Both the position numbers and the translations under genes were made by a program. This document shows positions 1-64,000 of a DNA stretch of 64,000 bases, piece after piece. The stretch is from Methanocalculus alkaliphilus. Its GTDB lineage: Archaea; Halobacteriota; Methanomicrobia; Methanomicrobiales; Methanocorpusculaceae. Under the pieces are notes generated by a model, which saw only the letters and a program-made list of their open reading frames with translations, was not told the origin of the DNA and did no database searches. The stretch spans positions 124,001-188,000 of the forward strand of contig NZ_JALJYG010000001.1 in assembly GCF_024170505.1 (NCBI RefSeq). Direction: 5' to 3'. Within the stretch, counting starts at the first letter, position 1. Each line of letters opens with the position of its first letter.

Positions 1-1320
1 TGCAAGAGATGCACAGACCGCAGCTGTCATCATCAGAACGTAGGGGTGCAGGCCCATCGAGACGGAGGTGACTGCCATGATCGGCATCATCACCGAGGCG
101 ATGGCGGTGTTTGATGAAACCTCGGTAAGGAGCGAGACGACGAGCGCAATGATCAGGGCAACCACAGCGATCGGGAGGAGATAGAGCATCGAGAATGAAT
201 CAACGATAAGCCCTGCAAGTCCGCTCTTAATGAATGCAGCCGAGAGGCAGAGACCACCACCAAAGAGGATCAGAATACCCCATGGAATCTTCTCTGCCCA
301 TTCCCAGTTCATCGTGAAGATCCCCTCTTTCCAGTTCACGGGGAGAACAAAGAGAAGTACTGCGGCAAATATTGCAATCCCGGTATCAGAGATACCAGGG
401 AAGATGAGATCCAGACCCGGAACCGTCACTCCACCAATATCCTTCGTCTTGGCAAAGATCCACGAGAATGCAGCAAGAAGGAAGACGAAAAGTGTCCACT
501 GCTCTCCTCTGCTCATGGGGCCAAGCTCTTCCATCTCCTGTTTAATGACATCCTTTGCCTGGGAGAGTTTTCTTGGGAGATGACGGTATGGCACCTTAAT
601 CAGCCAGAGCCAGACGATGGGGATGAGCATTGTCGCAAGAGGAATACCAAACTTCATCCAGGTAAAAAAGTCGATCTCCGGAGCCTCCGGGAAGAGGATC
701 TTCATCTGGGCTATGAAAATACCATTCGGAGGCGATCCGATGATCGTTCCGATACCACCAATATTGGCGGCATAGGCAACAGCAATGACCAGGCATCCTG
801 CAAAGTCACGCTGCTCCTCATTCATCTCATTGAGTTTGGTATTAATTCCTGGCATCACCGTTGCAATGATTGCTATGGCGATTGGAATCATCATCATCGC
901 TGTGGCAGTATTTGAGATCCACATCGAGAGGAATGCGGTTGCAACCATGAAACCAAGAATGAGCCGTCGGGGACTGGTTCCAACGATATTGATAATATGA
1001 AGGGCAATTCGCCGATGAAGCCCCCAGCGCTGCATCGACATTGCGATGATAAAACCACCCATAAAGAGGAAGATGACGGGGTCCGCATACGGAGTCGTCG
1101 CCTCTCTCACCGTGAGAACCCCAAGGAAGGGGAAGAGGACAATGGGAAGAAGTGCAGTCACCTCAAGAGGGATCGCTTCAGTCACCCAGAATATCGCCAT
1201 CAGGACTGTCACAGCAAGGACATACCGTGCCTCAGTGGGGATGACCGCCGGATCTATCGGCACCAGCAGGAGCGTAAAAAACGCCAGTAAGCCGATTGCT
1301 TTCCCGATCTCTTTCTTCAT
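1..1320 (-). CDS. SLC13/DASS-family sodium:anion symporter (C-terminus cut by window edge)
   Basis: Integral membrane symporter that would import a di- or tricarboxylate, phosphate or sulfate with Na+. Translating the minus strand from the ATG at 1320 gives 440 codons without a stop up to base 1. The protein carries both family signatures: SMWISNTATAMMMIPIA in the N-terminal half and SSNTAIASVMMPIM near the left edge, which are the paired SNT substrate/Na+ motifs. The stretch MQRWGLHRRIALHIINIVG is also typical of the family. Two SNT motifs place the cut close to the natural C-terminus. The substrate cannot be told from sequence. It is separated by about 120 bp from the next gene, so it probably has its own promoter. 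Confidence 0.85.
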   Translation of the reverse strand, partial: MKKEIGKAIGLLAFFTLLLVPIDPAVIPTEARYVLAVTVLMAIFWVTEAIPLEVTALLPIVLFPFLGVLTVREATTPYADPVIFLFMGGFIIAMSMQRWGLHRRIALHIINIVGTSPRRLILGFMVATAFLSMWISNTATAMMMIPIAIAIIATVMPGINTKLNEMNEEQRDFAGCLVIAVAYAANIGGIGTIIGSPPNGIFIAQMKILFPEAPEIDFFTWMKFGIPLATMLIPIVWLWLIKVPYRHLPRKLSQAKDVIKQEMEELGPMSRGEQWTLFVFLLAAFSWIFAKTKDIGGVTVPGLDLIFPGISDTGIAIFAAVLLFVLPVNWKEGIFTMNWEWAEKIPWGILILFGGGLCLSAAFIKSGLAGLIVDSFSMLYLLPIAVVALIIALVVSLLTEVSSNTAIASVMMPIMAVTSVSMGLHPYVLMMTAAVCASLA

Positions 1321-1443
1321 TCCTTCACTGTATTGAAGTCAGAGGATATTAGCATTCCTTTTTGTATTATCATCATTGCGGAGGGGCGAAGGATCGGGTC
1401 ATCATCAAAGAAATGCAGTTTGTTTTGGAGTGAATATATCTCA

Positions 1444-1953
1444 TTAATTCTCCTTTCCAAGCTTTTCAAGGGCTTTTTGCACCGAACGTCTGACCCGCTC
1501 ACTCTCATCGTCCACTGCAGAGCGAAGAGCCTCTTCTGCCCTCTCCCCTCCGATCTCTCCAAGAGCCCATGCAGCCTTCTCCCGGACAAGCCGCTCAGGA
1601 TCTGTTATCAGAATATGGGCAAGTCTCTCCACGGCCTCTGGATCACCAATGCCACCCAGCCCCTCGGCTGCACCGATCCTCTTCCATTTATCGTCATCGT
1701 CGAGCATCGAAATCAGGTGGGGAACCGCCTCGGGATCTCCAAGCCTGCCAAGAGATTTTGCAGCGATCCAGCTGACATCAACATGGGGATCCGAGAGAGC
1801 TTCGATGAGAGGCCCGACTGCCCTCAGATCACCCTCCCCACCAAGAGCCTCCGCGGCCCGCCACCGGAAGGTCAGCGTCCCTTCACGAAGAAGTGTTATC
1901 AGATGAAAGAAGAGCTCATCCTTCTTTGCCACACCATTTACAAGTTCCGCCAT
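1444..1953 (-). CDS. HEAT-repeat (PBS-lyase type) protein
   Basis: 169-residue soluble protein built almost wholly of about five 30-residue HEAT/PBS-lyase repeats, each with the pattern RxxAAEALGxxGDxxAVxxLIxxL (for example AAKSLGRLGDPEAVPHLISML). Such repeats form an alpha-solenoid that binds other proteins. In archaea and cyanobacteria some act as scaffolds or lyase-like chaperones, but no catalytic motif is visible here, so no specific partner can be named. It stands alone, divergent from the small gene at 2041. Confidence 0.75.
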   Translation of the reverse strand: MAELVNGVAKKDELFFHLITLLREGTLTFRWRAAEALGGEGDLRAVGPLIEALSDPHVDVSWIAAKSLGRLGDPEAVPHLISMLDDDDKWKRIGAAEGLGGIGDPEAVERLAHILITDPERLVREKAAWALGEIGGERAEEALRSAVDDESERVRRSVQKALEKLGKEN

Positions 1954-2040
1954 CAGTCACACCTACGCCGCATACGATATTGGGTAACATAAATGTGCTG
2001 ATCGCGATCCTCTTATGCCCCGACCTCCCATGGTACTTAT

Positions 2041-2427
2041 ATGGAGACCGAGAGAGGTGAAGAGTGCCGTACCTTTGCGGTAGCGCCTGGCGAGAAGATC
2101 GATATCCTCGAACTTGAAGAGCTTGGTCGGCGATATGATATTGCGATCTACCTGTACTTCGAGGAAGAACTTGCCAGAAAGGTATCAATCTCCGACGATC
2201 TTGCCATGTATAAAGAGGTTCCTGAATATGAACGCCCTTTTATCCGGCTTGACTCTTTTATATCCTTTGCAGGAAGCCAGGATCCAGGGTTCCGGGATAA
2301 GCTCTCTGAACTTCCGCTGATCCTTGAGGTCATCGCCTGCGGAGAGGCAGTCATCGAGGGAGAAGAGCGCCGGTATATTACCACACTGATGCCATTTCTT
2401 GACGAGATGGAAGCCCTTGAGATCTGA
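2041..2427 (+). CDS. Uncharacterised small acidic protein
   Basis: 128-residue protein that I do not recognise. It is strongly acidic (many Glu and Asp), has no signal peptide, no membrane segment and no cysteine pair; the only cysteines are C9 and one near residue 100. The predicted structure is mixed alpha/beta. The start ATG at 2041 has no Shine-Dalgarno sequence, which fits a short-leader or leaderless archaeal message. It converges with the znuB-like gene, with 4 bp between the stop codons, and diverges from the HEAT gene. It reads as a genuine gene because of its codon bias and full-length openness. Confidence 0.55.
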   Translation: METERGEECRTFAVAPGEKIDILELEELGRRYDIAIYLYFEEELARKVSISDDLAMYKEVPEYERPFIRLDSFISFAGSQDPGFRDKLSELPLILEVIACGEAVIEGEERRYITTLMPFLDEMEALEI

Positions 2428-2431
2428 GATC

Positions 2432-3250
2432 TCAACCGGTGCTCCCGTCATAATGCCGCCCTGCGAGGGCGGCAGCATATATCACGGCTCCCAGAAGGAT
2501 GATCATCGCTCCTGAAGGAAGATCAAGGGTATATGAAAGGGTAATTCCTGCAAGAACCGTGACAACCCCGATTAATATGGCGGTCACCATCATCGTCGGC
2601 AGCGTCCGGGAAAACAGCCGTGCGGTTGCAGCAGGGAGTGTCAGAAGAGCGATGACGAGGATGATCCCGACGACCGATATAAGAAGGACGACGGTGACTG
2701 CGATCAGAAGAAAGAGAAGAAGCGTCAGCCCACTGACCGGCAGCCCCATGATTTTTGCATACTCCTCATCAAAAGTGACCGCTGCCAGCTGATTAAAGAA
2801 GACCGATACAACCGTCAGGATCAGCAGAAGAAGCAGCCCCATCATCATGATATCCTGACGGGGAACAAGCAGAATATTTCCAAAGAGATAACTGAAGAGA
2901 TCCGGCGCATATCCGGGTGTGAGTGCAATAAAGATGACGCCGGCTGCCATACCGGTTGCCCAGAGCGCACCAGTTATGGTATCGGTATCCTGAAGCTCAT
3001 GGGTCCTGAGATACCAGATCAGAAATGCTGCACCAATTGTAAAGAGAAATGCGCCAAAGAGGGGATCGATCCCCAGGAAATAGCCAAGTCCCACCCCCCC
3101 GAAGGCTGCATGAGAGATGCCTCCACTTGTTGTGACCATCCTTCTGACGACGACGAAACTGCCGGTGATCCCACAGGCAATGGCAGCGATAACTCCGGCA
3201 ATGATTGCATTCTGGAAGAAACCATACCCAAGTATCTCAAGCATCATCAT
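2432..3250 (-). CDS. znuB: Zinc/manganese ABC transporter permease (ZnuB family)
   Basis: 272-residue ABC-3 family permease that forms the membrane channel of a Zn2+ or Mn2+ importer. About eight hydrophobic segments run from residue 10 to 262, with the family regions GGISHAAFGGVGLGYFLG after helix 2 and VVGIILVIALLTLPAATARL before the C-terminal helices. The start overlaps the ATPase gene by 14 bp. Operon order on the minus strand is repressor, binding protein, ATPase, permease, so this is the last gene. Which metal it carries is inferred from family and operon, not proven. Confidence 0.88.
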   Translation of the reverse strand: MMMLEILGYGFFQNAIIAGVIAAIACGITGSFVVVRRMVTTSGGISHAAFGGVGLGYFLGIDPLFGAFLFTIGAAFLIWYLRTHELQDTDTITGALWATGMAAGVIFIALTPGYAPDLFSYLFGNILLVPRQDIMMMGLLLLLILTVVSVFFNQLAAVTFDEEYAKIMGLPVSGLTLLLFLLIAVTVVLLISVVGIILVIALLTLPAATARLFSRTLPTMMVTAILIGVVTVLAGITLSYTLDLPSGAMIILLGAVIYAAALAGRHYDGSTG

Positions 3251-3998
3251 GCTCCCTCAGTACCCGGTGCGGGACCCCATGGGCGATGAGATCGACAGGG
3301 CAGCCATACACCGATGTGAGCATCTCATCGGTTATCATCGCATCACCATGGGTGTAGAGATGGCGATTCAAACATGCAATCCGATTTACCTTCCCGGATA
3401 TCGCCCCGATATCATGCGTAACGATGATCACCGTCATCTCGTCAAGAAGTGTATTGATAAGACTGAAGAACTGCTCTTCAGTCGGAGCATCGACATAGAC
3501 GGTCGGCTCATCAAGGATCAGAAGGCGTGGCTCTCCTGCAAGTGCCCGGGCAATGATCACACGCTGCTGCTGGCCACCGGAGAGGGTCGAGAGGGGGAGA
3601 TCCCCGACACCGGAGAGGCCGACCATGCCAAGCGCCTGCTCCGCTGCCTCATGATCCTTATCCCGGTATCTCCGAAGCAGGCCGGGAATATGGGAGAGAC
3701 GCCCCTGCAGCACCATCTCTGTAACCGTGATCGGGTATGAGAAGTCGAAGGTATGGAACTGGGGGACATATCCGATCATCCGCCTGCCTTCACCAGGTGG
3801 ATGGCCGAAGATGGATATTCGCCCCGATGAGAGGGGGAGAAGACCGAGAAGGGCTTTGAGCAGGGTTGTCTTCCCCCCGCCGTTTGGCCCGATGACTGCG
3901 GCGAAGTCATGCTCCCATACCTCCCAGGATACACCATCAAGGACGACATTCTGTCCATACCGGACGGATACATCCTCCATCAGAAGAGCCCGTGTCAC
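3237..3998 (-). CDS. znuC: Zinc/manganese ABC transporter ATPase (ZnuC family)
   Basis: 253-residue cytoplasmic ATPase that powers the metal importer. Walker A is GPNGGGKTT (near residue 38), the ABC signature is LSGGQQQRV, Walker B is LLILDEPTVYVD, and the H-loop is IIVTHD. The sequence ends like metal-type (not amino-acid-type) ATPases. The start is GTG at 3998, which shares a GTGA overlap with the stop of the binding-protein gene, so translation is probably coupled. Confidence 0.9.
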   Translation of the reverse strand: MTRALLMEDVSVRYGQNVVLDGVSWEVWEHDFAAVIGPNGGGKTTLLKALLGLLPLSSGRISIFGHPPGEGRRMIGYVPQFHTFDFSYPITVTEMVLQGRLSHIPGLLRRYRDKDHEAAEQALGMVGLSGVGDLPLSTLSGGQQQRVIIARALAGEPRLLILDEPTVYVDAPTEEQFFSLINTLLDEMTVIIVTHDIGAISGKVNRIACLNRHLYTHGDAMITDEMLTSVYGCPVDLIAHGVPHRVLREHDDA

Positions 3999-4891
3999 CT
4001 CATCGCCTCTTCAAGAGCTTCAGCAACATGAATGAAGTTATTGAGATACTCTTCTGCAAGCGGATCGATCACGACAACCATCGCACCCGCCTCTGCTGCG
4101 ATCACCTCTGCCGTCTTCTGTGAGAACTGCGGCTCGACAAAGATGATGGAGATCTCATCCTCACGGGCAATCCGGACTATCTCTGCAATATCGCGTGCAG
4201 TCGGTTCCCTCCCTCCGAGATGGACGGCGATCTGTTCCAGATCATACTCCCTCGCAAAGTATCCCCAGGCATCATGGGTGACGATGAAACGCCTGATACG
4301 GAGATCCGCCAGATCCTCCTGGATTCGGGCATCGATCCCACTGATCGCCTCATGGTACCCGTCAAGGTTCTCCCGATAGAATGCCTCACCATCAGGATCG
4401 ATCAGAATGAGGGATGTGGCAATCGATTCAGCCATAACCCCCCCGTTCGCTGGAGAGAGCCAGATATGTGGATCATATCCTCCATCGCCATGACCACAGC
4501 CGCAATCATGGTGATCATCCATCAGGATCAGATCAATACCATGAGAGAGATCAACGATCCGCAGGTGGGGATTTTGCGAGGAGAGGCGTCCAACAAGCTG
4601 ATCCTCAAATGGAAAGAGACCTTCCCCAACCCTGAAGAAGAGATCGGACCGGGATATTCTGCGAATCTGGCCGGGTCCCGGTTCAAAGGTATGAGGCTCG
4701 GAACCCGGAGGAACAACGACTGTCACCGAGACGCGATCCCCTCCGATCACCTCAACCATCTCTTTCATCGGAGGGATCGTGACCGCGATCTGGAGTACAC
4801 CATCCGAAGAGACGGTATCATTCCGGATGCATCCCGAATAGAAGGATGCGATAAGGACGAGCAGGAGAATCAGGAGTACAGCCCTCATCAT
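3995..4891 (-). CDS. znuA: Zinc/manganese ABC transporter substrate-binding lipoprotein (ZnuA family)
   Basis: About 298 residues. The N-terminal signal ends in a lipobox (FYSGC), so the protein is a membrane-anchored lipoprotein outside the cell. The usual four metal ligands are present: His in GSEPHTFEPG, His in YDPHIWLSP, His in VTHDAWGYF and Asp in VVIDPL. Before the second ligand lies a His/Asp/Cys-rich loop (DDHHDCGCGHGDGG) like the flexible zinc-capture loop of ZnuA. The frame can open with TTG directly after the repressor stop, but ATG at 4891 with GGAG seven bases upstream is the better start. Contrast the binding protein at 35320, which lacks these ligands. Confidence 0.9.
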   Translation of the reverse strand: MMRAVLLILLLVLIASFYSGCIRNDTVSSDGVLQIAVTIPPMKEMVEVIGGDRVSVTVVVPPGSEPHTFEPGPGQIRRISRSDLFFRVGEGLFPFEDQLVGRLSSQNPHLRIVDLSHGIDLILMDDHHDCGCGHGDGGYDPHIWLSPANGGVMAESIATSLILIDPDGEAFYRENLDGYHEAISGIDARIQEDLADLRIRRFIVTHDAWGYFAREYDLEQIAVHLGGREPTARDIAEIVRIAREDEISIIFVEPQFSQKTAEVIAAEAGAMVVVIDPLAEEYLNNFIHVAEALEEAMR

Positions 4892-4894
4892 CAA

Positions 4895-5323
4895 TCACTC
4901 CGGGGAGCAGCAGACCGCATCATGATCGATACGGCCACAGACCGACGTCGTCGGGTGACCGCATGATGCGCAGATCCGGTTTATCGCCTCACGCGAGACA
5001 TAATGCTCAAATCTTTTGACTTCCGCACAGGCTTCACCAGGGGTAAAACCATAGTGCGAAAAGAGAAGGGAGAGAATTTTATGCCGCCTCTCAAGAAATT
5101 GAGCCATTTGATAGCCATCTTCAGTGAGATGGGCATCAGAATACGGCCGATGGACAAGGAGACCGGCTTCTGCAAGATCCTTGATCACCTTCGTCCCGGT
5201 TGATGGGGAGACACTAAAATACCTGGCAATATCCATCGTTGTCACACGACCTCCTGCCTCCAGAATGAACTTCAGATACTCTGCTCTTCCGGGTGTTATC
5301 TCAAATTCATCGAGAGATGACAT
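4895..5323 (-). CDS. DtxR/MntR-family metal-dependent transcriptional repressor
   Basis: 142-residue regulator at the head of the metal transporter operon. An N-terminal winged helix-turn-helix (TPGRAEYLKFILEAGG, then VTTMDIARYFSVSPSTGTKVIKDL) is followed by a dimerisation region with family ligands (Cys in GEACAEVKRFEHYVS and the His residues). The C-terminus adds a cysteine-rich stretch CASCGHPTTSVCG. Only the DNA-binding and dimerisation parts are present, with no SH3 domain. By family behaviour it should bind DNA when loaded with metal and shut off znuABC and itself; a palindrome beside its TATA box supports this. Confidence 0.85.
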   Translation of the reverse strand: MSSLDEFEITPGRAEYLKFILEAGGRVTTMDIARYFSVSPSTGTKVIKDLAEAGLLVHRPYSDAHLTEDGYQMAQFLERRHKILSLLFSHYGFTPGEACAEVKRFEHYVSREAINRICASCGHPTTSVCGRIDHDAVCCSPE

Positions 5324-5343
5324 ACCCTGAACAGCATTCTTAA

Positions 5344-5367
5344 GATAATATAATTTTCGGTTACCGA
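5344..5367 (-). promoter_or_regulatory. Promoter and candidate DtxR-type operator of the znu operon
   Basis: On the minus strand a TATA box (TTATATTATC, 5353 to 5344) lies about 25 bases before the repressor start. Directly upstream, where the BRE would sit, is the interrupted palindrome TCGGT-T-ACCGA at 5357-5367. A repressor bound there would block TBP/TFB, so autoregulation is likely. The operator role is inferred. Confidence 0.5.
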
Positions 5368-5439
5368 CACTTCTTTTTTTCCAGCGATGATCATCTCTTT
5401 GTAGTATGACGCCAGAGGATTCGATCAGAGGAGTCCATA

Positions 5440-6432
5440 ATGACAGGGAGACGTATCTTTCAGAAGCCGGTCGTGGTCGTGAGCCGGTGTATCGAGTTTG
5501 ATCATGTGCGGTATAATGGAGACATGATCACAAGTCATGCGGTCTCGTCGATGAAGCCACATATCACCTTCATCCCAATCTGCCCGGAAGTTGAGATCGG
5601 GCTTGGCATCCCCAGGGATACGATCAGGATCGTGCTGACTGAAGAAGGAGAACGACTGATACAGCCATCCACCGAACGGGATCTCACCGATGAGATGTCC
5701 ACCTTCTGCTCATCGTTTCTTGACAGCCTGCCGACTGTGGACGGATTCATCATGAAGAATAAATCACCGACCTCCGGTATCTCGGAGGTGAAGAGATACC
5801 CATCTGCAGGGAAATCCTCACCCGTCGGAAAAGGACCGGGATTCTTCGGCAGAATGATACAGGAACGGTACACCGACCTCCCCATCGAGGATGAAGGGAG
5901 AATACGGAACCGGAGGATCCGGGAGCACTTCCTCACCCGTATCTTCTGCCTTGCCGATCTCCGTGCCGCAGAAGAGAAGGGAACGATGGAGGCGATCATC
6001 AGGTTCCATACGCAGAATAAGCTCCTCTTCATGGCATACAGCCAGCCGATGCTTGGAAAGCTTGGAGCCATCGTGGGAAACCGGGAGCGGCAGCCGGCTG
6101 CTGATATTTTTAGTCAGTACAGACCGATACTCCTTTCAGGAATGCGAAGGGCTCCACGCTTTACCTCTGAAATAAATGTCGCCCTCCATTCTTTCGGACA
6201 TCTGAAGAAGACCATCTCCCGGGACGAGAAGGCGTTCTTCCTTGATGAACTTGAGGCATACCGACAGGGAAGAACGCCGCTATCAGCACTGAAGACCCTG
6301 CTCCGGGCATGGATTCTCAGGAGCAGCACCCCGGAGCTGGCAGAGCAGACATGGTTTGCACCCTACCCGGATCCATTGATGATCCTCGATCCTGAGGATA
6401 CCGAACGAGGGCGTGATATGGAGATCACCTGA
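5440..6432 (+). CDS. DUF523-DUF1722 protein (YbbK/YbgA-like fusion)
   Basis: 330-residue fusion of two families of unknown biochemical role. Residues 1 to about 150 are DUF523: an early cysteine (SRCIEFDHVRYNG), then IPICPEVEIGLGIPRDTIRI with the conserved CPE. Residues about 195 to 310 are DUF1722, with FHTQNKLLFMAYSQP and a later LEAYRQGRTPLSALKTLLRAW. The same fusion is common in bacteria and methanogens. The start ATG has GAGGAG upstream. The conserved cysteines suggest redox or thiolation chemistry, but this is unproven. It converges with the methylthiotransferase gene and overlaps its end by 8 bp. Confidence 0.8.
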   Translation: MTGRRIFQKPVVVVSRCIEFDHVRYNGDMITSHAVSSMKPHITFIPICPEVEIGLGIPRDTIRIVLTEEGERLIQPSTERDLTDEMSTFCSSFLDSLPTVDGFIMKNKSPTSGISEVKRYPSAGKSSPVGKGPGFFGRMIQERYTDLPIEDEGRIRNRRIREHFLTRIFCLADLRAAEEKGTMEAIIRFHTQNKLLFMAYSQPMLGKLGAIVGNRERQPAADIFSQYRPILLSGMRRAPRFTSEINVALHSFGHLKKTISRDEKAFFLDELEAYRQGRTPLSALKTLLRAWILRSSTPELAEQTWFAPYPDPLMILDPEDTERGRDMEIT

Positions 6433-7642
6433 TCAGGTCACCCAGCAGGTAATGATGCCGGTGGCCGGTGATCCGCACCCGTTGGGCACTCCCAATCTCC
6501 AGAGGTTCGCTGATGATGATCGGTCGGTAGGCACGGTCCCGGGTGGTGACAGTTCCCTCTTTGACAACCTCGGTCACCACCACATCCATCTCCTCACCGA
6601 TGAAGGATGTATAGATCTCATCAAAGATCCCGCGTGCAACTGCCGTCGCCTGCCGTGATCGATCCTTCTTGAACCGGTCCGGCATATCATACCATGATGC
6701 GGCAGGGGTGCCCGGCCGGGCAGAGTACCGGGTGATATTGATCTTCTCCGGCCGGATCGCTCTCAGGAGATTGATCGTCTCAGAAAACTCCTCCCCGGTC
6801 TCACCGGGGAACCCGCAGATGATATCGGTTGAGATCCGGGCATACGGAAATTCCTCTCGTATCATCTCTACAATCCGGATGACATCATCCCGGGTGTACC
6901 GCCGGCCCATCCTCCGGAGCACAGTATCGGACCCGGACTGTATGGGGATATGAAAGAATGAGAAGATACGATCATCCCGGCATGCACGGAGAACCTTGCC
7001 AAGGACAGGATTGAGGGTATCAGGGTTCATCATCCCCATCCTGATCGCAAATGTTCCTGGCACCGCAGAGAGTGCAGAGATGAGATCGCCAAGATCCGAT
7101 CCGAGATCCATGCCCCAGGCAGATACATCCTGTGCCGTCAGCTGGATCTCCACTGCACCCCTCGCAACCCGTCCCTTCAGCTGCCTGACCACCTCCTCCA
7201 CCGGATAACTCAGAAGAGGGCCACGTGCCTTTTTTGTGATACAGTATGTACAGTGGCCGGTGCATCCCCGGGCGATCTGGATCACCGCCACCCGCCCGTC
7301 AGGCTGAGTTCCGGCAGACTGAAAGTGATGATGAATCGTATCCGGATCGATCACGACACCGCCACAACCGGGATCGATCTTCGGGAGGCAGCCGGTGACA
7401 TAGACCTCCCGGCCTCCGAGGTGGGAGAGGCGCTGCCGCATCTCCCGTTCGGTCTTCTCAACAACGATACAGGTATTGAGAACGATTGTGTCTGCTTCGT
7501 CTGACGATCTGACGATCTCACATCCCTGCCCCCTCAGGATGACCGCTATCTTCTCGGAGTCGCCGGCATTGTATGTACACCCGTAGGTCTCGATGTACAC
7601 CCGTTTCCTCTCTATCTGACTGATTGGATCCTGTGAAGCCAT
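6425..7642 (-). CDS. tRNA (N6-threonylcarbamoyladenosine-37) methylthiotransferase (archaeal MtaB/CDKAL1 type)
   Basis: Radical SAM enzyme that inserts a methylthio group at C2 of t6A37 in tRNA, giving ms2t6A. The N-terminal domain has the three cluster cysteines (TYGCTYN, NTCIV, TGCLP), the radical SAM core has CTGHCTYC (CxxxCxxC), and a TRAM RNA-binding domain closes the protein. The frame is open further upstream, but ATG at 7642 with AGGA upstream gives the normal family N-terminus and about 405 residues. It diverges from the HD gene, leaving a 134 bp promoter space. t6A specificity rather than i6A is inferred from archaeal distribution. Confidence 0.87.
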   Translation of the reverse strand: MASQDPISQIERKRVYIETYGCTYNAGDSEKIAVILRGQGCEIVRSSDEADTIVLNTCIVVEKTEREMRQRLSHLGGREVYVTGCLPKIDPGCGGVVIDPDTIHHHFQSAGTQPDGRVAVIQIARGCTGHCTYCITKKARGPLLSYPVEEVVRQLKGRVARGAVEIQLTAQDVSAWGMDLGSDLGDLISALSAVPGTFAIRMGMMNPDTLNPVLGKVLRACRDDRIFSFFHIPIQSGSDTVLRRMGRRYTRDDVIRIVEMIREEFPYARISTDIICGFPGETGEEFSETINLLRAIRPEKINITRYSARPGTPAASWYDMPDRFKKDRSRQATAVARGIFDEIYTSFIGEEMDVVVTEVVKEGTVTTRDRAYRPIIISEPLEIGSAQRVRITGHRHHYLLGDLIR

Positions 7643-7776
7643 CGCTGATATCCTAAATGTTTGGGGGTGCAGAAAGAAGAAACCACGCATCAGAGCAGAT
7701 TCGTGAGAAGGTGGTATCATCCACCACCCAAAGGAAGAGAGAAGATATATGAAATCCTGAGATCCCAAAAAGATGA

Positions 7777-8379
7777 ATGAATGATAGTGACGAAGCCAGG
7801 CGAATCGCGTTGATCCGAAGCTATGCCAATTCCCTCAGCGTTGATCGAGAGCATGATGAGCAGGTGATGAAGAATGCACTCCTCCTCTTCGACGGGCTTG
7901 CCCCACTCCATGCTCTCGGTGATGATGCACGGTTTCTCCTGACAGCAGCCGCACTCCTCCATGATATCGGCTGGAGCCAGGGGCCAGAGGCGCACCATAA
8001 GAGCAGCCAGCGACTGATCAAAGAGGACCGAACCCTCCCCCTGGATAACAAGGAGAGGGTGATCATCGCCCTTCTTGCACGGTATCACAGAAAAGCGCTC
8101 CCTTCATTGAAGCACCGTGAGTATGCCGGGCTGGATGACGAGGAGAGGGCCCTTGTCAGGGTGCTCTCCTCCATACTCAGGATTGCAGACGGCCTTGATC
8201 GGACACACCAGTCCCTTGTCAGGGATATTGACGTCACCATCGTCGATACAGGAGTGACGATCACCTGTTCATCAGAACAGGAGGGAGATGCCGAACGATA
8301 TTATGGGATCCAGAAAGCAGATCTCTTCACCAGAACCTTCGGCAGGGAGGTCGCCATCGAATGGAGAGTACAGGATTAA
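7777..8379 (+). CDS. HD-domain protein (Ppx/GppA C-terminal-like phosphohydrolase)
   Basis: 200-residue soluble protein. The HD motif is AALLHDIGW near residue 62, with further metal ligands in HHKSSQRLI and in the later RIADGLDRTH. This matches the HD-type helical domain found at the C-terminus of exopolyphosphatase/GppA proteins, here standing alone. A nucleotide or phosphate-ester phosphohydrolase activity is expected, but the substrate is unknown. The start is ATG at 7777. It overlaps the convergent gene by 4 bp. Confidence 0.75.
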   Translation: MNDSDEARRIALIRSYANSLSVDREHDEQVMKNALLLFDGLAPLHALGDDARFLLTAAALLHDIGWSQGPEAHHKSSQRLIKEDRTLPLDNKERVIIALLARYHRKALPSLKHREYAGLDDEERALVRVLSSILRIADGLDRTHQSLVRDIDVTIVDTGVTITCSSEQEGDAERYYGIQKADLFTRTFGREVAIEWRVQD

Positions 8380-8951
8380 CGCGAGAGACGCCCGGCAAGC
8401 CGCTCAAGCCATGACTTCCGGAGCTCGCGTTCACGGAGATCCTCTTCCAGCTCCCGGATCTGTGACCAGAGGGTTCGAAGCTCTGCTCGTGATGCCAGAA
8501 CCTCCTCCCTCAGGAGAGAGATCTCGCGGATGATCTTCTCATTGTCGGCCTTCATTCCACCCCGGATACCACCCACCATCTGATCGATACGGCCGACTGC
8601 GTCACCGGTCCGACGAAGAGAGATGAGGACCTCATCACCAAGCTCCGGGGCAGGTGGCGGCGGAGGGACCGATACAGGTTTTTCTGCATCATCATCTGTT
8701 GATGACGCAATATCCTCAAGCGATCGCCCTCCTTTCAGAACTGATATGATAGGGCCGCGACTGAGCCCCTGTGCAGTGAGATCTGCGATCACCCGGAATT
8801 TTTTGACCGCGGACTGGTCAAAGAGCCTGACCTTGCCAATTGTTCTATACGGGAGATGGTCCCCATACTCATCGGCATACTGCCTGATGAGATCCTCGGG
8901 AAGGGAGAGGAGGGCTGCTATCTCTGCTATTCGGACTGTATCTTCTTTCAT
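8376..8951 (-). CDS. MerR-like DNA-binding protein with coiled coil
   Basis: About 191 residues. Residues 5-70 form a MerR-type winged helix (VRIAEIAALLSLPEDLIRQYA, YRTIGKVRLFDQSAVKKFRVI). A proline-rich linker (VPPPPPAPE, near residue 98) leads to a C-terminal coiled coil of about 70 residues (REISLLREEVLASRAELRTL and on) with a basic end. There is no ligand-binding domain or cysteine sensor, so it looks more like a structural or dimer-forming DNA-binding protein than a classical inducer-responsive MerR. ATG at 8951 is preferred over a GTG one codon earlier. Target genes are unknown. Confidence 0.6.
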   Translation of the reverse strand: MKEDTVRIAEIAALLSLPEDLIRQYADEYGDHLPYRTIGKVRLFDQSAVKKFRVIADLTAQGLSRGPIISVLKGGRSLEDIASSTDDDAEKPVSVPPPPPAPELGDEVLISLRRTGDAVGRIDQMVGGIRGGMKADNEKIIREISLLREEVLASRAELRTLWSQIRELEEDLRERELRKSWLERLAGRLSR

Positions 8952-9084
8952 CACGGAATCACTCTGCTCATGATACTAGGAAAGTCTACTACATAACCCT
9001 CGTTATCTGTCTGCTCGATAATGGCCGGGGTTCCCCAACGGGAAAGGACTTATGGCAGCCAGATGACATGTACTTCATATCAGA

Positions 9085-11184
9085 ATGACCCCGCCAGGTG
9101 CACCCCCAGAAAACCCGGAGGACCGGAAATTCAGAGGTATCCTCATCAAGCAGGAGGCATTCACCGCAGACCTGACAGGGGAGAAGATCATCCTCTCACC
9201 CGAATCGGGGGCAGGAGCGCGGCGTGAGTTCCATCGGTCAAACATCTTTGATGCTGTTGCTGAGACGAATCCGGATGGGCTCCCCTCAATCGCCCTTGCG
9301 ATCAACGCAGGTGGCGTGGTCCGCCGCATGATCCTTGCATTCCCTGAATGGGCAGGGGGAACGGCTTCCCGTGACCGTTTCAGGGAGAGGGTGCACCAGA
9401 TGAAACAGGGCGGGCCTCCATCCCCACCATTGGGCGGATCAACAATCAGGATCAAAGGATCCGAGTACAGGCTGGAGATCCTCGAAGACGGGATCACCAT
9501 CACACCTGCATCAGGTGGGGGCGCTCCACGATCCTATCAGCGCTCAGCAATAGAAGGATACCAAAGAGAAGAGGGAGAGATCCCATCACTTATCCTTAGG
9601 ATACATGCAGGTGGTGCAGTCAGGGAGATGATCCTCGCTTTCCCGGAAGGGGGTGCGACACGGGATCAGGCAGAAACAGTAATCGCGAAATTTTTTACGG
9701 GATCAAGGGTTGAGGAGAAGAGAGAGTTTATTTTTATCGACTCGATCCCCGGGGCCCTCATCAAAGGGCAGCCCTTTACGATATGGATCGCCGATGCAGG
9801 TGTCAGGATAACACCGGAGTCGGGTGATGGGACCGGGAGGGAGTTTCTGAGATCGGATCTCTTCGATGTCGTCTCCGAGTTCACTCCTGATGGAGAGTAT
9901 GCCGCTGTACTAGCCATTATGACCGGAACCGGTGTCCGCCGGATGAAGATCATCTTCCCGGACGGAATGACCAGCCGGGATCGGGCAGTCAGGTACCTCA
10001 AAGATATCATCAATGGAGTACTCCGGAAAGCCCCACACGGTGAGACAAAGCAAGAGAAGAGAGCCACCGCAAGGGAATATCCAATCTGCCAGCGATCCGG
10101 ATTGATGAGCCCGGAGGGGAGACGGGGGATTCTGCTCACCTCGCAGAGGCTGATCATCTATGAGGGAGATGAGCAGAATGTTGAAATCATCAGAGAGCAC
10201 CCGCGCCGTTCTATCCTTGACGCATCACCCTGTATAGACACCTCTGGTGAGCCGTCAATCCTCATCTCCTACATGGACAAGGATAAGGAGATTGGTCAGC
10301 ATCATCTTACATTTCCAGAGGAAGAAGAACGGAATGCATGGATTACCCTTCTGACCTCCGACGAGACGCCACCCCCCCTCATCGAGGAGGAGGATCAGGA
10401 GACCATCCCCCATGAGGAGGAGGAGACGAGACATGAAGAGGAGGCTGAGGAGGAGGAGGACGAAGATTCACCGCCCGAGGATGAAGGGGAGCCCCCGACA
10501 TGCCTGCGCTGTCCGGTCTGCAGCACAATACTCGCACCGGAGAGTCCCTGGTGTGACATCTGTGGCATCAGGGTCTCACCGGAGAGAGACTGGAGGGGGA
10601 AGGTGGATGAGACGGCCTGCATCGATTTTCCATCACCCCCCCGGGAGTATGGGAGGTTTCTCACATTTCTCATCGCACCCTCCGGGGCTGAGCGATTCCG
10701 TGATGATCCCCTCCATAAGCCGCTCCTCGTCTTCATTTCAGCAGTCCTTCTCTGCACATTCAGCAACTATCTGGCCATTACGGCAGTATACCGGTATCAT
10801 GGTATCGATCCCTCCCTCTACCCTGTATTGACAGAGCTGACGACAGATCCCGGAGCCGCAGCATTTTTTACTCTGAGTGTCCTTCTGATCGCCTCTCTTC
10901 TGGTTCTTGTGACAAGCATTATGGCACATCTGATCACCGGCAGGATTGATGGAGGATTTGGGATTACAATCAGGATCACCCTTTATTCGATCCTTCCGTT
11001 CGGAGTGGCAGGCCTCATCCCGGGTATCGGGATCCTTCTTGCTGCATGCTGGTCGATCATCATCATCTCAATCGCACTCAGGAGCATCTTCGATTTTTCA
11101 GCCCCGGCATCCCTCTTCCCGCCAGCCCTCTCCTATTCGGTATTGCTCACCCTGATTGTTCTTCTGCCGGGAGGTCTCCTCTGA
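9085..11184 (+). CDS. Membrane protein with repeated PH/GRAM-like domains, zinc ribbon and Yip1 domain
   Basis: 699-residue protein of unusual build. Three similar units of about 95 residues lie near 15-115, 120-205 and 218-310, each with a beta-rich start, a PESGxGxxREFxRS element and an ending like MILAFPEGxxxRD. A fourth, more diverged unit (GRRGILLTSQRLIIYEG, near residue 340) resembles a bacterial PH/GRAM domain. A very acidic linker (about 425-470) leads to a zinc ribbon (CPVCSTIL, CDICGIRV) and then a Yip1-type domain with about five membrane helices (ITLYSILPFGVAGLIPGIG). The PH-like assignment is tentative. The stop overlaps the start of the PKD gene by one base, so the two are co-translated. 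Confidence 0.7.
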   Translation: MTPPGAPPENPEDRKFRGILIKQEAFTADLTGEKIILSPESGAGARREFHRSNIFDAVAETNPDGLPSIALAINAGGVVRRMILAFPEWAGGTASRDRFRERVHQMKQGGPPSPPLGGSTIRIKGSEYRLEILEDGITITPASGGGAPRSYQRSAIEGYQREEGEIPSLILRIHAGGAVREMILAFPEGGATRDQAETVIAKFFTGSRVEEKREFIFIDSIPGALIKGQPFTIWIADAGVRITPESGDGTGREFLRSDLFDVVSEFTPDGEYAAVLAIMTGTGVRRMKIIFPDGMTSRDRAVRYLKDIINGVLRKAPHGETKQEKRATAREYPICQRSGLMSPEGRRGILLTSQRLIIYEGDEQNVEIIREHPRRSILDASPCIDTSGEPSILISYMDKDKEIGQHHLTFPEEEERNAWITLLTSDETPPPLIEEEDQETIPHEEEETRHEEEAEEEEDEDSPPEDEGEPPTCLRCPVCSTILAPESPWCDICGIRVSPERDWRGKVDETACIDFPSPPREYGRFLTFLIAPSGAERFRDDPLHKPLLVFISAVLLCTFSNYLAITAVYRYHGIDPSLYPVLTELTTDPGAAAFFTLSVLLIASLLVLVTSIMAHLITGRIDGGFGITIRITLYSILPFGVAGLIPGIGILLAACWSIIIISIALRSIFDFSAPASLFPPALSYSVLLTLIVLLPGGLL

Positions 11185-12674
11185 TGAGATCGTTTCTTCT
11201 CATTCTTCTCATCCTCCCATTCATCTGCGCAGTCGGATCAGCGGCCTTTCCCACCATCACCAGTGACACTACAACAGGGGTGGCACCGGCGACCATCACC
11301 TTTACAGGATCGGTGATCGGTAATGAAGAGAGCCCTGCCGACTGGTCATGGAAGTTCACCCGGTCCGGCGACCCATCAAGCAGGGAGCCTCTCGTGGCAA
11401 GCGGCAACCCGGTCACCATCACCTTTGACCGTGCCGGCACCTGGCATGCAACCCTTCAGGTGAGTGTGGATGGAAGGCATCCCGTGAGCAACCCGTATAA
11501 TGTTATGATCCATGAGAGAGATGCCGTACCCGAACCGGCATTCACCGCAAGCACAAGAACCGGGACAGCACCGCTCACCGTCACCTTCACCGACAGATCA
11601 ACGAACACCCCGACGAGCTGGTTCTGGGGATTTGGTGACGGGGCGACAGGATCCGGACAGACGGTGACCCATACCTATACAGAACCCGGAACGTATGCCA
11701 TCTCCCAGAGGATACGCAATGATGCCGGGAGCTTCTCAAAGACCTGGCAGAACTACATAACCGTCACGACACCCCCGGTTGCCGGTTTCACCATCAATAG
11801 AACCGGGGGTGAGCCACCGTTTCCCGTCGCCTTCACCGACAGATCAACCGGCGGGATCATCAGCCGGGAGTGGGACTTTGGCGACGGAACAGTATCTGAT
11901 CAGGTCAATCCTGTGCATACCTATACCCGGCAGGGGGTCTACACAGTCTCCCTCACCGTTGTGAACAAGAATGGAACCGCAACGCTGAGCAGAAATAACC
12001 TTATTATCGTCAAGAGACAGGCGATAACCGACTTCACTGCGAATGTGACCACCGGAGGGGTACCGCTCACGGTACAGTTTACGGATCTCACAAACGGCAG
12101 CCCAAACCAGTGGAGATGGGACTTTGGAGACGGTTCGACCTCATTTTTGCAGCATCCGGAGCATACGTACCGGTATCCCGGCACATTTGCGGTCTCTCTC
12201 GCAAGCTCCGGCAGACAGGGGAGTGGAACACTGCGGAGGACCGGGTATATAACTGTTCATCCACCTCCGCAAACGGCGTTTGATGCCGATATCACCTTTG
12301 GCTCCGCACCTCTCTCCGTTCAGTTCTCTGATCGTTCGACAGGGGGGCCAGCGGAGTGGATCTGGGACTTCGGGGATGGAACGACCAGCACCATACGCCA
12401 TCCATCCCACACCTACAGAGAGGAAGGGATCTACCCTGTGTCACTCTCGATCAGAAATGAATACGGAACTGATCAGAGATCCAGACCAGAATATATTACC
12501 GTGATCCATCCGGCCCCTGAACCTGCCATAATGGCAACAGAAGTATCTGAGCCGGTCATGGATGAGAACCGGACAGATGTACCGAAGAATATATCCCTGG
12601 AAATCCCAATCAAACATCCCGGTGCGGCAATCACCGAGTACATCAGACTGATAAAGGATATATTGAGCAGATAG
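11184..12674 (+). CDS. Secreted five-PKD-domain surface protein
   Basis: 496 residues starting at ATG 11184 with GGAGGT upstream; the frame is open farther upstream, but this start yields a clean signal peptide (MRSFLLILLILPFICAVGSA). Five PKD domains follow, four of them with the classic WDFGDG-type core (WGFGDGATGS, WDFGDGTVSD, WDFGDGSTSF, WDFGDGTTST) and the first diverged. Each domain ends with a HTYxxxGxYxVSL strand. PKD domains mediate protein-protein or carbohydrate contacts in archaeal S-layer and surface proteins. There is no C-terminal anchor or sorting signal, so it is probably released or bound by a partner. It is translationally coupled to the Yip1 membrane protein. Confidence 0.85.
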   Translation: MRSFLLILLILPFICAVGSAAFPTITSDTTTGVAPATITFTGSVIGNEESPADWSWKFTRSGDPSSREPLVASGNPVTITFDRAGTWHATLQVSVDGRHPVSNPYNVMIHERDAVPEPAFTASTRTGTAPLTVTFTDRSTNTPTSWFWGFGDGATGSGQTVTHTYTEPGTYAISQRIRNDAGSFSKTWQNYITVTTPPVAGFTINRTGGEPPFPVAFTDRSTGGIISREWDFGDGTVSDQVNPVHTYTRQGVYTVSLTVVNKNGTATLSRNNLIIVKRQAITDFTANVTTGGVPLTVQFTDLTNGSPNQWRWDFGDGSTSFLQHPEHTYRYPGTFAVSLASSGRQGSGTLRRTGYITVHPPPQTAFDADITFGSAPLSVQFSDRSTGGPAEWIWDFGDGTTSTIRHPSHTYREEGIYPVSLSIRNEYGTDQRSRPEYITVIHPAPEPAIMATEVSEPVMDENRTDVPKNISLEIPIKHPGAAITEYIRLIKDILSR

Positions 12675-12715
12675 CCGGAGAGAAAGCCACCCTCTCCGAA
12701 AAGCAGGATATCCGA

Positions 12716-13159
12716 TCAGGGATTCTTCGAATGGCTTCTATTAAGACCGGAAAGTTCACAGGATGCCCCGCATTCAACACCATTAACCACCCGGTATGCA
12801 TCTGCAAGGACGGCGGCATTGGCGAGGAGGCCTGCAATGAGAACCGTCTCAAGGATCTCTTCACGGGTTGCACCCTTCGCCTGCGCTGCCCGCATATGAT
12901 AATCGACGCAGTGGCTGCATTTCAGGGCGGCCCCGACAGCCATGCTGATCAGCTCGACCACCTTGGGCTCAAGCCTGGATAACTGGGTGACCGAATCCTT
13001 ATAAAGAAGATGCGAGATGAGAACTTCCGGCCTCTCTGCCATCCTCTGAAAGATTAACGGAACAGCGCCGTACTCGCTCTCAATCTCCTCAAGCCAGCTG
13101 CGGGCAGTGGAGTCCGTTCCATTCTCCTGTATTCTCTTTATAATCGTCTCGAAGTTCAT
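12716..13159 (-). CDS. AhpD-like carboxymuconolactone decarboxylase-family protein
   Basis: 147-residue helical protein of the CMD/AhpD family. It has the redox motif CSHCVDYH (CxxC plus downstream His) near residue 82, followed by AQAKGATREEILETVLIAG, the standard family helix pair. Such proteins act as thiol peroxidases or disulfide reductases. In anaerobes this suggests a role in oxidative-stress defence. The partner reductant is unknown. The C-terminus carries two extra cysteines (GVECGASCEL). It ends just after the convergent PKD gene and starts 7 bp from the end of mmp7. Confidence 0.78.
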   Translation of the reverse strand: MNFETIIKRIQENGTDSTARSWLEEIESEYGAVPLIFQRMAERPEVLISHLLYKDSVTQLSRLEPKVVELISMAVGAALKCSHCVDYHMRAAQAKGATREEILETVLIAGLLANAAVLADAYRVVNGVECGASCELSGLNRSHSKNP

Positions 13160-13165
13160 TCCGGA

Positions 13166-14104
13166 TTACACCACGATATGAGTCTCTGAAAAGGGTTTGA
13201 TCCGAACCAATATGTAATCACGCATTCGTGATGGAATGATATCTGCGATATCACCTACGGTAACGCCTTCTTCCACCGGGAGTCGCCTGATGGTATCCGC
13301 ATACCGGGTAAATGGAAGCTTCACACGAACCCCGGCGAGCTGCACGGTTATCGGGGTCGGGGAGAAGACCTCATCAATCTCAGGAACGCCCTCCTGGATA
13401 ACATCCTGAAGCCGTGCGGGAGAGACGGAGAGTGGATCCTGCGCCAGTTCGTCACGTGAGAGATCAAGGACACGGGCAACCTCCTCCACAACGGCATCAA
13501 GCCTCCCGATATCAGCCTCGGTCCTCGTCCTGTGCATGAATCTCCCCAGATTACCGACATAGCCTGCCGCAGGCGGATCGGTGATCCGCTTCAGGGCATC
13601 AACCGGTGGTGCTCCGGTCAGGATGACCGGGACATGAACCCCGCGCCGGAGGCCGTTGAACTTCTCTTTAATGCAGGTCTCGAAGTTGCCAAGGACATAG
13701 ACGGCGACATCATGCTCATTGATGACATCCCGCTCCTCATCATTCAGCTGTGAGATACGTTTTCCAAATCCCCGCGCAAGACCGACCATATTGGTCTTCG
13801 CACCGACGGTTCTGAGATACTCTGCGATATCACAGGCTGAATGGGGGAGGTGATGAATCTCAAGGCTTGGAATAACGACAGCTATCTCTGTTCCGACAAG
13901 GGGGGAGGCCGTAACCTCTCCTGCGAGCGGGCGGACAAACGATCTGAACCGTTCGATATCATCCTTTGGGATCAGAACCTGAAGGACAACCTCCTGGGCG
14001 ATATCATGTTTCTGGATGATATAGCCTCCGAGATCCTCGATATAATCCATCACCTCGTCATGCCGGTAGACACCGCCCCGGAATGTAACCGGTACAAGAA
14101 TCAT
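13166..14104 (-). CDS. mmp7: Methanogenesis marker protein 7
   Basis: 312-residue soluble protein found only in methanogens and related methane/alkane-oxidising archaea. The order and overlap with mmp17, mmp15, mmp5, mmp6, mmp3 and atwA fit the conserved cluster. Recognisable regions are MILVPVTFRGGVYRHDEV at the N-terminus, ARGFGKRISQLNDEERDV in the middle and IIPSRMRDYILVRIKPFSETHIVV at the end (given here in parts). Recent structural work assigns Mmp7 to the ATP-driven methyl-CoM reductase activation complex. Its start ATG overlaps the mmp17 stop as ATGA, so the two subunits are likely made in fixed ratio. It is the last gene of the operon. Confidence 0.87.
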   Translation of the reverse strand: MILVPVTFRGGVYRHDEVMDYIEDLGGYIIQKHDIAQEVVLQVLIPKDDIERFRSFVRPLAGEVTASPLVGTEIAVVIPSLEIHHLPHSACDIAEYLRTVGAKTNMVGLARGFGKRISQLNDEERDVINEHDVAVYVLGNFETCIKEKFNGLRRGVHVPVILTGAPPVDALKRITDPPAAGYVGNLGRFMHRTRTEADIGRLDAVVEEVARVLDLSRDELAQDPLSVSPARLQDVIQEGVPEIDEVFSPTPITVQLAGVRVKLPFTRYADTIRRLPVEEGVTVGDIADIIPSRMRDYILVRIKPFSETHIVV

Positions 14105-14685
14105 TCTGATTCCTCCCCAATCAATGCAAACTGTTCAGAGACGATACCCTCGACGACATGTTCAGAGAGGGTGTTTTCACTTGCAACATAGAAGAACCGG
14201 CGTTTGCCATACGACTCCCTTCTGACCTTGAAGCCCTCGGGGGCGATAACCGTCAGTGCATAGATGAGATCACGGAATATGGTATCTGCCCGGTTTGTCA
14301 CCTCCATGCCCTCAAAATCAGCCGGAATCTCAGTATCGCTAATGATAATGGTGAACCGGTCAGGCTGGTCAACATGATCGTAGCCAAAGAGGGTATTGAG
14401 TTTTACAAGGAGCCTGGCCAGATGGGTCTCATCCCTGACAGACAATATGGCAGAATCTCCCTGCCTCTGCACAGAACCGATATCAGAGACACGAATGGAT
14501 CCTCCGGCATCCCGAATCGTCCCGACAGCGACGAATATCGGGATTCTCGGATCAATGAAGATCCTGAGTTTTGAGACGACCGAGGTGAGATTGTGATCCT
14601 GGAGGACGGTTGAGGTTATCTGTTTATAGATATCCCGTCCTGCTTCCTCAAAACATTCCACCTCGTAGCGATCCATCGTCGTCAC
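14101..14685 (-). CDS. mmp17: Methanogenesis marker protein 17
   Basis: 194-residue methanogen-specific protein and partner of Mmp7 in the methyl-CoM reductase activation complex. Its sequence has IDPRIPIFVAVGTIRDAGGS, RPF-like phrases such as NTLFGYDHVDQPDRFTI and the C-terminal YGKRRFFYVASENTLSEHV. The frame begins with GTG at 14685, nine bases after GGAG; an ATG three codons later (14676) is also possible. It lies 6 bp after mmp15. Confidence 0.86.
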   Translation of the reverse strand: MTTMDRYEVECFEEAGRDIYKQITSTVLQDHNLTSVVSKLRIFIDPRIPIFVAVGTIRDAGGSIRVSDIGSVQRQGDSAILSVRDETHLARLLVKLNTLFGYDHVDQPDRFTIIISDTEIPADFEGMEVTNRADTIFRDLIYALTVIAPEGFKVRRESYGKRRFFYVASENTLSEHVVEGIVSEQFALIGEESE

Positions 14686-14691
14686 ACGCGA

Positions 14692-15936
14692 TCACTCCTT
14701 CTCCATATCGATGAATCCTGAGGCGAGGAGGGCAGAGCCGGTCGCTCCGATATACTGTGAATGATGCGGCACAAGGATCTCCGTCTGGAGGAGATCCCCC
14801 ATTGCCTTGACAAGCCCTTCTATCAGGGATGTACCACCGACCATAATAACCGGCTCCCGGATATCAACCTCCTGCAGCTGCTGCTCAAAGACCTGTTCAG
14901 CTACAGAATAACAGGCGGCAGCGGCGACATCTTCAGGGGTGCTTCCGGATGCAAGGGCATTCACAAGGCTCTGGGTTCCAAAGACGATACAGTAGCTGTT
15001 CATCGGGACGCCATGGCCTATTCCCTTCATTGCGAGGGGACCAAGTTCGGTAATATCGATTCCAAGACGCTTTGCTGTCATCTCAAGGAAACGCCCGCTG
15101 GCTCCTGCACAGATACCGCCCATCGTGAACGTCCCAGGGATTCCGTCAATCACCGAGATCGCCTTGTTATCCATCCCGCCGATATCAATCACCGTTGAGG
15201 GGCCACGCTGCCGATCAGCGAGGTAGACAGCCCCTTTGGAGTTGACGGTCAGCTCCTCCTGGATGAGATCCGCCTTGAGGTGCTTTCCGATGAGGAACCT
15301 GCCATAGCCGGTCGTTCCAATCGCCTCGATATCCTTCAAGGCAAGCCCGGCCTCCTTCAGGGCGGCTTCCACGGCCTCATCTGCGGAACGGAGAACCTCG
15401 GTGGTCGGTACCCAGCCTGTTCCGATGATCTCGTTCTCCTTCATTACGATACACTTCGTCGTTGAAGAGCCGGAATCGACACCCAGTGTGATCCCGGACT
15501 GTTCTTCCCGTGCAAGAAGCGCACGCCGGCGTGCGATCGTTGTCAGCGCCTCCATCCGTGTCAGAAGGGTCCCTGATGTCGTCCGTTCCGTAAACGAGTA
15601 GGAGACGACGGGAAGTTCTGAGTTCTCATGGATATACCGGCGAAGCTCGTTCCTGACGATCGCCGCCTCGGCACACCGGAAGCAGCTCCCGATGAAGACG
15701 GCATCCGCATCGACTTTCCCGGAGACGAGGGCATCAGCCCGGGCAATCGCCAGTTTCAGATCCGGGCTCTTCACATTGAGGCCGAAGGTTGCCTCGGTCT
15801 TCTTCAGATCAGCAAGCGAGATATCCGGATAGAAGAGCTGGGCGTCAACCGATGCCGCAGCCTCTGCGATCTCGTTCTGGACACCGGAGTACTCGGCCCC
15901 GCAGGTGAGCTGTGCAATTCTGACCGGCCGGCTCAT
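14692..15936 (-). CDS. mmp15: Methanogenesis marker protein 15 (ASKHA activator ATPase)
   Basis: 414 residues. Residues 1-145 form a cysteine-containing N-terminal domain ([18 protein letters not shown]). Residues 150-414 form a BcrA/BadF/HgdC-type ATPase with the phosphate-1 loop [14 protein letters not shown], the phosphate-2 motif [10 protein letters not shown], the cluster-binding cysteine in [13 protein letters not shown] and the adenosine motif MVGGTS. Such ATPases drive low-potential electron transfer with a [4Fe-4S] cluster held between two subunits. A role in reductive activation of methyl-CoM reductase fits but is inferred from the cluster. Its ATG overlaps the mmp5 stop. Confidence 0.87.
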
Positions 15937-16382
15937 TCTTCATCGCCCCCGAGCTCCTTGAGGAATGATTTAATGGATGCAACGAAAGCCACACCCTCAT
16001 CCTGCGTCTTTGGATAGACGAGATCAAGGACAGGTATCCCTTTCTGTTTCAGCCGGAAGATGAGAAGTTCGTTTGTTCTGGCACACCCCATACACCCAAA
16101 GGCAAACTCAGCATCGTTGACGATGATCGCCGCCTCGGCAGCGTCCAGGAGCGGACCATAGACGGACATCCTCCCGCGAACCCCGGACGGCACCTCGACT
16201 GCGGCCCACCGGAGCCCTTTCTTCGGATCTTCCGGTGTTATCTGGAGGGGAGGCGAGTCAAATCCGGGTGTCTGAATATGATCCCGGATCGAGAGTGCTG
16301 ATCCGAGTGGTTCATGCCCGAACCTGGCAACGAGATCAGACAGCATCAGGCTTGTTGCAGGATAAATGAAGACTTTTGCCAT
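15933..16382 (-). CDS. mmp5: Methanogenesis marker protein 5
   Basis: 149-residue methanogen-specific protein with the motif [12 protein letters not shown] near residue 95. This CxxC is the main candidate for metal or cluster binding and is the family hallmark. The genomic place between mmp6 and mmp15 is conserved, and the gene shares an ATGA overlap with mmp15. The double cysteine and the pairing with an activator ATPase suggest that Mmp5 and Mmp15 act together in an electron-transfer or cluster-insertion step; that is inference. Confidence 0.85.
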
Positions 16383-16384
16383 AT

Positions 16385-16846
16385 TCAGGCCTCCTCTGTC
16401 TCTATAATCGTCGAGAGGTCATCTATATCGAGGGGGGTTGCCCGCCTGATCGGTACGGCTGCTTTCAGCAGATCATTATCATTCATAGTATCAATCTCTC
16501 GTAATCCGTGTGATATGAACCGTGCAAGGCCGATCTCATACTCATGCCCGAGGTATCCAGGCCTGGCACCACCAAGATTTGCCCGGCACCGCCGTTGATC
16601 CCCGGGGGGAAACCCCCGATCCTTGATGAAGATATGATAGGGATCAAGCTTCCTCAGTGCATCGATAATCCGTGACACCTCATCCGGGGATCCGGTCACC
16701 TGAATACCAAAGCAGGTCTCCTTGATCATCACACCCATTGCAACCTCATATGCGGCGATAGCCAGGTCCTGCGGTGTAGTATGTGGCGAATCGACAAAGA
16801 CGTACTTCGTCACGCTCCCGACATACTCTGGTGTATACTCATTCAT
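16385..16846 (-). CDS. mmp6: Methanogenesis marker protein 6
   Basis: 153-residue protein limited to methanogens. It contains KETCFGIQVTGSPDEV and the strongly conserved RGFPPGDQRRCRANLGGARP, which carries a second cysteine. No membrane segment or signal peptide is visible. The start overlaps the end of mmp3 (ATGA-like) and the stop is 2 bp before mmp5, so it is firmly inside the operon. The biochemical function is unknown; association with methyl-CoM reductase maturation rests on gene order. Confidence 0.85.
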   Translation of the reverse strand: MNEYTPEYVGSVTKYVFVDSPHTTPQDLAIAAYEVAMGVMIKETCFGIQVTGSPDEVSRIIDALRKLDPYHIFIKDRGFPPGDQRRCRANLGGARPGYLGHEYEIGLARFISHGLREIDTMNDNDLLKAAVPIRRATPLDIDDLSTIIETEEA

Positions 16847-18375
16847 CGCTTCACCTCCCTGATATAGATGATATCCCCTTCCTTGAAGTCCTTCAGTTTC
16901 CCGACATCAATGACGCTTCCAATGATATTGGTTCCCTCAAGAGGCTCACCTGTTGGTCCGAACTCATCGTCCTCCGAGGTCCGGACACCGACGAGCCCGG
17001 CACCACGCCGTGAGGCGTTCGTCATCGCCAGTGAGTTTGCCGGGATGGTATCGACCGGGGTATTCTCCGGGATGATATTAATCCGCTCGGGTATCTCGGG
17101 TTCAAAGAGCCAGACATCCTCGTATGTGAAGAAGAACGGAAGCATGCCAACCGAATAGAGTTTCAGGCCGGTGAACCTCCGGAAGATATCAACGGTCTTT
17201 GGTGCCTTCTCGTCATCGAGAAAAATATCGATGACATCGTCCTCCCTCATCGTCGTCAGCCGAACATGGCCTGCTGCAAGAACCTCCAATGTTGTTGCCG
17301 GCTCCTGATCGGTGATGACCCGATCGGATGCATCCATATCATCCATAACCTCAAATGAGATCTTCCGTTCTTCCAGCAGGGCACGGGCATCACCAATATG
17401 CATCCCTCGAAGATCAAGGCGATCAGGCTCGGTGATGACGGCGCATGTTTCGCCATCACCGATCAGGCGGATCAGTTCAATCCCATGGGTCACCTGGCCG
17501 ACCAGGGTATGGTGAGCGCTCGTTGCAACATCCTCCCGGTAGATAAACATCGCACCAGAGTTTCGCCCTTTTGTCCTGACAGTGACAGCCCCTTCATGCC
17601 GTGGACGGGTCTGCTCCTGGGGGACTTCAAGCCTGCCAAGATGGGCATCCATGCAGTGGGTTGATGTGGTACGATCTGCATGGTAGATACCATCTTTAAA
17701 GGAAAAGAGGAGATGCTCCGCCGAACGCGCTATCCTGGGATCAACCGACTCGTCGGTATACCCGTCTGCCCGTATCCGGATATAGGAGACGATCTCCATC
17801 CCATCCTCCAGCAGCATGGAGAGATCGGTCGTTGTGACCGAGTGGGTTGAGTCGGCCCAGCTGATCATCCGTTCTACCGCTGTTATTCTGTCGCCAGTCG
17901 TGAGCCGGTCTATCACCGCACGCCCTGCAACCACCCGGCCGATGATCCCGCCGTCAGATGAGGCTCCGTGATCAGCCTGATGATCCTTGCGCGAGAGGAT
18001 CAGGTAGGAGCGTTTTGGATCATACCCACCACAACCGATGATGAGATCCCCCCGTGCATATCGTGACGGGGAGCGGGATGGGGAAAACGATGCCGGAAAC
18101 GGGCCAAAAGCAGCCGCATACCGATCAGCCCAGTGTATGGTTGAGCCCGTCGCATCGTCATCCGGATCCGGTAATGTCACGCCCGCATCCGGAATCTCGA
18201 CCACGAATTCTCCTGCCGACGTAACGACCCGAAAATGGCGGGTCACCTCCTGGGAGACGGTGCCTGGCCGTATCACCGCAACAGAGAGTGCAGGATCATG
18301 ATCCGGAAGAATATCACTGAGGCGATCTCCTTCATTGGCAGTGAGCTGACTGCCATCCAGGGTAATGCGTAGCAT
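16843..18375 (-). CDS. mmp3: Methanogenesis marker protein 3
   Basis: 510-residue protein. The N-terminal 40 residues look like a small beta-grasp module (MLRITLDGSQLTANEGDRL). Later parts are beta-rich with two regions resembling cyclophilin-like folds (GRVVAGRAVIDRLTTGDRI and LVGQVTHGIELIRLIGDGE), and the family has been named peptidyl-prolyl isomerase-related for this. The C-terminus has TNASRRGAGLVGVRTSEDDEFGPTGE split across two strands. Mmp3 is reported as part of the methyl-CoM reductase activation complex together with Mmp7, Mmp17, McrC and AtwA. It starts one base after the atwA stop. Confidence 0.86.
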   Translation of the reverse strand: MLRITLDGSQLTANEGDRLSDILPDHDPALSVAVIRPGTVSQEVTRHFRVVTSAGEFVVEIPDAGVTLPDPDDDATGSTIHWADRYAAAFGPFPASFSPSRSPSRYARGDLIIGCGGYDPKRSYLILSRKDHQADHGASSDGGIIGRVVAGRAVIDRLTTGDRITAVERMISWADSTHSVTTTDLSMLLEDGMEIVSYIRIRADGYTDESVDPRIARSAEHLLFSFKDGIYHADRTTSTHCMDAHLGRLEVPQEQTRPRHEGAVTVRTKGRNSGAMFIYREDVATSAHHTLVGQVTHGIELIRLIGDGETCAVITEPDRLDLRGMHIGDARALLEERKISFEVMDDMDASDRVITDQEPATTLEVLAAGHVRLTTMREDDVIDIFLDDEKAPKTVDIFRRFTGLKLYSVGMLPFFFTYEDVWLFEPEIPERINIIPENTPVDTIPANSLAMTNASRRGAGLVGVRTSEDDEFGPTGEPLEGTNIIGSVIDVGKLKDFKEGDIIYIREVKR

Positions 18376-18376
18376 A

Positions 18377-19993
18377 CTACTCTCCCTGTATGGCGCGACT
18401 CATAATATTCTTCTCCTCCTCTGTGAGGAGATTCATAATCTCAGTCGTCGTCCCGATCCGGACGATCTTTCCACCCCGCATCAGGGCACAGCGATCACAG
18501 ATATCCTGGACAAACTCCATATCATGGGAGACGACGATGAAGGTCTCCTCCATCTCCTCCCTTGAATGGAGGATCGAGTGCTTGACATCCACTTTTGTGA
18601 TCGGATCCATTGTTCCTGTCGGCTCATCAAGGACGATGATCCTCGGCTCACGGATCAGCACCTGTGCCAGAGCAACCCGGTGCCGCTCACCCTCTGAGAG
18701 GGTATTTGGAAGACGGTTTAAGACAGCCTTCCCTTTCTCCTCAGAGAAGCCCGCCATCTTCAGGGTGATCATCGCCTTCCTCATTGCGAGCTGTTTTGGA
18801 AATTCAAGGCCGATTGAATCGGTGAGATTATCAAGAACGGTTCTATGCGGGAAGAGATCATACTCCTGGTGAAGAAGGCCGATATACATCTTTGCCCGGC
18901 CGCGGTACTGGTATCCGGGCCTGCCCATATCGACCCAGTCATCCCCGATCTTGATCTCAAGTTTCCCGCTTGTTGGCTCAAGTATACCAGAGATGATCCG
19001 TGAGAGGGTGGTCTTCCCCGCACCACTTGTTCCGATGATCCCAAAGATCTCCTTCTCCTGTATCTCGAAACTGACACCATCAACCGCGCGGATAACCCCA
19101 CGGTCAACAGAGATATACCGTTTCTTGAGATTATCTGATTTGATCAGGGTAGTACCAAGCTCGGGCTTTGCAAAGACCTCGTTATCCTGGTGTTCTTCCA
19201 TGAACTTCGCGATGACCTCTTTTGGGGTCCCGACTGCCACTATCTCACCATCAGAGAGGAGGATGGCACGATTTGAGACATCTTCGATTGCACTGGCAAA
19301 GTGGGAGGTGATGATCATCCCCATCGAAACCGAGGATGCAGCCTCTTTGAGCATCTCGTGGACAACACGTGCCATCTTTGGATCGAGGGTCGCCGTCGGC
19401 TCATCAGCAAAGAGAAGGAACGGCTCTTTTGCCAGCTGACGAGCAAGAACGACGCGCTGCTTCTCACCACCTGAGAGGTCACGGGCGATATGCATCATCC
19501 GGTGGGATAAACGGACCTCATCAAGGAGATCTGCGGCACGGGAGACGGCTTTCCCGGATGGATAGCCGACATCATCAAGGGCACGAAGAACATTTTCGAT
19601 GACACGATCGTTTCCATACAGCGCAAACGTCCGCTGGAACATGATTGCGGTTCGTTTCATCAGATAGCGCCGTGCCGACTCATCATCATTCCATAAATCG
19701 ATATCTGCCGGCTGAAGCACGCCACCGGAGCAGCGGGTGCATGGTGAGCCTGCGGCACTCTGGAGCTCTACCCTGCCACAGGCGTCACAGACCGATACAT
19801 GATAGATGATCGTTCCACTTGTCGGGGGCTGATCAATCCCACGAATCAGATGGATCAGAACAGTCTTTCCGGCACCACTCCTTCCGATAATGCCGACGGT
19901 CTCACCTTCTTCGATTGTCAGATTGATGTTATTGAGTACCCGTGTGCCATTAAACTCCATGCAAAGGTTTTCGACAGTGATGAAAGGTTTCAT
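18377..19993 (-). CDS. atwA: Methyl-coenzyme M reductase system component A2 (AtwA)
   Basis: 538-residue soluble tandem ABC ATPase that binds ATP and is required to activate methyl-CoM reductase to the Ni(I) state. Half 1 has Walker A GRSGAGKT, signature LSGGEKQRVVLARQL and Walker B LLFADEPTATLD; between them sits a zinc ribbon (CDACGR and CTRC). Half 2 has GTSGAGKTT, LSEGERHRVALAQVL and IIVLDEPTGTMD. No transmembrane partner exists nearby, as expected. It is the first gene of the marker operon, with its own TATA box upstream. Confidence 0.93.
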   Translation of the reverse strand: MKPFITVENLCMEFNGTRVLNNINLTIEEGETVGIIGRSGAGKTVLIHLIRGIDQPPTSGTIIYHVSVCDACGRVELQSAAGSPCTRCSGGVLQPADIDLWNDDESARRYLMKRTAIMFQRTFALYGNDRVIENVLRALDDVGYPSGKAVSRAADLLDEVRLSHRMMHIARDLSGGEKQRVVLARQLAKEPFLLFADEPTATLDPKMARVVHEMLKEAASSVSMGMIITSHFASAIEDVSNRAILLSDGEIVAVGTPKEVIAKFMEEHQDNEVFAKPELGTTLIKSDNLKKRYISVDRGVIRAVDGVSFEIQEKEIFGIIGTSGAGKTTLSRIISGILEPTSGKLEIKIGDDWVDMGRPGYQYRGRAKMYIGLLHQEYDLFPHRTVLDNLTDSIGLEFPKQLAMRKAMITLKMAGFSEEKGKAVLNRLPNTLSEGERHRVALAQVLIREPRIIVLDEPTGTMDPITKVDVKHSILHSREEMEETFIVVSHDMEFVQDICDRCALMRGGKIVRIGTTTEIMNLLTEEEKNIMSRAIQGE

Positions 19994-20035
19994 AAATTGC
20001 CTCTTGAGATAGTATGTAGAGGAAGGAGCATATTA

Positions 20036-20048
20036 GTCTTTATATGGG
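20036..20048 (-). promoter_or_regulatory. TATA box of the atwA-mmp operon
   Basis: On the minus strand CCATATAAAG lies at about 20047-20038, overlapping the last codons of the upstream HAD gene. It sits about 45 bases before the atwA start, which predicts a leader of roughly 20 bases. This would let the methyl-CoM reductase activation genes be transcribed separately from the HAD gene. Confidence 0.5.
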
Positions 20049-20879
20049 AACAGAGCTGCCAGGTTCGACGCGTGCTATCCCTTCGACGATACCGATCACC
20101 TCACATACCTCAGTGATGACGTAGTCTGCAGTATTGAAGAGGGCTTCGATCCGCTCGCCGGGCTGCTGCTCAGAGAGTATGGCGATATCCGACTCCCGCA
20201 TTGCACGGAGGTCATTGATCCCATCCCCGACCATCAGCACTGTACTATACTCTTTCTTCAGATCCTGTACGATCTGTGCCTTCATCGTCGGGGTGGCGAC
20301 CCCATAGATCCGGTCACGGGGAATGCCAAGATAATCACCCATCCTCTCAAGTTTTGAGCCCCGATCCCCGGAGGCGATGAAGGTGGCAACCCCCATCTGG
20401 TGCAGGCGCGTTATCGTCTCCTTTGCACCCGGGAACGGGCTCCCACCGGCTGTCAGGGTGAATTCGATGGATCTCGTCCTGATGTTGAGGATCGCACCGG
20501 AGTTGATGGCCATAATCGTCTTCTGCTTGCTGCACCTGACCCATACATCCCGGATCGTCTCCTGAAGATCACCAACAACAGCATGCTCCTCATGATAGAG
20601 TATAGCGGCTACATCATCCTGTGTGATAACCTTACGTCCACAGGAGACCCCAAAGTCGATACAATGATCTCGAAGAAACGCTGAGAGAAGCTGATCTTTA
20701 TCCCCTTTCATCACATCCTCGGAATGGACATTGATGAGGATGAGTATCCGGTCGGCATCATCGAAGGTGAGCGTCGTACTCTCGACATCCCCAAGGAGTG
20801 TGCCTTCAAATACATCCTTTGCGGCCCGGTATGTCCGCAGGAGGGTTCCGGCACTATCAAAGACTACTGCAATCGTCAT
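20040..20879 (-). CDS. Soluble P-type-ATPase-like HAD protein
   Basis: 279-residue HAD-superfamily protein without membrane segments. Motif I is FDSAGTL, motif II IASGD, motif III a Lys in TPTMKAQIV and motif IV MVGDGINDL. The form of motifs I and IV matches the phosphorylation domain of P-type ATPases (DKTGT, GDGxND) rather than usual phosphatases, because the second Asp of DxD is replaced by Ala. A similar stand-alone protein (MJ0968) is known from Methanocaldococcus. The substrate is unknown. Its place directly upstream of atwA on the same strand hints at a link to the marker genes but may be chance. Confidence 0.75.
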   Translation of the reverse strand: MTIAVVFDSAGTLLRTYRAAKDVFEGTLLGDVESTTLTFDDADRILILINVHSEDVMKGDKDQLLSAFLRDHCIDFGVSCGRKVITQDDVAAILYHEEHAVVGDLQETIRDVWVRCSKQKTIMAINSGAILNIRTRSIEFTLTAGGSPFPGAKETITRLHQMGVATFIASGDRGSKLERMGDYLGIPRDRIYGVATPTMKAQIVQDLKKEYSTVLMVGDGINDLRAMRESDIAILSEQQPGERIEALFNTADYVITEVCEVIGIVEGIARVEPGSSVPI

Positions 20880-20925
20880 CGGATCAAGACCACCATTTAT
20901 CTATACTATCGACGAGGGTTCTTAT

Positions 20926-21873
20926 ATGCCTCTTACTACGACAGCCGAAGCTATCAGGTCGATGGAGATCCGGGGTGCCGGACGTATAGCGCGTGCAGCA
21001 GCTGCCGCGCTCCGTGACCATGCAGGGACGATCACCACAGACGATCTCAGGGATTTCAGGGACGAGATGTATCAGGCAGCGTATCTCCTCCGATCCACCC
21101 GCCCGACTGCCGTATCGCTCCCAAATGCCATCCATATTGTTATGAGGGATCTCAGAACGGCAGGAGATGCAACCGATGCGCGCAGCGGGATTATCAGAAA
21201 TGCCGGGGCGTTCATCAGATCCTCAGAGGAGGCGGTCAGGACGATCGGCATGATCGGAGCCAACCAGATCAGGGACGGCGACACCATTCTGACCCACTGC
21301 AACTCCGAAGCTGCTCTCGCCTGTATCATCGAGGCGAAGAGACAGGGGAAAGAGATAGAGGTCTTTGCAACCGAGGTGCGCCCCTGGAACCAGGGGAGGC
21401 TGACCATCGAGGCTCTTAACCATCATGAGATACCGACACATTTCATCGTCGATTCGGCAGTCCGGTTCTTCATCAATGATGTCGATCTCGCCATTGCAGG
21501 TGCTGATGCCATCTCTGCAGATGGATCGGTGATCAATAAGATTGGAACCTCACAGATCGCCCTTGCGGCCCATGAAGCCCGGACGAAGATGATCATCGCA
21601 GCTGAGACCTACAAATTCGCACCCCGGTCAAGTATCGGCCTTGAGATCCCGGTAGAGGAGAGGCCGGGATCAGAGGTGCTTCCTGATGAGATCGCGCAGA
21701 AATATCCCTTTGTCAGGGTGCGTAATCCGGTCTTTGACAGGACACCCGGGACCTATATCGATCTCATCGTCACCGAGGAGGGGGTCATTCCACCCGAATA
21801 TGCACCGGTAATCATCAGGGAGCACCTTGGATGGCAGGTATCGGATTTTGAGGAGGAGTTCCGGCAAATGTAA
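20926..21873 (+). CDS. Ribose-1,5-bisphosphate isomerase
   Basis: 315-residue enzyme of the archaeal AMP (pentose bisphosphate) pathway that turns ribose 1,5-bisphosphate into ribulose 1,5-bisphosphate. It belongs to the eIF2B/MTNA family: RGAGRIARAAAAAL early, then TILTHCNSEAALACI, EVRPWNQGRLTIEAL, and the C-terminal IAGADAISADGSVINKIGTSQIA (in two parts), the sugar-phosphate site. The frame is open upstream, but ATG 20926 with a GAGG upstream gives the family length. AMP phosphorylase and Rubisco are not in this window. Confidence 0.85.
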   Translation: MPLTTTAEAIRSMEIRGAGRIARAAAAALRDHAGTITTDDLRDFRDEMYQAAYLLRSTRPTAVSLPNAIHIVMRDLRTAGDATDARSGIIRNAGAFIRSSEEAVRTIGMIGANQIRDGDTILTHCNSEAALACIIEAKRQGKEIEVFATEVRPWNQGRLTIEALNHHEIPTHFIVDSAVRFFINDVDLAIAGADAISADGSVINKIGTSQIALAAHEARTKMIIAAETYKFAPRSSIGLEIPVEERPGSEVLPDEIAQKYPFVRVRNPVFDRTPGTYIDLIVTEEGVIPPEYAPVIIREHLGWQVSDFEEEFRQM

Positions 21874-21929
21874 GAAGAAGGGATATCCTTTTTTCTATCC
21901 ATCATGCAAGATGAATGAGGAGATTGATC

Positions 21930-22757
21930 ATGGGTATTGAATTTGTCAAATTACAGGGGAATGGCAATGATTTCATCCTCATCGACGAGATGAATGGAGA
22001 GGTCATTCCGGAAGAGATGAAGCCGAAGTTTGCGATGTTATTCTGTGACCGCAGGTTCGGGATAGGCGGGGATGGTGTCCTCTTCATCTCAAAGTCAGAG
22101 ACTGCGGATATCAGGATGCGCCTCCTTCAGCCTGACGAGTCGGAGGCAGAGATGTGCGGAAACGGAATCCGTTGCCTCGTCAGGTACGCTTCTGACCGGG
22201 AATATGTCGGAGAGGAGTGTACGGTTGAGACGATGGCAGGCATCATGCCGGTGAAACTCGGATATACCGATGAGGGGGACTTCTTTGCAACAATTACGAT
22301 GCCGATTCCGGCATTTGCCAGAAGTGAGATTCCAGCGACCGGAGAATCAGATGCCGACTATTCTGAGGAGATTGCCACCTATCAGGTCTATGCGGTCAAT
22401 ACCGGAGTCCCTCATGCAGTCGTCTTCGTCAGTGAGATAGGTGCCATCGATCCCGGGCAGATCGGTCCCGTCATCAGGAATCACCAGACCTTCCCAAAAG
22501 GTGCAAATGTCAACTTTGTCGAGAAGGTCGCCGACAGCACCCTCCGGATCCGGACATTCGAGCGCGGTGTCGAGAGTGAGACGATGTCCTGCGGAACGGG
22601 TGCAACGGCATCAGCGGCAGTCGCCCGAAAACTCGGCTATGTCGGCAACGACGTTCTGGTCGAGACGAAGGGCGGCCCGCTCCGAATTTCGTTTGGCGAG
22701 ACAGTGACGATGACCGGACCCGCAGAGTCGGTCTTCATCGGTATGATCCAGCTCTGA
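21930..22757 (+). CDS. dapF: Diaminopimelate epimerase
   Basis: 275-residue enzyme that interconverts LL- and meso-diaminopimelate in lysine biosynthesis. The two catalytic cysteines are in EMCGNGIRCL (near residue 75) and MSCGTGATAS (near residue 215). The family N-terminus FVKLQGNGNDF is complete. ATG 21930 is preferred over one five codons upstream because GAGGAG sits seven bases before it. Lysine is thus made from aspartate by the DAP route. It stands alone and converges with radB across a hairpin. Confidence 0.93.
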   Translation: MGIEFVKLQGNGNDFILIDEMNGEVIPEEMKPKFAMLFCDRRFGIGGDGVLFISKSETADIRMRLLQPDESEAEMCGNGIRCLVRYASDREYVGEECTVETMAGIMPVKLGYTDEGDFFATITMPIPAFARSEIPATGESDADYSEEIATYQVYAVNTGVPHAVVFVSEIGAIDPGQIGPVIRNHQTFPKGANVNFVEKVADSTLRIRTFERGVESETMSCGTGATASAAVARKLGYVGNDVLVETKGGPLRISFGETVTMTGPAESVFIGMIQL

Positions 22758-22784
22758 GAACCGCCATATAAAAGTTAAAACGAT

Positions 22785-22820
22785 GAGAGCCGGAATATTC
22801 CGGTCTCTTCTCCCTTTTCA
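22785..22820. terminator. Bidirectional hairpin between dapF and radB
   Basis: The 14 bp palindrome CCGGAATATTCCGG at 22790-22803 is extended by flanking AGAG/CTCT pairing with one bulged base. It is followed on the plus strand by pyrimidine-rich TCTTCTCCCTTTT. The site lies between two convergent stop codons, a usual place for a shared terminator. Confidence 0.5.
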
Positions 22821-22830
22821 GAAGATATAT

Positions 22831-23505
22831 TCAGCAGATCCGAATGCCGTCTCCGGTGATGATAAAATCAAAATATTCCCCTTCCGGCCGTGAACGGTGT
22901 TTCACGACGATTGCACGCCTCTTCTCCTCCCTCCGTTCGATCCTGATGATCGCCTTTGAGATATGGGAGAGTGAGGTGCCTCCAAGGCCCGAGAACCGGT
23001 TTGTGGTGACATCCATATACACCTGATTGGTGATGAGCGCCGGGATCTCATGCTTGCGGGTGAGCGAGAGGAGATCGATCATCTGTCTCCCAAGTACCTT
23101 GAGCGCGTCACCACGCCGTTCCATCTCTGAGCGGTAAAGGGCTGTGGCAGAGTCGAGAACAATCAGCCCGATCTTCTTCTTTTGAAAGATCTTCTCTGCA
23201 TCAAGGATCATCACACCCTGTTCGGCAAAGTCGATTGGTTCATAGAGGAAGAGCCGGGTTGCGAGATCCGCCGCAGGATCATCACCTCCTGCTACCTGGG
23301 TGAAGCGATCCGGAGAGAAGCCTTCGGTATCGAAGAAGATGACCCCCTCCCCCTCCCTGAGGGTTGCAACCGCAGCCATCAGGGCGAGGGTGCTCTTCCC
23401 GCTCCCCGGCTCCCCATAGATCTGGGTGATCATCCTCCGCTCAAGGCCGCCGCCGAGGATGCGGTCAAGATCGGGGCTTCCGGTTCGTACCCGGTTTATC
23501 TCCAC
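22831..23505 (-). CDS. radB: DNA repair and recombination protein RadB
   Basis: 224-residue RecA/RadA paralogue found in euryarchaea. Walker A is GEPGSGKST at residues 31-39, Walker B is IGLIVLDSATALY, and the C-terminus has SGLGGTSLSHISKAIIRIE. It lacks the helix-hairpin-helix N-terminal domain of RadA, which is the hallmark of RadB. It regulates homologous recombination together with RadA and Hjc. The start is GTG, within the last codons of larC (10 bp overlap), so the two genes are co-translated, though no functional link is known. Confidence 0.9.
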   Translation of the reverse strand: MEINRVRTGSPDLDRILGGGLERRMITQIYGEPGSGKSTLALMAAVATLREGEGVIFFDTEGFSPDRFTQVAGGDDPAADLATRLFLYEPIDFAEQGVMILDAEKIFQKKKIGLIVLDSATALYRSEMERRGDALKVLGRQMIDLLSLTRKHEIPALITNQVYMDVTTNRFSGLGGTSLSHISKAIIRIERREEKRRAIVVKHRSRPEGEYFDFIITGDGIRIC

Positions 23506-24668
23506 CTCTCCAACTCCTTCCGTGCGGCATCCTCAGCCTGCCACTTCACCTCACGAACCGGGCGGCCCTGTCTCACAGCAGCCGCCAGAACTGCATCAAA
23601 CTCCGCCTTGACGGTGAGGGTCTCCCCCTTCCATGAACCGACCTTGACCCCGATCTCATCCCCCTCAGGGAGCCTGACGGTGATAAACCGTCGATCTGCG
23701 ATGAACCGGTGGACCGAGGGGATGCACCGGACACCGAGTGTTCCAAGCTCCTCTGCCAGGATCAGGGCGAGTCGTTCGGAGTCCTCCTGGCGGCAGATAA
23801 CCCTGATGAGATGACCGGGACGCCCTTTCTTCATGATGAGGGGGCTGGCAGAGGCGTCCCTGGCACCTTCCCGGTGAAGGCGGGCGATAGTTGCTGCGAT
23901 AACCTCGCCATCCGCATCATCGACATTCGTCTCAAGGATATCGACCCAGACCCCAAAACCCCCGCTCTCGAGGATCATCACCCTCAGAATGTTCGGGCGA
24001 TCCGGGGGATCCCGGGTACCGGCACCATAGCCGATGGATGCAATCGTTCCATCAGCCGGAGCCTCCCCAGCAAAAGAGGAGAAAAACTCGGCAAGGAGTG
24101 CAGCACCTGTCGGGGTGGTCAGCTCCCCGGTCTCCTCCATGGAAGGACGGACGGTCAGTCCCGAATCCTGAAGGATGTATGCCGTTGCCGGAGCTGGAAC
24201 CGGCATCCTGCCGTGCGCGGAGTTGATCGTTCCCATACCGAGCGGAACGGGAAGGACCGGGATGGTATCAGGGGAGAGGGAGAGGAGCGCGGTACATGCA
24301 CCCACCACATCAGCTATTGCATCATCTGCTCCGACCTCATGGAAATGGGGATGATCACCATGAACACGCACCTCGGCTGCATGAATCCTCTGGAAGACCC
24401 GTTCGGCCATATTTTTCGCCTCATCAGGCGCATCAGCCATGGAGAGACGATCAAGCACCTCTTCCAGAGTCCGGGTACAGTCTTCGGCGCAGGTCTGAAT
24501 ATACGTCGCGGTGATCCCCCTCCGCTTCACCTTTGTGATCACCGGCTCACCAACGACCGATGCCATCGCTCGTCTAACGAGTTCTTCGTCTGCTCCTGCA
24601 TCAAGGAGGGCTCCGATGATCATATCCCCGGCAGCACCATTCGCCGGATCAAAGAGGATTGTCCGCAT
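23496..24668 (-). CDS. larC: LarC-family nickel insertion protein
   Basis: 390-residue protein of the LarC/TIGR00299 family. LarC uses CTP to insert nickel into the pyridinium bisthiocarboxylate pincer nucleotide of lactate racemase-type enzymes. The N-terminal FDPANGAAGDMIIGALLDAG, the HFHEVGADDAIADVVG motif and the C-terminal ETNVDDADGEVIAATI region are all present. It is full length and unfused; some bacterial LarC are split by a frameshift. LarA, LarB and LarE are not in this window. The start is ATG at 24668, divergent from cdc48 with a 45 bp shared promoter space. Confidence 0.85.
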   Translation of the reverse strand: MRTILFDPANGAAGDMIIGALLDAGADEELVRRAMASVVGEPVITKVKRRGITATYIQTCAEDCTRTLEEVLDRLSMADAPDEAKNMAERVFQRIHAAEVRVHGDHPHFHEVGADDAIADVVGACTALLSLSPDTIPVLPVPLGMGTINSAHGRMPVPAPATAYILQDSGLTVRPSMEETGELTTPTGAALLAEFFSSFAGEAPADGTIASIGYGAGTRDPPDRPNILRVMILESGGFGVWVDILETNVDDADGEVIAATIARLHREGARDASASPLIMKKGRPGHLIRVICRQEDSERLALILAEELGTLGVRCIPSVHRFIADRRFITVRLPEGDEIGVKVGSWKGETLTVKAEFDAVLAAAVRQGRPVREVKWQAEDAARKELERWR

Positions 24669-24713
24669 CGTTAAACACTACTTATATGTCCGGATACCGA
24701 TGACAATAAAGTA

Positions 24714-27125
24714 ATGCCTGAAGTTTTTCTGAAAGTCGATTCTGCCTATCCCGAAGACCTTGGTGGAGGGAAGGCACGGCTCGATCCTGAGACGATGCTT
24801 GCCCTCCGTGTCTCGCCGGGAGACCTTGTGACCATCGAAGGAAAGAAACAGACGATCGCAAAGGTCTGGAGAGCGATGGCAAAGGACTGGGATCAGCAGA
24901 AGATCCGGATCGATAAGTTCACCCGTGAGAACGCATCCGTCGCCATCGGGGATCGGGTTAAAATCAAAAAGATCGAGGCGGTCATCGAGGCGAAGGAGAT
25001 AGTGATTGCGCCGCCTGAAAACATCCCCCCGAATCTCCCGATCAGCATGGAGCATGCTGCACAGGGGCTCATCAACTTTCCAGTCTCCATCGGCGATGTC
25101 GTTCCCATCAGGGCGATGATGGTACCACAGCTTGTTGAGTTCAAAGTCATCAGTATCGAGCCCGAGGATGCGATGATCATCTCCAGAAATACCCAGATAA
25201 TGATATCTGACAAGCCGGCTGCCGGATTTGAAGGGCTCAAGCGGATCAGCTATGAGGATATCGGAGGGCTGAAGGATGAGCTCCAGCGGCTCAGGGAGAC
25301 GATAGAACTCCCGATCCGTCACCCCGAGCTCTTCAAGACCCTGGGTATCGAGCCGCCAAAGGGTGTCCTCCTCTACGGACCTCCGGGAACCGGCAAGACC
25401 CTCATCGCACGTGCAGTCGCCAACGAGTCAGGTGCACATTTCATCTCAATCGCCGGACCGGAGGTGATCTCAAAGTACTACGGAGAGTCTGAACAGCGCC
25501 TCCGGGAGGTCTTTGAGGAGGCAAACGAGAATGCGCCATCGATCATCTTCATCGATGAGCTCGACTCGATCGCACCGAAGCGGGAAGATGTAACCGGAGA
25601 GGTCGAGCGTCGTGTCGTGGCACAGCTTCTGACGATGATGGACGGGCTTGAGGAGCGGGGGCAGGTCGTCGTCATCGGGGCGACGAACCGCCTCGATGCC
25701 ATCGATCCCGCACTCCGGCGACCGGGCCGGTTCGATCGCGAGATCGAGATCGGGGTCCCCCCGACGGCCGACCGGGAGGAGATCCTGAACATTCATACCC
25801 GCGGAATGCCGCTTGACGAGACGGTCAGAATCGATCTGATTGCCACCCAGACACATGGATTTGTTGGTGCGGATCTTGCAGCCCTCGCCCGCGAGGCGGC
25901 GATTCGCTCACTCCGCCGTCATCTGCCGATGATCGATCTTGAACAGGAATCAATCCCCCAGGAGATCCTCGACGAGTTGAAAGTGACCGGAAATGACTTC
26001 CGGGAGGCACAGCGTGAGGTATCGCCGTCTGCCATGCGTGAGGTGATGCTTGAAGGTACCAATATCCGCTGGTCCGATATCGGTGGCCTTGCCTCAGCAC
26101 GGCAGGAGATCCGCGAGGCAGTCGAACTCCCGCTGACCGAAAGGGAGAGATTTGAGGAACTCGGGATACAGCCACCAAAAGGTGTCCTCCTCTATGGACC
26201 CCCCGGAACAGGCAAGACCCTTATCGCAAAAGCGGTCGCGACCGAGTCAGGTGCAAACTTTATTCCAGTGAAGGGTCCGCAGCTCCTCTCAAAATGGGTT
26301 GGTGAGAGTGAGCGGGCGGTCAGGGAGATCTTCAAGAAAGGAAGGCAGGTTGCGCCATCGATCATCTTCTTCGATGAGATGGATGCCCTGACACCGGCCA
26401 GGGGAGCCTCAGGGGAGGCATCCCACACCATCGAGAGCGTCCTCAACCAGATCCTCACCGAGATCGACGGGATCGAGGAGATGCGGGACGTCGTTGTGAT
26501 GGGCGCGACGAACAGGCCGGATATCGTCGATCCCGCCCTTCTTCGCCCAGGGAGATTTGACCGGCTCGTCTATATCGGGGAGCCTGACAGAAAGGACCGT
26601 GAGATGATCATCAGGATCCATCTCAGGAGTATGCCGGTCGAGGGAGATCTCATCGAGGAATGGGTTGATCTCCTCGAGAACCTCGAGTATAGTTGTATCA
26701 TTTCGGTCTTTGAGTCGATCGGAACCGGATCAGAGGTGACAACTGATGCGATCCGATCCGCGGCAGCGGATCTTCCACGAAAAGAGGAGAGGCAACTGAA
26801 GCGATCGGAGATCAGGAAGCTCATCTTCGAATGTATCCCAAGATGTGATCAGCAGTATTCAGATCCTGCCCGTACTGATCTCATCACAAAGATTGCAGAC
26901 CAGACGGAAGGATACGTCGGATCTGACCTCGAAGGGCTCTGCAGGGAGGCAGGGATGCTTGCGATGCGTGAGGGAGTATCCAGGGTTGCTATCAGGCATT
27001 TCGAAGCGGCATTTGAGAAGATCCACCCCACAATGAATGAACGCCTGGTAGAATACTATAAACGAATCCAGCAACACTTCAAGGGCGGTCTTCCAAAGCA
27101 GTCACAACCGATTGAGTACCAGTAA
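24714..27125 (+). CDS. CDC48/VCP-type AAA ATPase with an extra segment in the D2 domain
   Basis: 803-residue hexameric unfoldase that extracts and feeds proteins to the proteasome. N-terminal double-psi barrel and CDC48_2 domains cover residues 1-180. D1 has GPPGTGKT near residue 222 and [15 protein letters not shown]2 has GPPGTGKT near residue 494 and [15 protein letters not shown]. Between MPVEGD (about 639) and [17 protein letters not shown] (about 722) there are about 75 extra residues not present in ordinary CDC48, which normally pass straight from one to the other. The reading frame is intact across it. The start is ATG 24714. Confidence 0.92.
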
Positions 27126-27159
27126 CTACTTAACAGAAGGGGAGGAAACCCATCTCCCC

Positions 27160-28473
27160 ATGGTACCTGAGACAGAGAAGGAGCACTGGTCTTCAGGATT
27201 AGGATTTATCCTTGCTTCAATCGGTGCTGCGGTCGGTATCGGAAATATCTGGCGATTCTCGACGCATGTGGGTGAAAACGGAGGAGGGGCGTTTCTACTC
27301 CCGTTCCTCCTTGCCGTCTTTGTTATCGCCCTCCCCCTGATGATCCTTGAGATCAAGGCCGGCCGTGCGCTTGCCGCAGATGTCGTCACTGCTTTTGAGA
27401 AGGTCCATCATCATTTCGATAAGGTGGGCTGGCTCTTTATTGCAGTCGGTTTTGTCATCCTCAGCTATTATCTTGTTATCACCGGGTGGACACTCGCCTT
27501 CGTCTTCTTCTCCCTGCTCTCCACTGATGGCTGCTTTGAGACATTTACCGGGAGCTATGCTCCGGTCGCCTTCTTCATCATCTCCGCACTCCTGACAGGC
27601 GGTGTGGTCGCTCTTGGTGTTAAGGAGGGGATCGAGCGGATTGCCCGCTGGTTCATCCCACTCAGCTTCTTCATCCTGATCGGCCTTGCGATCTACGTCA
27701 TCACCCTTTCAGGGTACCGGGAGGGGATCGAATTCTTCCTCACCCCTGACTTCTCTGTCCTCTCTGATCCCATGCTCTGGGGATCCGCCTTCGGCCAGGC
27801 ATTCTTCTCCCTTTCTGTCGGCACAGGTATCCTCCTCACCTATGGATCCTATCTGCGGCGAACCGTTCCTATCGCCCGTTCTGCCGTCTATATCACCCTT
27901 GCTGACCTCACGGTTGCTATCCTTGCCGGATTGATCATCTTTCCGATCGTCTTCACCCATGGATTATCTCCTGCAATGGGGGCTGAACTGACCTTCGTCA
28001 TCCTCCCACAGGCATTTGAGATGATCCCCTATGGCGCGTATGTGGGGTTTGCCTTCTTCCTTCTCCTCTTTGTATCCGCACTGACGGCAACCGTCTCGAT
28101 GATCGAGATGCCGATTGCATCGCTTATTGCGCGGAGAGGGATCTCAAGGAGGAGAGCAAGCCTTCTGCTGACCGGAGGGGTACTCCTGATCGGCCTCCCC
28201 TCAGCACTCAGCTATTCCGCGATGAACCTCTCGGTACAGGGCATTCCGATTCTTGATCTCCTTGATGAGACCGCCGGGACATTCGGCCTCCCGTTGACGG
28301 CACTCGCAACAGCAATCGCGTTTGCATGGCTCCTTGATCCCCACCTCCTTCGGGAGAAGGGCGGGATGAAGGGGCCGATCCCCCATTTCATCCTTTGGGT
28401 ATGCAGGTACGTCATCCCGGTGGTGCTGGTTGTCACACTCTTCATCCTGACAATGGATCTGCTGACCGGGTGA
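27160..28473 (+). CDS. Neurotransmitter:sodium symporter (NSS/SNF) family transporter
   Basis: About 437-residue membrane protein with 11 to 12 helices that imports an amino acid or related compound with Na+. The Na+/substrate site of helix 1 is clear: ASIGAAVGIGNIWRF, then GENGGGAFLLPF. Helix 6 has AFFSLSVGTGILLTYGSYL. A TTG at 27112 inside the cdc48 gene is a possible earlier start, but ATG 27160 with GGAGG 14 bases upstream is preferred; the spacing is a little long. The short overlap or gap after cdc48 suggests one transcript. Substrate unknown. Confidence 0.85.
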   Translation: MVPETEKEHWSSGLGFILASIGAAVGIGNIWRFSTHVGENGGGAFLLPFLLAVFVIALPLMILEIKAGRALAADVVTAFEKVHHHFDKVGWLFIAVGFVILSYYLVITGWTLAFVFFSLLSTDGCFETFTGSYAPVAFFIISALLTGGVVALGVKEGIERIARWFIPLSFFILIGLAIYVITLSGYREGIEFFLTPDFSVLSDPMLWGSAFGQAFFSLSVGTGILLTYGSYLRRTVPIARSAVYITLADLTVAILAGLIIFPIVFTHGLSPAMGAELTFVILPQAFEMIPYGAYVGFAFFLLLFVSALTATVSMIEMPIASLIARRGISRRRASLLLTGGVLLIGLPSALSYSAMNLSVQGIPILDLLDETAGTFGLPLTALATAIAFAWLLDPHLLREKGGMKGPIPHFILWVCRYVIPVVLVVTLFILTMDLLTG

Positions 28474-28514
28474 TCGATACCCTGATAGAGAATGATCGCA
28501 TATGCTCATCATAA

Positions 28515-29126
28515 ATGCAGAACGATGATGAGATAGCCACCTCCATGCTTGAGACGGCTGCGATAGTGACCCGTGTCGCCGGGCGGATCAGAGAAGAGAG
28601 GGCAGAGGAACTGATATCCCTGATCCTCTCAGGGAAGCGGATCTATGTCACCGGTGCCGGGCGATCGGGACTTGTCGCAAAAGCCTTTGCGATGCGGCTG
28701 ATGCACCTTGGTTTCACCTGTTATGTCATCGGTGAGACGATCACACCTGCATTTGAGTCCGGGGATGTGCTGATCGCCTTCTCCGGATCCGGAGAGACGA
28801 AATCTGTGGTGAATACCTGTGAGAAGGTCCGGGAGCTGGGGGGAATCATCTGTCTCATTACGGCAAACATAGGATCCAAAACCTGGAAGGACGCGGAGAT
28901 CGCAATCGATCTCGGGGAGTCGTCCGGGGATCATCGGATATCCCCACAGGAGTATGAGATCCGCCAGATCACCGGGCAGTACCGCTCTGCATCCGTTCCG
29001 ATCGGGCGGGGAGCTGTCTTTGAGATGGTCGCACTCATCTTCTCTGATGCCATCATATCAGCCCTGATGAAGGCACGCCACCTTGATCCCGAAGAGGTCA
29101 GGCGGCGGTTCTCAAATATGCAATGA
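28515..29126 (+). CDS. 6-phospho-3-hexuloisomerase (SIS domain)
   Basis: 203-residue SIS-domain isomerase that converts D-arabino-hex-3-ulose 6-phosphate to fructose 6-phosphate. In archaea, with hexulose-phosphate synthase, it runs backward to make ribulose 5-phosphate for nucleotides. Motifs: VTGAGRSGLVAKAFAMRL, IAFSGSGETKSVV and the C-terminal GAVFEMVALIFSDAIISALM. It stands alone; the synthase partner (or a fused Fae-Hps) is not in this window. The ATG follows a short spacer without a strong Shine-Dalgarno sequence. It overlaps the convergent flavoprotein gene by 15 bp. Confidence 0.87.
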   Translation: MQNDDEIATSMLETAAIVTRVAGRIREERAEELISLILSGKRIYVTGAGRSGLVAKAFAMRLMHLGFTCYVIGETITPAFESGDVLIAFSGSGETKSVVNTCEKVRELGGIICLITANIGSKTWKDAEIAIDLGESSGDHRISPQEYEIRQITGQYRSASVPIGRGAVFEMVALIFSDAIISALMKARHLDPEEVRRRFSNMQ

Positions 29127-30353
29127 TATCCCCTTTTTATTGATATCCCTGGCAGCAGCGATGGCGGTTGAGAATGCAGCCTGGAGATTGTATCCCCCGG
29201 TATCGCCATCGATATCGAGGACCTCCCCGATGAAATAGAGGTTCTTCACGAGCTTTGACTCCATCGTCTTTGGTGAGACCTCATCAAGAGCGACACCCCC
29301 CCGGGTCACCATCGCCTCTTCGAATCCACCGACCCTCCGTACCTGAAACGGCCATGCCGTGAGGAGGGAGACGATTGCGAGGCGTTCCTCCCGCCTGAGA
29401 TGGGCGATGGTGCAGTCATCCGCAACCCCCGCCGTAACGATGAGCTGCTGGATGAACCGCACCGGGATCGGATACTGTGCAAGGATCGTCCTGACGAGTC
29501 GCTTTCCCCCGGTTGCCTGCCCTTCGGTGAGGATTCTGTTGATATCCCCCTGGCTCTTCTCAGGAAGGAAGGCAACCCGTACTGTGTCACCCTTCCTGAT
29601 GAACCGTGACGCATGAAGGATCACCGGGCCGGAGAGGCCTTCGTGGGTAAGGAGGAGATCACCGGAGACCTTTCTGATGATCTTCCCCTCACGCTGGATC
29701 GAGACGGTGAGATCATCAAAAGAGATCCCTGCAAGATCAGAGAGCGGGTACTCCTCAGGATAGACCGGTGAGAGGGCCGGGCCGATCTCTTCGATCCGGT
29801 GGCCGAGTGATTCGCCGAAACGGTAGCCGTCCCCGGTCGATCCGGTGGAGGGGTAGGATGCCCCCCCGGTTGCGATGATGAGGATATCAGTCTCCACATC
29901 CCCGCTTTCGGCTTCAAGGATGAACCGATCTCCGGTTCGGGATACCGCAGTGACCGGGGTTCCGGTGCGTATCTCAACACCCCGCTCCCGGCAGGCAGTG
30001 GTCAGGATGGAGAGGATATCTGAAGCCTTCCCTGATGCAGGGAAGATCTTGTTGTTATCATCGGTGATGACCGGGCAGCCATGCTCTTCAAAGAAGGAGA
30101 TGAGATCCCGGTTGGTATATCCCCGGAGACATGCTTTGAGAAAAGCTCCGTTATCACCGTAATGGGGGAAGAAGTCGGCGATACCACCATCATGGGTAAT
30201 ATTGCACCGTCCCGACCCGGTGATGAGGAGTTTGCGCCCCGCATGAGCCTTCTTCTCACAGACGATGATCCGCAGGCCCTCCGCTGCGATATGAATGGCT
30301 GAGAAGAGTCCGGCCGGCCCGCCCCCGATGATACCGATGACCGTCTCTGCCAT
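29112..30353 (-). CDS. HI0933/YhiN-family FAD-dependent oxidoreductase
   Basis: 413-residue flavoprotein. The N-terminal dinucleotide motif is IIGGGPAGLFSAIHIA, followed by the family motif GRKLLITGSGRCNIT and later TGGASYPSTGSTGDGY; the C-terminal FAD motif is GEVLDIDGDTGGYNLQAAFSTA. A bacterial member (BaiN) acts in bile-acid reduction, but the physiological role of most members is unknown. The ATG at 30353 overlaps the thiE stop as TGATG, so it belongs to the thiM-thiE operon. A role in thiamine metabolism is suggested only by that context. Confidence 0.85.
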   Translation of the reverse strand: MAETVIGIIGGGPAGLFSAIHIAAEGLRIIVCEKKAHAGRKLLITGSGRCNITHDGGIADFFPHYGDNGAFLKACLRGYTNRDLISFFEEHGCPVITDDNNKIFPASGKASDILSILTTACRERGVEIRTGTPVTAVSRTGDRFILEAESGDVETDILIIATGGASYPSTGSTGDGYRFGESLGHRIEEIGPALSPVYPEEYPLSDLAGISFDDLTVSIQREGKIIRKVSGDLLLTHEGLSGPVILHASRFIRKGDTVRVAFLPEKSQGDINRILTEGQATGGKRLVRTILAQYPIPVRFIQQLIVTAGVADDCTIAHLRREERLAIVSLLTAWPFQVRRVGGFEEAMVTRGGVALDEVSPKTMESKLVKNLYFIGEVLDIDGDTGGYNLQAAFSTAIAAARDINKKGISLHI

Positions 30354-30997
30354 CAGCACTCCGGACAGGGCTCTCTCTTTGCCATACGTATCGCCTCCCT
30401 CAGTTCCGCAGCTGCTGATCTGACATCCTCGAATCCGAGGACCGCCGAGATGACAGCAACACCATCTGCCCCGGCAGCGATGACCGGGGCGACATTTCCT
30501 CTGCTGATCCCGCCGATGGCAACCAGCGGAAGGGAGGAGGCCGATCTGATCGATCTGAGTGTTGCGATGCCATGGCCGTTCCCGGCATCATCCTTTGAGG
30601 TGGTGGGAAAGATCGGGCTGAGAGCGATATAATCGGCACCGGCCGCCTCGGCCAGTTCTGCTTCGTCCGGATTTCCAACCGAGCACCCGATAATGAAGTC
30701 TGGTGGTGTAATCCGGCGTGCCTCTCCAACCGCAAGATCCTGCTGGCCGAGATGAACACCATCCGCCATCGAGGCAAGGGCAATATCCACCCGATCATTG
30801 ACGATGAACAGGGCGCCTGCCTCAAGGGTGAGCGCCCTGATCTCCGAAGCCACCTGATAGAGCCGGCGGGAGGGCATCGTCTTGTCGCGGAGCTGGATCA
30901 CATCCGCACCGCCTTCAAGAGCCATCCGTGCAAGCTCGGTATGGGATCTCCCAAGGCCTACCGCCTCATCGGTGACGATATAGAGATCAAATGCCAC
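30353..30997 (-). CDS. thiE: Thiamine-phosphate synthase
   Basis: 214-residue TIM-barrel enzyme that joins HMP-PP and HET-P to thiamine monophosphate. Motifs: VIQLRDKTM, FIVNDRVDIALASMADGVHLGQQDL (in two halves), YIALSPIFPTTSKDDA and VAIGGISRGNV. The frame is open to 31060, but GTG at 30997 with GGAG eight bases before it gives the family N-terminus (AFDLYIVTDE) and overlaps thiM by 11 bp. ThiE as a single-function enzyme here sits with ThiM, so the operon salvages thiazole. Confidence 0.88.
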   Translation of the reverse strand: MAFDLYIVTDEAVGLGRSHTELARMALEGGADVIQLRDKTMPSRRLYQVASEIRALTLEAGALFIVNDRVDIALASMADGVHLGQQDLAVGEARRITPPDFIIGCSVGNPDEAELAEAAGADYIALSPIFPTTSKDDAGNGHGIATLRSIRSASSLPLVAIGGISRGNVAPVIAAGADGVAVISAVLGFEDVRSAAAELREAIRMAKREPCPEC

Positions 30998-31793
30998 GCC
31001 GGATCTCCACCTGCATCCCTTCTCTGAGATCCTCAGGTGAGAGGGAATAGAGGGCATCAAAGAGCCCTGTCCGGAATGAATATGGTCCTGCGGCTCCGGG
31101 GGCAGCTATCTCCCCGGCTCTGCCGAATGCCACAAGTGCCGCAACGGCAGCCTTCGACGGAGATGAAGCAACAGCAGCAAAGGCCCCGACGAGAGATGCT
31201 GCCATGCATCCTGTTCCCGAGAGGCGATCCATCATGGGATGGCCGTTTCTGATGAGATAGACCTCGCCATCACCGGTGACGACATCGACCTCTCCGGTCA
31301 TGGCGACGATGGTCCCTGTCACCTCTGCGCACCGGCGGGCAACATCGACGGGATCACCGGAGCAGCCATATGAATCGACACCCCGGACAGTGCCACCGCT
31401 CCCGGCAAGGACACCGATCTCGCCTTCATTCCCCTTCAGAATTGTCACGTTGCACTCCCTCAGGATACGAAGTGCACTTTCGGTCCTGAGCGTCGTCGCC
31501 CCGACACCGACCGGATCAAGGATGACCGGAATTCCACGCTCATTTGCGGCCTTCCCTGCGATGATCATCGCGTCAACCTGGCCAGGCCAGAGGGTTCCAA
31601 TGTTCAGAACAAGTGAAGACGCAATTCCTGCCATCTCCCCAGCTTCTTCTGCGGCGCCCGCCATTACCGGCGCAGCACCGGCAGCGAGGGTGATGTTTGC
31701 ACAGTCATTGATGGTGACGGTGTTGGTGATATGATGGACGAGAGGCCGTTCCTTACGGACCTCAGATAAGAGCTCTCCACAGTGCTGTTTCAC
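30987..31793 (-). CDS. thiM: Hydroxyethylthiazole kinase
   Basis: About 268-residue ribokinase-fold enzyme that phosphorylates hydroxyethylthiazole with ATP in thiamine salvage. Motifs: PLVHHITNTVTINDCAN, PVILDPVGVGATTLRTE, ILKGNEGEIGVLAG and MDRLSGTGCMAASLVGAF with the catalytic cysteine. The frame is open to 31865; GTG at 31793 gives the usual length, but no Shine-Dalgarno sequence is visible, so the start is uncertain. It heads the thiM-thiE-flavoprotein operon. No TPP riboswitch could be recognised upstream. Confidence 0.87.
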   Translation of the reverse strand: MKQHCGELLSEVRKERPLVHHITNTVTINDCANITLAAGAAPVMAGAAEEAGEMAGIASSLVLNIGTLWPGQVDAMIIAGKAANERGIPVILDPVGVGATTLRTESALRILRECNVTILKGNEGEIGVLAGSGGTVRGVDSYGCSGDPVDVARRCAEVTGTIVAMTGEVDVVTGDGEVYLIRNGHPMMDRLSGTGCMAASLVGAFAAVASSPSKAAVAALVAFGRAGEIAAPGAAGPYSFRTGLFDALYSLSPEDLREGMQVEIRRGI

Positions 31794-31879
31794 ATGTACG
31801 TATTGGTTATGAAGAGAGAAAAGTGGTATGGAAGGGGAAGCGCATACAGAGTATCCTCTCTTCAAAATAATCCGATTGG

Positions 31880-31888
31880 TTTATATAC
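31880..31888 (+). promoter_or_regulatory. TATA box of the exporter operon
   Basis: TTTATATAC about 45 bases before the ATG at 31926 is a good archaeal TATA box. It predicts a leader of about 15 to 20 bases that includes the GGAG ribosome-binding site. Confidence 0.6.
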
Positions 31889-31925
31889 ACCCATGATAGT
31901 TTTCCTATTATTCCGGAGAGCTCCT

Positions 31926-33164
31926 ATGCACCAGATTTCTGCCCTTCACCGTACCATCCTGATCTTTTTTGTCTTCTGTATACTCTTCATCGGAGGAGCC
32001 GGAGCAACAGGCCCGGCAGTCATCATCACTGATCATTCCGTTACCCCTGCGGTCCTGATGCCCGGGGAGCAGGGGCTCATCAGGGTAACCCTGATGAATA
32101 CTGCAACAACCGCACAGAAGACGGATGCAACGATACTCACTGCCGTTCAGACAGTAACATCATCGGAGAGTGCAGATGTGCCGCTGATCGTCGAGAGCGT
32201 CTTCCTGGACGGGCGTGGCGATATTTCCGTTCTGGATGGTAATGCAGCCTTCACAGGTGTCATCGGGCCGGGCCAGTCCATTGATCTCACCTTCCTGATC
32301 AAAGCCCCGGAGAAGGAGGGGGTCTTCTTTCCACGCCTGAGGGTACGGGTGAAAGGCGGCGAGAGTACTATCTACCCGATACCGGTAAATGTCAATATGC
32401 CGATCTCCCATATCAGAATCCCGGATATCCAGATATCACAGCGGGATCTCCCGTTTGTCCAGCCCGGTGAAACAATCAATACAGAACTCACGGTTGAAAA
32501 TATCGGAAAGAGCCCTGCACATGATATCCTCATCTCCCTAGGAGATGGTGAGGCGATGATCGCCCCTGTCGGGGCCAGGGCATCATCATCCCCGATACTC
32601 CCATCGGGAAGCGATCTGATGATGCCACTCTCATTCCGTGTCAGCAGGGAGATAGAACCCGGGCTCTACTCACTCCCGATAACTATCCGTTATCACAGAG
32701 TTGATGGAACGCTGGTGCAGGAGACGGCATCATACTCTGTTGATGTGCGGGGATCAGCCGCACTTGCCATCTCCTCGGTGAGGACAGAACCTGTTACACT
32801 CACAGCTGGGGAGCAGTTCAATCTCGTCATCAGGCTTGAAAACACCGGAACGGGAAGAGCTACCAGCGTCTATGCAGATATTGATATTCCGATGAGAGGG
32901 AGCCGTGAAGCCTTCATCGGAACGATCCGCCCGGGAAATGATGCTCCGGCGGTCTTCCGACTGACCGCCGGTGAGAGCGGGGATATCCCTTATACACTCA
33001 CCGTCCGGTACTCTGATGATTATGGGGATCATGAGAGCAGGGAAGATCTTATCCAGGTTGTACAGAGCAAAGGATTTGTTCTTCCCATCGCTGCTGCCAT
33101 TCTCATACTGATCATCATCGGAGCATCAGGCTATTATCTGCTCAAAAAGAAGAGAACGGAGTGA
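31926..33164 (+). CDS. Secreted, membrane-anchored protein with NEW3/CARDB-like domains
   Basis: 412 residues. A signal peptide (HRTILIFFVFCILFIGGAGA) precedes three or four Ig-like beta domains of the NEW3/CARDB/COG1361 S-layer type, with repeated phrases such as PGEQGLIRVTLMNTATT, PGETINTELTVENIGKS and AGEQFNLVIRLENTGTG. A single C-terminal helix (LPIAAAILILIIIGASGYYLL) followed by KKKRTE anchors it with its bulk outside. ATG 31926 has GGAGAG upstream; the frame is open earlier, but that part lacks sense. Its position before an FtsX-type permease and ATPase suggests it is the extracytoplasmic partner (adaptor) of that exporter. Confidence 0.8.
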   Translation: MHQISALHRTILIFFVFCILFIGGAGATGPAVIITDHSVTPAVLMPGEQGLIRVTLMNTATTAQKTDATILTAVQTVTSSESADVPLIVESVFLDGRGDISVLDGNAAFTGVIGPGQSIDLTFLIKAPEKEGVFFPRLRVRVKGGESTIYPIPVNVNMPISHIRIPDIQISQRDLPFVQPGETINTELTVENIGKSPAHDILISLGDGEAMIAPVGARASSSPILPSGSDLMMPLSFRVSREIEPGLYSLPITIRYHRVDGTLVQETASYSVDVRGSAALAISSVRTEPVTLTAGEQFNLVIRLENTGTGRATSVYADIDIPMRGSREAFIGTIRPGNDAPAVFRLTAGESGDIPYTLTVRYSDDYGDHESREDLIQVVQSKGFVLPIAAAILILIIIGASGYYLLKKKRTE

Positions 33165-33170
33165 CCGGGC

Positions 33171-34376
33171 GTGTTTTCATGGGTACGGGTCTCACTCTTC
33201 CTTGCCTGGCGTGCAATTCGGCGGGGAGGGAAGACCGGGATGCTCTTAAATATCCTCATCATCGCGATGGTCTTCACCAACATGATCATCTTCTCCGGAT
33301 TTATCGGAGGGGTTGTTGTTCTTTTCCATGACCAGACGGTCGATTATGTCACGTCAGACATTGTGATACGCCCCGATCATGATGAACGGACACTCCATCA
33401 TGTGGATGAACTCATGGAGCGGATCAACAGGGTGCCGGGTGTTGCCCGTGCATCAGCCCGGTATTCGATCGGCGGAACCCTGACGCATAAAGGATCGATG
33501 GTGAGTGTCCCGGTAACGGCGATCAATCCCCGGGATGAAGTGGAGGTCACAAAGATTCACGAACATATGATACAAGGAAGTGACTTCCTCTCCCCCGGCG
33601 ACGATGGTATCCTGCTTGGGATGTTTGTTGCTGGCCATGAGGATCCCGGCATGGACTTCTTTGATTCACTCGGGGGTGTCCGGGCAGGCGACTCTGTTGA
33701 GGTGATGTACGCAAACGGTGTCGGCAGGACATACAGTGTGAAGGGAGTGTTTGCGACAAAATCCTATCAGGCAGATTACATGGCTTTCATCTCATGGGAG
33801 GAGATGAACGAGGTTCTGGGGTTTGAGAATACAGAAGCGACAGAGGTGCTTGTCAGGGCATCAGGGGGTGAGGATCTCGGCCAGGTGAAGATGCGTCTTA
33901 TGGAATATGGAGTCCAGGAGCGGGTTGAGACCTGGGAAGAGGCGATGCTCCTTGAGATAGATGATATGGTGGAGACCTTCCTGATCATTGACCGTATTGC
34001 AATCGTCGTCAGTATGATCATTGCGATTGTCGTTATAGGAATCGTCTTTACGATCAAGACCATCAACAACCGCCGACAGATCGGCATTCAGAAGGCGATC
34101 GGGATCACAAACCGAATCATCATCGGCGGATATCTGATGCAGGCACTCTTCATCTGGTTGTTTGGCACCATCCTCGGGATGGTGATAGTGAATCTCCTGA
34201 TGGTCTACTTCTCGGCACATCCGCTTGAGTTTCCTGATGGGGATGTCTCTCCGATCTTTGAGATGTCGGTGATGCTTATGAATGCGGGGTGGCTGGCACT
34301 TGCATCCGGGCTTGCCGGATTAATACCGGCATGGCGGATCACCCGGGAGAATACCCTTGAGGCGATGCGGGGATGA
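33171..34376 (+). CDS. MacB/LolC-type ABC transporter permease (FtsX family)
   Basis: 401-residue permease with the four-helix layout of the FtsX/MacB/LolCE family: one helix near residues 20-50, a large external domain (about 55-275), and three helices at the C-terminus (about 278-300, 325-350, 365-390). Characteristic parts are NRRQIGIQKAIGITNRII after helix 2 and the terminal GLIPAWRITRENTLEAMRG. The start is GTG, six bases after the preceding stop. Such transporters use mechanotransmission to move lipoproteins, peptides or signals rather than import nutrients. The substrate is unknown. Confidence 0.85.
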   Translation: MFSWVRVSLFLAWRAIRRGGKTGMLLNILIIAMVFTNMIIFSGFIGGVVVLFHDQTVDYVTSDIVIRPDHDERTLHHVDELMERINRVPGVARASARYSIGGTLTHKGSMVSVPVTAINPRDEVEVTKIHEHMIQGSDFLSPGDDGILLGMFVAGHEDPGMDFFDSLGGVRAGDSVEVMYANGVGRTYSVKGVFATKSYQADYMAFISWEEMNEVLGFENTEATEVLVRASGGEDLGQVKMRLMEYGVQERVETWEEAMLLEIDDMVETFLIIDRIAIVVSMIIAIVVIGIVFTIKTINNRRQIGIQKAIGITNRIIIGGYLMQALFIWLFGTILGMVIVNLLMVYFSAHPLEFPDGDVSPIFEMSVMLMNAGWLALASGLAGLIPAWRITRENTLEAMRG

Positions 34377-34380
34377 TTGA

Positions 34381-35049
34381 ATGATCGAAGTGACTGATCT
34401 CACAAAGACCTACCGGATGGGGGACGTGCTCGTTCATGCATTAAACGGGGTGAGCATCAAGATCGGTGAAGGGGAGTTTGTCGGTATCGCCGGTGCGTCA
34501 GGGAGCGGGAAGTCGACACTCTTTCATATGATCGGCCTTCTCGATACACCGACAGGCGGTTCCATCTCCATCTCCGGACAGAATGTCCTCAGACTCTCTG
34601 ATTATGAGAAGACTCTGTTCCGGCTGGAATGGCTCGGTTTTGTCTTTCAGGAGTATGCTCTCTCCCTGGAGCTGACCGCATATGAAAATGTCATCCTCCC
34701 GCTGATGGCGCGAGGTATCCCCGAAGACGAGATGGAGAGCAGGGCCCTGACCATGCTTGAGCATGTGGGGCTGGGTCCACGGGCCGATCATCTTCCAAAA
34801 GAGCTCTCCGGCGGCGAACAGCAGCGGGTCGCCATTGCCCGCGGGCTTGTCAATGATCCTGCCATCCTGCTGGCCGATGAACCGTGTGCAAACCTTGACT
34901 CAAAGAACTCAAAAGCTGTCCTTGACCTCATCAGGGAGATCAACCAGGAGAATAATCAGACGGTGCTGATGATATCGCATGAAGACTGGCATCAGCAGTA
35001 TTTTGATCGTCTGATCCGGCTCTCAGATGGGAAGATTGTGGAAGGGTGA
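34381..35049 (+). CDS. MacB/LolD-type ABC transporter ATPase
   Basis: 222-residue ATPase partner of the FtsX-type permease four bases upstream. Walker A GASGSGKST, Q-loop in FVFQEYALSLELTAYENV, signature LSGGEQQRVAIARGL, Walker B ILLADEPCANLDS and H-loop MISHED. The spacing of Q-loop and the SLELTAYENV phrase are typical of the LolD/MacB group. It completes a three-gene export operon with the anchored surface protein. Confidence 0.9.
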   Translation: MIEVTDLTKTYRMGDVLVHALNGVSIKIGEGEFVGIAGASGSGKSTLFHMIGLLDTPTGGSISISGQNVLRLSDYEKTLFRLEWLGFVFQEYALSLELTAYENVILPLMARGIPEDEMESRALTMLEHVGLGPRADHLPKELSGGEQQRVAIARGLVNDPAILLADEPCANLDSKNSKAVLDLIREINQENNQTVLMISHEDWHQQYFDRLIRLSDGKIVEG

Positions 35050-35319
35050 GGGGGTACATCACGTTTGTTTTACTTCAAAGTAGACCACCCGGTCATATGT
35101 ATCAGGTGGTAGCAGGCCCTCAACTGCTTCTTCAGCAACATCCCTGGTTTTCCCTGCTTATAAGCGTGAATGTATCAAAGAGGTTACAGCATGAGTAGGT
35201 ATGCCTTTTTCTGATTGTTTATCATTATAGTTCGCAATACTCCGTGCCTCTTCCCGAATGCCCGCCTCAGGGCAGGTTCTACGGGATACGGGATGAAAAA
35301 GATGGATGGGGGCCTGCAT
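35050..35319. other. Gene-poor gap; possible decayed gene
   Basis: 270 bases between the exporter operon and the convergent binding-protein gene. No complete gene is seen. On the minus strand, about 35150 to 35060, a frame without a start codon reads as plausible protein (AEEAVEGLLPPDT, then YDRVVYFEVKQT and stop), which could be the end of a decayed short gene. A weak TGCCC/GGGCA hairpin lies near 35260-35276. Confidence 0.3.
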
Positions 35320-36291
35320 TCACTCTTTTCTGATCAGAAAAGCCGCAACTGCCAGGATCCCCCCGATGACCGGTATCAGCGCCATTGAGGATCGCTCAGC
35401 AGGGACCGGCTCCCCGGGTATAGATGCTGCCTCAGGATCGACCGTCTGTTTATTATGCCTGATGACCCCGGGGAGAGAGTCCACATCGGGGAGTGAACGC
35501 GGGAAGTTGGTAAAAATAACCCTCTCAGCCATGATCCCATGGTCATGGAGCGCCTCTTCGATGCCTTTTGCCATCTCGCCTGACTGCATGTTCTCAATGA
35601 CATAACGGACATTGCGGTACTGCTCCGGGTCGGCATTGATAGCATCGATCACCTTCACCGGGGTGTGCCGGCCCTGCATATAAAATTCCGGTCCGAATAT
35701 CGAGACGACATTGAGCCCAAGCCAGGACTCTGCCGCCTCACGCTGCCAGACCATCACAATGACATCCTGGCCCCCGATTCTCTCCTTCTCTCCGCCACTC
35801 AGATCCTCTGCCTCAATCGACCTGAGATATGCACGATAGTTCACCTCAAAGTCCTCCCCATGTGCCGGATTAAGGCTGATCAGGATCTCTTTAATCTCCT
35901 CGGCAAATGTCGATGCCTGCTCAGGGGTGTTCCAGATCTGCTGATCAGTTGTTATCCAGTCCGGCGTTCTTCCGAAGTTTGCATCAAGGAACCTATCAAC
36001 AGCCTGTTTTGCGATATTGTCCATGGTCGGGGAGTTGTGGTGGAAGAAGTATTCTGCCTCCACAATGGCATCTTTCTGCATCTGGATTCGTGTATCGATG
36101 ATATCACCCTGAAGATGCGGGCAGACGGTCGGATCGGCAATTGTGGTGACGCTGACATGATCCCCCCCGATTGCGGAGATGGGGTCAGCATAGACGGTCG
36201 TTGTTGCCACGATATTCATTGCTCCGGCAGCCGGCACTCCGGCAATGAATAAAACGAAAAGGATGAAAAGTAGTTGTTTCATTGTACTCAT
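35320..36291 (-). CDS. Metal-type ABC transporter binding protein, ligand-poor, with C-terminal membrane anchor
   Basis: About 323 residues. A signal peptide is followed by a ZnuA-type (cluster A-I) fold (MNIVATTTVYADPISAIGG). Unlike ZnuA, most metal ligands are altered: only the first His remains (CPHLQGD), HIW is QIW, HDAWGYF is replaced by VWQREAAESW, and the last Asp site reads TNFPRS. There is a double His in FFHHNSP instead. A C-terminal helix (ALIPVIGGILAVAAFLIRKE) replaces the lipobox as anchor. It is the last gene of an FmdE-ATPase-permease-binding protein operon. It may bind another metal or a metal complex. Confidence 0.8.
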   Translation of the reverse strand: MSTMKQLLFILFVLFIAGVPAAGAMNIVATTTVYADPISAIGGDHVSVTTIADPTVCPHLQGDIIDTRIQMQKDAIVEAEYFFHHNSPTMDNIAKQAVDRFLDANFGRTPDWITTDQQIWNTPEQASTFAEEIKEILISLNPAHGEDFEVNYRAYLRSIEAEDLSGGEKERIGGQDVIVMVWQREAAESWLGLNVVSIFGPEFYMQGRHTPVKVIDAINADPEQYRNVRYVIENMQSGEMAKGIEEALHDHGIMAERVIFTNFPRSLPDVDSLPGVIRHNKQTVDPEAASIPGEPVPAERSSMALIPVIGGILAVAAFLIRKE

Positions 36292-36334
36292 TTCTATCAA
36301 TGAGTTATGGTATAGTACACATATTAATAAATTA

Positions 36335-37174
36335 TCATTTACCCTGAGGAACTCCTTTTGGCACCCTCCGTTTCGGAGAGATGATCACGGCGATGACGAA
36401 GAGGGCACTGAATGATACAGCGATCAGCGGGGCTACCGGGAGGGAGTAAGAAAGCCCGATCCAGGCTCCTGTAACACTTACCGTTCCGGCGACTGCTGGC
36501 GCAAGGATGAAGAGCCCCCGGACGGAGTTACAGAACTGGTAGGCTATCGCTGCCGGTGTGACGAGCCAGACATAGAGGAGGAGCCCGCCGATGATATGGA
36601 TTGAGAGTGCAACCGTGATGGCGATCATAAAGAGAATTGCATAGAGGATCGGCCGGACCCTGATACCTGAAGCCTCCGCAATCTTTCTGTTGAATATCAC
36701 GGCTGTTATCTCCTTGAAGAAAACAATGACAAAGAGGACCGCCAGAATGGAGATGACGGCAAGGGCATAGATATCAGATCGATACAGTGAGATGACATTC
36801 CCAAAGAGGAGTGCACTGGTATTGACACCTGTCGTATGATACTGCATGTAGGCAATGAAGAAGATTGCAACAGCCATCGTCATCCCAAAGAGTATGCCAA
36901 GGATTGTATCGGTCGGCATCCTTGCCTTATCAGAGAGCGGGCCAAGAAGGAGTGCCAGTGTCAGGCTTGCCAGAATGGCGGCAATGGTCCCGTCAACTCC
37001 GAAGAAGAGCCCGGCAGCGGCACCAGCGAATGCCGCATGCGCCATCGTAAACCCGATTGACGAGATGTTCATCTGGGTGATGATCACCCCGAGGATACTG
37101 CAGGCAATTGAGGCGAAGAGCATCGCTTCGACGGCACGGCAGATGATATTGTTTGCGATGAAGAGATCAAGCAT
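36335..37174 (-). CDS. ABC-3 family metal transporter permease
   Basis: About 279-residue permease of the ZnuB/MntB family, second copy in this window. About eight helices; family signatures are SSIGFTMAHAAFAGAAAGLFFG and the helix pair IIGGLLLYVWLVTPAAIAYQF. ATG 37174 is chosen because it gives the normal N-terminus and overlaps the ATPase gene by 8 bp; the frame extends upstream to 37255 but that part reads as shadow. The GLLLYVWLVTPAA region replaces the LLTLPAA of ZnuB, in line with a different substrate, though this is inference. Confidence 0.85.
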   Translation of the reverse strand: MLDLFIANNIICRAVEAMLFASIACSILGVIITQMNISSIGFTMAHAAFAGAAAGLFFGVDGTIAAILASLTLALLLGPLSDKARMPTDTILGILFGMTMAVAIFFIAYMQYHTTGVNTSALLFGNVISLYRSDIYALAVISILAVLFVIVFFKEITAVIFNRKIAEASGIRVRPILYAILFMIAITVALSIHIIGGLLLYVWLVTPAAIAYQFCNSVRGLFILAPAVAGTVSVTGAWIGLSYSLPVAPLIAVSFSALFVIAVIISPKRRVPKGVPQGK

Positions 37175-37910
37175 TTGATCGACCTGAGAGACCACGCACC
37201 CGCCCTTCAACCTCCGATGCCGAACAGGTGTTGTTAAAGGTGATTGTGCCATCATTCATCACAATCACGCGGATCGATCCATTCTCCGGCAGTGCATCGA
37301 ATGCATGAGAGACCATTACAATGGTACATCCACGCCTGGTGAGATCAGCAAGGATCCCACATATAAAGTCCCGTGTGGCGAGATCCAGGTTGGAGAACGG
37401 CTCATCCAGGAGGAGGATATCCGGTTGCTTGGCAAGGCTCTGGGCAATGAGCACCTTCTGCTGCTGCCCCCCTGAGAGCTTTCCAATCGGCCGGTCGGCG
37501 AGATCCCGTATTCCAAGCAGATCCATCGCCTCTTCAGCGATCCGCCGGTCCTCTTCACCCGGCCTCCTTCCATATCCGAGGAGGCCAAACCGCCCCATCA
37601 TCACCACATCGGAGACGATGAACGGCGCAAGAGGATCGAAACTGAAGTTCTGAATGACGTAGCCAACCCGCCTGCGAACGCTATTGCCATCCTTTGCAAC
37701 ATCGATTCCGCCTGTGACAACCCGCCCACTGACAATCGGGAGCAGGCCGTTAATCGTCTCAAGCAGTGTCGTCTTCCCCGCCCCGTTCGGTCCGCCGATA
37801 ATGACAAACTCGCCCGGATTGATCGAGCAGCTGATCCCCCGAATCACCGGGAGTGCCGACCCCTCGTATGCCGTCTGAACATCGGAGAGTTGGATCATCC
37901 CCTTTGTCAT
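37167..37910 (-). CDS. ABC transporter ATPase, metal type
   Basis: 247-residue ATPase. Walker A GPNGAGKTT, signature LSGGQQQKVLIAQSL, Walker B ILLLDEPFSNLD and H-loop MVSHAFD. The ATG overlaps the FmdE-domain gene stop as ATGA. The C-terminal 30 residues after NDGTITFNNT are basic and variable. It powers the second metal-type importer. Confidence 0.87.
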   Translation of the reverse strand: MTKGMIQLSDVQTAYEGSALPVIRGISCSINPGEFVIIGGPNGAGKTTLLETINGLLPIVSGRVVTGGIDVAKDGNSVRRRVGYVIQNFSFDPLAPFIVSDVVMMGRFGLLGYGRRPGEEDRRIAEEAMDLLGIRDLADRPIGKLSGGQQQKVLIAQSLAKQPDILLLDEPFSNLDLATRDFICGILADLTRRGCTIVMVSHAFDALPENGSIRVIVMNDGTITFNNTCSASEVEGRVRGLSGRSNA

Positions 37911-38374
37911 CTGACACTCCCGCCTTCACTCGTCCCGATGCTGAAGAGATCAGCGTCATCATAGCCAAACATCGCCTCGGCGAGGCCCTCGACCCTCGCT
38001 TCGTAATCCTTCCCGTCTCCAATCGTTCCCTCGGGTATGGTGAATGGGTGCGGAATAATTCTGAGAATCTCCCCATCCCGTTCAAACTCGACAGCAACTG
38101 TGTCAGACACGATGATCTCGATGTTCCGCTTCCCCAGTGTACACCCACTGCCAAGTTGGATACCGTCTGCGAGACAGGACTGGGGTGGCGTTCCTGAGCA
38201 GTAGATGCGTGCCCTGAGATCGAATGGATTATTGCAGAAATTATCCCGGACGTACGTTCCAATCCTGTATCCAATGACGATGAAAGGCCCAAGATGGCCA
38301 TGAAATGCTGCGAGATCCTCTAATGAGAAGTCCTGTTTGAGGTGCATGTACCTGCAATGATCATGGTTCTGCAT
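37907..38374 (-). CDS. FmdE-domain protein heading a metal-type ABC operon
   Basis: 155-residue protein of the FmdE family, first found as an extra gene of the molybdenum formylmethanofuran dehydrogenase operon. Motifs are AFHGHLGPFIVIGYRIG, YCSGTPPQSCLADGIQLGSGCTLGKRN (the cysteine-rich metal site, in parts) and the His-rich beginning QNHDHCRYMHLK. FmdE proteins bind metal through the conserved His and Cys. It lacks the C-terminal zinc finger of full FmdE. Placement before, and coupling with, a metal-type importer suggests metal handling or sensing. A start at 38347 is an alternative. Confidence 0.8.
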   Translation of the reverse strand: MQNHDHCRYMHLKQDFSLEDLAAFHGHLGPFIVIGYRIGTYVRDNFCNNPFDLRARIYCSGTPPQSCLADGIQLGSGCTLGKRNIEIIVSDTVAVEFERDGEILRIIPHPFTIPEGTIGDGKDYEARVEGLAEAMFGYDDADLFSIGTSEGGSVR

Positions 38375-38392
38375 GATGATCTGTATGCATTG

Positions 38393-38402
38393 ATGTTATA
38401 AA
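38393..38402 (-). promoter_or_regulatory. Probable TATA box of the FmdE-ABC operon
   Basis: On the minus strand TTTTATAAC lies about 25 bases before the first possible start (38374), a spacing that predicts a very short leader. No palindrome like that of the znu operon is seen here. Confidence 0.4.
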
Positions 38403-38616
38403 ATAGTGGTTTGATGCTACGATGATGAGTGGAATCACGGAGGTCAATGAGATACAGATACGAGACACACCTCAAACAGAAGATCCCTGGTCCTGTCAGG
38501 TTCGTGTCAGATGAGTATCCGTTATCCTGCAGTCCATACTTCTGAGACACAAACTCAGTCGAAGGAAATTTTATGGTGTCGTGAAAGATAGTATAACAAA
38601 ATACGGGAGATGAAAA

Positions 38617-38805
38617 ATGCAAATACAGCTTACAGCCATTATTGAAAAGGAAGGCGATGGCTATGTATCATTCTGCCCCGAATACGACATTTCAAGCCAG
38701 GGTGATACAGTTGAAGAAGCCCGTAATAACCTTCATGAGGCCTTAGAGCTCTTTTTTGAAACCGCATCTCCTCAGGAGATTCAGTCACGATTCGCCCCGT
38801 TTTAA
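38617..38805 (+). CDS. HicB-family (UPF0150) protein, apparently without HicA
   Basis: 62-residue protein with the compact HicB/UPF0150 fold: QLTAIIEKEGDGYVSFCPEY, then SSQGDTVEEARNNLHEALEL. This is the RNase-H-like part of HicB antitoxins; there is no C-terminal DNA-binding extension. GGGAGATG precedes the ATG. No HicA toxin (double-stranded RNA-binding fold with conserved His) is found on either side, so it may be an orphan with another role. A minus-strand frame after it (about 38926 to 38810) without start may be a gene fragment. Confidence 0.75.
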   Translation: MQIQLTAIIEKEGDGYVSFCPEYDISSQGDTVEEARNNLHEALELFFETASPQEIQSRFAPF

Positions 38806-38937
38806 TCCACTCCAGGCTATGCTTCCACTGGGGAGATAGATCAAATTTCAGCTTCATCCCAAGATCCCGAACCTTCTTTGGCACCTCAGTGATCTGGTCA
38901 AACCCGTCAGGGAGATTGGCATCAATTCAAGAATAAC

Positions 38938-38950
38938 AAAAAAAAGAAAA
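38938..38950 (-). terminator. T-run terminator after tRNA-Asn
   Basis: On the minus strand a run of T residues (TTTTCTTTTTTTTG) starts about 28 bases after the tRNA 3' end. This is the usual archaeal terminator signal. Confidence 0.6.
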
Positions 38951-38978
38951 ATCATTTGGATCAATGATGATCCAGCGA

Positions 38979-39051
38979 CGCCGCCAACAGGACTCGAACC
39001 TGTGACATACTGGTTAACAGCCAGTCACTCTACCAACTGAGTTATGGCGGC
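38979..39051 (-). tRNA. tRNA-Asn (anticodon GTT)
   Basis: The minus strand folds as a 73-base tRNA. The acceptor stem is GCCGCCA with TGGCGGC and discriminator G. The anticodon loop CTGTTAA with anticodon GTT reads Asn codons AAC and AAU. The T loop is GGTTCGAGTCC. The 3' CCA is not encoded. There is no intron. It lies alone between an orphan HicB gene and a small regulator. Confidence 0.95.
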
Positions 39052-39086
39052 ACAGAGTTGCCTAAAATAATTGCCCTTCAAGACAT

Positions 39087-39386
39087 TTAAACATTCCCAA
39101 TACCATCACGCTTCATCGCCTCAAGGGTGGCGATGAGGAGATCAAGTTCTTCAGAGAGGCTGGCGAGCATCTGCCTCGTCTCCGGGGTCGCATACGCACC
39201 CAGGGGAGAGGGGCGGATATATCCCATCTGTTCAAGGACTCGCAGGGAATAGCGCACCCGGTGCTGGGGCTCTCCGAGAACATCGGAGAGCTTGATGATC
39301 CCGATCGGTTCATGTGCCACGACCGCACGGGCAACCATCAGGTGCCGGCGGATCAGGTCAATCTCATCACCGATCTTTTCAAGCAC
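39087..39386 (-). CDS. Small winged-helix transcription regulator
   Basis: 99-residue protein. A winged helix-turn-helix spans about residues 28-70 (IIKLSDVLGEPQHRVRYSLRVLEQMGYI), followed by a C-terminal helix (LASLSEELDLLIATLEAM) likely for dimer formation. It is of a type common in methanogens with unknown targets. The start is GTG at 39386 without strong ribosome-binding site. It is 25 bp from the small membrane protein gene upstream, likely one transcript. Confidence 0.6.
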   Translation of the reverse strand: MLEKIGDEIDLIRRHLMVARAVVAHEPIGIIKLSDVLGEPQHRVRYSLRVLEQMGYIRPSPLGAYATPETRQMLASLSEELDLLIATLEAMKRDGIGNV

Positions 39387-39411
39387 CCGGTATCAACCCC
39401 ATATAACCCCT

Positions 39412-39654
39412 TTATGCGGACTTTCCATGAATATCAAGCCACTTCTTCGTCTCAATGTAACTCTTCCGGGTGACAACTCCGGTAACCACCGCGATAACCG
39501 CAAGGGCGGCAACAACCGGCATTCGGAGCGCATATTCCGGAGGGACGATGAAGAAGATAAGAATAGCTGCTGCAACAGAGAAGATGAGGACATTAAGCAT
39601 CATGACGAGCTTAATATACTTAAACTTGAAGATTTGCCTGGCTGACTCATCCAT
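39412..39654 (-). CDS. Small membrane protein with two helices
   Basis: 80-residue protein with two hydrophobic segments (MMLNVLIFSVAAAILIFFIV and MPVVAALAVIAVVTGVV) and a basic C-terminus (TRKSYIETKKWLDIHGKSA), which should lie in the cytoplasm. I do not recognise the family. It is upstream of the winged-helix gene on the same strand, so the two may form a regulator and membrane partner pair. Confidence 0.55.
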   Translation of the reverse strand: MDESARQIFKFKYIKLVMMLNVLIFSVAAAILIFFIVPPEYALRMPVVAALAVIAVVTGVVTRKSYIETKKWLDIHGKSA

Positions 39655-39825
39655 GGATCATTATATGCCCTGCCAATAGATAGCATGCACGATCATAAAA
39701 GCCGGTCCAGATAGTGGATTTAAGGAACCCCCCATGGAAGACCAGAAATGATATTGGTTCTCAAAATTCGGGCATCAATAAAAGATATAACTATATTTGA
39801 TCACTTCATACTCTAGTGTTGAACC

Positions 39826-40425
39826 ATGCGGGCGAGTCGCTTCTTCTGGCTGATGGCAGGAATGATCCTCGTCCTCCTTCTTTTTGTTAGTACATCCGGA
39901 TGTGTTGAAAACAATGACCTTGATTCGGAATGGAAGGAGGTGCGATCATCAAAGGAAGCACACAGGAACAGCCTTGACAGCTATATCCTCGTCTATACGA
40001 TCGGCATCGATCTCTGGAATATCGAACTCGACTCTGCCACACCAAACACCCGGATCCTCAGAACCCAGATTATGCGTGAAGAGACCTTCCTCATGGATCT
40101 TGCCGGAAAGCACCTCCTCCTCTCATCTGATGTCGTCAGGTATTCTGAGGTTGCAGAGAGCCTCGAAGGGGGAGGCAGGGATGATGCGATTGCCAATGCC
40201 TGGGATCTCCGGGTATATGATGAGGAGATGTGGAATGCCCAGAACGCCTTCATCGGCCGCCTCTCATCCCTCTCCCACTATATCGACGAGGTCGAAGCGG
40301 GCCGGGGGGAGAGCAGGGAGGCGATTGCATACCTTGAGAGCGGAAACACCCTCTCCCGGGATGCGGCATCCGCAATCAGCCGGGCAGATGCAGCATTCGC
40401 CCGGGCAGAAGCACGCCAGACCTGA
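39826..40425 (+). CDS. Uncharacterised lipoprotein, helical
   Basis: 199-residue lipoprotein. The signal peptide ends in the lipobox STSGC (cysteine at residue 26). The mature part is predicted mostly helical, rich in Glu, Ala and Arg, with a C-terminal AASAISRADAAFARAEARQT. No catalytic motif is visible. An upstream AT-rich region (about 39785-39800) with TATAACTATAT may be its promoter. It probably stands alone. Confidence 0.65.
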   Translation: MRASRFFWLMAGMILVLLLFVSTSGCVENNDLDSEWKEVRSSKEAHRNSLDSYILVYTIGIDLWNIELDSATPNTRILRTQIMREETFLMDLAGKHLLLSSDVVRYSEVAESLEGGGRDDAIANAWDLRVYDEEMWNAQNAFIGRLSSLSHYIDEVEAGRGESREAIAYLESGNTLSRDAASAISRADAAFARAEARQT

Positions 40426-40470
40426 TCCCTTTTCCGAAGATACATCACCTCCTGCACCATATAATAAAGA

Positions 40471-41601
40471 ATGGATGCACTCGATGATGCCCTGCAGAAG
40501 GCCGGGGCAGAGGCGTTCGTCGCCTATGGCACCTCGGCGGATGCCACACTCCGGTACCTCACCTCGTTCCGGACGAGCGATCCGATCATCTATCTGAAGC
40601 GAATTGGGGAGCGGGGCACTATTGTTGTTCCTGCCATGGAGGTTCACAGGGCGGGCCTTGAGTCTCCCTGCTCGGTGATGAGCAGGGCAGATGCAGGATT
40701 CTTCACCATTCTGAAGGACGAACCTGATCCTCTGAAGGCGACCGCGAGGGTCATTGCGGATCTTGCCGGTGGTCATATTCTGCTCCCTCCCGATTTTCCA
40801 TTCGGGCTTGCAATGGAGATTGAGCCTCTCAGATCCGTATCTGTTGAAAGGGATGCACTATCGACACTCCGGGCCATCAAAAGCCCTCAGGAGATGGGGA
40901 TGATCCGTCGGGTGCAGCAGGCTACCGAAGATGCGATGAACAGAGCAATCTCGATGATTCAGAGATCAGAGCCGGTTCATGACCAATTGATAACACCGGA
41001 GGGGGAGGTCCTCACATCAGAGATGGTCAGATATGGCATTCACTCGGCACTTCTCAGACATGGCTGCCGCGGAATGGATACAATCGTCGCCTCAGGCGAG
41101 GAGACCGCGGATGTCCATCTGCGGGGGAGCGGTCCGATCACCGCAGATGCACCGATCATCATCGATATCTTTCCCCAGGACGAAGAGACCGGGTACTTTG
41201 CGGATATGACACGGACCGTTGTCCGGGGCGAAGCCACCCCTGAGATACGGGAGATGCATGCAGCAGTCTCAGATGCACAGATCCTCGCCTTCTCTCTTGT
41301 CCGTGATGGAGCAGACGGATCGGTCATCTATCAGGCGGTCGCCTCCCACCTCCGTGACGCAGGGTATGAGACAGAGCCCAACGGGTTTGTCCATAGCCTC
41401 GGGCATGGCGTTGGCCTTGAGGTGCATGAGGCACCCGGTCTCAGTAGCCGCGGCAGCACGCTTGCAGCCGGTAATGTCATCACGATTGAGCCGGGATTAT
41501 ATTACCCCGGAGTCGGCGGGGTCCGTATCGAGGATATGGGTGCAGTGACAAAGTATGGATTTGACCGCTTTACCAGATTTCCAGAGGTCTTCTGTATATG
41601 A
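40471..41601 (+). CDS. Xaa-Pro aminopeptidase (M24 family)
   Basis: 376-residue cytosolic metallopeptidase that removes an N-terminal residue before proline. The creatinase N-domain covers residues 1-125. The pita-bread domain carries the five metal ligands: IDIFPQ, FADMTRTVV, HSLGHGVGLEVHE, ITIEPGLYY and GVRIEDMG. The stop overlaps the next gene's ATG as ATGA. Together with the methionine aminopeptidase it would trim proteins and recycle peptides. Confidence 0.9.
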   Translation: MDALDDALQKAGAEAFVAYGTSADATLRYLTSFRTSDPIIYLKRIGERGTIVVPAMEVHRAGLESPCSVMSRADAGFFTILKDEPDPLKATARVIADLAGGHILLPPDFPFGLAMEIEPLRSVSVERDALSTLRAIKSPQEMGMIRRVQQATEDAMNRAISMIQRSEPVHDQLITPEGEVLTSEMVRYGIHSALLRHGCRGMDTIVASGEETADVHLRGSGPITADAPIIIDIFPQDEETGYFADMTRTVVRGEATPEIREMHAAVSDAQILAFSLVRDGADGSVIYQAVASHLRDAGYETEPNGFVHSLGHGVGLEVHEAPGLSSRGSTLAAGNVITIEPGLYYPGVGGVRIEDMGAVTKYGFDRFTRFPEVFCI

Positions 41602-42473
41602 ATGATGAAATAATTGAACAGTACCGCGAAGCTGGCCGCCTTGCAAAGAGAATACTTGCTGATGGGGCAGGACAGATCACCCCCGGAGTACTCCTCTCGG
41701 ACATTGCAGACTCGGTCTGTTCAATGGTCGCAGATGCCGGGGCGGGGATAGCATTCCCGCCGAATATCTCCATCAATGAAGCAGCGGCACATGATACAGC
41801 CGGACCAGGTGATGAGCGAATCTTCCAGGAAGGGGATCTCGTTAAACTTGATATTGGCATCCATATTGATGGATATATTGCAGATACAGCAGTCTCCATC
41901 GATCTTGGAGACCATGGGAATCTTATCGAGGCATCGCGCGCCGCCCTCGATACCGCAATCTCCCTTGCCCGGCCAGGGACATCTGCCGGGGAGATAGGAG
42001 CGGCCGTCCAGGAGACGATCACCATGCGGGGATACCGCCCGGTCGCCAACCTGACCGGCCATGGTCTTGCCCGGTTCTCCCTCCATGCCGCCCCGTCAAT
42101 TCCAAATATCGGATCATCCGGGGGACCTCTCCTCAAGGAAGGAATGGTCATCGCAATCGAGCCGTTTGCATCCACCGGCTCAGGGCGGGTGAGTGAGGGG
42201 AACAGGTGCGAGATCTTTTCGCAGATAGCGGTAAAGCCGGTCCGCCCTCCGGCTGCACGGCGCATCCTTGAAGAGATCAGGGATCGCCGCGGTCTGCCGT
42301 TTGCCAGGCGATGGCTGACAACCAGCCGGGCTGATCTCGCCCTCACCACCCTTATCCGGCAGGGCATCATCAGGCCATACCCTGTTCTCCAGGATATTCC
42401 CGGCTCCCTTGTATCCCAGGCTGAACATACGATCATCGTGACCGAAGACGGGTGTATCGTCACTACCCGGTGA
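41598..42473 (+). CDS. map: Methionine aminopeptidase, type II
   Basis: 291-residue enzyme that removes the initiator methionine. The five ligands are present: KLDIGIHIDGYIADTAV (two Asp), TGHGLARFSLH, IAIEPFAS and EHTIIV. The type II insertion of about 60 residues between the last two is present (VSEGNRCEIFSQ to YPVLQD). The overlap with the Xaa-Pro aminopeptidase gene suggests coupled translation of the two peptidases. Confidence 0.92.
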   Translation: MNDEIIEQYREAGRLAKRILADGAGQITPGVLLSDIADSVCSMVADAGAGIAFPPNISINEAAAHDTAGPGDERIFQEGDLVKLDIGIHIDGYIADTAVSIDLGDHGNLIEASRAALDTAISLARPGTSAGEIGAAVQETITMRGYRPVANLTGHGLARFSLHAAPSIPNIGSSGGPLLKEGMVIAIEPFASTGSGRVSEGNRCEIFSQIAVKPVRPPAARRILEEIRDRRGLPFARRWLTTSRADLALTTLIRQGIIRPYPVLQDIPGSLVSQAEHTIIVTEDGCIVTTR

Positions 42474-42516
42474 GATACCCTTATTCGACAGCAGAGAGAA
42501 TATGTAAGGTTAATAT

Positions 42517-43803
42517 ATGGAGATGGCAGACCACACCACCCTCCGGCTCATGGAGCTTCTCCTCACTGCGGAGATTGTCAACCATGAGATATCACTTGGC
42601 ATCCCTGATCTCACCCCTCAGCACCGGGAGGCATTCGGAGTTGGTAAAAATGGTTCTGAACTGAACCGGCCCTTTATCATCAGTAACAGTACCGCCAGGC
42701 GGGTTCTGGGAGTCGAAGATGCAGATCAGCTCGTGCGTACAAATCCATTCGTCGGATTCGACGACTTTGGAAAGCGCCTCTCGATCACCACTCTCGACGG
42801 TGCGGCCCGGTGGTTCCTTGACAAGGGTGGAAGACCCATGGCAGAAGTCAATCCGGCCCTCGCCTATTATTACGAGAAGGCAGGTATCAGCGGTATCACC
42901 TATGATGCTGCACGGGAGAAGAACCCGCTGTATGAGGACAGCCGGGCTTTCCTTGAGAAGAGAATCGAGCCCATCGCTGCGGAATCTGAAGAGATGAAAG
43001 AGGCGCTTGGGCTGGTGACATTCCGCGCGCCCGAGGAGATTGAGGAGTCGCTTGAGGTATTTGTCGCAACATCCGAACAGCTTGAAGTGATCGAAAAGAT
43101 CAAGGTTGCTCTCAAAAACAGGGAGTACCTCAGAAAACATCAGATCTACCAGATCGGGCGGCTTCTCTTCCTTGGACCACCAGGTACCGGGAAGACCTCG
43201 TTTGCCCTCTCGCTTGCCAAAGTTCTCCACATGCCGATCCTGGAGGTCAGGCTCTCCATGATCACCTCACAGTACCTGGGAGAGACCTCAAAGAATATCG
43301 ACCGCATCTTTGAGATCGCAAGGAAGCTCTCCCCCTGTATCCTCTTCATTGACGAGTTCGATTACGTGGCACGAACCAGGGACTCGGATGATCATGGGGC
43401 GATGAAGCGTGCAGTCAATACCCTTCTGATGAGTATCGATCATGTCAGCCTTATCCGATCAGGAGTGCTTTTTATCGGAGCAACAAACCATCCGGGAATT
43501 CTTGATGAGGCGGTATGGAGACGATTTGACGAGGTGCTCCCATTCTCCCTCCCGGATGCGGGAATGAGAGAGAAGATTCTTGGGGCGATCACACGGGATA
43601 TTGATATCTCCATGGATCTCACAACCCTGGCACTCAGAACGGAGGGATTTTCTGGTGCGGATCTCAGGCTGATGGTAAAAGAAGCCGTAATGGTCGGTCT
43701 GATCGATGGAAGGGAGGAGATCACCGGGGTGGATATCGAGCAGGGGATGCTCCTTGTTGACCGGAGAAATGCATTGCGGAAAGGCGGACTGGTCGTTTCA
43801 TGA
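42517..43803 (+). CDS. AAA ATPase (CDC48/FtsH-like ATPase domain) of unknown role
   Basis: 428 residues. An N-terminal helical domain of about 190 residues, not recognised, is followed by one AAA module: Walker [12 protein letters not shown], Walker B CILFIDEFDYVART, second region GVLFIGATNHPGILDEAVWRRFDEVLPF and a C-terminal four-helix lid (TEGFSGADLRLMVKEAVMVG). No protease site follows, so it is not FtsH. Archaeal relatives of this type exist but lack an assigned task. AAGGT precedes ATG 42517. The stop overlaps the next gene. Confidence 0.75.
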   Translation: MEMADHTTLRLMELLLTAEIVNHEISLGIPDLTPQHREAFGVGKNGSELNRPFIISNSTARRVLGVEDADQLVRTNPFVGFDDFGKRLSITTLDGAARWFLDKGGRPMAEVNPALAYYYEKAGISGITYDAAREKNPLYEDSRAFLEKRIEPIAAESEEMKEALGLVTFRAPEEIEESLEVFVATSEQLEVIEKIKVALKNREYLRKHQIYQIGRLLFLGPPGTGKTSFALSLAKVLHMPILEVRLSMITSQYLGETSKNIDRIFEIARKLSPCILFIDEFDYVARTRDSDDHGAMKRAVNTLLMSIDHVSLIRSGVLFIGATNHPGILDEAVWRRFDEVLPFSLPDAGMREKILGAITRDIDISMDLTTLALRTEGFSGADLRLMVKEAVMVGLIDGREEITGVDIEQGMLLVDRRNALRKGGLVVS

Positions 43804-44519
43804 AGATCACCCTCCTTGGAACAGGGGATGCAATCGGGACTCCGAAGATTGGGTGTTCCTGCGAAAACTGCAGTACAGCATGGAGTGAGGGGAGAGAGCG
43901 GCTCAGGACATCCGTCCTCATCGAAAATGAGGGGAAACACCTGATCATCGATACGTCGCCGGATATGCGGGTGCAGCTCCTCAGAACCGGATCACCCCAT
44001 ATCGATGCAGGCATCTGGACGCATGGACACTATGATCACTTCATGGGATTTGGAGACTTCTACCGGATCCAGCACCCTCCTCCGATGTATGCTGCCCCGG
44101 AAGTCCTTGAGTATTGCGGCGGTATCTTCTCTTTCCTCCCCTCTCCCCGACATCCGGTTATGCCATACACCCCGTTCTCCCTCTTTGGCCTTGCAATAAC
44201 GCTCTTCCCGGTCTCCCACCCCGGTGCTCCGACCTATGGAGTCAGGGTAGAGTCAGAGGGCGGGATCTTTGTTCATTCATCTGATACGAACAGGGATATC
44301 CCTGCAGAGAGCCTCGCCTGCATGGAGGGGGCCGACCTGCTCCTTCTTGACGCACTCGCCCCGCCGGGCATCAGTATCGGGAAACATATGAATTTTGACG
44401 ATGCCATAGAGCTCGCAGAAGAGCTAAAGCCAAAAACGTTCCGATGTGTCCATATGAGCCATATGATCTCCTGGGATATGCCACACAGCGGATCGGATAT
44501 GGAGACCTTCACCTTTTGA
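43800..44519 (+). CDS. Metallo-beta-lactamase-fold hydrolase (PhnP-like)
   Basis: 239-residue MBL-fold enzyme. Metal site WTHGHYDHFMGF, further ligands in FPVSHPG, HSSDTNRD and the C-terminal MSHMISWD. Early cysteines CSCENCSTAW form a small zinc site as in PhnP. PhnP cleaves cyclic phosphodiesters in phosphonate breakdown; the relatives in archaea are broader phosphodiesterases, so the substrate is not certain. The ATG overlaps the AAA gene stop (ATGA). Confidence 0.8.
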   Translation: MKITLLGTGDAIGTPKIGCSCENCSTAWSEGRERLRTSVLIENEGKHLIIDTSPDMRVQLLRTGSPHIDAGIWTHGHYDHFMGFGDFYRIQHPPPMYAAPEVLEYCGGIFSFLPSPRHPVMPYTPFSLFGLAITLFPVSHPGAPTYGVRVESEGGIFVHSSDTNRDIPAESLACMEGADLLLLDALAPPGISIGKHMNFDDAIELAEELKPKTFRCVHMSHMISWDMPHSGSDMETFTF

Positions 44520-44564
44520 GCCCACCAATATCTAATATAGTTTCCATGCCAAATGATCTATACC

Positions 44565-44834
44565 ATGCACCTGAAAATCCTGGAGCTTGAAAAAAATAAA
44601 GTCAGAATGGTGCTCGTCAGAGAGAATCACACCTTCATGAACCTTCTTGCCGATGAGATCCTCAGGGATCCGGCAGTCAATGTTGCCAAATATGTAATTG
44701 AGTATCAGTTCTCTGACCCCGAGCTTCTGGTGACCACCGATGGAAGCAAGGATCCAATCACTGCCATCAGAGAGGCATGCGATCGGATCAGCAGATCATG
44801 TAATGAGCTGATCACCCAGGTAGGATCTGCCTGA
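44565..44834 (+). CDS. rpoL: DNA-directed RNA polymerase subunit Rpo11 (RpoL)
   Basis: 89-residue subunit L of archaeal RNA polymerase, homologous to Rpb11. Characteristic parts are LKILELEKNKVRMVLVREN and HTFMNLLADEIL, and the final acidic helix. ATG 44565 matches the usual N-terminus; an ATG four codons earlier is also open. It follows the MBL gene after a 45 bp gap with TATA-like TCTAATATAG. A T8 run after the stop ends the transcript. Confidence 0.9.
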   Translation: MHLKILELEKNKVRMVLVRENHTFMNLLADEILRDPAVNVAKYVIEYQFSDPELLVTTDGSKDPITAIREACDRISRSCNELITQVGSA

Positions 44835-44856
44835 TATCAGACATTATGGCCCAGTC

Positions 44857-44864
44857 TTTTTTTT
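44857..44864 (+). terminator. T-run terminator after rpoL
   Basis: A run of eight T residues follows the rpoL stop by about 23 bases and is a typical archaeal termination signal. No strong stem is needed or seen. Confidence 0.6.
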
Positions 44865-45021
44865 CCTCCCCTGTTACATTCTTTTGTCAAGACACGGACA
44901 ATGATTATTTCTGAATCATTCCCAACTCTACAATGAATATCATTACACATATCAATATAATAAAATAAATATTTTTTAACAATTGGAAAATTTTATAAGG
45001 ATATATGGAAAAGGAAGGGTT

Positions 45022-45294
45022 ATGCCATTAGAAGGGAAAAAGAAGAACTTTCTGTATGCAGCCATTGCAATCATCCTGATCATGACCTTCCTGATCGGAT
45101 CAACAGGATTTGTTCTTGGAATTGTTATAGCTGCTATTGGCTATATCTTTGTAATGAAGGGATCCGGATCCTCCGGAGCTGGAGAGATTCAGGATGATCG
45201 GTTCTGGGAGAATACCGGGCCTGTCTATGCCGAACAGGATAATAGTCCACAAGAGACTGTTGAAATGGAAAGTGATGAAAGAGAAGACGACTGA
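45022..45294 (+). CDS. Small membrane protein with acidic tail
   Basis: 90-residue protein. After a basic start (LEGKKKNF) two hydrophobic segments follow (LYAAIAIILIMTFLI and FVLGIVIAAIGYIFVM), then a glycine-rich turn and a strongly acidic tail ending ESDEREDD. ATG 45022 has GGAAGG upstream. The AT-rich 150 bases before it contain TATA-like elements. I do not recognise the family. Confidence 0.6.
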   Translation: MPLEGKKKNFLYAAIAIILIMTFLIGSTGFVLGIVIAAIGYIFVMKGSGSSGAGEIQDDRFWENTGPVYAEQDNSPQETVEMESDEREDD

Positions 45295-45437
45295 CCTTCT
45301 CCATGCACCGCGTGGAGAACACAAAAAATCAGGTTATCCAGAACATCGGATACCATGACGCTCTTTTTTCCTGCTGAAACATATATAAACACCATGATAT
45401 TCCATTATATCTGAAGATGGGCGATCGTGAAAGATTC

Positions 45438-45446
45438 TAAAAAAAG
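45438..45446 (-). terminator. T-run terminator after aIF2-beta
   Basis: On the minus strand a run of seven T residues begins about ten bases after the stop of the aIF2-beta gene. Confidence 0.5.
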
Positions 45447-45453
45447 AGATGTT

Positions 45454-46065
45454 TCAGAGCCGCTGGGTGAATGCGACCTGCCCTGATATCTTGGTTATCT
45501 TGACCTTCAGCTTCTGTCCTGGTTTTCCACCGGTCACATAGAGGATATATTTTCCATGTTTGGCAACTCCGTCTCCACGGCGGCTGACCGACTCGATATC
45601 CACATCAAGCTCCATCCCCTCTTCAAGGCTCGTCCCCTTCACCTCGGTCCGTGCCCTGCGCTTCCTCACCGGACGATGGCTTCCGCAGGCATCACACCTG
45701 AGCATCATGATCCGATCATCCTTGACGAGCCGGGTGTCCGGCCTGCCGCATTCTGTACAGATGACGAAGTCATCGATGTAGTTCTTCACGATTGCAGTGA
45801 GTACATCGGTCTCAAATTTTCCATTGAAGATTGCCCGGCTGCCATCGATCTTCCCGGCAGTCCCGAGTTCACCGAGCATGAACTTCATCAGATGATCGGG
45901 ATCCCTGCTGAGTGTCCCAACTATCTCTGAAAAGTTCTCAAGAACAGTTGTTTTCCCCTCAAGGTACGACTTCACCTGCGGCACGACGAAACGCTCCCCC
46001 GTCTCCGTCGGTTCGGTGATGTCGGTGTACGCCCTCTTTAATAATTCCTCGTACGAATCGACCAT
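45454..46065 (-). CDS. Translation initiation factor aIF2 subunit beta fused to a TRAM domain
   Basis: 203 residues. Residues 1-140 are archaeal eIF2-beta: N-terminal helix (SYEELLKRAYTDI), core (FGMIV-like NFSEIVGTLSRDPDHLMKFM), and the zinc ribbon CTECGRPDT and CDACGSHRPV. From about residue 148 a TRAM RNA-binding domain is fused (LEEGMELDVDIESVSRRGDG to VKITKISGQVAFTQRL). aIF2-beta binds initiator tRNA complexes and mRNA. The fusion is known in methanogens of this group. ATG 46065 is preferred over a GTG two codons earlier. Confidence 0.9.
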   Translation of the reverse strand: MVDSYEELLKRAYTDITEPTETGERFVVPQVKSYLEGKTTVLENFSEIVGTLSRDPDHLMKFMLGELGTAGKIDGSRAIFNGKFETDVLTAIVKNYIDDFVICTECGRPDTRLVKDDRIMMLRCDACGSHRPVRKRRARTEVKGTSLEEGMELDVDIESVSRRGDGVAKHGKYILYVTGGKPGQKLKVKITKISGQVAFTQRL

Positions 46066-46155
46066 GCTCACTATATGGGAGGCAGGCTGTAAAAAGGATG
46101 GTATCGGATCGGGTGTGAGATGCTTTTTCTCCTTCCGGGTTGACCTCTCTTGGTA

Positions 46156-48231
46156 ATGCTATCCTCCGAAGACCACATGGCCATCTGCTCACAACTCGGC
46201 AGGGATATAACACCTCTTGAGGCTGCTGCCTTTGAGAATCTCTGGAGTGAACACTGCAGCTACCGATCCACAAAAGCCCTCCTCAGAACCCTCCCGACCG
46301 ATGGGAAGAATGTCATCATCGGACCGGGAGATGATGCGGCGATCGTCTCCTTCTCAGAGAAGGTCGCGCTTGCAATCGGGATGGAGAGCCATAATCATCC
46401 AAGCTACGTCGATCCATACGATGGTGCTGCCACCGGTGTCGGCGGGATCGTCCGCGATATCATCTCAATGGGCGCAAAGCCGATCGCCCTGATGGATCCC
46501 CTATGTTTTGGCACCCTCGATTCAGAGAAGACGAAGAGTCTTTTTGAGCATGTTGTATCCGGCATCGGAGATTACGGCAACTGTATCGGTGTTCCGGTTG
46601 TCAGGGGAGATCTCATCTTTGACGAGAGTTACCGGGGCAATCCCCTCGTCAACGTCGTCGCCGTGGGAATGCTTGATCCAGAGAACGTGATAACCGGCCG
46701 CGTCAAGACCCCGGGGAACCGTCTGATCCTCTATGGAGCCAGAACAGGCAGAGACGGGCTTGGCGGCGCATCCTTTGCATCCCGTGATCTCTCAGAGGAT
46801 GCCGAGGCGGAAGACCGCCCCAGCGTCCAGGTCGGCGACCCCTATATCGAGAAACTCCTCATCGATGCGACCATGGCGATGTGCAGCACCGGAAAGATCC
46901 GTGCATGCAGGGATCTTGGGGCTGCCGGATTCGCCGGTGCATCAAGTGAGATGTCCAGCACCCTGGGTGCACGAATTATTGCTGACAATGTTCCACTTCG
47001 GGAATCCGGGATGAACGAGGTGGAGATCATGCTCGCAGAATCACAGGAGCGGATGCTTGCAGAGGTCGCCCCCGAGGATGTCGAACTGATCGGTTCGATC
47101 GCTGAAAAGTACGATCTCGCCTGGGCGGATGTCGGAGAGGTGATAGCCGAGCCCAGATATATCGTCGAGTTCAAGGGTGCGGTCGTCTGCGATCTCCCGA
47201 TCGATCTCCTCGTCGGGGGTGCTCCGGCATGCGACCGCGGGATGCAGCCATATTCACTCGAGAAGCCATTCACCCGTCCGGATGAGGATATCAGAACCCT
47301 CTGCCTGAAGGTACTCGCTCACCCCGAGTGTGCTGCAAAGGACTGGGTATTCTCCCAGTATGATCATGATGTCCAGCTCAGAACCGTCTCTCTCGGCCCG
47401 GATGCAGCATGTATCCGGCTTGATGGAGACGGGCTCTACCTCACCTGCGGATGCAATCCACGCCATATCCACCTCCGTCCCCGTGACGGAACAGCAAATG
47501 CGGTGCTTGAGAATGTCTCTAACCTTGCCTGTTATGGGGCAGAGCCGATCTGCACCGTTGACTGCCTCAATTTCGCAAGCCCTGTCCACCCTGAGATTAA
47601 CTGGCAGATTGCAGAGTCGATTGCGGGAATGGGGGAGATGTGCCGGCTTCTTGATGCTCCGATCGTCGGGGGCAATGTCTCATTGTATAATGAGAGTGAT
47701 GAGTTTGACACCCAGATCAAGCCAACCCCGATGCTTGGGATGATCGGAAAAGGTGAGGTGATCAGACGAACACCTCCAAAAGATGGAACGATCCTTGCCC
47801 TCATCGGGACGACAAAGCCGGAGTTTGGCGGCTCGATCCTCGACTGCATCACCGGATGCGGCGGCGATGCCCCGGAGGCCGGCGATCCCGCAATCGTCGT
47901 CTCAATCCGGAATATGGTCCGGTCGGGCGGGTTTGCGGCAGTGACCGATCTCTCCAGGGGCGGCCTCCTCACCGCACTGGCAAAGATCGCACCGCGTTGC
48001 AGCGTTGAGATCAGGGGAGATCCGATCGGGGCCCTCTTCTCCGAATCCTATGCACGTTTCCTTGTCGCCGTCAATGACAGAACAATCCTCAGGGATCTCC
48101 CCCATACCATCCTTGGAACGGTTGGTGGAGACGCCCTCACAATCCTCGCAGGGGATGAAACGATACGGCTGACAGATGAGGATCTGGCCAGGTCCGCCTC
48201 GACGATTGGGGATCTGATGAGGATCGATTAG
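46156..48231 (+). CDS. purL: Phosphoribosylformylglycinamidine synthase subunit PurL
   Basis: 691-residue small-type PurL that makes FGAM from FGAR, ATP and ammonia in purine synthesis. Key motifs: ENLWSEHCSYRSTKALL, IGPGDDAAIV, GMESHNHPSYVDPYDGAATGVGGI (in parts) and the second-half DLSRGGLLTALAKIA. In archaea it works with PurQ and PurS, which are not in this window. ATG 46156 is preferred over TTG two codons earlier. The 3' end overlaps the convergent flavodoxin gene by 4 bp. Confidence 0.93.
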   Translation: MLSSEDHMAICSQLGRDITPLEAAAFENLWSEHCSYRSTKALLRTLPTDGKNVIIGPGDDAAIVSFSEKVALAIGMESHNHPSYVDPYDGAATGVGGIVRDIISMGAKPIALMDPLCFGTLDSEKTKSLFEHVVSGIGDYGNCIGVPVVRGDLIFDESYRGNPLVNVVAVGMLDPENVITGRVKTPGNRLILYGARTGRDGLGGASFASRDLSEDAEAEDRPSVQVGDPYIEKLLIDATMAMCSTGKIRACRDLGAAGFAGASSEMSSTLGARIIADNVPLRESGMNEVEIMLAESQERMLAEVAPEDVELIGSIAEKYDLAWADVGEVIAEPRYIVEFKGAVVCDLPIDLLVGGAPACDRGMQPYSLEKPFTRPDEDIRTLCLKVLAHPECAAKDWVFSQYDHDVQLRTVSLGPDAACIRLDGDGLYLTCGCNPRHIHLRPRDGTANAVLENVSNLACYGAEPICTVDCLNFASPVHPEINWQIAESIAGMGEMCRLLDAPIVGGNVSLYNESDEFDTQIKPTPMLGMIGKGEVIRRTPPKDGTILALIGTTKPEFGGSILDCITGCGGDAPEAGDPAIVVSIRNMVRSGGFAAVTDLSRGGLLTALAKIAPRCSVEIRGDPIGALFSESYARFLVAVNDRTILRDLPHTILGTVGGDALTILAGDETIRLTDEDLARSASTIGDLMRID

Positions 48232-48716
48232 GATCGTGCAATATCCCAGAGGAGTTCTTTGAGGGCGTTCTGCTCCTCATCATCCCTCCCCCCCTGCATT
48301 GAGTGGGCGATATGGAACCTCCCGAGAACCTCCATGCCAAGAGACCGGGCACGCTCATCCATTATCTTCAGGGTATAACCGGGAGAGCCGCCGGATGTAC
48401 AGACAAGAACCACTTTTTTGCCGGATGCATGCTTTAGCGAAGAGAATATCGCATTGACCACCGGAGTCGGCCGGGATGCCCAGACGGGTGACCCGATGAT
48501 GACAAGATCATATCCATCCAGATCGAACGACGAGGGCTCAATCCTGGCATGAGCACCGAGAAGTGCACGCGGAGCGCCGAGAAGAAACATCGTCGCTTTA
48601 GAATACCCTGCCAGATCCCGGACCCTGAGAGATTCGGAAGCGATGGACCGGACAACCTCGTTCATCACCGCATGCGTAGTACCCGTCTCGCTGTGATAGA
48701 TACAAATGGAGCGCAT
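48228..48716 (-). CDS. Flavodoxin family protein
   Basis: 162-residue FMN protein. The phosphate-binding loop is HSETGTTHAVMNEV near the N-terminus, then IIGSPVWASRPTPVV and VCTSGGSPGYTLKIM for the isoalloxazine. It is an electron carrier or a reductase of the long-flavodoxin/FldA-like group. ATG 48716 is chosen; the frame is open nine codons earlier. It is monocistronic. In methanogens such proteins link ferredoxin or F420 pathways to redox stress. Confidence 0.83.
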   Translation of the reverse strand: MRSICIYHSETGTTHAVMNEVVRSIASESLRVRDLAGYSKATMFLLGAPRALLGAHARIEPSSFDLDGYDLVIIGSPVWASRPTPVVNAIFSSLKHASGKKVVLVCTSGGSPGYTLKIMDERARSLGMEVLGRFHIAHSMQGGRDDEEQNALKELLWDIARS

Positions 48717-48773
48717 AGCGCCGTATATCTCTCTTATTGGCAATAAGGTTTTTTAAAAAGTGTGAAGAATTAT

Positions 48774-49766
48774 TTATAAATTCTTAAATTGTGGCATATC
48801 TTTCCGGAGTTCGGCACCAACAGCCTCAATCTCGTGCTCTTCGTCGGCACGGGTGAGCGCGTTAAAGACGGGGCGGTTGACCATGTTCTCGAGGATCCAC
48901 TCCTTGGCAAAGGTTCCATTCTGGATCTCGCAGAGGATCTCCTCCATCGCCATCCTGCTCTCAGGACCGATGACACGGGGGCCACGGGTCAGGTCGCCAT
49001 ACTGGGCGGTGTTGCTGATATACCGGCGCATCTTCGTGAAGCCGCCTTCGTAGATGAGGTCAACGATGAGTTTTGTTTCATGGAGCACCTCAAGATATGC
49101 CATCTCAGGGCTGTAGCCTGCATCAACGAGGGTTTCATACCCTTCCCTGATGAGCGAGGTGATACCGCCGCAGAGAACGGCCTGCTCTCCGAAGAGGTCG
49201 GTCTCGGTCTCTTCGCGGAAGGTCGTCTCAAGTATCATCGCGCGGGCTGATCCGATCCCCTTTGCATATGCCAGGGCAAGATTCCGGGCATTGCCTGAGA
49301 CATCCTGATAGACAGCGATGAGGGCCGGAACACCATTGCCCTCGGTATAGGTTCGTCTGACCATGAAACCGGGCCCTTTTGGAGCGACCATGAAGACGTC
49401 CACACCCTCGGGCGGAACAATCTGGCCGTAGTGGATGTTGAACCCATGGGAAAAGACAAGGGATGCACCATCACGGAGGAACGGACCGATCTCCGAGCGG
49501 AAGACGGGACCCTGCGCCTCATCAGGGAGGAGAATCTGGACAAGGTCGGCGATCTTCACGGCATCTGAAACCGAAAATACCTCGAAATTATCCTTTTTTG
49601 CTTCATCCCAGCTCTTTCCGGGGCGGAGCCCGATGATGACATCAAGCCCGCTGTCGCGGAGGTTCAATGCCTGGCCCCGGCCCTGTGAGCCGTAGCCGAT
49701 GACGGCGATCTTCTTCCCTTTGAGGTACGAGAGATCGGCGTCTGCGTCATAGTACTTCTGAACCAT
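48774..49766 (-). CDS. ilvC: Ketol-acid reductoisomerase
   Basis: 330-residue class I enzyme of branched-chain amino acid synthesis, converting acetolactate to dihydroxyisovalerate with NADPH and Mg2+. The Rossmann motif is [17 protein letters not shown]; the C-terminal knotted domain contains [22 protein letters not shown] (in parts) with the acidic metal ligands. Length and start are standard. It has its own promoter at about 49801-49812. Confidence 0.95.
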
Positions 49767-49798
49767 AGGTATTCCAGAGTATATGCGGCTTGAGCCTA

Positions 49799-49813
49799 CA
49801 TAAATATATTATA
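49799..49813 (-). promoter_or_regulatory. Promoter of ilvC
   Basis: On the minus strand TATAATATATTTA with a purine-rich BRE (CCGGAG) in front lies about 40 bases before the ilvC ATG, so the leader would be about 15 bases. Confidence 0.55.
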
Positions 49814-49888
49814 CTCCGGCTCATACCTGACTGTACTTTTATCATCTGAGTCTTCTCTCAAGAAGATACGACATAGAGGTCTTTTCGC

Positions 49889-50824
49889 ATGGAACTGTCA
49901 GATATTCAGTCCACTATCCCCGATATCCGGATCAATCTGAGCCGGGTGGGCGTACGTAATGTAAGAAAACTGATTGAAGTTGCACGGGCTGGAAAGCGGC
50001 CGGCAATCTTTATATCAAATTTTGATATCTTCGTCGATCTCCCGGGCTCCCTTAAAGGTGCAAACCTTTCGAGGAACTTCGAGGTCATCGATGATGTCAT
50101 GGATAAGGCAATCGGTGGAGAAGTTAAGGAGATCGAGGAGGTCTGCAGCACTGTTGCACGGAAACTCCTCGACCGGCATGAGTATGCCGAGCGAACCGAG
50201 GTCCGGATGAAGAGCGAGTTCATGGTGAAGAGGGAGACTCCGGTTACCGGAACCCAGTGCCATGAAGTCGTGACGGTCCATGCCAGGGCTATCGCCCAGC
50301 GGACGAGCAGGGAGCCGATCATCAGAAAGAGCATCGGTGCAGAGGTAACCGGTATGACTGCCTGCCCATGTGCCCAGAATATCATGAAGGATCATGCCAT
50401 GATCGTCCTTGAGAGCCTGGGTGTTGATGCAGAGAAGATGGGCAGATTCTTCGATGAAGTACCCATGGCAACCCATAACCAGCGTGGAAAAGGGTTCCTC
50501 TGCATCGAGACAGACGATGATCAGCACGTCCCTCTGGAGGATGTCATTAACGTCCTCAAGGAGTCGATGAGTGGGAAGATTTATGAGCTCCTCAAGCGGG
50601 GTGACGAGAGTTACGTTGTAATGGAAGCACATAAAAACCCACGATTCGTCGAGGACTGTGTCAGGGAGATGGCAAAGAAGGTCGTATCAACATTCGGCCA
50701 CCTCCCTGGGGATGCCTACGTGACGATTAAACAGACGAATGAAGAGAGTATTCATCAGCATGATGCCTATGCAGAACGTCATGCCACCCTTGCCGAGCTC
50801 TATTCAGAGCTGAATGGCGAGTAA
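49889..50824 (+). CDS. mptA: GTP cyclohydrolase MptA
   Basis: 311-residue Fe(II)-dependent GTP cyclohydrolase, first step of tetrahydromethanopterin biosynthesis. Motifs: SNFDIFVDLPGSLKGANLSR (in parts), GTQCHEVVTV and TACPCAQNIM with the metal-binding cysteine, and the terminal IHQHDAYAERHATLAEL. The start ATG has AGAGGT upstream. A hairpin with a T7 run follows. Confidence 0.92.
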   Translation: MELSDIQSTIPDIRINLSRVGVRNVRKLIEVARAGKRPAIFISNFDIFVDLPGSLKGANLSRNFEVIDDVMDKAIGGEVKEIEEVCSTVARKLLDRHEYAERTEVRMKSEFMVKRETPVTGTQCHEVVTVHARAIAQRTSREPIIRKSIGAEVTGMTACPCAQNIMKDHAMIVLESLGVDAEKMGRFFDEVPMATHNQRGKGFLCIETDDDQHVPLEDVINVLKESMSGKIYELLKRGDESYVVMEAHKNPRFVEDCVREMAKKVVSTFGHLPGDAYVTIKQTNEESIHQHDAYAERHATLAELYSELNGE

Positions 50825-50844
50825 AGAACCACATCATCCCTCCG

Positions 50845-50874
50845 GAGTGCTGCTCACGGCAACACTCTTTTTTT
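50845..50874 (+). terminator. Hairpin terminator after mptA
   Basis: The stem GAGTGCTGC/GCAACACTC (9 pairs, one C-A mismatch) with loop TCACG at 50845-50867 is followed directly by seven T residues. This is an intrinsic-type terminator just after mptA. Confidence 0.75.
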
Positions 50875-51225
50875 GGGGCTGATGCTCCTTTTCCAGATCC
50901 GGAGGAAACAAACTCGAATAATATTTTAATTTTTTTATAATTTAAAATTGTCGTAAAAGAGAGCGCACACCCCTTTTTTCATCCAATACGAGAAAATATA
51001 TGGATAAATTGCAAAATAAGCGTGTTTTTGAACAACCCGTATTTTTTGTAATACCAAGTATTACTTTTTTATATATAATGTCGATCAGGCCCTGTCTGAC
51101 ATCAAAAACTATAATTAACGATATCGATCCAATTCTTTTCAGCGTACCTTGGTACGTGTCATAACCGCACAGGAATATATAATGTACAGCAAATCGATCA
51201 CCACATTTTGGATGAGGCGATAACA
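50875..51225. promoter_or_regulatory. Long AT-rich upstream region of frhADGB with two TATA boxes and a palindrome
   Basis: No convincing gene is found in these 350 bases. Elements seen: a TAATAC/GTATTA inverted repeat at 51049-51063 followed by CTTTTTT; a strong TATA box (TTTTATATATAATG) at about 51066-51079; the palindrome CGTACC-TT-GGTACG at 51143-51156; a second TATA box (AATATATAATG) at about 51174-51184, about 45 bases before the frhA start. A 28-codon frame from 51078 is possible between the two promoters. The second TATA predicts a leader of about 20 bases. The regulatory role of the palindrome is inferred. Confidence 0.55.
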
Positions 51226-52593
51226 TTGTCGAAAGTAGTAGAAGTTTCCCCAACCACAAGGCATGAAGGCCACTCCAAGCTCGTGTTGAAAGTCAATGAT
51301 GACGGCATCATCGAGCGCGGAGACTGGATCTCCATTACCCCTGTCAGGGGTGTTGAAAAGCTTGCCATCGGCAAGACGATGGAGCAGGTCCCAAAGATCG
51401 CATCCCGTGTCTGTGGTATCTGTCCGATTGCCCACACCCTCGCTGCAATAGAGTCGATGGAGGCATCAATCGGATGTGAGATCCCAGAGGATGCATATCT
51501 TCTCAGGCTGATTCTCCAGTGTGCAAACAGGCTCCACAGCCATGCACTGCATGAAATCCTGGCATTACCTGATATGTATCTTCCAGGAACAGACACAAAG
51601 ATCAACCCCTTCTCCCCAGAGGAGCCGGTCAGAAGCGTTGCAAAGCGTATCCAGACCCTCCGAATGGTCGGCCAGACGGTCGGTGAGATCGTCGGAGGCG
51701 AAGCGGTTCACCCATCAAACCCCCGTGTCGGCGGTATGTACACTAACATCACCCCACGGGCAAGGGCAAAGATCAATGATCTTGCAAAGATGGCGCTACC
51801 GCTTGCACGCGAGCAGATGGAGTTCATGATTGCAATCTACCGGAACTTCCAGAAGCGCGACTGGACAGAGGTCGGTGGAAAAGAGATCCCGATACCAAAG
51901 GATCTTGGATACCACAACCAGGGATACATGGCAGTAGACCCTGTCTACGGTAGCAGCTCACTTGATGAGAACCCGACCTGGTTCCCTGAGCGCTGGACTG
52001 AAGTCCGGCCATGGGACTGGTACATGGGTGAGCAAGAGATCACCCTCGAAGACCCATCATACCCGGTCGGCGGCACCACAAAGGCAGGTACAAAGGCCTG
52101 GCCGCAGATGGAGGCCTGCACCGGTGTTCCACTCTATGACGGCCAGCCCGTCGAGGTCGGTCCCCGTGCACGTCTGGTTCAGTACAAGAACTATGACGAG
52201 AAGGGAACAATAGGCCAGCATATTGCACGTGAGATGGAACTCATGGATGCTGTCTACAAGATGATTGAGGCAGCAGACGCACTGAACTGCTCAGGTGCGG
52301 TCGTTCCGGACGTAATCCCACAGGGTGACGGATCAATCGGATGGGCTGCAAACGAAGCCCCACGAGGCTGTGACACGCACCTGGCAAAGGTCAGGAACGG
52401 CAAGGTTGAATGGTTCTCGATGCTCGTTCCGACGACCTGGAACTTCCCGACCTGCAGCCGGGCTCTTGAAGGAGCACCCTGGCAGCTAGGCGAGATGATC
52501 GTCCGTGGCTACGACCCCTGTGTCTCCTGTGCGACCCATATGATCGTCATAGATGAGGACAATAGGCTCGTAGCAGAGAAGCTCCTCGAGTGA
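51226..52593 (+). CDS. frhA: Coenzyme F420-reducing [NiFe] hydrogenase, large subunit
   Basis: 455-residue subunit with the Ni-Fe site that splits H2. The N-terminal pair is RVCGIC with PIAH (near residue 62), and the C-terminal pair is DPCVSCATHM (near residue 431). The C-terminal tail after His is removed by FrhD on nickel insertion. All four ligands are cysteine; there is no UGA selenocysteine. The start is TTG at 51226 with GAGG eight bases before it and gives the typical N-terminus (SKVVEVSPTTRHEGHSKL); a TTG six codons earlier is less likely. It is the first gene of frhADGB. Confidence 0.95.
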   Translation: MSKVVEVSPTTRHEGHSKLVLKVNDDGIIERGDWISITPVRGVEKLAIGKTMEQVPKIASRVCGICPIAHTLAAIESMEASIGCEIPEDAYLLRLILQCANRLHSHALHEILALPDMYLPGTDTKINPFSPEEPVRSVAKRIQTLRMVGQTVGEIVGGEAVHPSNPRVGGMYTNITPRARAKINDLAKMALPLAREQMEFMIAIYRNFQKRDWTEVGGKEIPIPKDLGYHNQGYMAVDPVYGSSSLDENPTWFPERWTEVRPWDWYMGEQEITLEDPSYPVGGTTKAGTKAWPQMEACTGVPLYDGQPVEVGPRARLVQYKNYDEKGTIGQHIAREMELMDAVYKMIEAADALNCSGAVVPDVIPQGDGSIGWAANEAPRGCDTHLAKVRNGKVEWFSMLVPTTWNFPTCSRALEGAPWQLGEMIVRGYDPCVSCATHMIVIDEDNRLVAEKLLE

Positions 52594-53081
52594 GTGCGTT
52601 CATGGATGAGCTGTACCCCGAGATAGTCATCGCCGGCTGTGGCAACATGCTCTTTGGCGATGACGGCTTCGGTCCTGAGGTTGTGGAGCGGTTGAAGGCA
52701 TATGAACTGCCCGACAATGTAAAAGCAGTCGATGTCGGCCTTGGCGGCCCTCACTTCTGCTTTACGATGCTCGACAACGGAGTCACAAAGAAGCTGATAA
52801 TCATCGATATCGTCGACTTCGGCGCAGAACCCGGAACGCTCACAAAGCTCCGGGCTGAGGACCTGCCACCCGGCAGTTACCGTGATGCCCATTCATGGGA
52901 TCTCACTGAACCACTCACACGCCTGAAGGATACCATTGATATCATGGTCATCGGGTGCCAGCCAAAGAATGTACCTTCAGCCGACTTTGAACTCAGTATT
53001 TCAAAGGAGGTCGAGGAAGCTATACCCCGGACGATTCAGGTTGTATTGAAGGAGATAGGGGTGGAAAATGGGAATTCTTGA
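52590..53081 (+). CDS. frhD: F420-reducing hydrogenase maturation protease
   Basis: 163-residue endopeptidase of the HycI/HyaD family that cuts the C-terminal tail of FrhA once nickel is in place. Motifs: VIAGCGNMLFGDDGFGPEVV with the nickel-sensing Asp and later VDVGLGGPHF; the His in the DAHSWDL region may be the third ligand. GTG 52590 overlaps the frhA stop as GTGA; ATG 52602 is an alternative start. It sits between frhA and frhG, as usual. Confidence 0.92.
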   Translation: MSAFMDELYPEIVIAGCGNMLFGDDGFGPEVVERLKAYELPDNVKAVDVGLGGPHFCFTMLDNGVTKKLIIIDIVDFGAEPGTLTKLRAEDLPPGSYRDAHSWDLTEPLTRLKDTIDIMVIGCQPKNVPSADFELSISKEVEEAIPRTIQVVLKEIGVENGNS

Positions 53082-54033
53082 ATCCCTCAAGGCCCTGTTA
53101 TTCGGTAAACACGACGTCAGTGAGGGGAAGAAGGATGAAAAGCCTGAACCTGCTGTCCAGAAGGCAGAGCCTGTTAAGACAGAGTCTGTGCCTGCGACAG
53201 AGAAGCCGGCTGACGTAATTGTCGAAAAAAAGGCGTCAATTATACAAGAACCTAAGGAGGAGAAGCCAGTGGCTGAGAAGATTACTGTAGGACACGTACA
53301 CATGAGTGGATGCACCGGGTGTCTGGTGTCCTTTGCAGATAACTATGAAGGATTGTTAACAATTCTTGACAAATATGCGGACCTCGTCTATTGTCTCACA
53401 TTAGCAGATGTCCGGCATATCCCTGAGATGGATGTCGCCCTTGTGGAGGGGTCGGTCTGTATTAATGACCACCTTTCAGTCGAGGAGATCATCGAGACAA
53501 GAAAGAATTCAAAGATCGTCGTAGCACTCGGCGGATGCGCCTGCTATGGCAACATCACACGATTCTGCCGTGGCGGTCAGATGAACCAGCCCCAGCATGA
53601 GGGCTTCCTGCCGATCGGCGATCTCATCGATGTCGATGTCTACATCCCCGGATGTGCACCGACACCGCAGCAGATCAGAAACGTCTGTGTCATGGCGTAC
53701 CTGCTGCTGAAAGGAAACGACGAGCAGAAAGCACTTGCAGGAGCATACCTGACACCGTTCATGAACCTTGCAAAAGCAGGCACCGAAGCCTGTGGATGCG
53801 ACATCATGACCCAGGTCATCAACCAGGGTCTCTGCATGGGCTGTGGCTCATGTGCAGCAGCCTGCCCGGTTCGTGCAATCAGCATGGAATACGGCAAGCC
53901 CCAGATCGAGCGCGACCTCTGCATCAAGTGCGGTGCATGCTATGCCCAGTGCCCGCGGAGCTTCTTCAGCTTCGACGTGGTCAACCAGTATGAGGCGATC
54001 ATGGACGCAATAGACGCTGCTATGCAGCCCTGA
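53068..54033 (+). CDS. frhG: F420-reducing hydrogenase small subunit with N-terminal extension (internal GTG start possible)
   Basis: 321 residues if begun at ATG 53068, which overlaps frhD. From about residue 70 it is a normal FrhG: proximal cluster [31 protein letters not shown], and two ferredoxin-type clusters ([13 protein letters not shown] and [13 protein letters not shown]). Residues 1-14 ([14 protein letters not shown]) form a possible amphipathic helix and residues 15-67 a Lys/Glu/Pro/Val linker; neither belongs to the family. A GTG at 53269 has AAGGAGG eight bases upstream and would make a standard 254-residue FrhG, so two forms may be produced. Confidence 0.93.
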
Positions 54034-54046
54034 GGAGGGAGAAGAA

Positions 54047-54913
54047 ATGGTACTTGGTAACTACAAACAGGTCGTTGCAGCACGCAGCACAGACCCCGAG
54101 ATCCTTCGTGGAGCACAGGACGGCGGTATTGTCACCCAGCTCTTTGCATACGCGCTTGATGCGGGTATCATCGACGGCGCAATCGTTGCAGGTCCAAGCG
54201 ACGAACCGTTCAAGCCCGAGCCGATGGTCGCAACCACCCGTGAGGAGCTTATGGCATCCCGCGGTACCCGCTACTCGATCTCGCCGAACATGTCCCTTAT
54301 CAAAGAGGTAACCCGGAGCTACGGACTCGACAAGGTCGGTGTCGTCGGAACTCCCTGCCAGATGCAGGCACTCCGGAAGGGCCAGCTCTACCCGGTCGGT
54401 CTTCGTGATGTCCCTGACAAGATCGCACTCGCAGTTGGTATCTTCTGCATGGAGAACTTCCCCTACCAGGGAATCATCCAGCTCGTCGAAGACCATGGTG
54501 CAACCAAGCTCGACAATGTCAGGAAGCTCGACATCGGAAAGGGCAAGTTCTGGATCTACACCGAGCGCGGCGCAACCGTCGATCTCCCGCTGAAGGTCAC
54601 CCACAAATACGAGCAGCCAGGCTGCCACGTCTGCCTCGACTATGTCGCTAACCTTGCCGACATCTCGACGGGATCGGTCGGAGCGCCTGACGGATGGTCA
54701 ACCATCTTCGTTCGATCCGCAAAGGGTGACGACATCTGGGCAAAAGCGATCGCAGCTGGTGCATTTGAGACAAAGCCGATCGAGTCCGTCAAACCCGGAA
54801 TCGACCTTGTCACAAAGCTTGCAACCGACAAGATCACAAAGAACCAGAAGTACCTTGAATCCCGTGCAACCGAGTACGGTGTTGGAAAGGCACTTCGGAA
54901 CCCATACATCTAA
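54047..54913 (+). CDS. frhB: F420-reducing hydrogenase, F420-binding subunit
   Basis: 288-residue FAD and [4Fe-4S] subunit that passes electrons from FrhG to F420. Motifs: [49 protein letters not shown] and [17 protein letters not shown] carrying the cluster cysteines. GAGGAGGGA precedes the ATG. It is the last gene of frhADGB, followed by a T8 run. Confidence 0.95.
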
Positions 54914-54915
54914 TC

Positions 54916-54923
54916 TTTTTTTT
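54916..54923 (+). terminator. T-run terminator of frhADGB
   Basis: Eight T residues begin three bases after the frhB stop. They act as an archaeal terminator before the leaderless gene at 55007. Confidence 0.65.
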
Positions 54924-54976
54924 CTGCATCTTTTGAGAACCCCGTCAGGCCTGATCGCGGGAACAGACGAAAAGGG

Positions 54977-54984
54977 GTATAAAC
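54977..54984 (+). promoter_or_regulatory. TATA box of the leaderless gene at 55007
   Basis: GTATAAAC is centred about 26 bases before the ATG at 55007, so transcription should start at or next to the start codon (leaderless message). Confidence 0.55.
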
Positions 54985-55006
54985 TTACTCCATCCACATA
55001 TCAAGG

Positions 55007-55786
55007 ATGGCAGATGATATAATCGAAGAAGAGCCTCTTCTCACCGGGGAGCCCCATATCGATATCCCGCCGGCGCCTGAGGCAGGCGAAGATACTGATA
55101 CAGATGATTCTGTCGGGAACGAGGAGGCATCCGAAGAGAGCAGACAGCCGACGGTGCCCGATGCCTTCGTCCGCGATCTCAAGGCATTCGGAGAGACGAT
55201 ACGAAAGAATCCGGCAATTTTTGACCAGATTCGCGATGTCCTTGAGTATCATCTCGTCGATCAGACTGATCGCCGGATGTTCTCACGGATCGTCAATGCC
55301 ATGACGATGGTGCTTGGCCACAGCTCGACGATGGTCGTTGCAACGGCCTGCCACATTAATGCCGCACCATTCTTTGAGGATATCCTCAAGCATACCGGAG
55401 ACGATGAGGATAAGCGGGCAGCCGTCTCAGTCCTTCAACACCTGACCGCCCTCTATGGAAACCGGGTACAGGAGGCATATGCCCTCTCTGTCGGCACCCT
55501 TGATGAGGACTGGTTTACCGCAGATATCAATACCTACCGGCGGGAGGGAGAGCAGTACTGGATGATCGATCTCTTTCTCAGCCAGTACAACGGAAAAACA
55601 GCACATCTCAAGATGACCCCGGAGTCACTCTTTCAGCTGACGATGATCCTGGTGAGTGAAGCAAGAAAGCTCCCGGCAGATGCGCTCGACCCTAACCTCA
55701 TCGCACGGTACGCCGATGAAGTGGCCGCCTTTGAAAACCGCTTTTCTATGAAAAGAGATGATGGCGCCCCACCCGGATATGCGTAA
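55007..55786 (+). CDS. Uncharacterised protein with acidic N-terminus
   Basis: 259 residues. Residues 1-48 are disordered, very acidic (EEEPLLTGEPHIDIPPAPEA and on). The rest is a helical, soluble domain (AFVRDLKAFGETIRKNPAIF, TMVVATACHINAAPFFEDIL, LTALYGNRVQEAYALSVGTL) without recognised motif. The ATG sits at the predicted transcription start. It lies between frh and the DUF2124 gene, which may hint at energy metabolism, but I cannot name a function. Confidence 0.6.
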   Translation: MADDIIEEEPLLTGEPHIDIPPAPEAGEDTDTDDSVGNEEASEESRQPTVPDAFVRDLKAFGETIRKNPAIFDQIRDVLEYHLVDQTDRRMFSRIVNAMTMVLGHSSTMVVATACHINAAPFFEDILKHTGDDEDKRAAVSVLQHLTALYGNRVQEAYALSVGTLDEDWFTADINTYRREGEQYWMIDLFLSQYNGKTAHLKMTPESLFQLTMILVSEARKLPADALDPNLIARYADEVAAFENRFSMKRDDGAPPGYA

Positions 55787-55823
55787 AGAGGGGGAAGCCC
55801 CCTTCACCATTTCCGGCAGATTT

Positions 55824-56306
55824 CTATACATTTTTTGTAATTGTTACTGGATTAATGGTGGCATCGATGAGAAGCTCAAAGGTAACCTGATCGAGCCATC
55901 CTGACTTCTCAAACATGCTCATGAAGCAGACACCGGCAGCAGGCACACCATGCCGGGATATAACGGCTGCCGCCTCTTCTGCAGTCACCGGAACACCGGG
56001 CATGGCAAGGCCCCCCATCATGACGATGATAGCGGGATCGACCTCTATCTTCTCTCCAACCTGCATCCCAATGCCGGATACCGCGTGAAGACTGTGAGCT
56101 TCTGCCTCATCGAGGAGCGGAACAAAGACATTTTTCATCCCGAGATCCCGCGTGGCATATGAGAGAAGTTCAATAAACGGCGTGCATGTCCCAGAACACC
56201 CATAATAGACAATCTGAGAGCCTTCCGGTAGCTTTTTTCCTGTAAGATACTCCTTAAAGGGACGGAGCATCCCCGGAACTCCGGTCAATGTGGAAACTGT
56301 ACTCAT
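55824..56306 (-). CDS. DUF2124 family protein
   Basis: 160-residue protein with Rossmann-like fold, restricted mostly to methanogens: GVPGMLRPFKEYLTG, IVYYGCSGTCTPFIELLSYATR, PAIIVMMGGLAMPG and CFMSMFEKSGWLDQVTFEL. Two conserved cysteines in the GCSGTC loop may bind a ligand or metal. ATG 56306 with GGAGAT five bases before it is chosen; the frame is open to 56360. Function is unknown. Confidence 0.75.
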   Translation of the reverse strand: MSTVSTLTGVPGMLRPFKEYLTGKKLPEGSQIVYYGCSGTCTPFIELLSYATRDLGMKNVFVPLLDEAEAHSLHAVSGIGMQVGEKIEVDPAIIVMMGGLAMPGVPVTAEEAAAVISRHGVPAAGVCFMSMFEKSGWLDQVTFELLIDATINPVTITKNV

Positions 56307-56392
56307 GGTAATCTCCAGATGATACTCTGGAGACACAGATTTATAAATGACACTCTCCAATTTAGAGGAAAGGAGATACCGGAGGGGTCAAA

Positions 56393-56911
56393 ATAACAAC
56401 AGATACGGGAAGACCATCACGAGCAGGACAGGCCCTGACATTTGTAATACTGATGATCTTCTGGCTCATCCTGTCAGGATACCTGGATCTCTTCCATATC
56501 ACGGCAGGAATCATCTGCTGTGGAATCGTAACGCTCATCTCAGGAGATCTCCTCTTCAGATCCGACGTCAAAATGGCTGCATCTGCCAGGAAGTTTCTCC
56601 GATTTATCCTCTATATTCCCCGGCTGATGGTCGCAATCCTCTATGCCAATATCGATGTCGCATACCGGATCCTCCACCCCGCGATGCCGATCGATCCGGG
56701 GTTCATCACCGTGGAGACACCATTTACAGGTGACGTAACCAGAACCACATTCGCCAATTCACTGACCCTCACACCCGGAACCGTCACCATAGATGTCACG
56801 GGAGGAACATTTCTGGTACATGCCATCGTTAGGGATGTATCAGAGAAGGAGCTGCTCGAAGAGCGCGATATCCAGAAGAATCTGGCGAGGATATTTGGTG
56901 AGGGCTCATGA
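56393..56911 (+). CDS. Mrp/Mnh antiporter subunit E (possible AUA start)
   Basis: MnhE/MbhA-type membrane subunit, about 172 residues, that starts the antiporter operon. The family motif FWLILSGYLDLFHITAG and the C-terminal VTIDVTGGTFLVHAIVRDV with PGTV are present. The frame is open from 56366, but it has no ATG, GTG or TTG until 56453, which would cut into the first helix. An ATA at 56393 lies seven bases after GGAGGGG and gives a full first helix (TFVILMIFWLILSG), so an AUA start is likely; otherwise ATG 56453 gives 152 residues. Confidence 0.85.
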   Translation: MTTDTGRPSRAGQALTFVILMIFWLILSGYLDLFHITAGIICCGIVTLISGDLLFRSDVKMAASARKFLRFILYIPRLMVAILYANIDVAYRILHPAMPIDPGFITVETPFTGDVTRTTFANSLTLTPGTVTIDVTGGTFLVHAIVRDVSEKELLEERDIQKNLARIFGEGS

Positions 56912-57171
56912 TTGACATCTTTCATGCAAGTGCGATCATCCTCATCCTGACGATCTTTCTCTGCCTCTACCGTGTCATTGCAGGGCCAGGGGTGGAGAAC
57001 CGGCTGATAGCAGTCAATACCGTCGGAACCAAGACGATCATCCTCCTTGTGATCATCGGTTTCATCTATGGACGCCCATTATTCATTGATATCTCAATCA
57101 TCTACGCAATGATCAACTTCATCGCAGCACTTGCCATTGCAAAGTACCTCAGGAGAGGATGCCTGTGTTGA
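56908..57171 (+). CDS. Mrp/Mnh antiporter subunit F
   Basis: 87-residue three-helix subunit MnhF/MbhB: CLYRVIAGPGVENRLIAVNTVGTKTI (in parts, the family hallmark RxxxGPxxxDRxxAxxxxGT-like) and the final YAMINFIAALAIAKYL. Its ATG overlaps the end of the subunit E gene (ATGA), and its stop overlaps the start of G. Confidence 0.88.
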   Translation: MIDIFHASAIILILTIFLCLYRVIAGPGVENRLIAVNTVGTKTIILLVIIGFIYGRPLFIDISIIYAMINFIAALAIAKYLRRGCLC

Positions 57172-57473
57172 ATACGATAGCCCTTATCTTCATCTTCATC
57201 GGCCTCTTCTTCATGGTCGTTGGTGCCGTGGGCCTGATCAGGCTCCCTGACTTCTATACCCGCGCCCATGCGAGCGGTAAATGTGATACACTCGGAGAAG
57301 GGATGATGCTGATCGGGTTCATCCTATACGAAGGGATGACGCTGATCGCGGTGAAGCTCCTGCTTCTCGCAATCTTCATCTTCATATCCTCACCAACAGC
57401 GGTGCATGCACTTGTCAATGCCGCACATGCACGCGGGATCAGACCATGGGTGAAGGGGGAGGAGCGGCGATGA
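57159..57473 (+). CDS. Mrp/Mnh antiporter subunit G
   Basis: 104-residue MnhG/MbhC subunit with three helices: MVVGAVGLIRLPDFYTRAHA and GKCDTLGEGMMLIGF, the family motif of G. The ATG at 57159 lies inside the last codons of F. The basic tail ends with KGEERR. Confidence 0.9.
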   Translation: MPVLNTIALIFIFIGLFFMVVGAVGLIRLPDFYTRAHASGKCDTLGEGMMLIGFILYEGMTLIAVKLLLLAIFIFISSPTAVHALVNAAHARGIRPWVKGEERR

Positions 57474-57715
57474 TCTGGGAACTTGACTTTGCCCTCCTCC
57501 TCTTTATGATCTGCTGCGCCATTGCGGCGATCACCGTCCGGGATCTCCTCCATGCAGCGATCATCCTCGCGGCATACTCACTGATCATGACCGCACTCTG
57601 GGCGGAGATGAATGCGGTCGATGTTGCATTCACCGAAGCAGCAGTTGGGGCAGGAATAACGACTGTCCTCTTCATCGCGGCAATATCACGGACCAGAAGG
57701 AGGTCATCAGATTGA
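57470..57715 (+). CDS. Antiporter subunit of MbhD type (DUF4040)
   Basis: 81-residue hydrophobic subunit corresponding to MbhD and to the C-terminal part of MrpA. The core is AIIAAYSLIMTALWAEMNA-like (LHAAIILAAYSLIMTALWAEM) and VDVAFTEAAVGAGITTVLFI with the conserved Glu. ATG 57470 overlaps the subunit G stop; the frame extends earlier, but that reads as shadow. Confidence 0.83.
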   Translation: MIWELDFALLLFMICCAIAAITVRDLLHAAIILAAYSLIMTALWAEMNAVDVAFTEAAVGAGITTVLFIAAISRTRRRSSD

Positions 57716-57987
57716 AGATAAAAGCTCTTGTCGCAGTCATCTTCATCGGCATCATCCTCTTCTGGGCGGTCGAGGATATGCCGGCATTTGGAGATCCCAC
57801 CTCCCCGGCAACCAGCTATACCGGGGAGATGTACATCCAGGAGACGCAGAAAGATACCGGCATTGCCAATATCGTCACTGCGATTCTTGTCAGCTATCGT
57901 GGGTTTGATACCCTTGGAGAAGTGGTGGTCATCTTCACAGCCGGCATCTCTGTCGCCCTCCTCCTCCGTCGTGGAGGGAGATTATGA
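57712..57987 (+). CDS. Antiporter subunit of MbhE type
   Basis: 91-residue subunit matching MbhE, the extreme C-terminal part of MrpA: signal-like helix, then NIVTAILVSYRGFDTLGEVVVIFTAGISV. The start is TTG at 57712 with AGGAGGTC eight bases before it and overlaps the preceding stop. In MrpA this segment and the DUF4040 part are fused to the large subunit; here they are separate genes. Confidence 0.83.
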   Translation: MKIKALVAVIFIGIILFWAVEDMPAFGDPTSPATSYTGEMYIQETQKDTGIANIVTAILVSYRGFDTLGEVVVIFTAGISVALLLRRGGRL

Positions 57988-58415
57988 GGGAGAATGTCGT
58001 CATCAGGACGGTGAGCCGGCTTGCCGTCCCGTTCATCCAGCTCTTCGGCCTCTATGTCATCGCCCATGGTGCATCAGGACCGGGCGGCGGGTTTCAGGGC
58101 GGAGTCGCCTTTGCCGCAGCCTTCATCCTGATGATCATCGCATTCGGTGCTGCCGATGTGAGAAAGAGGATCAATAACAGGGGAATCATGATCTTCTCGA
58201 TCTTTGGAATTGCACTCTATGCTGCCGTGGGGCTTCTCTCCATCCTCTATGCAGGCAACTTCCTCCAGCTGAATGTGATCGAGGCGGCACTTGGGATACC
58301 CCACCTGCATGGAATCCTGATCGATATTGCAGAGGCAGGAATCGGAATCACCGTCATGGCGATCATGATCTCGATCATTTATGATATGGCAGATACAGGA
58401 GGTGGTTCGGCGTGA
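57984..58415 (+). CDS. Mrp/Mnh antiporter subunit B
   Basis: 143-residue MnhB/MbhF subunit with four helices: LFGLYVIAHGASGPGGGFQGGVAFAAAFIL (in parts, the family signature) and the final AEAGIGITVMAIMISIIYDM. The ATG overlaps the previous stop. The C-terminal GGGSA extends into the ribosome-binding site of subunit C. Confidence 0.9.
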   Translation: MRENVVIRTVSRLAVPFIQLFGLYVIAHGASGPGGGFQGGVAFAAAFILMIIAFGAADVRKRINNRGIMIFSIFGIALYAAVGLLSILYAGNFLQLNVIEAALGIPHLHGILIDIAEAGIGITVMAIMISIIYDMADTGGGSA

Positions 58416-58789
58416 TCGAAGTCGCCTATGACCTCTTCACCTCACGGTACAACTACTGGATGGCAATTATCCTGATGCTCATCGGGCTCTATGCGCTGAT
58501 AGCAAAGCAGAACCTGGTCAAGAAGATCATCGGGCTGAATATCTTTCAGACGGCAATATTCCTCTTCTACATCTCTTTTGCAGAGGTGACCGGAGGAACT
58601 GCGCCGATCTATCTGCCTGAGGGGCCGGACGCACTCTATGTCAACCCGCTCCCCCATGTCCTTATCCTGACCGCCATCGTCGTCGGAGTGAGCATCACCG
58701 CCGTTGCCCTCTCCCTGATTGTACGAATTTATGAAGAGTATGGTGTCATCGATGAGGATGAGCTGATGAAGGCGGTGAGGGAGCGATGA
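58412..58789 (+). CDS. Mrp/Mnh antiporter subunit C (NuoK-like)
   Basis: 125-residue MnhC/MbhG, homologue of NuoK. Three helices with LKKIIGLNIFQTAIFLFYI-like (LVKKIIGLNIFQTAIFLFYI) and HVLILTAIVVGVSITAVALSL. The start is GTG at 58412 after GGAGGTGG, overlapping the subunit B stop. The acidic C-terminus (EYGVIDEDELMKAVRER) is cytoplasmic. Confidence 0.9.
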   Translation: MIEVAYDLFTSRYNYWMAIILMLIGLYALIAKQNLVKKIIGLNIFQTAIFLFYISFAEVTGGTAPIYLPEGPDALYVNPLPHVLILTAIVVGVSITAVALSLIVRIYEEYGVIDEDELMKAVRER

Positions 58790-60282
58790 GTATCATCCAC
58801 CATCTCCCGATCCTTCTGATCATCGGCCCGATTCTTGCATCACTCCTCATCCTTGCAGCAGGATGGTATGACCGGAAGCTCTGCTATCCGATCATGCTCC
58901 TCTCGATCACCGGCCAGTTCGTTGCCTCGCTTGTCATGCTCCGACAGGTGATAGAGGACGGAACCATCCGCTATTATCTCGGGGGCTGGGCTCCGCCGCT
59001 TGGTATTGAGCTTGTCATCGACAGCTTCAGCGGATTTGTCCTCTCCACCATTATGCTGCTTGCACTCCTCGCGATCGTCTATGCACGAAGGAGTGTCGAG
59101 GCAGAGATCCCGGCAGATAAAACGGTATCATTCTATGTGCTGCTCCAGCTCCTCCTCATCGGTCTCGTCGGAATGACGATCACCGGGGATGTCTTTAACC
59201 TCTATGTCTTCCTTGAGATCTCCTCGATTGCGGCATATACCCTGATCGCAGGGACACGCAGCAGCCGGTCATATGTCGCAGGCTTCAACTACCTCGTCAT
59301 GGGATCGATCGCGGCAGGGTTCATCCTCCTCGGCATCGGCTATCTCTATGTCGCCACCGGGACGCTGAACATGGGAGAGATTGCGATGCTCCTCCCGGCA
59401 GTCTATGAGCTCTCAACGGTCCATGCGGCATTTCTCTTCCTGATGATAGGATTCTCCATCAAGGCAGCCTTCTTCCCGCTCCACCTCTGGCTCCCTGATG
59501 CATATACCGAGTCACCATCCGCAGTGACGGTGATCATCTCAACCGTGATGGCGAAGGTGAGTGTCTATGCGATGATCAGGATCCTCTTTACGATCTTTAC
59601 AACAGCCTATATCATCGAGAGCTTCCCGGTGACGGGGTTCATCCTCCTGATTGCAACAATTGCAATCGTCGCCGGGGCCATCCTTGCAATTGCACAGAAT
59701 GATCTCAAACGGATGCTCGCATACTCAAGCATCAGCCAGATCGGGTATATTATGTTCGCCGTCGGTGTCGCCAACCAGATCGCGCTCGAGGGGGGTCTCC
59801 TCCATATTCTCGGCCATGCTATGATGAAGGGATGCCTCTTCATGGTCGCCGGGCTGATCATCTACCGGATGGGGACATCGAATATGCTCGAATTGCGAGG
59901 GGTTGCCCAGACGATGCCGATCTCCTGTGCGGCGTTTGCCCTTGCAGGTGCCTCGATGATCGGGATTCCCCCAACGATTGGGTTCATGAGTAAATACTAC
60001 CTTGTCCTTGGTGCTTTTGAGGCAGGCCACTGGCTCTATGCTGCAGTCCTGTTGATCGGGAGCCTCCTTGCTGTCGGGTATATCTGGCGGTTCATCGAGA
60101 TAGCCTACTTTGGAGACCATCATCATCACAAAGGAGAAGAGACGGCAGGATCTGAAGGACCTGCTTCGATGATAGCCCCGATGGTCTGTCTTGCCCTCCT
60201 ATGCCTCCTCCTCGGCATCTTTGTCGAGATACCAATGGAGATCATCGGCCCTGCCGCTGCGATCCTCCTTGGAGGTGCCTGA
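58786..60282 (+). CDS. Mrp/Mnh antiporter subunit D (first large antiporter subunit)
   Basis: 498-residue subunit of MrpD/NuoM type with about 14 helices. Conserved charged residues of ion pumping are all present: Glu in VFLEISSIAAY, Lys in GFSIKAAFFPLHLWLPDAY, Lys in STVMAKVSVYAM and Lys in GHAMMKGCLFMVAG. NDLKRMLAYSSISQIGYI is the broken-helix region. ATG overlaps the subunit C stop. His-rich loop GDHHHHKGEE between helices 12 and 13 may bind metal. Confidence 0.92.
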   Translation: MSIIHHLPILLIIGPILASLLILAAGWYDRKLCYPIMLLSITGQFVASLVMLRQVIEDGTIRYYLGGWAPPLGIELVIDSFSGFVLSTIMLLALLAIVYARRSVEAEIPADKTVSFYVLLQLLLIGLVGMTITGDVFNLYVFLEISSIAAYTLIAGTRSSRSYVAGFNYLVMGSIAAGFILLGIGYLYVATGTLNMGEIAMLLPAVYELSTVHAAFLFLMIGFSIKAAFFPLHLWLPDAYTESPSAVTVIISTVMAKVSVYAMIRILFTIFTTAYIIESFPVTGFILLIATIAIVAGAILAIAQNDLKRMLAYSSISQIGYIMFAVGVANQIALEGGLLHILGHAMMKGCLFMVAGLIIYRMGTSNMLELRGVAQTMPISCAAFALAGASMIGIPPTIGFMSKYYLVLGAFEAGHWLYAAVLLIGSLLAVGYIWRFIEIAYFGDHHHHKGEETAGSEGPASMIAPMVCLALLCLLLGIFVEIPMEIIGPAAAILLGGA

Positions 60283-60283
60283 G

Positions 60284-61774
60284 ATGGAGGATATCACCAG
60301 CATCCTGCCGGCGGTGGCGATCTTAATTCCGCTGCTCGCCTCGATTCTGATCCTGATAACCGGACGGTACGAGAATCTCAGGGAGAGCGTCACGATCGTG
60401 GCCGCTGTCGCTATGCTCGGATCGGTCCTTGCGATGCTCCCCACCGTCCTTCAGGGGAACCGGATCACCCTCCTGATCATACCGATGGTTCCGGGCGGGG
60501 ACTTCGCCCTGAAAGTTGATGCCTTCGGAATGGTCTTTGCCCTTGTTGCGGCAGTCCTCTGGCTCATAAATTCGTTGTATGCCATCGGGTATATGAGAGG
60601 GCTGAAAGAGCATGCACAGACGAGATTCTTCTTCTGCATGGCAGTTGCAATCGCTGCCGCCATCGGGATTGCATTCTCCGCAAACCTCCTGACCCTCTTC
60701 ATATTCTATGAGATCCTGACGATCATCACCTATCCGCTCGTCGTCCATATCGAGACACCCGAGGCGATGAAGGCAGGCAGAAAATACCTTGCATATCTCC
60801 TTGTCGGAGGGATATTCCTCCTTGCAGCAGTCGTTCTGACGTATATGCTCACCGGAGCAACGGCATTTGTCCCTGGTGGATTCCTCGAGGGGACCGGATC
60901 TCCACTCGTCCTTCAGGTTCTCTTCCTCCTCTTCATGGTCGGGTTTGTAAAGGCAGCATGGATGCCACTCCATGCATGGCTCCCGGCGGCGATGATCGCC
61001 CCGACGCCTGTTTCAGCATTTCTCCATGCCGTCGCGGTCGTGACGGCGGGTGTCTTTGGGATTGTCAGAATCGCCGGCTGGGTCTATGGGATGGATCTGA
61101 TGGCGGCACTCGGGCTTGGGACACTGCTTGCCGTGATCGCCTCCTTTACCATCATCGTCGCATCGCTCTTTGCCCTCACCGAGGATAACCTCAAACGGAG
61201 GCTTGCCTACTCGACGGTGAGCCAGCTCTCCTACATCCTCCTCGGTGTATCGATGCTCTCCATCGCCGGGATGACCGGAGCGATGGCGCATATCCCGATC
61301 CATGCGTTCCTGAAGATCACCCTCTTCTTTGTCGCAGGTGCGATCATCGTCTCTGCCGGGAGAGAGTCGATATCGGATATGAAGGGGCTTTACCAGAAGA
61401 TGCCGGTGACGGTGGTTATGTTTTCTGCTGCCGCCATCGGGATCTGCGGCCTCCCCCCGCTCGCCGGGATCATCAGTAAGATCTACCTCGCCATCGGGGC
61501 GGTCGAAGGCGGAGTGCCGATCCTGCTCATCGTGATCATCGCCAGTGCGGTCTTAAATGCCGCCTACTTCCTGCCGATCATCTACACAATGATCATGGAG
61601 AAGCCGGAGAGGGAGGATGCACTCAACGGTGTATCAGAACCTCCACTGACGATGCTCGTTCCAATAGTTCTCACCGCGACGATATCCCTGCTCATCTTCT
61701 TCTTCCCGACGATGCCGTTCCTTGATCTTATCGAGATCGCCATCGGTGAGATCAGCGGGGGAATGGTGCCATGA
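60284..61774 (+). CDS. Second large antiporter subunit (MrpA/NuoL-like)
   Basis: 496-residue subunit that resembles NuoL or the N-terminal part of MrpA more than MrpD: LFIFYEILTIITYPL, GFVKAAWMPLHAWLPAAMIAPTPVSAFLHAVAVVTAGVFGI (in parts) with HAVAVVTAG of the NuoL kind. Lys of helix 7 is present. It lacks the long C-terminus of MrpA, whose parts are separate genes earlier. ATG 60284 starts after GGAGGTGCCTGAG; the frame is open upstream but that part is shadow. Confidence 0.9.
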   Translation: MEDITSILPAVAILIPLLASILILITGRYENLRESVTIVAAVAMLGSVLAMLPTVLQGNRITLLIIPMVPGGDFALKVDAFGMVFALVAAVLWLINSLYAIGYMRGLKEHAQTRFFFCMAVAIAAAIGIAFSANLLTLFIFYEILTIITYPLVVHIETPEAMKAGRKYLAYLLVGGIFLLAAVVLTYMLTGATAFVPGGFLEGTGSPLVLQVLFLLFMVGFVKAAWMPLHAWLPAAMIAPTPVSAFLHAVAVVTAGVFGIVRIAGWVYGMDLMAALGLGTLLAVIASFTIIVASLFALTEDNLKRRLAYSTVSQLSYILLGVSMLSIAGMTGAMAHIPIHAFLKITLFFVAGAIIVSAGRESISDMKGLYQKMPVTVVMFSAAAIGICGLPPLAGIISKIYLAIGAVEGGVPILLIVIIASAVLNAAYFLPIIYTMIMEKPEREDALNGVSEPPLTMLVPIVLTATISLLIFFFPTMPFLDLIEIAIGEISGGMVP

Positions 61775-63561
61775 TCGAGATTCCCCCTGCACTCATCTAT
61801 CTTGGGGGGCTCCTTCTCATCCCGTTCCTGAAGGGGAGGGCCGGGAGCCTCTGGGCTCTCACCATCGGATCTCTTGGCCTTCTGGCTGCTCTTCTTCTTC
61901 CGGAGAGTTCGGGGGGGATCACCCTCCAGATCCTGCCGGGAATTGAGACGGTCATCCTGACGGTCGATCCGGCCCGCCATCTTGCCGGAGTTATATTCTC
62001 GCTGGCAGGGCTGATGGCGATCATCTACGCCTCATACCGGGAACCCGGCGGGATTCAGATGGCAGGAATCCTTGCATCCATTGCAGCAGCAACCGGGATC
62101 GTCTATGCCGGCGACTTCATTACTATCTTCATCTTCTGGGAACTCCTCGCCCTTGCCTCGCTCTGCATCATCTGGGCTTCGGATGATATCCGTTCCGGAG
62201 GTGCAGGGTACCGCTACCTCCTCTTCCATATCTTCGGGGGGGCATGCCTCCTCGGCGGCATTGTCCATACGATCATCACCACAGGAACCGCTGCCATCGG
62301 CCCGGTCGGTGATGGGGCGGGACTTATCCTGATGCTGATCGGGATTGGTGTCAACGCCGCCGCCATCCCGGTTCATACCTGGCTTCCTGATGCATATCCG
62401 GCGGCATCGATCGAGGGGTCCGTTGCTCTCTGTATCTTTACGACAAAGGCGGCGGTCTTCCTCCTCGCAATGATCGGTGGATGGGGGGTTACGGTTGCAT
62501 ACATTGGAGCTGCGATGGCACTCTATGGTGCCATCTTCGCACTTCTTCAGGATGATATCAGGCGTCTCCTCTCGTATTCGGTCATCAGCCAGGGCGGCTA
62601 TATGATTGCAGCCATCGGAGCGGGGACGGTTGCGGGACTGGATGCAGGTATCGCCCATATGGCAGGTGATATCATCTTTAAATCGCTCCTCTTCATGGCT
62701 GCAGGAGCGGTTATCTATCGCACAGGACGGGGTCGTCTCTCTGAGCTTGGCGGGATGGCAAAGGCGATGCCACTGACCGCACTCTTTGCCATCATCGGAG
62801 GGCTTGGCCTGGCAGGTGTGCCGGGATTCTCCGGAGGGGCGACAAAAGGGATGATCCTCGAAGCCGCTACAGCAGTACCGTTCCTCACCCCTCTCCTCCT
62901 TGTAACGGCTGTGATAACAGCCATCTACGTCTTCCGGTTCCTCTATCTTATCTTCTTCCGGGCTGCACCCAAAGAGAGTCCATCCGGTGATGCACCAGTG
63001 CCGATGCTTTGTGCTATGGGGGGTGCGGCCCTTCTCACCGTCGTCATCGGAGTCTTCCCGACAATTCTGACGGATCACCTCCCCGGTGGAACCATGGCCC
63101 ACCCGTTTGCTCTTTCGCACCTTGGTGCCTCACTCGGCATCCTCGCAACAGCCGGCCTCCTCATCCTCCTTATCCGGCCACTCCGGATGCCGGGGCAGGG
63201 ATGGGAAGGAGACATCGACCGTCTCTATATGGCAATGGGACGGGGGATAACATGGCTATCTGCTGAGCCGCTCACCCATGGGGCAGAAGGGATCGGGAGG
63301 GGAGCCGGATCGCTGATCACGGTGGTACAAAAAGCATCTGCCAATCCGCCTGTTGCATGCCGGATAGCATGGAAGACCTCAGCCCTCCCATATGTCAGGG
63401 CATTCTCAGATCCTCAGGCAATACAGCAATATGAAGAATCATTGAAAGAATTGCGGAGGAACTACCAGGATGAACAGACGATCATCCAGGGCGGCGGATA
63501 TGGTATCATCCTCATCGCCATCGTCGCGTTCCTGTACTTCCTCTTCGATCTCATCAGATAA
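61771..63561 (+). CDS. Third large antiporter subunit with altered pumping lysine
   Basis: 596-residue subunit with about 14 helices plus a C-terminal amphipathic and final helix (GGYGIILIAIVAFLYFLFDLI). Glu in IFIFWELLALAS and Lys in FTTKAAVFLLA and GDIIFKSLLFMAAG are present, but the helix 7 lysine of GxxxKAAxxPLHxWLP is Asn here (GIGVNAAAIPVHTWLPDAYP). The ATG overlaps the previous stop. It is the last gene of the operon. Closest in layout to MnhD-like subunits of membrane-bound hydrogenase-type complexes; a pure Mrp antiporter normally has only two large subunits. Confidence 0.88.
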   Translation: MIEIPPALIYLGGLLLIPFLKGRAGSLWALTIGSLGLLAALLLPESSGGITLQILPGIETVILTVDPARHLAGVIFSLAGLMAIIYASYREPGGIQMAGILASIAAATGIVYAGDFITIFIFWELLALASLCIIWASDDIRSGGAGYRYLLFHIFGGACLLGGIVHTIITTGTAAIGPVGDGAGLILMLIGIGVNAAAIPVHTWLPDAYPAASIEGSVALCIFTTKAAVFLLAMIGGWGVTVAYIGAAMALYGAIFALLQDDIRRLLSYSVISQGGYMIAAIGAGTVAGLDAGIAHMAGDIIFKSLLFMAAGAVIYRTGRGRLSELGGMAKAMPLTALFAIIGGLGLAGVPGFSGGATKGMILEAATAVPFLTPLLLVTAVITAIYVFRFLYLIFFRAAPKESPSGDAPVPMLCAMGGAALLTVVIGVFPTILTDHLPGGTMAHPFALSHLGASLGILATAGLLILLIRPLRMPGQGWEGDIDRLYMAMGRGITWLSAEPLTHGAEGIGRGAGSLITVVQKASANPPVACRIAWKTSALPYVRAFSDPQAIQQYEESLKELRRNYQDEQTIIQGGGYGIILIAIVAFLYFLFDLIR

Positions 63562-63566
63562 AATAA

Positions 63567-64000
63567 TCACCGGGAGATGATCTTCTGAACCAGGGAAAGA
63601 ACACCGGGTTTCACTTTCTTCTTTCGGAACCGGGAACTCCGTCCTGACATTGGGTTCTCCTCGTACATCTCCCTGTTCAGCCGATCATTGATCTCATCAA
63701 AGATCCGGGTATATGCCGGGCAATGGGGATCAACCCCTTCAATCCTTCCACCAGTCTGTGCAATTGCATTGTAGGGGCAGCCTCCCCGGCAGTAGCTGAT
63801 ATGGGAGCAGTCACCACACGCGGTATCGACATAGGATCGGTACTCCTCCATCAGTCTCCATCCCTTCGATTCTGCAAGCTCTTCCATGGTCGGGGTATCA
63901 CTGACATATCCCATCACGAACTTTGGCATCCCCACAAACCGGTAACATGGATAGATCCCTCCGTCAGGCCCGATTGCATAGGTGCTTCCCATGCAATCGA
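63567..64000 (-). CDS. Radical SAM protein, SPASM domain (N-terminus cut by window edge)
   Basis: C-terminal 144 residues are visible. The SPASM domain has CMGSTYAIGPDGGIYPCYRF at the right edge, then CGDCSHISYCRGGCPYNA and HCPAY, holding two auxiliary [4Fe-4S] clusters. This is the pattern of anaerobic sulfatase-maturating or peptide-modifying enzymes. The frame runs past base 64000, so ATG at 63990-63992 is internal. The basic C-terminal end (SRFRKKKVKPGVLSLVQKII) is unusual. The substrate cannot be told without the rest. Confidence 0.82.
   Translation of the reverse strand, partial: DCMGSTYAIGPDGGIYPCYRFVGMPKFVMGYVSDTPTMEELAESKGWRLMEEYRSYVDTACGDCSHISYCRGGCPYNAIAQTGGRIEGVDPHCPAYTRIFDEINDRLNREMYEENPMSGRSSRFRKKKVKPGVLSLVQKIISR

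Follow-up and report, generated by a model that had tools for sequence, protein, structure and literature searches.

A predicted ABC-3 importer linked to FmdE in methanogens, with an apparently rebuilt binding-protein pocket

Genes of the locus

The window, by which we mean the whole 64,000-nucleotide stretch of a Methanomicrobiales genome analysed here, contains a four-gene operon on the minus strand (38374-35320) that encodes, in order, an FmdE-domain protein, an ABC ATPase, an ABC-3 family permease and a ZnuA-fold binding protein (Table 1). The reading frames of all four genes are intact. A preliminary description of this DNA had presented them as overlapping genes; their order and the FmdE/ATPase and ATPase/permease overlaps were recovered, whereas the best start of the binding-protein gene, ATG 36291, lies 43 nt after the permease gene, so that this last pair does not overlap. 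The start of the permease gene was moved from 37255 to ATG 37174, following its relatives. Pfam models supported the assignments, with 65.6 bits for the core domain of FmdE (PF02663, cut-off 22.9), 109.7 bits for ABC_tran in the ATPase, 158.1 bits for ABC-3 in the permease (PF00950, cut-off 20.1), which retains the transmembrane His of this family (MAHAAFAG), and 61.8 bits for ZnuA in the binding protein (PF01297, cut-off 29). Among the curated NCBIfam models, FmdE had no match and the other three proteins had none above cut-off. The closest named protein relatives were from Methanofollis, Methanolinea, Methanoculleus, Methanoregula and Methanospirillum.

Table 1. Features of the operon and its surroundings in the window.
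Feature	Coordinates	Strand	Description
FmdE-domain protein (PF02663)	37907..38374	-	155 aa; core domain only, without zinc finger
ABC ATPase	37167..37910	-	247 aa; ATGA overlap with fmdE
ABC-3 family permease	36335..37174	-	279 aa; 8-nt overlap with the ATPase gene
ZnuA-fold binding protein	35320..36291	-	323 aa; signal peptide and C-terminal membrane anchor
Promoter region	38375..38450	-	TATA-like box TTTTATAAC, about 30 nt 5' of the fmdE start
ZnuABC	2432..4894	-	
MacB/FtsX-like ABC system	31782..35049		convergent with the operon
HicB/UPF0150-like ORF	38617..38805	+	divergent from fmdE
tRNA-Asn	38979..39051	-	about 600 nt upstream of fmdE

The same window carries a normal ZnuABC system, as the preliminary description had stated, and the His ligands are present in its ZnuA. 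In the window, the operon has no nickel-related neighbours. The MacB/FtsX-like system, which comprises a CARDB/NEW3-type protein, an FtsX permease and an ATPase, also occurs near the FmdE operon at another locus (L127, genome G123). The short HicB/UPF0150-like ORF gave a weak Pfam match below cut-off and has no recognised partner, and its sequence is 86% conserved in a congener, G004. The tRNA-Asn gene was the sole credible match of an Rfam scan and was not found in the syntenic stretch of G004. A conserved 368-aa neighbour (cluster c4) was discarded, as its position and sequence were judged to indicate an ORF antisense to the operon.

Metal-site residues of the binding protein and FmdE

The binding protein gave an AlphaFold2 model with a pLDDT of 88, and its top Foldseek matches in the PDB (MntA, YfeA, PsaA, AztC, ZnuA and TroA) have the fold of cluster A-I, whose members are described as recruiting metal ions directly, while those of cluster C are described as binding chelates (PMC5666155). 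We mapped its ligand positions by profile-profile alignment (hhalign) against canonical ZnuA from 12 archaeal loci, which aligned with a probability of 98.4% and an E value of 9e-15. Of the four ligands of cluster A-I proteins (His, His, His/Glu, Asp/Glu), the first His alone is kept, canonical His68 pairing with His59, and the others are replaced throughout the family. Canonical His143 (DPHIW) aligns with Q118 (QQIW), at a position that varies among relatives, and canonical His207 lands on V181/W182/Q183; the Asp of the last loop corresponds to T261/N262, a placement made by secondary structure outside the hhalign match. These results agree with the preliminary description, which had seen a ZnuA fold with one of four ligands, Gln for the second His, VWQ in the region of the third, no Asp site, and a C-terminal membrane anchor, the last matching a hydrophobic segment at residues ~304-320.

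We then compared 48 related binding proteins from outside Methanocorpusculum. The second His position is unconserved in this set, the third reads V-W-Q and the Asp position T-N, while C57, Q61, Q70, W112, W120, W182, Q183, W190, E233, N234, M235, Q236, S237, T261 and N262 are invariant; His59 is absent once, being Asn in L041. The conserved residues of the pocket are C57, H59, Q61, W120, N121, W182, Q183, E233, N234, M235, Q236, T261 and N262. In the diverged Methanocorpusculum branch, H59, E233, N234 and N262 are retained, but C57 is replaced by V and W-Q by R-I. The preliminary description had named a normal zinc site rebuilt from alternative His/Asp residues, together with zinc-controlled expression, as what would speak against its reading. 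No replacement set of His, Cys, Asp or Glu residues forming a normal zinc site was conserved at the ligand positions of the 48 relatives beyond C57/H59, nor did any new grouping of such residues point to a site for a bare ion, and a rebuilt zinc site was rejected. Since the ligand changes are fixed in relatives and the pocket is near-invariant, they do not resemble decay; the pocket appears instead to have been rebuilt, a reading that rests on the alignment and on loop positions, and the predicted ligand set argues against a zinc-importer role for the operon.

Foldseek matched the FmdE of the operon with the solved proteins 2glz and 2gvi, in which a metal is bound by FHGHxC plus a second Cys (PMC2954224). 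The operon protein reads FHGHLGP at this motif, with H25 and H27 kept, Gly29 where the solved relatives have Cys, and C67 in addition, so that one of the four metal ligands is Gly. All 18 aligned FmdE sequences, the operon's own and those of relatives, share FHGHLGP, and H25, H27 and C67 are invariant among them, as are C7, C59 and C78. The solved protein 3d00 also lacks part of the metal site, indicating that HxHxC plus Cys does not strictly define the family (PMC2954224). The core domain, the HxH and one Cys, and the metal-transporter neighbourhood are thus shared with the PF02663 proteins 2glz, 2gvi and 3d00, whereas the ABC-3 transporter partner and the missing zinc finger set the operon protein apart. 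Its two paralogues in the same genome keep both the metal-site Cys and the zinc finger; one adjoins FecCD-type ABC genes and the other an ABC ATPase of another type. The loss of a ligand in FmdE had been missed by the preliminary description, and it means that the binding protein and FmdE of the operon have each departed from canonical metal sites. In a crystal of the D. hafniense FmdE, the metal site held a mixture of Zn and Ni (PMC2954224).

The operon and its surroundings in relatives

Of the 232 genomes searched with a profile, all from the class, about 63 gave strong matches. Gene order (FmdE, ATPase, permease, binding protein) is nearly always kept across Methanomicrobiales and other families of the phylum, and a search with an FmdE profile located this operon in two further families, in five genomes; in the genomes placed by kinship in Methanocorpusculum, the binding-protein gene comes first. 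Among 40 loci from 39 genomes, 39 carry FmdE, and the one that lacks it is a second copy in G198. The search for FmdE beside ABC-3 permeases that the preliminary description had proposed shows a linkage that recurs, and we regard both the importer and its link with FmdE as well supported and very probably real. The binding protein is absent from the seven congeners. In one of these, G004, the syntenic locus is kept between flanks that are 72-86% identical; fmdE is intact (L108, G004:C8, 5987-6518; dN 0.15, dS ~1.7-1.9), and the segment with the ATPase, permease and binding-protein genes is cleanly missing. Loss of this segment is the simpler reading, in which case FmdE may be useful alone, or the loss may be recent.

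Nickel transport and regulation genes are linked to the operon in several lineages of relatives. At L154 (G461) the operon lies beside CbiM, CbiQ, CbiO and two DUF4198 proteins, which we take to be NikK-like. NikK and NikL are proposed components of nickel transport (PMC545781). The operon at L151 (G248) is surrounded by CbiX, two NikR, CooC, FecCD/BtuF-type genes and CbiM/Q/O, that at L152 (G257) adjoins CbiM/CbiQ and ZnuABC, and CbiM lies within 9 kb of the operon at L145 (G010) as well as in G009 and G012. In total, CbiM was near the operon at 4 of 40 loci against about 0.7 expected (p ~0.006, a rough value uncorrected for kinship). CooC occurs near the operon in four lineages (L122, L155, L156, L150 and L157, besides L151; Methanoculleus-like G046, G056 and G070, and also G147, G239 and G248). 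ZnuABC adjoins the operon in two lineages, Methanospirillum and G257 (L142, L144, L044, L046 and L152), so that the context is not purely nickel, and CobN, ChlI/D-like and FecCD/BtuF-type genes are found near L126, L137 and L141. NikR is encoded in all 106 well-assembled genomes and CbiM in nearly all genomes, indicating that nickel uptake is covered without the operon and that a correlation of presence with the operon would be uninformative. Class I SAM methyltransferases of one cluster are encoded close to the operon at 14 of 40 loci, and those of a second type at seven; neither type was seen around the operon in the window. Archaeal pilin-like proteins (PF07790) were observed in pairs or sets beside the operon at L120, L126, L132, L137, L138 and L141, often accompanied by FecCD/BtuF-type genes.

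Upstream of fmdE, at -76/-77, three genera of the Methanoculleus/Methanolinea group have the palindrome GTRKGAAAT-N10-ATTTCATAC, which is operator-like, unique in its genome and the best match there; it is similar in its half-sites and its 28-bp length to the NikR box GTATGAT-[N13/14]-ATCATAC (PMC545781). In G239 and G266, two genomes of another family, a unique TAACAC-N13-GTGTTA upstream of fmdE resembles the reversed NikR box described in the same paper. No operator palindrome was recognised in the promoter region of the window. None of the CbiM genes tested had these palindromes in its upstream region, and a regulon shared with these genes was rejected; an unbiased scan of all lineages likewise showed no general excess of palindromes of NikR length (27-28 bp). 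Given the absence of the sites at these CbiM genes and the flat scan, we count the NikR-like palindromes in some lineages only as a hint of NikR control.

Possible substrate and role of FmdE

The loss of the ligands for a bare ion, the tie to FmdE and the nickel genes in relatives together suggest that the substrate of the operon is probably nickel, possibly in chelated form. With its single His and Cys and its conserved Trp, Asn, Gln and Met, the pocket resembles the chelate-binder type more closely than the direct recruiters, from which we infer import of a complexed metal. We therefore think it rather likely that the substrate is not zinc and is probably complexed, and we tentatively favour, at a little less than even confidence, a methanogen ABC importer for a complexed metal, most likely nickel, over one for free Zn2+ or Mo/W oxyanions. 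The suggestion of the preliminary description that this second system carries another metal or a chelate fits the family-wide ligand loss and the near-invariant pocket. In such an importer, the membrane-anchored binding protein would catch the metal complex in its pocket, where a single His and perhaps a Cys would be available to the metal and Trp, Asn, Gln and Met would surround the chelator, and the permease and ATPase would carry the complex inward. FmdE, translated together with the ATPase, might then accept the metal or strip the chelator at its HxH/Cys site and pass the metal on in the cytosol, as an acceptor or release factor. The fuller form of this proposal, in which a cluster A-I binding protein re-evolved as a nickel-chelate receptor with FmdE as its matched cytosolic demetallation or acceptor protein, is doubtful.

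The proposed principle has an analogue in E. coli NikA, which, according to PMC12086673 and its reference list, takes Ni-(L-His)2 as its ligand and depends on one His for uptake; here too a metal-chelate complex may be bound with one protein His. NikA belongs to a different cluster (C) and is not homologous to the binding protein at that level, and chelate binding is not established for cluster A-I proteins. With ZnuABC and the other cluster A-I importers (ZnuA, PsaA, TroA, AztC, YfeA; PF01297, PF00950) the operon shares the binding-protein fold, the permease and ATPase types and His59; it differs from them in three of four metal ligands and in its pocket, carries fmdE, and is separate from the genome's own ZnuABC. 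The NikKLMQO/CbiMNQO ECF transporters, which may serve the same metal as their neighbour in relatives, are transporters of another type and lack a classical binding protein.

The strongest competing reading, possible though on the unlikely side, is that another divalent metal or complex (cobalt, zinc or iron) is imported and that the nickel neighbours mark a general metal island. CbiM/CbiQ proteins serve cobalt or nickel, the CobN, ChlI/D-like and FecCD/BtuF-type neighbours suggest cobalt/corrinoid or other tetrapyrrole metabolism, and ZnuABC adjoins the operon at five loci; against this stand the NikR pair at L151, the NikK-like proteins at L154 and a binding protein without zinc-type ligands. 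Alternatively, the binding protein could carry a non-metal or tetrapyrrole ligand on which FmdE acts as an enzyme. This would suit an aromatic and amide-rich pocket whose only conserved potential metal ligands are His59, itself replaced in L041, and Cys57, invariant Cys, Asp and Lys residues of FmdE that resemble an active site, the unexplained density at bonding distance from the equivalent Cys in the 2gvi crystal (PMC2954224), and the methyltransferase cluster at 14 loci. Since cluster A-I proteins are described as recruiters of Mn, Fe or Zn (PMC5666155) and metal genes recur beside the operon, we consider it unlikely.

Mo/W handling tied to formylmethanofuran dehydrogenase, the idea put forward in the preliminary description, draws only on the name and history of FmdE and is very improbable, as the gene context led us to reject it: genes for subunit C (fmd/fwdC) were near the operon in none of the 22 genomes checked, the one on the same contig of the source genome lies ~157 kb away, and the context in relatives points to nickel. 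The binding protein is moreover of the divalent-cation class, and just 13 of 208 PF02663 genes examined adjoined genes of the Mo formylmethanofuran dehydrogenase (PMC2954224). The patchy distribution of the operon and the retained fmdE in G004 could also reflect a degenerate zinc importer on its way to loss, but conservation across the family already contradicts this: the replacements are fixed and the pocket is near-invariant in 48 proteins from several families, and the frames in the window are intact, making this reading hardly credible.

Axelrod et al. (PMC2954224) reported metal-ion transporters next to most PF02663 genes, so the general association has been known since 2010; what is new is a conserved ABC-3 subtype with a pocket that appears rebuilt. 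We found no report of an FmdE-linked ABC-3 subtype in the literature searched, the scope of which did not extend to most subscription journals. Structures of FmdE have been solved since 2010 and it has no established function, and one subtype locked to one transporter offers a concrete way into that function. Methanogens depend on nickel for F430, hydrogenases and CODH; if our favoured reading of a complexed-nickel importer is true, a chelate-type route would bear on their growth in sulfidic, metal-poor conditions, and a zinc-type binding-protein fold could switch its mode of recognition. The fuller form of the proposal, if correct, would represent archaeal metallophore-type nickel uptake together with a first defined role for FmdE, and cluster A-I, whose substrates have been described to date as bare ions of Mn, Fe and Zn, would gain a nickel-chelate receptor.

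The binding protein itself varies in architecture among relatives. In Methanofollis-type genomes (L006/L134 in G060, L005/L129 in G035, L135 and L136) it is 520-795 aa long and has either one complete binding domain or two in tandem, ahead of an extra extracellular domain and the anchor, and at L126 (G043) two binding-protein genes lie one on each side of the FmdE, ATPase and permease genes.
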